Assembly: GCA_028565635.1 (NCBI GenBank)
Contig: JAOXYB010003679.1
Coordinates: 1-20,304, forward strand
Reading direction: 5' to 3'
Length of the DNA: 20,304 nt
Origin: Phoronis ovalis
Lineage: Eukaryota > Phoronida > Phoronidae
Shown here: positions 1 to 20,304 of the stretch, piece by piece
How the letters are laid out: every line of letters starts with the position of its first letter
Numbering within the stretch: the first letter of the stretch is position 1
The notes under the pieces: model-generated
What the model saw: the letters and a program-made list of their open reading frames with translations, nothing else
Told to the model about the DNA's origin: nothing
Database searches by the model: none
Program-made: the position numbers and the translations under genes

Positions 1-108
1 TTTAGGCCCGACAACTGAATGTATTTACATACTCATTTGATTCTCATGATCGATTGATTTTCCTGTTATTACATCGTAGTTGACTAGTCAGGAAGGCAGT
101 GACCTTAC

Positions 109-207
109 CTGAATGTAACTATGCCATGATAGAGTGTGTACGAGTAACTGATAATTTGTCCCTGTGGGTTTTCCATAATGGTAAACTCGTCGGCAAAAAA
201 ACGACGT
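109..207 (-). CDS. Candidate coding exon at the left edge (unidentified)
   Basis: On the minus strand an acceptor-like GCTTTCAG|A at 208 and a strong donor CAG|GTAAGG at 109/108 bound an open frame reading RRFFADEFTIMENPQGQII and on through YSYTLYHGIVTF. An ATG at 176 with good context (A at -3, G at +4) could instead be a true start. The frame stays open upstream to a TAA near 244. The plus strand of the same stretch is also open, from ATG 178 (MVNSSAKKRRLK) to a donor-like GCAG|GTATTA at 239, so the strand is not settled. The family is not recognised. Confidence 0.33.
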
Positions 208-999
208 CTGAAAGCTTCAACAGATTCCCCGTTTTGCAGGTATTATTACAAGTCACATGCATGATTTATATTTCGTGAAGATGTCTCTAATTCTGTTAGA
301 AACAAAAGTGACAGTACGGTCCACATACCGAAAACTTCCGGATACAAGTACAGATTCAATGATTATAAAAATAAAATGTAATCCAATTATATAAGGGAAC
401 AGGCGGTATATGAAAGTAGCTCAAATACGGATGTCGTTACTGTTACAAGGTTTTGCAAGCAGAACAACTCGCACTGAGCTATTTTGAGAAGAACTTTATA
501 ACACTTGTAAGAAAAAGTACTTGACAATACAAGGAGTAAAATATCATTTTTTTTTTTAATAATACTTGGTGTAATTAAATATGAATTGAAATAAAAAATC
601 AGACCATCTGATTTCCATTACAATGTGTAAAACAGTAAATATGAGTCTTGTAGTTTCTAAACAGCAGTCTTGAAATTACGATATTAACATTTCAACTGGT
701 TGATATCAATTTTGAGAACTATACTCACGGCTGGCTGAAAAACAATGTAACTTTATTCAAGGTTAGTCTACTAAACGGCATACAATAGATTGAAGCAGCG
801 GTAATTGGTGAGGGGAAGGAAATAAATTAATCCAAATTGCTTTTCAGTAATTTATGTTTATTCAGTTTGTTCGATCTAGTGGTAGTCCCAGCAGGCCGTA
901 ACTAATCTTGCAAACATCATAATTGACCAGGTAAATGAGAAGCCACTTATTCTTGTAATCATTTTTCTGTATTTTGTGACATTTGAGTCCGTGTGAGAA
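208..999. other. AT-rich intergenic sequence
   Basis: No gene or structured element was recognised. A single relative of the satellite block (AAGAAAAAGTACTTGACA, from 509) lies here, suggesting the satellite family was once more widely scattered. Confidence 0.5.
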
Positions 1000-2432
1000 A
1001 TTTCAAAGCTGCCCTCATTTTCTCAACAATAGATTTTTTGCAACACATTTCATATAACTGCATTAATCTGGGTAAAGCTGTCAATAACTACTTTTTAATG
1101 TGTGAATATAATTTATGAGAAGTTATTTCACTTTAAAATTGTAAAAAGACCAATTGTGGAATAAATAAATTTTGCATAAATTTCAAATTACTGAATAAAT
1201 CTTGTTCAATCTGGCTACAAATATTTCTTGTTATGTTAATATATGAGAAGTGTTTTCAGTTTGAAGTTTTACATCATATACGGTGTGATTTTTTTCTGCT
1301 AGAGAAAAGAAACTCACAAAACATCAGAGAATAAAGTGCATTTTTTTCAAATTCCCCATAACAAATATAGCTAATTAATAGCTTACCAAGTTTTCATTTG
1401 AGTTAGGAATATACTTTAAGTGACAAACTAATAACCATTTATGATATAACAGCTCTTTTTATTAAGAAAAAGTACCTGACACTGCGGAAATTAGCAAAAT
1501 TTTAAAGTTCCCCACCATTTTCTCTCAAAAGTGGATACAATTTCAAACTACTGAAAGAATCTTGCTAAAACTGCCTAAAAATATTCTTTAATATGTTAAT
1601 ACATGAGAAGTGTTTTCAGTTTAAAGTTTTAAAACATGATTGAGCAATAACTCTGCATATTTGCATATCATACCTTGTGATTTTTTCTGGTAGAGAAAAA
1701 AAACTCACTAAACATCAGAGAATAAAGTGCATAAGAAATATAGCTATTTAATAGCTTACCCAGTTTTTATATGAGTTACGAATGTATTATATGTGACAAA
1801 CTAACCATTTATGATAAGACAGCTCTTTGTACTAAGAAAAAGTACTTGACACTGTGAAAAGTAGCAAAATTTAAAGTTCAAAATTTTCTCTCAAAAGTGG
1901 ATAGTTTTTTTGTAATAAATTTCAAATTACTGAACGAATCTTGCTAAAACTGCCTACAAATATTCTTTAATATGTTAATATATAAGAAGTGTTTTCAGTT
2001 TGAAGTTTTATAACATGATTGAGGAATAAATTCTGCATATTTGTATATGATACCTTGTGATATTTTCTGGTAGAGAAAAGAAACTCGCAAAACATCAGAG
2101 AACAAAGTGCATTTTCTCAAGTTACTTATGAAAAATGTACCTAATTAATAGCTTACCAAGTGACAAACTAATCATTTATGATATATCAGCTGTTTGTACT
2201 AAGAAAAAGTACCTGACACTGTGGAAATTAGCAAAATTTTAAAGTTCCCCACCATGTTCTCTCAAAAGTGGATAAAATTTCAAACTACTGATGAATCTTG
2301 GTAAAACTGGCTACAAATGTTCAATAATATGTTAATATATGAGAAGTGTTTCAGGAATAAATCTGCTTATTTGTATATCATACCTTGTGATATTTTCTGG
2401 TAGAGAAAAGAAACTCGCAAAACACCAGAGAA
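1000..2432 (+). repeat. Tandem satellite-like array, period about 360-380 bp, four units
   Basis: The block CAAAYTACTG...AATCTTGNT begins at 1184, 1544, 1923 and 2281 (spacings 360, 379, 358). A second block, AAGAAAAAGTACYTGACACTG, starts at 1464, 1834 and 2200. Each unit also carries a GAGAAGTGTTTTCAGTTT block and an AACATCAGAGAAYAAAGTGCA block. The first unit is the most diverged, and its start near 1000 is approximate. The array ends abruptly at 2432, where the unit runs into CCGGAGGG. No ORF is conserved between units. Confidence 0.85.
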
Positions 2433-2665
2433 CCGGAGGGTAGTCAATATGAAAGTGGGTCCGCATGTTCCAACAAAATTTCGCTTGAAAGGGTATGTTT
2501 TTCGAACCGCTGTCGCGTAACGGGCGTTACGCGTTTAGTGTCAGTTTTTTTGCCTAATTTCACGAAAAGGGGTGTTTTTTTGAAGGTTTGACACTTTGTT
2601 AGGGGTGTTTCTTCCAAAAGTCACTTCCTTAGGGGTGTATTTTTTCAAACACAAACCACCTTTTA
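2433..2665. repeat. GC-richer dispersed-repeat-like segment with a palindrome
   Basis: Base composition changes sharply from the satellite to G/T-rich sequence with repeated AGGGGTGTTTTTT phrases (about 2568, 2610, 2631). A perfect 9-bp inverted repeat, CGCGTAACG/CGTTACGCG with a 2-bp spacer, lies at 2514-2533. The 17-mer GAAAGGGTATGTTTTTC (2487-2503) recurs almost exactly at 17416-17432. Confidence 0.45.
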
Positions 2666-2840
2666 TTCCGACTGGGGGCATGTTATGTTATACTCGGATT
2701 CGTTATTCCGGGTCCAACCTTGTACTTTACTGAAAACTCGATACTTAGTGTACTTTTCGCATTGAATTTAACTCGCAACTTTTTAGTAGCAAAAATACTT
2801 ATTTTGGAGGTAGCTCCTGGGACGTTGCAGTGTGAAATCG

Positions 2841-2867
2841 TAATGATAATTATTATTATTATTAATT
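2841..2867 (+). repeat. ATT microsatellite
   Basis: A short run of ATT/TAAT units, directly upstream of the broken coding-like stretch. Confidence 0.8.
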
Positions 2868-2878
2868 CTATTTTATTG

Positions 2879-3068
2879 ATGACACAAGCAGCGGCTGATA
2901 TCATCAATGAGCCATCTGAACATACATTCAACGAAAGTGACAACAGGAATATTATTGGAATACCCGATGATTATAACAGTCCAGCCTAATTCAACAAGTG
3001 CGCATGAGGATATGCTTCCAAATGAAACAGATTCAGATGTATGCGGAGATCAGGTTGAAGATGGGTAG
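2879..3068 (+). pseudogene. Coding-like acidic stretch broken by a frameshift
   Basis: One frame reads MTQAAADIINEPSEHTFNES and on to IPDDYNSPA, then stops at 2989. The next frame (+1) overlaps it and reads QPNSTSAHEDMLPNETDSD then VCGDQVEDG, ending at TAG 3066-3068. After that stop the same frame continues GNDDPFKKATNRKT. Two adjoining frames with the same acidic, polar composition suggest a decayed exon with one indel and one nonsense change. Alternatively, GATGG|GTAGGG is a donor and the first frame is chance. No family is recognised. Confidence 0.25.
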
Positions 3069-3947
3069 GGAAATGATGACCCGTTTAAGAAAGCAACCAA
3101 CCGTAAAACATGAAAAAATAGTATCATGCTTGGAAGAGATTGCTAGCTGTTGATGCATCGTGTGTTATTTACAATACCTGAGATATAATAGTGTACAAAA
3201 TCTGCTAGATAATTGTAAATACATCTGTCAATGTATGATATTATCTGATACATGGAATTTGTTCTAAATGATATATATATATTTTAGAAGGACATTTTAT
3301 TCTAAACTCTGAAAGAATCAAAAAACAATCAAAGAGCTAGACACATGACGCTTAGGCTGACCAGGCAATTGTGAGATGCCTGATCCTGTGAGTTTGTACA
3401 GTATTGTAGTTTTATAGTACTAAGTTATAATTATGTTTGCTGTTCTGTGCTAGCTGCACGAACAGAAATGATGTAAATAATTTTCAATAATACATATATG
3501 AAGACAAAGTACAACAGTTTTTATTGTTTGATGACATGCAAACTTTGGTTTTATAGCAATAATAATAAAAAAATACTTTACTTCAACCTTTCCAGTCAAA
3601 AAAGGCTGAATTGTAATTGTATCACGTAGCAACAAGTATAAAGAAATATAATAAAGCATAGAGATCAACACTTTACAATCACTGTGATTATACTTGTACT
3701 TCAAGTACTAATGTTGCGGATGCGGAAATTGTATAGAATACTAACAGCGGTATGGAGAATAGTTTTCTTCAGAGATGCATGATATGATATAGAGGGATAA
3801 ATCACTAGGGAAGAAGTTTAGTGTTGAGTATTGAATTTGTATCTTCGAAAAATGCCCAGGGTACTTATGGTTTTTTGACTACGAGTATGTGCTGCCCAAC
3901 CCACTGCAAAATGTTAGCTAGTGGTAGCACATCCAATCCAATTTTAT
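3069..3947. other. AT-rich sequence without recognised gene
   Basis: Contains only a short AT run (3270-3283). Small open frames on both strands have no coding character. Confidence 0.5.
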
Positions 3948-4006
3948 TGAAATATAAAGGCAACAATTCAAATTTTGTGAAATATAAGGGTAGCAATCTA
4001 AATTTT
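3948..4006 (+). repeat. Two-copy 29-bp tandem repeat
   Basis: TGAAATATAAAGGCAACAAT... at 3948-3976 is repeated with four changes at 3978-4006. Scattered GCAATCCAAA-like words continue to about 4195, suggesting an older, longer array. Confidence 0.7.
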
Positions 4007-4394
4007 AAATTATTTGAATAACAATCCATGTTTACGCAAACTGGCTGATACAAACCAAATTCAAAAATCTATTTATGGATACAAACCTAAAATTAATCCA
4101 ACTTAGTTGCTGTAAATAGTGAGTGGCAATCCAAATTTGTTTACGATAGCAATCCAAAAAATCACAGTAAAAAGTATACAATCCAAATCCAAAATGTTCA
4201 ACTGCGCTGCACACTCCCACCAAAAATAACTTGAGTAGCCCCGATGGCCCGTTTAAGGGCCAATTGTTTTAACGAGCGTTATATTCTCCATTTTGAGTAT
4301 AAAATCATCTTTCTAAATTGACTATAAAATTATTAATTAAAACATTGTTTAAAAATATCATATAGTACAAAATAAAAAATCAGTGTTGCATGTA

Positions 4395-4915
4395 ATGTAT
4401 TTTTTTTGTACTTGTATTTATATTTGTATTTAAATAGCACTTTACCTTACACATATAATAAATCAAAGCGGCTTTTACATAAACTACACAGGACTTTTTA
4501 CACCATTACCCCTTAACTATTACGAGCCTGTTCACTCCCTGGAGAGCATACAGTGAGGCTGCCGTATTCAGCTCACTATACGTAGCAAACTTATCATTCA
4601 GTAACACCCTAGCAGGTACGGATTTACGCCTGAGTGAAAATAAACCATACAAAGAAGAGGAAGGACTAATTGATGGCCATTCACCGACGTTAATAGCCGT
4701 TCTTTAATGTCCCTGAAAGATAGACCTCACAGACACGGGGCCGCCATTTAACCTAGTCATCCGAACCACAAGGGATACACAGTCCCTACTATTCAGAACT
4801 AGGTATTTTTTTTTTACCTTAAAAGGCATGTATACAAGCCCAGGATCGAATCCGGAATTTTTGACATGCCAAGCGGACGTGGTAACCACTGCTCAACAAA
4901 TTAAGCCCTCCGAGA
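4395..4915 (-). mobile_element. tRNA-derived SINE
   Basis: On the minus strand the 5' head has RNA polymerase III boxes: an A-box-like TTGAGCAGTGG (4886-4896) and a B box GGATTCGATCC (4843-4853). A body follows with a GGTTCGGATGACTAGGTTAA phrase (about 4751-4770) and GTCTATCTTTCAGGGACATT (about 4707-4726). The element ends in GTAAAGTGCTATTTAAATAC (about 4424-4443) and an ATAAATAC-rich tail, a 3' end seen in many animal SINEs. It was presumably mobilised in trans by a LINE that shares this tail (family knowledge). The ends are approximate and no target-site duplication was confirmed. The 61-codon open frame inside it is not a gene. Confidence 0.72.
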
Positions 4916-6092
4916 CCAGCAGTATGACAATTTTTAAATTATAATTCATTTGTTTGTCTGATCTTCATGAATTAGACAGATAGACATAAAAAGGGATTCG
5001 GGAAAAAAACCAGCGCATCCGTATCTAACACAAGTATTACATTTATTTTCATAGCACAATTGTAGAAACGTTTAAACCTACTTATAAAATGTAATCATTA
5101 TGAATACAAGGTTCCTCAACAACAAGGTAAACTTTACTTATAAATCTAATCAATACGAATACAGTGTGCACCAATAACAACCCGAGGCGAACTTGAAAGA
5201 TATTAAGCTGACAACAGGGCCACCGTTTTGATCAAGCTTGTTTGGTTTGAAATAAATGCACGAATGCAAGTTTTAAATTTCTTTTTGGTGAAATAAATAT
5301 TTTTTTAGTTTATTATTATGTAAATATCGTACACGTTTGGTGATTTGAGTGATATTCAGAAAGTCGTTTTGTTTCAAATAAATTTTCACACAATTAAAAT
5401 GTATGCTATGAAGTGGATTCGTCGTTACTGAGTAGTGTGATACTACTTTTAACTTAGTTTTAATCTGTTTGCTGTAAATCAGCTGGGGCTGTAAATAATA
5501 ATTCTAATAAAACCCCATGATTTAGCAGAGCCCAGTATGGCGGCCATCTCGGATTTGTCCAGATATAACATTTTATATTTTAAAATTTTATGTAAACTTA
5601 AAATATTTCCTAGTTCTATAGTTCACTTCTCTAAAACAAATTAAATCATCGAACATATTACATATCATAATATAACCATTATAAGTGAAATATAGCCTTA
5701 TCGATTTGTTCATGCTTATTTCAAAAACGCTACAAATTCGCAAAAAATGCAAAAACAACACAAGTACACTTAAGAAATTTTAATAATGTCATAATATTCC
5801 AATTAGAAACGAATTTTCCTTATTTTTATTCGTTGCCAATTTGGGAAATTTTAAAAAAGTTAAACTTGACGCATTTATTTCCGTTCACGGTGTACATTCA
5901 GTAAATATGAGAAAAAGCATAGAACTGCTTAGCGTCATTTATAAATAATAACTTAATAATTTAATTATGTGGGAAAGAGGGGCTAATCTTTCCACACCTA
6001 TGATGACTCTTGTGTAATTATGTAACCTCCTGCCACTTAACTATACGCCCGATTCCGTGATTAGGGCGTAAATGTTCCTGTTATTTCAAAAA
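4916..6092. other. AT-rich intergenic sequence
   Basis: No gene, RNA or structured repeat was recognised in this stretch. A YY1-like ATGGCGGCCATC word lies near 5537-5548, without other support. Confidence 0.5.
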
Positions 6093-6127
6093 GGGGGTGC
6101 GTTCGCACCCAACGCACCCCCCCCCCC
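6093..6127 (+). repeat. Perfect GC-rich hairpin followed by a C11 tract
   Basis: GGGGGTGCGTT (6093-6103) pairs without mismatch with AACGCACCCCC (6111-6121). An alternative inner hairpin, GGGTGCG-TT-CGCACCC (6095-6110), competes with it. Eleven consecutive C residues span 6117-6127. It stands out strongly from the AT-rich surroundings. Confidence 0.85.
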
Positions 6128-6307
6128 ATCTGACGGGCCTGCTATCGGCTCAACCTGTATAAAATCGCCAGTTACATCCTACTTTGTGTGTGAAAATTGT
6201 AATGCAATTTTTCACGATGTTTTACTTGCACTGTAACGAGGTTCTAGGCACAGCCTTAACGAGACTTTTCGGCATGTTGGAAGCTGCAAATGTTTCGGTA
6301 ACTTTTT

Positions 6308-6440
6308 AAAGATTTACTATAATGAGAAAGTCATAGCTAAAAATAGAGCCACCACTGCGGTTACATCAATCGTGACCTTTTACATAAGCTTATTTTACTG
6401 CCGGGTATTCTGCATGACCTTCTCATTATGGTAAAACTTT
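6308..6440. mobile_element. 133-bp fold-back (MITE-like) with 27-bp inverted ends
   Basis: Sequence 6308-6334 (AAAGATTTACTATAATGAGA...) is the reverse complement of 6414-6440 with three mismatches. The 79-bp interior includes CCACTGCGGTTACATCAAT, whose reverse complement recurs at 19461-19490. No clear target-site duplication is seen, so the mobile-element call is an inference from structure. Confidence 0.55.
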
Positions 6441-6443
6441 CCT

Positions 6444-6535
6444 CTTGGCGCTGGCTTTTTGTTTGTTTTGTTTAAAAGGGAAATCACTGTACAAGAGATT
6501 GAAACTAATATTTGCCTTTTAAAGTAAAATAAACC
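6444..6535 (+). repeat. Dispersed repeat, copy 1
   Basis: Matches 19536-19629 in the same orientation, including a long near-identical run from AAAGGGAAATCACTGTACAA through GATTGAAACTAATATT to AAAGTAAAA(T/C)AAACC. The family is unknown. Confidence 0.85.
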
Positions 6536-6910
6536 GAATATGCACATTCGGGAACTTGTCTGCCAGTGTTCGTTATAAAAAAATCATTATGTGAAGGCTA
6601 CGTGATTAAAATAATATACATATCAAAACTAGCCTTGGTTCAGTGTTATATTTCCCGAATTCCGTTTTAAATATTTCAGTTAGAGTTCATAAGTTTATGA
6701 AATTATGATAATGCCAGCAAAATGTCCTCTAAAGCGATGTGAAATTGTGGCTAACCAGACACTAATACAGTCCCCTTGCGGCCGTAATGAACAATTTATC
6801 AACAGTTTGCAGTACGCATGACATTTGGTGGTATTTAAATTTTCGCGCACATTTGTATTACCGTCCCTTTACCGTCAGTATCTGTTCATCGCTACAAAGA
6901 AACGGACAGA

Positions 6911-7000
6911 ATGGCTGCAGCATTAAGTGTCATCGATGATCAGCTGCAAGAATATGATGTCTTTGAATTATATTTCTATACCATAATTTTATCTATCTGA
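6911..7000 (+). CDS. Possible first exon or micro-ORF with upstream promoter-like sequence
   Basis: ATG 6911 sits in a good start context (GACAGAATGG) and encodes MAAALSVIDDQLQEYDVFE before running into a hydrophobic tail and a TGA after 29 codons. A TATTTAAATT box lies about 80 nt upstream (6832-6841), with GC-richer sequence between. This layout suits a transcription start and a first coding exon that splices out somewhere after codon 19, but no strong donor is visible. The product is unknown and the call is speculative. Confidence 0.2.
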   Translation: MAAALSVIDDQLQEYDVFELYFYTIILSI

Positions 7001-7435
7001 AAAAGGGGCCCGAAAATGTCAAGGATATGTTTTGGGAATTACTTCCTAGTTTGTAGTTTTTTTTATGATACTAGATGTCGCAACTGGTACGTGTCGGAAC
7101 AAAGACAGATCTAGGATTTGTACACAAATAGCAAATACAACAAATCATATTGTTTTCAGATACGTTTCAGAACAAATCAAATACTGGCTTTTAGACATGT
7201 TACAGAAAAGAAGACACCTGAAAAAGTACTTTGCCAGATGCATGTCAAATGCATTTATCATTGATATCTTTACTTCCAGATAAAACAACCCAACTCTTCA
7301 ATAGTAACATTTTACATAGCTGTGCTGTTTCCTATCAAACATGTAATAATAAAAAATATAATAAAAAAGTTTAAACAATATCCAATAAGTATACCACAGA
7401 CTGTATATTGCATTTGAACTTGAACAACTGCCAAT

Positions 7436-7441
7436 TTTATT
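7436..7441 (-). terminator. Candidate polyadenylation signal AATAAA of the IAP gene
   Basis: AATAAA on the minus strand is the first canonical signal found after the TAA stop. It implies a 3' UTR of about 350 nt. A G/T-rich stretch (around 7395-7403 on the minus strand) follows, as expected for a downstream element. The region 7442-7769 would be 3' UTR and shows no other gene. Confidence 0.4.
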
Positions 7442-7769
7442 GGCAAAACAGTAAAGTACTATTAGAACAAAGGTTCACCATTACTTAATTAGTTGACGAC
7501 TAATTTACGCGAAGCACGTGTCAACAGCACAAATTAATTATGCAACACTTACCATTAATTTTAACCTCTTTGATAATTAGCCTAAATTCCATTGACCTAG
7601 ACACTTTAGTATTATGTAAGCTAGCTTGCATCAAGTGTTAGCATTCAGATGGAACTGATAACATGCGTAGACAACCAAGAGTCTCTCTTACTCGGGTAAT
7701 AGGACAATATGGGATTCGATAATTAAATAATTGACGTGCGATTCATTAGCCTCAACTTCCATGATAACT

Positions 7770-7966
7770 TTAAGACATGTATGTTTTCACTGTTCCGCGA
7801 ATAGAAGAACGACATATAGGACAATTTCTGAGGGACTGAGAGCATTCCTGACAGGAGACGAGGTGCCCACAAGGGAGAAACACCACATTAACATTAGCAT
7901 CCATGCAGATTTTACAAGTGCGCTCTTCCTTTAACTTCTGATTTTCTTCTACAATTGATTCAGATT
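7770..7966 (-). CDS. IAP coding exon 8: RING domain and stop
   Basis: The acceptor GCTTTCAG|AA completes a Glu codon. A short charged helix ([12 protein letters not shown]) leads into a C3HC4 RING. The ligands are C706, C709, C721, H723, C727, C730, C737 and C740 within [17 protein letters not shown] and CPICRSSI. The ending GTVKTYMS fits the IAP rule of a C-terminal aromatic residue (Y751) that docks across the RING dimer and is needed for E2 activation (family knowledge). The TAA stop is at 7772-7770. All zinc ligands are intact, so the ligase should be active. Confidence 0.96.
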
Positions 7967-10900
7967 CTGAAAGCAAGACGTAGTGGCATGACAATTAGAA
8001 AGAACACCTGCCTTTAAAGGGGAAATTGATGTTAACTGATGGAGTCACTACTCAACATTAACACTATCTCGGTGTTTCCTCGTCACTACTTTCAACAAGG
8101 TACAGTATGACCTATATACTTATTTCATTTAATTAATATGAAAAGAAACTGGAACTTGCGATATAACAGTTGTGTATTTGCAACGTAGAAGAAGCAAGGT
8201 TAAGAGTGTCCGGCGTTTCTTAATTTTAAACCTTTATAAGAACATTAACTAATAGTTGCACACTACTGTGTAATTCAAATATTTAGCAAACATCTGGTTT
8301 ATTTCAAGGAAACAAGTAATTTTGATACCAACAATAAATAAGGATACTTAAGGGACAGCAACGAGAACACAATAATTAAAAAGATATCCGCCTCTTACCA
8401 TGTGAACTGCTGTAAAACTGTAACGTATTTAGTTCCTTTTCTACAAATTACAACAGAATTATCATATAAGCTAGCATGGCAAATATACTAAAAGCAAAGA
8501 CAGATTTCTAAAAAGCTGTTCATACAAAGATGCACGTGAACATTATTATCCTGCTCTCATCTGGCGCAATTTTGGAAAACAAATAAAATAAAAAAGCCTT
8601 TCAACAATTTAACTGGTCTTACAACATGATATCTTAATATATCTTAACATAAATTTAAAATCTTGCTTTTTGTAACTTTGCTTCATATTTCAAAATGAAT
8701 AATTTTCAAGAGTTCAAGCAGTTGGACAAAATATTATATTTTGAAATATACTTTTGATTTTTATACATAGAAAAACTAAATATATTTAATTTTAATAAAA
8801 TCCAAATAATGTAATGTATAAACGTATTGAAAACAAACCCGTTTCCTTTTCATCTAAGCTCTTTTCCTTCTGAGTTTCTGTGTTTTCAGTTTTTTTGGTA
8901 GTTGTTTCTGGCACATTACTAGCACCAGGCGGCAGACCAGATGATTCAGCTGTACCCTGATTGGCTTCTAACTTAAAGATGGCTTCCAACAAGGAATAGG
9001 CATTGGGAAAATCATCCCCTGTTAAAGCAAACGAAATTAGTAATTGTTTTACAAAGAAAATGTAAAATTTCTAATATATGTACTTTTAATTTAATTTTTT
9101 TAATTAAAAGTAGGGTTCGCAACCTGCTTCTCTATGACTGAATTTGCATGTAAATATGTTTTTAGAAATCTCCTGTTTAAACCATTTATCATGATGCCCT
9201 TGCTGCACTTTAAATTTGAAATTATCTAAACATTCTCGACAAACAGTTTGGTCAAATATTCAACTGTAAAGGCAGTACAGATTTAGAAATAATAGTATTT
9301 GCCAGGATAACTATAGAGCAGTTTATCTTGTCCAGTATACCTTTAGTTCTGAGTTGTATTTCCAACGCCTTTCTGACTACAGTGCGTGAATACCCCATAC
9401 CAAGCACTGTCTTTACTTTATCTGTATCCATTCTTGCTTTAATTTCCCGAGGTTCAACCATGTAGTCAACACCAGGGAGGTTAGTTAGGGCAGCCTGGGT
9501 CTCTGTTCAGAGGAAAAATAATGTGATATCATTGATAATTTGCATGTTTATTATTTTTGTATCATTCAAGAATCAATAGAAATCGACTATAACAGTGTAA
9601 CAGGTGCAAGGTTCATGAAATTAAACTAAACAATTAGGATGTCAATTAAGTTAGTTCCCTTTTCCCTTGAATAAGGAAACAAGAAGAAGTAAAATGGTAC
9701 CAATTTAATTGTCATATTTTCTTTCTTGAAACCCTCAATCGAATAAGAAAGAAGGGAATGTTTCCTTTTCAAAATTACCGTAATATTTTCTTTCTTGAAA
9801 CCCTCAATCGAATAAAGAAAAAAGAAATAGCTCTTTTTTCCTTATTCGGCTCAAATCGAATAGGGAAAAAGGAAAGGGGAACAAACTTAAACGGCATATA
9901 ATTAGGACATATATTAATGCAGGGCATTGAGTGTATCGTTTGCCTTGGTTCTAATTAATGACAAGATATAGGAACTGTGACATGACATTTTCCTCAAGTG
10001 GAACACTTGGCTATCCTACCTGGACCAGTAATGTTTACTACAGGTCCTGCTTCTTCTCCAGCTCCACCAGAATGTGCTTCCTCCTGTAAATAAATAAATA
10101 TGAACGAAACAATGAATCAATGACATGGGAAGTTATTTTTAAAAAAAATGTTTCCAGTATTTCTTATTTAACACATTTGGTACATACAAGTGCTTCATGG
10201 CATTATCAGTCACTAGGTGTCGCTACTTCTCAGCTTTAGCAATTTTAGATAGAAATAACCCAATCATATGCCCATTCAAAATACAAGGACAGGTATCACA
10301 CATCCTATATTTACAAACTTTAAGTTGTTATTTTTGGTGCAGAGACTCGGTGCAAAGCATTCCTTGTCTATGACAAAATAAGCCAAAATAGAAACTTTCC
10401 TTTGAGAAACAAAGACAATTTCTACAGATTAGAAAAGTTTATATTTAAAAATGCCACTTACAGGATAGAACCGGGCGTAATGTTCAGAAATTCCACGGAT
10501 AAAAGTTTCCCCTTTTTCACGCCGCACGTATCCGCATCGAGGAAACCACCTAGCATGTTCAGTCCATGGATCATCGTCTGGTTCCCAGTTGCGTAATCCT
10601 CCATCGCAAAAGAAGCATTTGACATTGTCTGAAAATCCTGCAATGTGGTAAATACATGTAGCTGTCTAGTTATTTATTGCCAAGGGTAACATTTGTTTAA
10701 AATTGGTGATTGGGATAAGCTATGATGTTGTATAGAACACTCAACTTTCCCATGTCACTCTAAAATTCATATTTTATTTTTAACGTTTTTAGTGGAAAAA
10801 GGTTGACACATTTTTGATAGCTTGAGTGATATATCACCTAACAGGATTCAACATTTCACAATTTCGAATATGCTGTCTTTTAGAAAAGTTCTTGTTTTGC

Positions 10901-13900
10901 AAATCACCATTACACTTCTCTATTGCAAACAACAAGCATTCAAAATCGGTCCACAAGTATAGTTGGGATCACACTGCTCATTTCAATGTGATCTCTTAGA
11001 TCATTGAATACAAGTGGTGATAATTATGACCACCTGTGAACTCGTTCTTTAAGGTATTTATGATGTGGGTAAATTCTGAATAGGAACCCCACACACATTC
11101 ATTGTACGAGGCAATGCTACATGTGAGGATACTTCATATTCTTACTTGGGGCTGCTATCGTCTATAGGGAACATTTAATGGGGATTTGAAAAACAAGAAA
11201 CTTTTCTAAAAAAAAACAAATAATTTTATCATTTATTTTTTTACTGTTTTTTTTTATTTATAAAAAAACAAAAACAAAACATCCGAACTTTGAAATACTG
11301 TTACGTACTATATCACTAACGCTGATAAAAAAATGTTTCAACTTTTTACACAGTAAAATGTAACAATTAAAGAAACATGCGAACTTCGGGGTGAGATGGG
11401 ATAGTGGAATATACCATAGTTAAATTTACATGGACTTACACACAGACTGGTTGAGCAAAATACTTTGTATTAAGACATTTTGTTAGATAGAATCAACCTT
11501 ATTTAATATATTACATTTAGTTTACACCATCTTTGACCTCTACTATAAAATACTATTACCTACTTTAAGCGTGTGATTGTGATATAACTGATTCAAGCAA
11601 TGTGTACATGTATATCACAATATTCTATATTCCAATGTTTAGATGAATATAATTTTGATACCACCTTAAGCATATTAACCTGCATAATAAAATCCTGCAT
11701 CAGCAAGTTGTTCTGGCCTTTGTCTCATAGTTGTTGGCCAGATTTCATAAGTGCCTAGTCTATGTTGTAACAAGGCATAGAATGGATTTTTAGGCCGGTC
11801 AGTGTTGATACCTAGTAGAGCAGCATTCTGTGGATTGCCTATATCAAGTTAGCATTAATTAATACAATTAAACAATGAATTCGACTATGTTTTACACACG
11901 CACATACGCATGCATACACACACACACACACGTCCACGCACGTACACCCTGACATCAGTACCCACTGGCACTAGATTACTGATTCTGATTTTAATACAAC
12001 TTGACGGCACCCGTGGTAATCCACAGATCTTAATAGAGATGTAGATCACGTAAGGCCGAGGTCAGACATGTTCATTTGACTCTAACAGGCAAATCATAAT
12101 GATGCAAGAGGTTAACAAATTCTCCATTAAATATGATAACCGTTGATTGATTGACCCCAAAATATGAGGAACTTGAGCCATCGTCAATGCCTACGAAATG
12201 TGAAAAGATCATAATTCTACATGTAATACTTTTGAAGATATTTGGTGGAAAGAGTGACAGAGTTACATAATTCGGACGAACATTCGAGATTTAGTAGTAT
12301 AGATTGTTTTTAACAAAAAATCTGGAAAACACATTTCAAACTAATCTGTTGTTTTCAAGAGGAAAACGTTCCAATGCTACTTGGTAAATGCGAAGAAATA
12401 AACAGCAGTTAAGATCATAGAATAAAACTGGAATGTACTTATACTACTTGTACAAAGCTTACGGGATCATCTCAAAAGTTATCACAATGACCACAAACGT
12501 ATAGTGTTTAATATAGGATTTAACCCCCACCCTCCCCTGGTCAAACGTAGGGGGGTTAGTGAGATTTTGCCCTATCCAGTTGCGCACCTAGGAGGTTCCG
12601 GGGGCAATATTTGGTGCTATTTCCTGCAATCTGGTGCATTCTGGAACTCTAATTTGCCATGACACACTGTGTCAATTTTTATAGAAAACACAAAGTTGAT
12701 TCATGAACAAATATGGATCGTGCATTATCTAGTTTAACTTTTTATTACAACATCGCCTGAACTTTAATAGTGTTATCAGAAAAAAAAGACATTTCCAAGG
12801 CAGATGCACTCCTGATAACAAGTTCTGAATCAATTAGAGTCACCGATAGCAACATAAATTCTTCCACTGTGTGTTATTCTGATATCAGCACGTTAAACAG
12901 ACTAGACGTCACGCACGTGTAAAATCTGACAACTAATTTCAAGAGCGAAATCATCGATAAATTCTATTTAAAACATATTTACCTCTACCTCTAAATATGA
13001 TAACCGTTGATCGATTGACCCCAAATTTGAGGAACCTGAGCCATCGTCAATACCTACGATGTGTGAAAAGATCATAATTCTACATGTAATAGTTTTGAAG
13101 ATATTTGGTGGAAAGAGTGACAGAGTTACAAAATTCGGATGAACACTCGAGATTTAGTAGTATAGATTGTGTTTTTAACAAAAAATCTGGAAAACAAATT
13201 TGAAACTAATCTGTTGTTTTCAAGAGGAAAACGTTCCAATGCTACTTGGTAAATGCGAAGAAATAAACAGCAGTTAAATCATAGAATAAAACTGGAATGT
13301 ACTTATACTACTTGTACAAAGCTTCAGGGATCATCTCAAAAGTTATCACAATGACCACAAACGTATAGCGTTTAATATAGGATTTACCCCCCCCCCCAAC
13401 CCTCCCGTGGTCAAACGTAGGGGGGTTAGTGAGATTTTTGCCCTATCCAGTTGACAACGTAGGAGGTTCCGGGGGCAATATTTGGTGCTATTTCCAGCAA
13501 TCTGGTGCATTCTGGAACTCTAATTTGCCATGACACACTGTGTCATTTTTTATAGAATACACAAAGTTGATTCATGAACAAATATGGATCATGCATTATC
13601 TAGTTTAACTTTTTATTACAACATCGCCTGAACTTTAATAGTGTTATCAGAAAAAAGACATTTCCAAGGCAGATGCTCTCCTGATAATAAGTTCTGAATC
13701 AATTAGAGTCACCGATAGCAACATAAATTTTTCCACTGTGTGTTATTCTGATTTCAGCACGTTAAACAGCCTAGACGTCACACACGTGTAAAATCTGACA
13801 ACTTATTTCAAGAGCGAAATCATCGATAAATTCTATTTAAAAAACATTTACCTCTACCGATAAAATTGTATGTTTTGACACAAAACTATTTACAAACGTC

Positions 13901-16078
13901 TGGTACCTGTTTAAAGGCTGACGTTTGTAAATTGCTCTGCTTTCCGGCGCTACAGTACCAAATAATGTCAGCTGTTTGAACATCTTTTGTGCATATCATC
14001 TGCACTGCAGTGACATAAATAGGTCATCCCGCTTTACGACTGTCGTATCTCTATGCTGTAAAGTTAAAACTGGACGGTACCCGGGGCATAGTTTATCCGT
14101 TTGATGCAGGTATTTCACTGTCCTTTCCCTTCCCCCAATTTCGTACATTTTTGCACACTTGTATGAATGTTCATGGAGTGGTAGAATAAATAGAACCTAA
14201 AACTTCTACATTTACTAAGGAATGCTTTTTAATAAATATCGTATATATGCTAGAGACTAGGCTTGATTTTTTCATTTCGCACTAACCCATAAACGTAGGT
14301 GGATTTTAGCCCCTGCCCCCCTATATTAAATGCTATACGTTTGGGGTCATTGTGATAACTTTTGAGATGATCCTTAATGCAGTACACTAAACACTCACTA
14401 AGAATATCAGCTCCTGTGCTAATAGTGACTGTTACAGGTTCAGAACTGTCTGTAGGTAGTTCAGATCCTAAAGGAATATTTCCTACATCTTCAGCTCGGA
14501 CGAACCCGCAGTCCGGGAAATAATGACGGTGTTCAATGTCAACTCTGTCACCAGGTTCCCAGTGACGTAGAATTCCACGACAGAAAGCACACTGGACTCG
14601 GTCATCCACGCCAGTGTAGTAGAAACCATTGCAAGATAATTCATCAGGGAAAACAGGGGCTGATGCCGGCCAACCTTATAATAACAACACATCATATATC
14701 TGATAATTGTGATACATAATTGCAGTAGGAGAAAAACTTTTAGTATTTAAAAGTACAGCAAACAGAATTATGAATGTATAATTGTAAATCTTTTGAAGCT
14801 AGAATTAACTTTACTTTCGAAACCCCTATCATGTTTAAGTTCATCAAATCGCAGTATCACTTTTATAATAAACATGTATCTAGGCAAGAAGTAATCAATT
14901 TCCAGTAAACAACTTAATGCATTTGAACAATAATCTGTAATGCGCATAACTATGCTACTAGTATCTTAATTAGCAATTGTTAATAACCACTAACAAGATG
15001 TTCATATTTTTTTTATTTCACTACGATTACCTGTATATGTTTGCAGTCTGTTTCTTCCTATTTTCATTCTCAATTCTTCTACTCTCAATGGATCATCTTC
15101 ATCTCTTATACTTGTATTCCCTGTGTTTCTAGCCAAATCATTGTAATAGTTGTGGGGATTGCTACCTGACCTGGCATCTGATGGAGGAACATCACAATCA
15201 TTTCTATCCACGGATTGGTTGGAACTTCCACCGAGAGGGATATTAGATGTATCACGTACATTCATGAAATTGCAATTAGGAAATGTTTGTCGATGTCGAA
15301 CATTTGGTTCATCACCATAATGCCAGCTTCTCAATCTACCACCACATGAAAAGCATAACACTTCATCACCATGTCCAGTAAATGAAAAGCCAGATTTGGC
15401 AAGTTTTAAAGTTGACACAGCTGCCCATCTTGGAAATTTCTGGAAAGATTCTAATCGGACAACTTCACAGCAAAATTCTTCACCAGGTCTCAATGGTGGT
15501 CCAATAGCCATGCGAACCAGGATATCAGTCAAAACAGGGTACACAAAAATTTCACAATTTCGTTGCAAATCAGTAATTTTTTCAACTCTGTAGAAATAAT
15601 TAGGAAGAATGAAACTTTTCCCAGAATATTCTGCACAAGTACAATTTGTCAAACATATTTCCAAGCAAAACTTTAAAAACTGTCTATCAACAGACAGTTG
15701 CACAGAGTTGCTGTCAAAGGCTTCATGCGAAGGTTGAAACTTTCGTACTCTTAAATTAAACATCTTTGGTTTGTTGGTTGTTAAGTGCAGATTACTGCTG
15801 ATTGTAATCTTTGATTTGCCACCAAGCAAATGTTCTTCAGTTTGACAAGCCACGCTCTTGCAATTCGCAGAATCAAACCCGAAAGAAATAGAAACTGCTT
15901 CACCAGAATTGACCTTTGACCTTCTATTTTCTAGTGTAAGAGGTCTTGTGGTAATACACAATTGGGCAGCAGGAGTACATGTTCTGTCATTTTTCTTGCC
16001 AGTATGTTCTACTGATTTTGTGTTTACATATTCATTACAATCTTCTGCATTATTCCCTGATGTGTCTGTCTTTGCCAT
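7770..16078 (-). CDS. Inhibitor of apoptosis protein, 3xBIR-UBA-RING (spliced, 8 coding exons, 753 aa)
   Basis: This gene encodes a predicted RING E3 ubiquitin ligase of the IAP family, acting in the cytosol on caspases and on receptor or NF-kB signalling complexes (family knowledge). Coding joins are 16078-15031, 14674-14399, 11838-11680, 10637-10462, 10083-10020, 9502-9341, 9018-8839 and 7966-7770, giving 2262 nt, exactly 754 codons. Introns are all GT-AG, with phases 1,1,1,0,1,1,1. The domains are BIR1 (about residues 206-275), BIR2 (about 339-410), BIR3 (about 466-533), UBA (about 595-646) and RING (706-740, ending in TVKTYMS). No CARD is present between UBA and RING, so the layout is XIAP-like, with a BIRC2/3-like BIR count. 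Residues 1-200 match nothing I recognise. The start at 16078 has A at -3 and G at +4, but an acceptor lies 11 nt upstream, so at least one upstream exon exists. An exact orthologue cannot be assigned because bivalves carry many IAP paralogues. Confidence 0.93.
7967..8838 (-). other. IAP intron 7 (phase 1)
   Basis: An 872-bp AT-rich intron between the UBA/linker exon and the RING exon. No CARD-coding exon, repeat or RNA element was found in a three-frame reading of the minus strand. Confidence 0.8.
8839..9018 (-). CDS. IAP coding exon 7: end of UBA and charged linker
   Basis: The acceptor TTTAACAG|GG gives [18 protein letters not shown]. This is the last UBA helix, and IAPs of vertebrates have a closely similar F-P/S-x-A-x-x-L-L-x-A-I pattern here. 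A low-complexity Thr/Lys/Glu linker follows (about residues 650-690), in the place where BIRC2/3 carry a CARD. No CARD is visible. The donor ACGG|GTTTGT at 8839/8838 is weaker than the others but gives the right phase (1) to reach the RING exon. Confidence 0.9.
9019..9340 (-). other. IAP intron 6 (phase 1)
   Basis: A 322-bp intron inside the UBA-coding region. It contains an AT palindromic stretch (around 9085-9108, runs of ttttaatttaattt and aattaaaa). No other element was seen. Confidence 0.85.
9341..9502 (-). CDS. IAP coding exon 6: first part of UBA
   Basis: The acceptor CTGAACAG|AG starts [23 protein letters not shown] domain then begins near residue 595, with [19 protein letters not shown]. 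The M610-G611-Y612 loop is the family's ubiquitin-contacting MGF/MGY motif. IAP UBA domains bind mono- and polyubiquitin chains and are needed for NF-kB signalling (family knowledge). The donor AAAG|GTATAC splits a Gly codon (phase 1). The UBA is completed in the next exon. Confidence 0.92.
9503..10019 (-). other. IAP intron 5 (phase 1), hosts a small inverted-repeat element
   Basis: A 517-bp intron. About half of it is the TTAA-flanked element at 9646-9890. The rest is plain AT-rich sequence. Confidence 0.85.
9646..9890. mobile_element. Small non-autonomous element with TTAA flanks inside IAP intron 5
   Basis: TTAA at 9646-9649 and at 9887-9890 flank inverted ends: GTTAGTTCCCTTTTCCCTTG at the left and GAATAGGGAAAAAGGAAAGG...AACAAAC at the right, which reverse-complements to GTTTGTTCCCCTTTCC. 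Inside, a ~38-bp word (CTTTCTTGAAACCCTCAATC...) occurs twice, 69 bp apart (9714 and 9783). TTAA target duplications are characteristic of piggyBac-type transposition, but the superfamily is not proven by the ends. Confidence 0.6.
10020..10083 (-). CDS. IAP coding exon 5: short Gly/Glu-rich linker
   Basis: This 64-nt micro-exon lies between acceptor TTTACAG|GAG (phase 0) and donor CCAG|GTAGGA (phase 1). It encodes [20 protein letters not shown] plus P and a split Gly/Glu codon. It has no domain and links BIR3 to the UBA. The call rests on exact phase compatibility with exons 4 and 6 and on both splice signals. A shorter alternative isoform that skips it would shift the frame, because 64 is not a multiple of three and its flanking introns differ in phase. 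Confidence 0.85.
10084..10461 (-). other. IAP intron 4 (phase 0)
   Basis: A 378-bp intron, the only phase-0 intron of the gene. It contains the CTCF-like motif at 10210-10224 and nothing else recognised. Confidence 0.85.
10210..10224 (+). promoter_or_regulatory. CTCF-like motif in IAP intron 4
   Basis: TCACTAGGTGTCGCT fits the conserved animal CTCF core CCASYAGRKGGCRSY at 13 of 15 positions. Motif match only. Confidence 0.3.
10462..10637 (-). CDS. IAP coding exon 4: zinc-binding half of BIR3
   Basis: The acceptor CATTGCAG|GA restores Gly 495 and continues [19 protein letters not shown]. Zinc ligands are C502, C505, H522 and C529. The stretch [15 protein letters not shown] keeps the features of an XIAP BIR3-type peptide groove: a Trp after GLRN (W512), an acidic residue (D516), Glu before the zinc His (E521) and a Trp three residues after it (W525). 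From family knowledge this groove binds N-terminal AVPI/ATPF-type motifs of SMAC-like proteins and caspase-9, so BIR3 is the likely caspase or antagonist docking domain (inference). A helical tail [17 protein letters not shown] ends at a strong donor, CCT|GTAAGT, phase 0. Confidence 0.94.
10638..11679 (-). other. IAP intron 3 (phase 1)
   Basis: A 1042-bp intron that splits BIR3. It is AT-rich with A and T homopolymer stretches at 11205-11280. No exon, RNA gene or recognisable repeat was seen. Confidence 0.85.
11680..11838 (-). CDS. IAP coding exon 3: linker and first half of BIR3
   Basis: The acceptor GATATAG|GC joins exon 2 in phase 1 and makes a Ser codon. The 52 full codons read [13 protein letters not shown], then [15 protein letters not shown], then [10 protein letters not shown]. 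This is the BIR N-terminal helix region and the first strand. The exon stops just before the zinc-binding half of the domain, at donor GCAG|GTTAAT (phase 1). It is too short to stand out as an open frame by itself. It was found by translating the gap between the BIR2 exon and the zinc-ligand exon. Confidence 0.93.
11894..11949 (+). repeat. CA-rich microsatellite in IAP intron 2
   Basis: An interrupted (CA)n tract with CG and TG interruptions. Confidence 0.9.
12129..12992 (+). repeat. 864-bp tandem duplication, copy 1 (IAP intron 2)
   Basis: Begins AAATATGATAACCGTTGATT and is followed immediately by a second, nearly identical copy. Shared landmarks include the C/G-rich hinge near 12523-12556, the phrase ATTTGGTGCTATTTCC, and a TAGACGTCACGCACGTG word near 12902-12918 (CRE half site plus E-box). 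Part of it (12606-12695) resembles the dispersed element at 19899-19986, so the duplicated unit contains transposon-derived sequence. Confidence 0.92.
12993..13857 (+). repeat. 864-bp tandem duplication, copy 2 (IAP intron 2)
   Basis: A head-to-tail copy of 12129-12992 with scattered substitutions and small indels; for example the poly-C hinge is longer here (13387-13397). Divergence is low across the whole length, pointing to a fairly recent unequal exchange or slippage event. Confidence 0.92.
13888..13932. repeat. Perfect 13-bp inverted repeat
   Basis: ATTTACAAACGTC (13888-13900) and GACGTTTGTAAAT (13920-13932) are exact reverse complements with a 19-bp spacer. The element lies just outside the tandem duplication and has no recognised role. 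Confidence 0.85.
14281..14373 (-). repeat. Inverted fragment of the intron 2 repeat next to the exon 2 donor
   Basis: The reverse complement matches 12464-12560 of copy 1 (GGATCATCTCAAAAGTTATC, then ACAATGACC, then the ACGTAGG...GGGTTAGT end) with a few changes and a gap in the C-rich hinge. It starts 25 bp inside intron 2 from the donor of exon 2. Confidence 0.85.
14399..14674 (-). CDS. IAP coding exon 2: BIR2
   Basis: The acceptor TATAAG|GT starts the exon by completing a Gly codon, so that exon 1 RLQTYT runs straight into GWPAS, a textbook BIR entry. The core reads [16 protein letters not shown] then [11 protein letters not shown]. Zinc ligands are C378, C381, H398 and C405 with standard spacing, and E397 precedes the histidine. 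After the domain comes [14 protein letters not shown], which echoes the NIPLGGSS that follows BIR1. The donor CTTA|GTGAGT lies at 14399/14398, phase 1. The frame stays open past the donor to a stop at 14250, so intron retention would give a protein ending after BIR2, without BIR3, UBA and RING. Confidence 0.92.
14675..15030 (-). other. IAP intron 1 (phase 1)
   Basis: A 356-bp GT-AG intron between BIR1 and BIR2. It is AT-rich, and no repeat or RNA element was recognised in it. Confidence 0.85.
15031..16078 (-). CDS. IAP coding exon 1: N-terminal region and BIR1
   Basis: This exon holds residues 1-349 plus the first base of codon 350. Residues 1-200 are polar and unassigned, with clustered cysteines at 138, 142, 146 and 148 (and 73, 78). 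BIR1 follows: RLESF at about 208, the core [11 protein letters not shown], zinc ligands C242, C245, H262 and C269 with canonical C-x2-C-x16-H-x6-C spacing, and W252. The residue before the zinc histidine is Arg rather than Glu or Gln, and no Trp follows it. This fits a type I BIR that does not bind IAP-binding motifs and may bind adaptor proteins, as BIR1 of cIAPs does with TRAF2 (inference). The donor is ACAG|GTAATC at 15031/15030, phase 1. If this donor is skipped the frame stops at 15002 after nine more codons. Confidence 0.93.
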
Positions 16079-16317
16079 TTTTGAATAACCTAGAAATACA
16101 ATTATTCATAAATTATTACTGATTAAGAATACAAGTAGAAATAATACAAGCAAAGCATTGGCACCTACGCACTTTAACTTTCCTGCGTGAATGCACCAGA
16201 TAACTGAAATACAATTTTTAAAATCTTTTTTGTTTATTGAAATATTATTTCCTGAATTGAAATAAGCATAGATAACTTTCCTGAAGTTTGATTGGCCTTG
16301 GATGATAATTTTTTCAC

Positions 16318-16507
16318 CTAGCATGTTCCCAGTGTCCGATGTATGTGGATGGGATTCGACGTGCGTTTTGAAATCTCTCCTAAAGGCATCAAATTTTAGT
16401 GTTGTATAATGAGCAACTGAATATGTTTGTGTTTTGAAGTTAGAAAAAATTAATTTGTGATCAGATCCGTGACCACATTGAGTGCAGGTACTTGATAATT
16501 GGAGCAT
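16318..16507 (-). CDS. Possible upstream coding exon of the IAP gene (63 aa, alternative N-terminus)
   Basis: An open minus frame starts at ATG 16507 (in-frame TAA 12 nt upstream, weak start context) and reaches a donor-like CTAG|GTGAAA at 16318/16317 in phase 1. The exon that begins at 16089 (acceptor TTTCTAG|GT) would join in the same phase and read [10 protein letters not shown], adding 67 residues before the start used here. The peptide has a CTQCGHGSDH patch and a basic/His stretch (FRRDFKTHVESHPH) that resembles no canonical zinc finger spacing. Phase agreement has a one-in-three chance of arising by accident, so this is only a candidate. It could equally be intronic or 5' UTR sequence. 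Confidence 0.3.
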
Positions 16508-16864
16508 AAATATTAGTTAAAAGGGAAGCATTGCCCCAGGCTGGCTATCAGTTTCAGTACCTGCATATGGATAGTGTATCATATTTCTTTAAAAATATAA
16601 CAACACTTTCTAGCCAATCCACCAATGGGTCGTACATACCAGGGGCACAACACTCAAGGTGAGACCAAATACGCAAATAAAAAATCGTTTCAAAATGGAT
16701 ATTTTTTTAAGCAGGCATGTAACCAGGCATGGGGAAATGTTTTCCACTTTAGAAAAATATGTCTGGCACTGTCAAAAAACATTTGGATATTTCTGGCCTC
16801 AGTCGAAGTGATCCGACATTTAGCAGACATTTTATTGCTCTAGAACTAAAAATACTGTTGTCTT
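16508..16864. other. Sequence without recognised gene
   Basis: Upstream flank of the possible extra IAP exon. A 72-codon plus-strand open frame here (16625-16843) has no coding character. No TATA box or GC-rich promoter was identified. Confidence 0.4.
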
Positions 16865-16915
16865 CCACCAGATGACACTCCTTGAAAATGTCAGTAGTGA
16901 AGCGCTATCTGGTGA
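16865..16915. promoter_or_regulatory. Convergent pair of CTCF-like motifs
   Basis: CCACCAGATGACACT (16865-16879, plus) fits the CTCF core CCASYAGRKGGCRSY at 14 of 15 positions. TCACCAGATAGCGCT (16901-16915, minus) fits at 13 of 15. They face each other across 21 bp, upstream of the IAP gene. The arrangement could equally be an imperfect hairpin from an old repeat. Confidence 0.35.
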
Positions 16916-17640
16916 GCAGGAATTATTGAAGCCATGTTTGTTTTAGAAATGGACAAAACTAAGCATGTATTTAAAACAGGGCATTTGGTGGAATACACTA
17001 CATTTTCATACAGTTTCAAATATATTTGGAATTTTCCATGTATCTTGTATGTTCTTGAACACTTGTTTGTAAGTAAATTGCACAATATCTTTAAATTTAA
17101 CTACAACAGGATTATAGCCACAATTTCATAACCCACATCAAATACTGAGTGATGACTGAGATATATTGTATCAACATTACAACATTGTTCTTGGGATTAG
17201 TTTAGTATGAAACTTCAATATCCGATTTGTATAGGACTTTTTTGCTAACCTCGAGAAAATATAGTGTAAACTGTCAGATATTGACATCTGGAAACCAGAT
17301 AATATCCTGTATGTTCTGCGGTTTCCCATGGCTACACGTAACATATTTGGGTATATAAGGGTATATTTGGCTAAAAAATGACAAATAGTGTTTTTACAAT
17401 TAATGTAGATCTTCCAAAAGGGTATGTTTTTCACCATACAGAAGTGTAGTAAAAGAAGGGCATATTTTTCTCCATCAGATGCAAATAATTAGGGCAACTT
17501 AACTCGCATGGCAACATGTTTACTTAAATGATTTTTACTGAATGAGGTTTCCCAAAGTGTCACTTTTTAAATCTGCAAGTGTTTATAAGGGTTGCTTTTT
17601 TAGCAAGTCCTATACTTATTCTGGGGCTTTTTTAAAACCT
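16916..17640. other. AT-rich sequence with old dispersed-repeat fragments
   Basis: No gene was found. The stretch from 17416 onward shares the GGGTATGTTTTTC phrase and G/T-rich style with 2433-2665, suggesting a common old repeat family. Confidence 0.35.
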
Positions 17641-17945
17641 ATGTGCGCATATGTGTAACCATCCTTTATACAAATGACTTCCCGGGCGCACACCTTAACC
17701 AGAAATTTGTAAAGTACTCCCTTCTGGGTTTCCCCCTAAAACTGTACTGTCCTCTTGTGTGAATGAAAATCCTTAAATGGGCCTACTGGCATTGTGCAGG
17801 AGTCAACTGAAATCCCAGCCCCTGGGAATAGCGGGGCATGTAACAATTTCGAATCCCTGGTGTTAGCCCCGTTAATGGGGCCTTGTGGTGGCATACATGT
17901 CCGTAGTCCGGAAGGCAAACTGTAAGCCCTGCCCTGGTGGTGGAT
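17641..17945. repeat. GC-rich island, possible dispersed repeat
   Basis: The composition is unlike the flanks. It contains a GCCCC/GGGGC hairpin (17866-17881), and on the minus strand a B-box-like GGGATTCGAAATT (17847-17859). No convincing A box was found at the right spacing, so a SINE call is not justified. Confidence 0.3.
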
Positions 17946-18374
17946 TAAACCTAGGTGGTATGAATAGGTGAATAGCTTTTGAACATGAGATCTTTAGCAT
18001 AATTCTAGAAAAATAAGTAAATAATGTCCTTTAAAATTATGCACCTTTTCTATCATTGGCCCTGTGATTTCAAATCTGTGTCAAAGGGCTGTCTCGAGAA
18101 GTTGATACATAGTTCACTGGTACCTGGGTATTAAAAAATATTAACAACAAGTTTTCAAATCACCAGTTTGTGATTTCATTAAATATATGCAGCTGCCAGG
18201 CAGGAAAATAAGGTAACCTATATGAATCTTCCCCAATAACATGGCCCCGCCATATCACGTTGTACATATTAAACAGCTACATGCAGTAAACCCCGGTTTA
18301 TGCCTGTAATAAAAGCCTATAGGGACTGAAGACCGACGGTGAAAGAATAAAATAATCTTGTATAGTAGTACAAT
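17946..18374. other. Upstream flank of the hammerhead ribozyme
   Basis: No gene was found. It contains a small palindrome, AAACCCCGGTTT (18288-18299), and a ribozyme-like but defective word at 18322-18342. This stretch may belong to the element that carries the ribozyme, but no element ends were recognised. Confidence 0.3.
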
Positions 18375-18439
18375 GTCTAATCCCTAACTGATGAGATCAG
18401 AAGATTGAAACAGCTAGTTGTATTAGGGTATTGCTAGAC
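18375..18439 (+). ncRNA. Type I hammerhead self-cleaving ribozyme
   Basis: All hammerhead core positions are present. CTGATGA lies at 18388-18394. Stem II is GATC/GATT (18395-18398 with 18403-18406, one G-U pair) with loop AGAA. GAAA lies at 18407-18410. Stem III is ACAG/TTGT (18410-18413 with 18418-18421) with a 4-nt loop, and the cleavage triplet GTA (18420-18422) puts the cut after 18422. Stem I closes the fold: CCCTAA (18382-18387) pairs perfectly with TTAGGG (18423-18428). Beyond an internal loop, GTCTA (18375-18379) pairs with TAGAC (18435-18439). Short stem III type I ribozymes are known from animal retrozymes and Penelope-like elements, including bivalves, so this is probably part of such an element. 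No second copy was found in the window. Confidence 0.82.
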
Positions 18440-18779
18440 CACCCACCCCGCTACAAAATAGACCATTCCTCATAACACAACCAATTTTATCTACCGTACT
18501 GTATAACTACATATGATTTAAGCAACAGAACTGATCTGAACTGCCTGAATCAACAGAATCCCAGATCTCAGACATTCAGTCACACATACTGTATACCTAG
18601 AGACCTCTCATACTTGAGATGACTCGTCAGCACAGGATTCGCATGCTGATAAGATTTGTAACATCCTAGATCAAATACTTCACGCATTACGACGTCGTAA
18701 TACAGTATTGTGAATCACAGATTGAGATATGACTGACTCTTATAAATATACTCATGGGTTAATCAAAAACAAATTTCAG

Positions 18780-19002
18780 TTATTATCAATGGATGAGAGT
18801 GAAAGAACTAGAGGACACCCTTTCAAGCTTAAAACTAGATACTGTAGGACTGCAAAACATCAGAATTTCTTCTCATTTAGACTGGTTGAATCATGAAATT
18901 CGTTACCTAAAAGTGTGTGCCACATCAATCAATAGTTTTAAAAACAATCCAGACAAAGTATGGAAAGAACATTTTTACAAACCCGATGTGCAATACCCGT
19001 GA
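18780..19002 (+). CDS. Candidate terminal exon of an unidentified plus-strand gene
   Basis: An open frame follows an acceptor-like AAATTTCAG|T (18777-18779) and runs YYQWMRVKELEDTLSSLKLD to a TGA at 19000-19002. About 73 codons are open. The residue mix is coding-like: an amphipathic stretch rich in Leu, Lys and Glu, then HLDWLNHEIRYLKVC, and a C-terminus NPDKVWKEHFYKPDVQYP. If the acceptor is real the exon begins in phase 2. As a stand-alone small ORF it would start at ATG 18793. I do not recognise the family. No AATAAA follows until 20084, and the polypyrimidine tract is poor, so it may be a pseudogene or transposon fragment. Confidence 0.4.
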
Positions 19003-19071
19003 ATGACTATGATTTGTTAGAAAGTCGAAATCAGCTTACAAGCTTTCTAGCTTAAGATTACAGCTGAAGAG

Positions 19072-19094
19072 GATGTATGCATGTATGTATGTAC
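19072..19094 (+). repeat. ATGT microsatellite
   Basis: Short (ATGT)n run with one GC interruption. Confidence 0.8.
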
Positions 19095-19324
19095 AGATTG
19101 GAAGGCTATTTGGTAATGAGCACTGCAAACCTCTATCTATTAGCAAGATTAAGTACTGTTAGCAGAAAACACAGATGAAAGAATTAGGCTATTCATAATT
19201 CCACAAGCATGATGCTACTACGGACAGCCAATGGCTTGCCATAGGGTCATGACAGCCTCGCATCTCAGACCAGCTGAAGGTCGAAAATATATGCTCGCTG
19301 CTCGCAAAACCACCCTTATAGCCC

Positions 19325-19458
19325 ACACATATGTATGTGTATATATATGTGTGTTGGTGTGTGCGTGTGTGTGTACGTACATATATGTGCGTTTGTGTGT
19401 GACTGTGTACATATGTGTGCGTGTACATATGTTGTGCATATATGTGTGTGTATATGGC
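19325..19458 (+). repeat. Long TG/TATG-rich microsatellite
   Basis: An alternating purine-pyrimidine tract of TG, TATG and CGTG units. Open frames of Thr/His or Val/Cys repeats on either strand here are products of the microsatellite, not genes. Confidence 0.92.
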
Positions 19459-19460
19459 AT

Positions 19461-19629
19461 AAGGTGAAAATTGATGTAACCGCAGTGGAAGTATGTTAGT
19501 CAACTTTAAATTTGTGATTTTTTTCTTTTTTCCTCCTTGGCGCAGGCTTTTTTGGTTGTTTCCGTTTGAAAGGGAAATCACTGTACAAGAGATTGAAACT
19601 AATATTAGCTTTTTAAAGTAAAACAAACC
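19461..19629 (+). repeat. Dispersed repeat, copy 2 (rearranged relative to copy 1)
   Basis: The right part (19536-19629) matches 6444-6535 directly. The left part (19461-19490, with GATGTAACCGCAGTGG) matches 6351-6384 in reverse orientation. The two copies therefore share both blocks but with one block inverted. Confidence 0.8.
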
Positions 19630-19790
19630 AAAGTTTGACAGGATTATTTGGGCTAGGGCAAAGCTGGCTATGAATTTTGTCAGTTGTTAGGTTGCATTTT
19701 TCTGGAGGTAGTCATAATGGAATAGCAAAAAAAATTGGTGGTCATGCCTGCATGAAAAATTAACTGGGAGTAGTACATAACAGTGGCGGA

Positions 19791-19986
19791 TCCAGGATTT
19801 TCCTGAAGGGGGCGTGTAAAAAGGCATTTGAGGGGCGCGCCCGCAGCACGCAAAGCGAAGCTTGGGGGTCTGGGGCCATGCACACCTGGACAATTTTTGA
19901 ATATTTGGTGCGTTTTCCTGCAATCTGGTGCATTCAGAGACTTTTTTCCATGACACTGCGCTCCTTTTTATACATTCAAACATAAA
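19791..19986 (+). mobile_element. Terminal part of a DNA-transposon-like dispersed element
   Basis: Starts CAGTGGCGGATCCAGGATTT and runs through a GC-rich stretch (GGGGCGCGCCCGC) into a segment (19899-19986) that resembles 12606-12695. The CAGTGG start recalls hAT-type termini, whose 8-bp target duplication would be GTACATAA (19783-19790). The other end was not found, so the family is an inference. Confidence 0.45.
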
Positions 19987-20304
19987 GAAAAAAAATCACA
20001 AATTATATCCAAGAGGGACTGAGGTCTACATGCAGGAATTACTAAAGAGGCATGCATTGTCGTTGTACTGGTTAATGTTAGACAATAAAATTAACATGTT
20101 TCGCTTTTTGTCTCTCTTTCTGTCATTTAACGTAATCAGAACATTTACTTCGGAAATTCTTCTGCTGGTTCTTCTTGAGAAAGGACATATAATTTAGCAA
20201 CTATTTTTGTTTTCAGCATACGTTTAATTTATTTTAAAGAACAACAAAATATAACTTATAATCTTTATATACAAGTAGCACTTGTAACAATACTTATCAT
20301 CAGT
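19987..20304. other. AT-rich sequence to the window edge
   Basis: No gene or repeat was recognised. An AATAAA lies at 20084-20089 on the plus strand, too far from the 19002 stop to be assigned with confidence. Confidence 0.4.

Follow-up and report, generated by a model that had tools for sequence, protein, structure and literature searches.

A type I hammerhead ribozyme in Phoronis ovalis as the probable relic of a dispersed, non-coding retroelement

Introduction

Type I hammerhead ribozymes lie within interspersed repeats of Aedes, Nematostella and Xenopus, several of them with a self-complementary stem III and with a dimeric form described in the accessible text (PMC3088659), and the SMalpha element of Schistosoma, as the available part of its description has it, is a SINE-like, dispersed non-coding repeat that carries a hammerhead of the same type (PMC8490949). 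Animal non-LTR retrozymes are, in the accessible portion of their report, tandem repeats that are widespread and occur in a mollusc among other animals (PMC7229834), and the hammerheads of Penelope-like elements are presented in the available excerpts as minimal forms that do without helix III or loop contacts (PMC6155905, PMC7761336). What a ribozyme does when it stands alone is less well understood than its part in the tandem arrays that make circles.

Here we describe a hammerhead from the phoronid Phoronis ovalis (assembly GCA_028565635.1, contig JAOXYB010003679.1), found in a stretch of 20,304 nucleotides that we analysed as a whole and call the window. We estimate a probability of roughly 0.78 that it is by ancestry a genuine hammerhead of type I, the diverged remnant of a retrotransposon-like element that is dispersed and non-coding. 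As such repeats are on record for several animals and for SMalpha, we place it among the known dispersed type I hammerheads: its relatives share with the repeats of Aedes, Nematostella and Xenopus and with SMalpha, so far as the accessible descriptions go, a type I ribozyme in dispersed non-coding repeats, whereas the element has a sequence and length of its own, the comparison being one of description and not of sequence (PMC3088659, PMC8490949). The dispersed non-coding repeat with a type I hammerhead that marks SMalpha-type elements is found on other contigs, and the window shares with it the ribozyme and about 50 bases only. Nothing known is overturned; the animal set gains a dispersed hammerhead element that was not seen in tandem, and a hammerhead far under the Rfam threshold can be genuine and recognisable through its genomic relatives.

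Results

The hammerhead occupies positions 18375-18439 of the window on the forward strand, as read from the bases and as matched by a family covariance model (R2, below), and all core nucleotides of the complete type I motif that the original prediction described can be read there directly. Stem I is in two parts, an outer helix of 5 bp in which GTCTA at 18375-18379 pairs with TAGAC at 18435-18439 and an inner helix of 6 bp in which CCCTAA at 18382-18387 pairs with TTAGGG at 18423-18428, separated by an asymmetric internal loop (AT at 18380-18381 facing TATTGC at 18429-18434). The core segment CTGATGA (18388-18394) leads into stem II (18395-18406), where GATC at 18395-18398 and GATT at 18403-18406 form 4 bp around the loop AGAA with one G.U pair at the base, and the core segment GAAA (18407-18410) leads into stem III (18410-18421), whose strands 18410-18413 and 18418-18421 form 4 bp around the loop CTAG. 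The GTA triplet lies at 18420-18422, and hammerhead chemistry predicts a cut after 18422. The lengths and loops of stems I, II and III stand as first described, except that a G.U pair in stem III (18413-18418) had gone unmentioned. Written as RNA, the motif has the CUGANGA and GAAA core segments and a UH preceding stem I, which mark type I, and the three-stem layout, open at stem I, is retained across the related copies, both in a six-copy alignment and in the R2 match. In the window all 12 bases of the stem III region are self-complementary (G.U allowed), as are 10 of 11 in the copy on contig C4425.

Relatives of this ribozyme are present in the same assembly. The core pattern CTGATGAN{8,24}GAAACN{6,12}GTH, run over all 77.4 Mb, gave 108 matches against 51 for the reversed pattern, and two of six places picked by eye among the matches listed, on contigs C1042 and C4425, hold what is clearly the window's ribozyme. 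Core-pattern matches at C1608, C3100, C3426 and C1162 were considered as family members but rejected, as the family models fail to match them. A DNA search with the C4425 copy led to further copies, among which C1301, C2711 and C2647 carry the ribozyme, so that homologous hammerheads besides that of the window number at least five (C4425, C1042, C1301, C2711 and C2647). The related genomic copies for which the original prediction had called thus exist, as type I hammerheads inside a dispersed repeat. Searching with TCTAATYCCTARCTGATGAG at up to three mismatches gave 30 matches against 8 in a control, with the window, C1042, C2647 and C4425 matching at zero or one mismatch and C2585 at two. Nine near-identical TGTAATTCCTACCTAATGAG matches in that search (C1543, C2811, C3102, C3103, C3971, C4785, C1055, C3253 and C3168) may belong to a repeat of other origin or to a relative whose core is dead. 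On contig C363 the ribozyme region stops after its left part, at CCTAG, next to the same terminal sequence as C2711, and AATTCCTAG is present on both sides (at the L097 start and the L093 end), so that C363 and C2711 probably represent one ribozyme copy split by a transposon. The transposon, with inverted ends, has apparently inserted with a 9-base duplication, AATTCCTAG, and the assembly breaks there.

Common descent was assessed with a model and an alignment. The covariance model R2, built from the five other copies alone (alignment A2), finds the window at 18373-18441 with 50.2 bits and an E-value of 3.5e-10, E-values of such models being rough, and yields no second match in the 20.3-kb window up to an E-value of 10. 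When all six sequences are aligned, 91.2% of 114 cells are paired, and pairing falls to 16.1-37.2% once the partner strands are slid; stem II is paired in 100% of cells and outer stem I, the weakest helix, in 76.7%. Both sides have changed in 4 of 19 helix pairs (two of the six inner stem I pairs and two of the four in stem II), a number attained by 8 of 500 shuffles and to be counted as one deep branch, because all four changes separate the window row from the other five; 76 of 500 shuffles have at least as many further pair types. Outside the core, the window is identical to C4425 at 37 of 54 aligned positions, to C1042 at 38 of 54 and to C2647 at 40 of 54. Among core-keeping shuffles, 0 of 2000 attain the score with C4425 and 0 of 2000 that with C1042, the two copies for which this was tested, whereas 120 of 2000 attain the window's likeness to the consensus of the Rfam family Hammerhead_HH9 (RF02275). 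On these tests the descent of the window and the other copies from one ribozyme is well supported, and a special tie between the window and HH9 is not. The core is intact in three of the six copies (the window, C4425 and C1042, the last with its first stem I pair mismatched) and broken in C1301, C2711 and C2647.

Rfam by itself is insufficient to establish the window hammerhead. The covariance score that had been looked to for support reaches 19.4 bits in the best match, to HH9, where the gathering cut-off is 52, with an E-value of 1.4 when the whole Rfam library is run over the window and 0.014 over 201 bases; related copies nonetheless exist. In the whole assembly, RF00163 and RF02275 gave no hammerhead above cut-off, with 73 of 6329 and 58 of 3639 first-look candidates, respectively, scored. 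C4425 scores 35.0 bits and C1042 22.7 bits against HH9, both again under 52, and the three other copies match no hammerhead family. The family resembles HH9 in a stem I divided into outer and inner helices by an internal loop and in a 4-bp stem II, and differs from it in that even the best copy, at 35.0 bits, and the window, at 19.4, stay below the cut-off and in that the window has no special likeness to it outside the core.

The rarity of the motif was gauged in 1.2 billion single-strand bases from an order-3 Markov model trained on the window and seven loci. One motif appeared there with CTGATGA, GAAA and UH, a stem I of at least 6 bp, a stem II of at least 4 and a stem III of at least 3, and none appeared once a stem III of at least 4 bp was also required, which corresponds to about 3e-5 such motifs per window (both strands) and 0.13 per 77-Mb genome. 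Such a motif is rare for one window, but in a scan of the whole genome a single hammerhead motif without relatives would be only suggestive; the question of chance is settled by the existence of homologous copies and not by rarity alone. With these relatives, the sequence evidence confirms the window hammerhead as real and makes a chance fold very unlikely. Fold stability was dropped as evidence, the stretch 18374-18440 having a z-score of -0.78 and 46 of 200 shuffles folding equally well. ViennaRNA, whose model leaves out the hammerhead core and loop-loop contacts, favours a rival fold in which the core CUG pairs with the stem III CAG (-13.2 against -9.0 kcal/mol for the hammerhead fold), a result that is a warning rather than a disproof.

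The other five ribozymes sit in a common non-coding repeat of roughly 500-630 bp, which we measured against a stretch of C4425 (L086) whose predicted cut falls after position 2616; this copy has 41% GC over 635 bases. Alignment to C4425 reaches upstream for about 131 bases in C1042, 230 in C1301 and 279 in C2647, and downstream for about 280-290 bases. Several copies of the repeat are without its 5' part, and partial copies without the ribozyme, at C375, C1255 and C2647:9356, start at different points inside the repeat. Matches of C1042, C1301, C2711 and C1255 terminate within L086 2894-2909, and those of C375 and both C2647 copies extend to the edge of the sequence compared. In C1042 a 189-base arm is repeated upstream in inverted order at 92%, and in C2647 the 3' arm occurs twice on the same strand, with about 3 kb separating the two. 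The C4425 copy appears, from the usual ends of such enzymes, to interrupt a non-LTR reverse transcriptase gene; Pfam searches with the gene pieces submitted left that enzyme unconfirmed, and ATCGAT at this copy is a candidate duplication only. We could establish neither a poly-A tail nor a confirmed target-site duplication nor a partner enzyme for the element. Elements of the SMalpha type have a polymerase III (tRNA-like) promoter, and ARAGORN detected no tRNA in ten loci.

The window's likeness to this element is restricted to 18375-18490, that is, the ribozyme and about 50 bases: an nhmmer profile of eight other loci matches that interval with an E-value of 1.5e-9, the score coming mostly from the ribozyme, and 18440-18490 on the forward strand is the weakly similar part downstream. 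On either side lie dispersed repeats of other kinds. The upstream one (17795-18274) has 25 genome matches including itself and appears unrelated to the hammerhead element; those of its copies that were searched hold no hammerhead. The downstream one begins at about 18434 (18434-18724 and 19095-19140), so that the 3' strand of outer stem I also supplies its first bases in common with relatives at C1719, C2543, C2414 and C4297, and it encloses an insert repeat of about 370 bases (18724-19096; 18 matches including itself), which has CAGATTG on both sides. A second family model, R1, was run over 53 loci (16 of 24 upstream-repeat loci, 15 of 17 insert loci and all four downstream-repeat loci, the others being second pieces on included contigs) and gave five matches, all of them already-known copies. 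As none fell in the neighbouring repeats, the ribozyme is not a common part of them, though it adjoins one.

The four downstream-repeat loci are without a ribozyme, and a profile of the downstream repeat did not match the hammerhead family; given this negative search, we do not claim the two as one element, despite some likeness by eye. In C1719 and C2543 an inverted partial copy of the downstream repeat stands immediately upstream, and by eye GGACTAAC and GTTAGACC occur at about the position of the window's outer stem I, which is perhaps the ribozyme site without its core. In C2414 (L003 3456-3790) the repeat copy begins at an apparent exon-intron border of what we take by eye to be a glycerol-kinase-like gene, as if the element had supplied the start of the intron.

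Discussion

Our findings suggest that the window ribozyme is most likely the relic of a hammerhead-bearing, non-autonomous retroelement, because its relatives are embedded in a non-coding repeat that is dispersed and of which some copies are 5'-truncated. RNA transcribed through the element would cut itself after GUA or GUC. By established hammerhead chemistry the upstream fragment would then end in a 2',3'-cyclic phosphate and the downstream fragment begin with a 5'-OH; after such processing, or after re-ligation, the RNA could serve another element's reverse transcriptase as the template for DNA copies, and the self-complementary stem III would permit two ribozymes to work as a dimer. As its core is intact, the window copy may still cut, and nothing points to its transcription or use by the host. 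The natural reading of this copy is of an old relic in repeat-rich intergenic DNA.

Within this account, it is possible, if rather unlikely, that the copies represent an unnamed lineage of elements, about 500-630 bp long, whose RNA is processed or joined by one ribozyme that is not part of a tandem array, with 5'-truncated copies, sometimes an inverted duplicate of the 3' arm, and a ribozyme structure that outlives nearly all other sequence. Such a lineage would be a form between the SINE-like hammerhead elements and the retrozymes that make circles.

The original prediction had linked the ribozyme to animal retrozymes and Penelope-like elements, and neither attribution fares well. A classical animal retrozyme would consist of head-to-tail units of 170-400 nt with one hammerhead each, the monomers closed into abundant small circles, and the window would hold a leftover unit. 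Ribozyme type and architecture agree with this, as does the low GC of the element, and animal retrozymes are described as widespread; the likeness, judged on the accessible part of the source, is that both are non-coding repeats of low GC carrying a canonical type I hammerhead (PMC7229834). However, the repeat shared here, at about 500-630 bp, exceeds the unit length given there, and it was not seen in tandem: a single hammerhead is found in the 20.3-kb window, and the family models find only one in the 5.0 kb surrounding the C4425 copy and one in the 3.4 kb surrounding the C1042 copy, the C1301, C2711 and C2647 copies having been examined over 447-751 bases only. We consider this origin improbable.

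A Penelope-like element with the ribozyme in its pseudo-terminal repeats would account for the two C2647 3'-arm copies, which lie as terminal repeats might, and perhaps for the inverted arm of C1042, and a minimal-hammerhead pattern occurs more often in the genome than in a control (8 matches against 2). Both ribozymes are of type I, and a self-complementary stem III region would allow dimers in each, but the Penelope-type hammerheads described in the available excerpts lack helix III or loop contacts, whereas the one described here has a 4-bp stem III and a long, two-part stem I (PMC6155905, PMC7761336). Against this origin stand also 1.6 kb of the interval between the C2647 copies, where three reading frames searched with Pfam gave no recognisable reverse transcriptase, and the GIY-YIG matches, three in the genome and near the Pfam cut-off, which fall on other contigs and never on the hammerhead contigs, these being short. 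A Penelope origin for the window ribozyme is thus quite improbable, and the excess of the minimal pattern suggests that minimal Penelope-type elements may occur elsewhere in the genome. Four of its eight matches read CTGATGA...AAGGCCGAAACGTT (C1608/L088, C1591, C2560 and C2648) and are possible Penelope-type ribozymes; no convincing stem I was seen at L088.

Host functions have been proposed for hammerheads in amniote introns. That the window hammerhead was likewise retained for the host is a reading to which its intact core, despite much divergence, and the standing of HH9 as the best Rfam relative of the family (C4425, E-value 1.4e-7) lend something, but HH9 matches only two of the five other copies (E-values up to 5), both under its cut-off, the window's likeness to it past the core is within reach of shuffled sequence (120 of 2000, as above), and the ribozyme lies between dispersed repeats, with the nearest recognisable gene on the other strand; we regard such retention as highly improbable. 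An accidental motif, unrelated to the ribozyme of the other contigs, would fit the sub-threshold Rfam score, the expectation of 0.13 such motifs per 77 Mb and flanks mostly unrelated to those of the other copies, but it is strongly disfavoured and scarcely credible beside a match from a model built without the window and a non-core likeness that no shuffle attained in either test.

Elsewhere in the window, the minus strand carries BIR-domain (inhibitor of apoptosis) reading frames at 14250-14609 and 15002-16078, and a protein database search with the BIR reading frame returned no close relative. About 870 bases are duplicated in tandem at 12128-13864, the copies being 94% alike, and positions 1179-2433 hold about four tandem units of 360-380 bases that are 62-93% alike.
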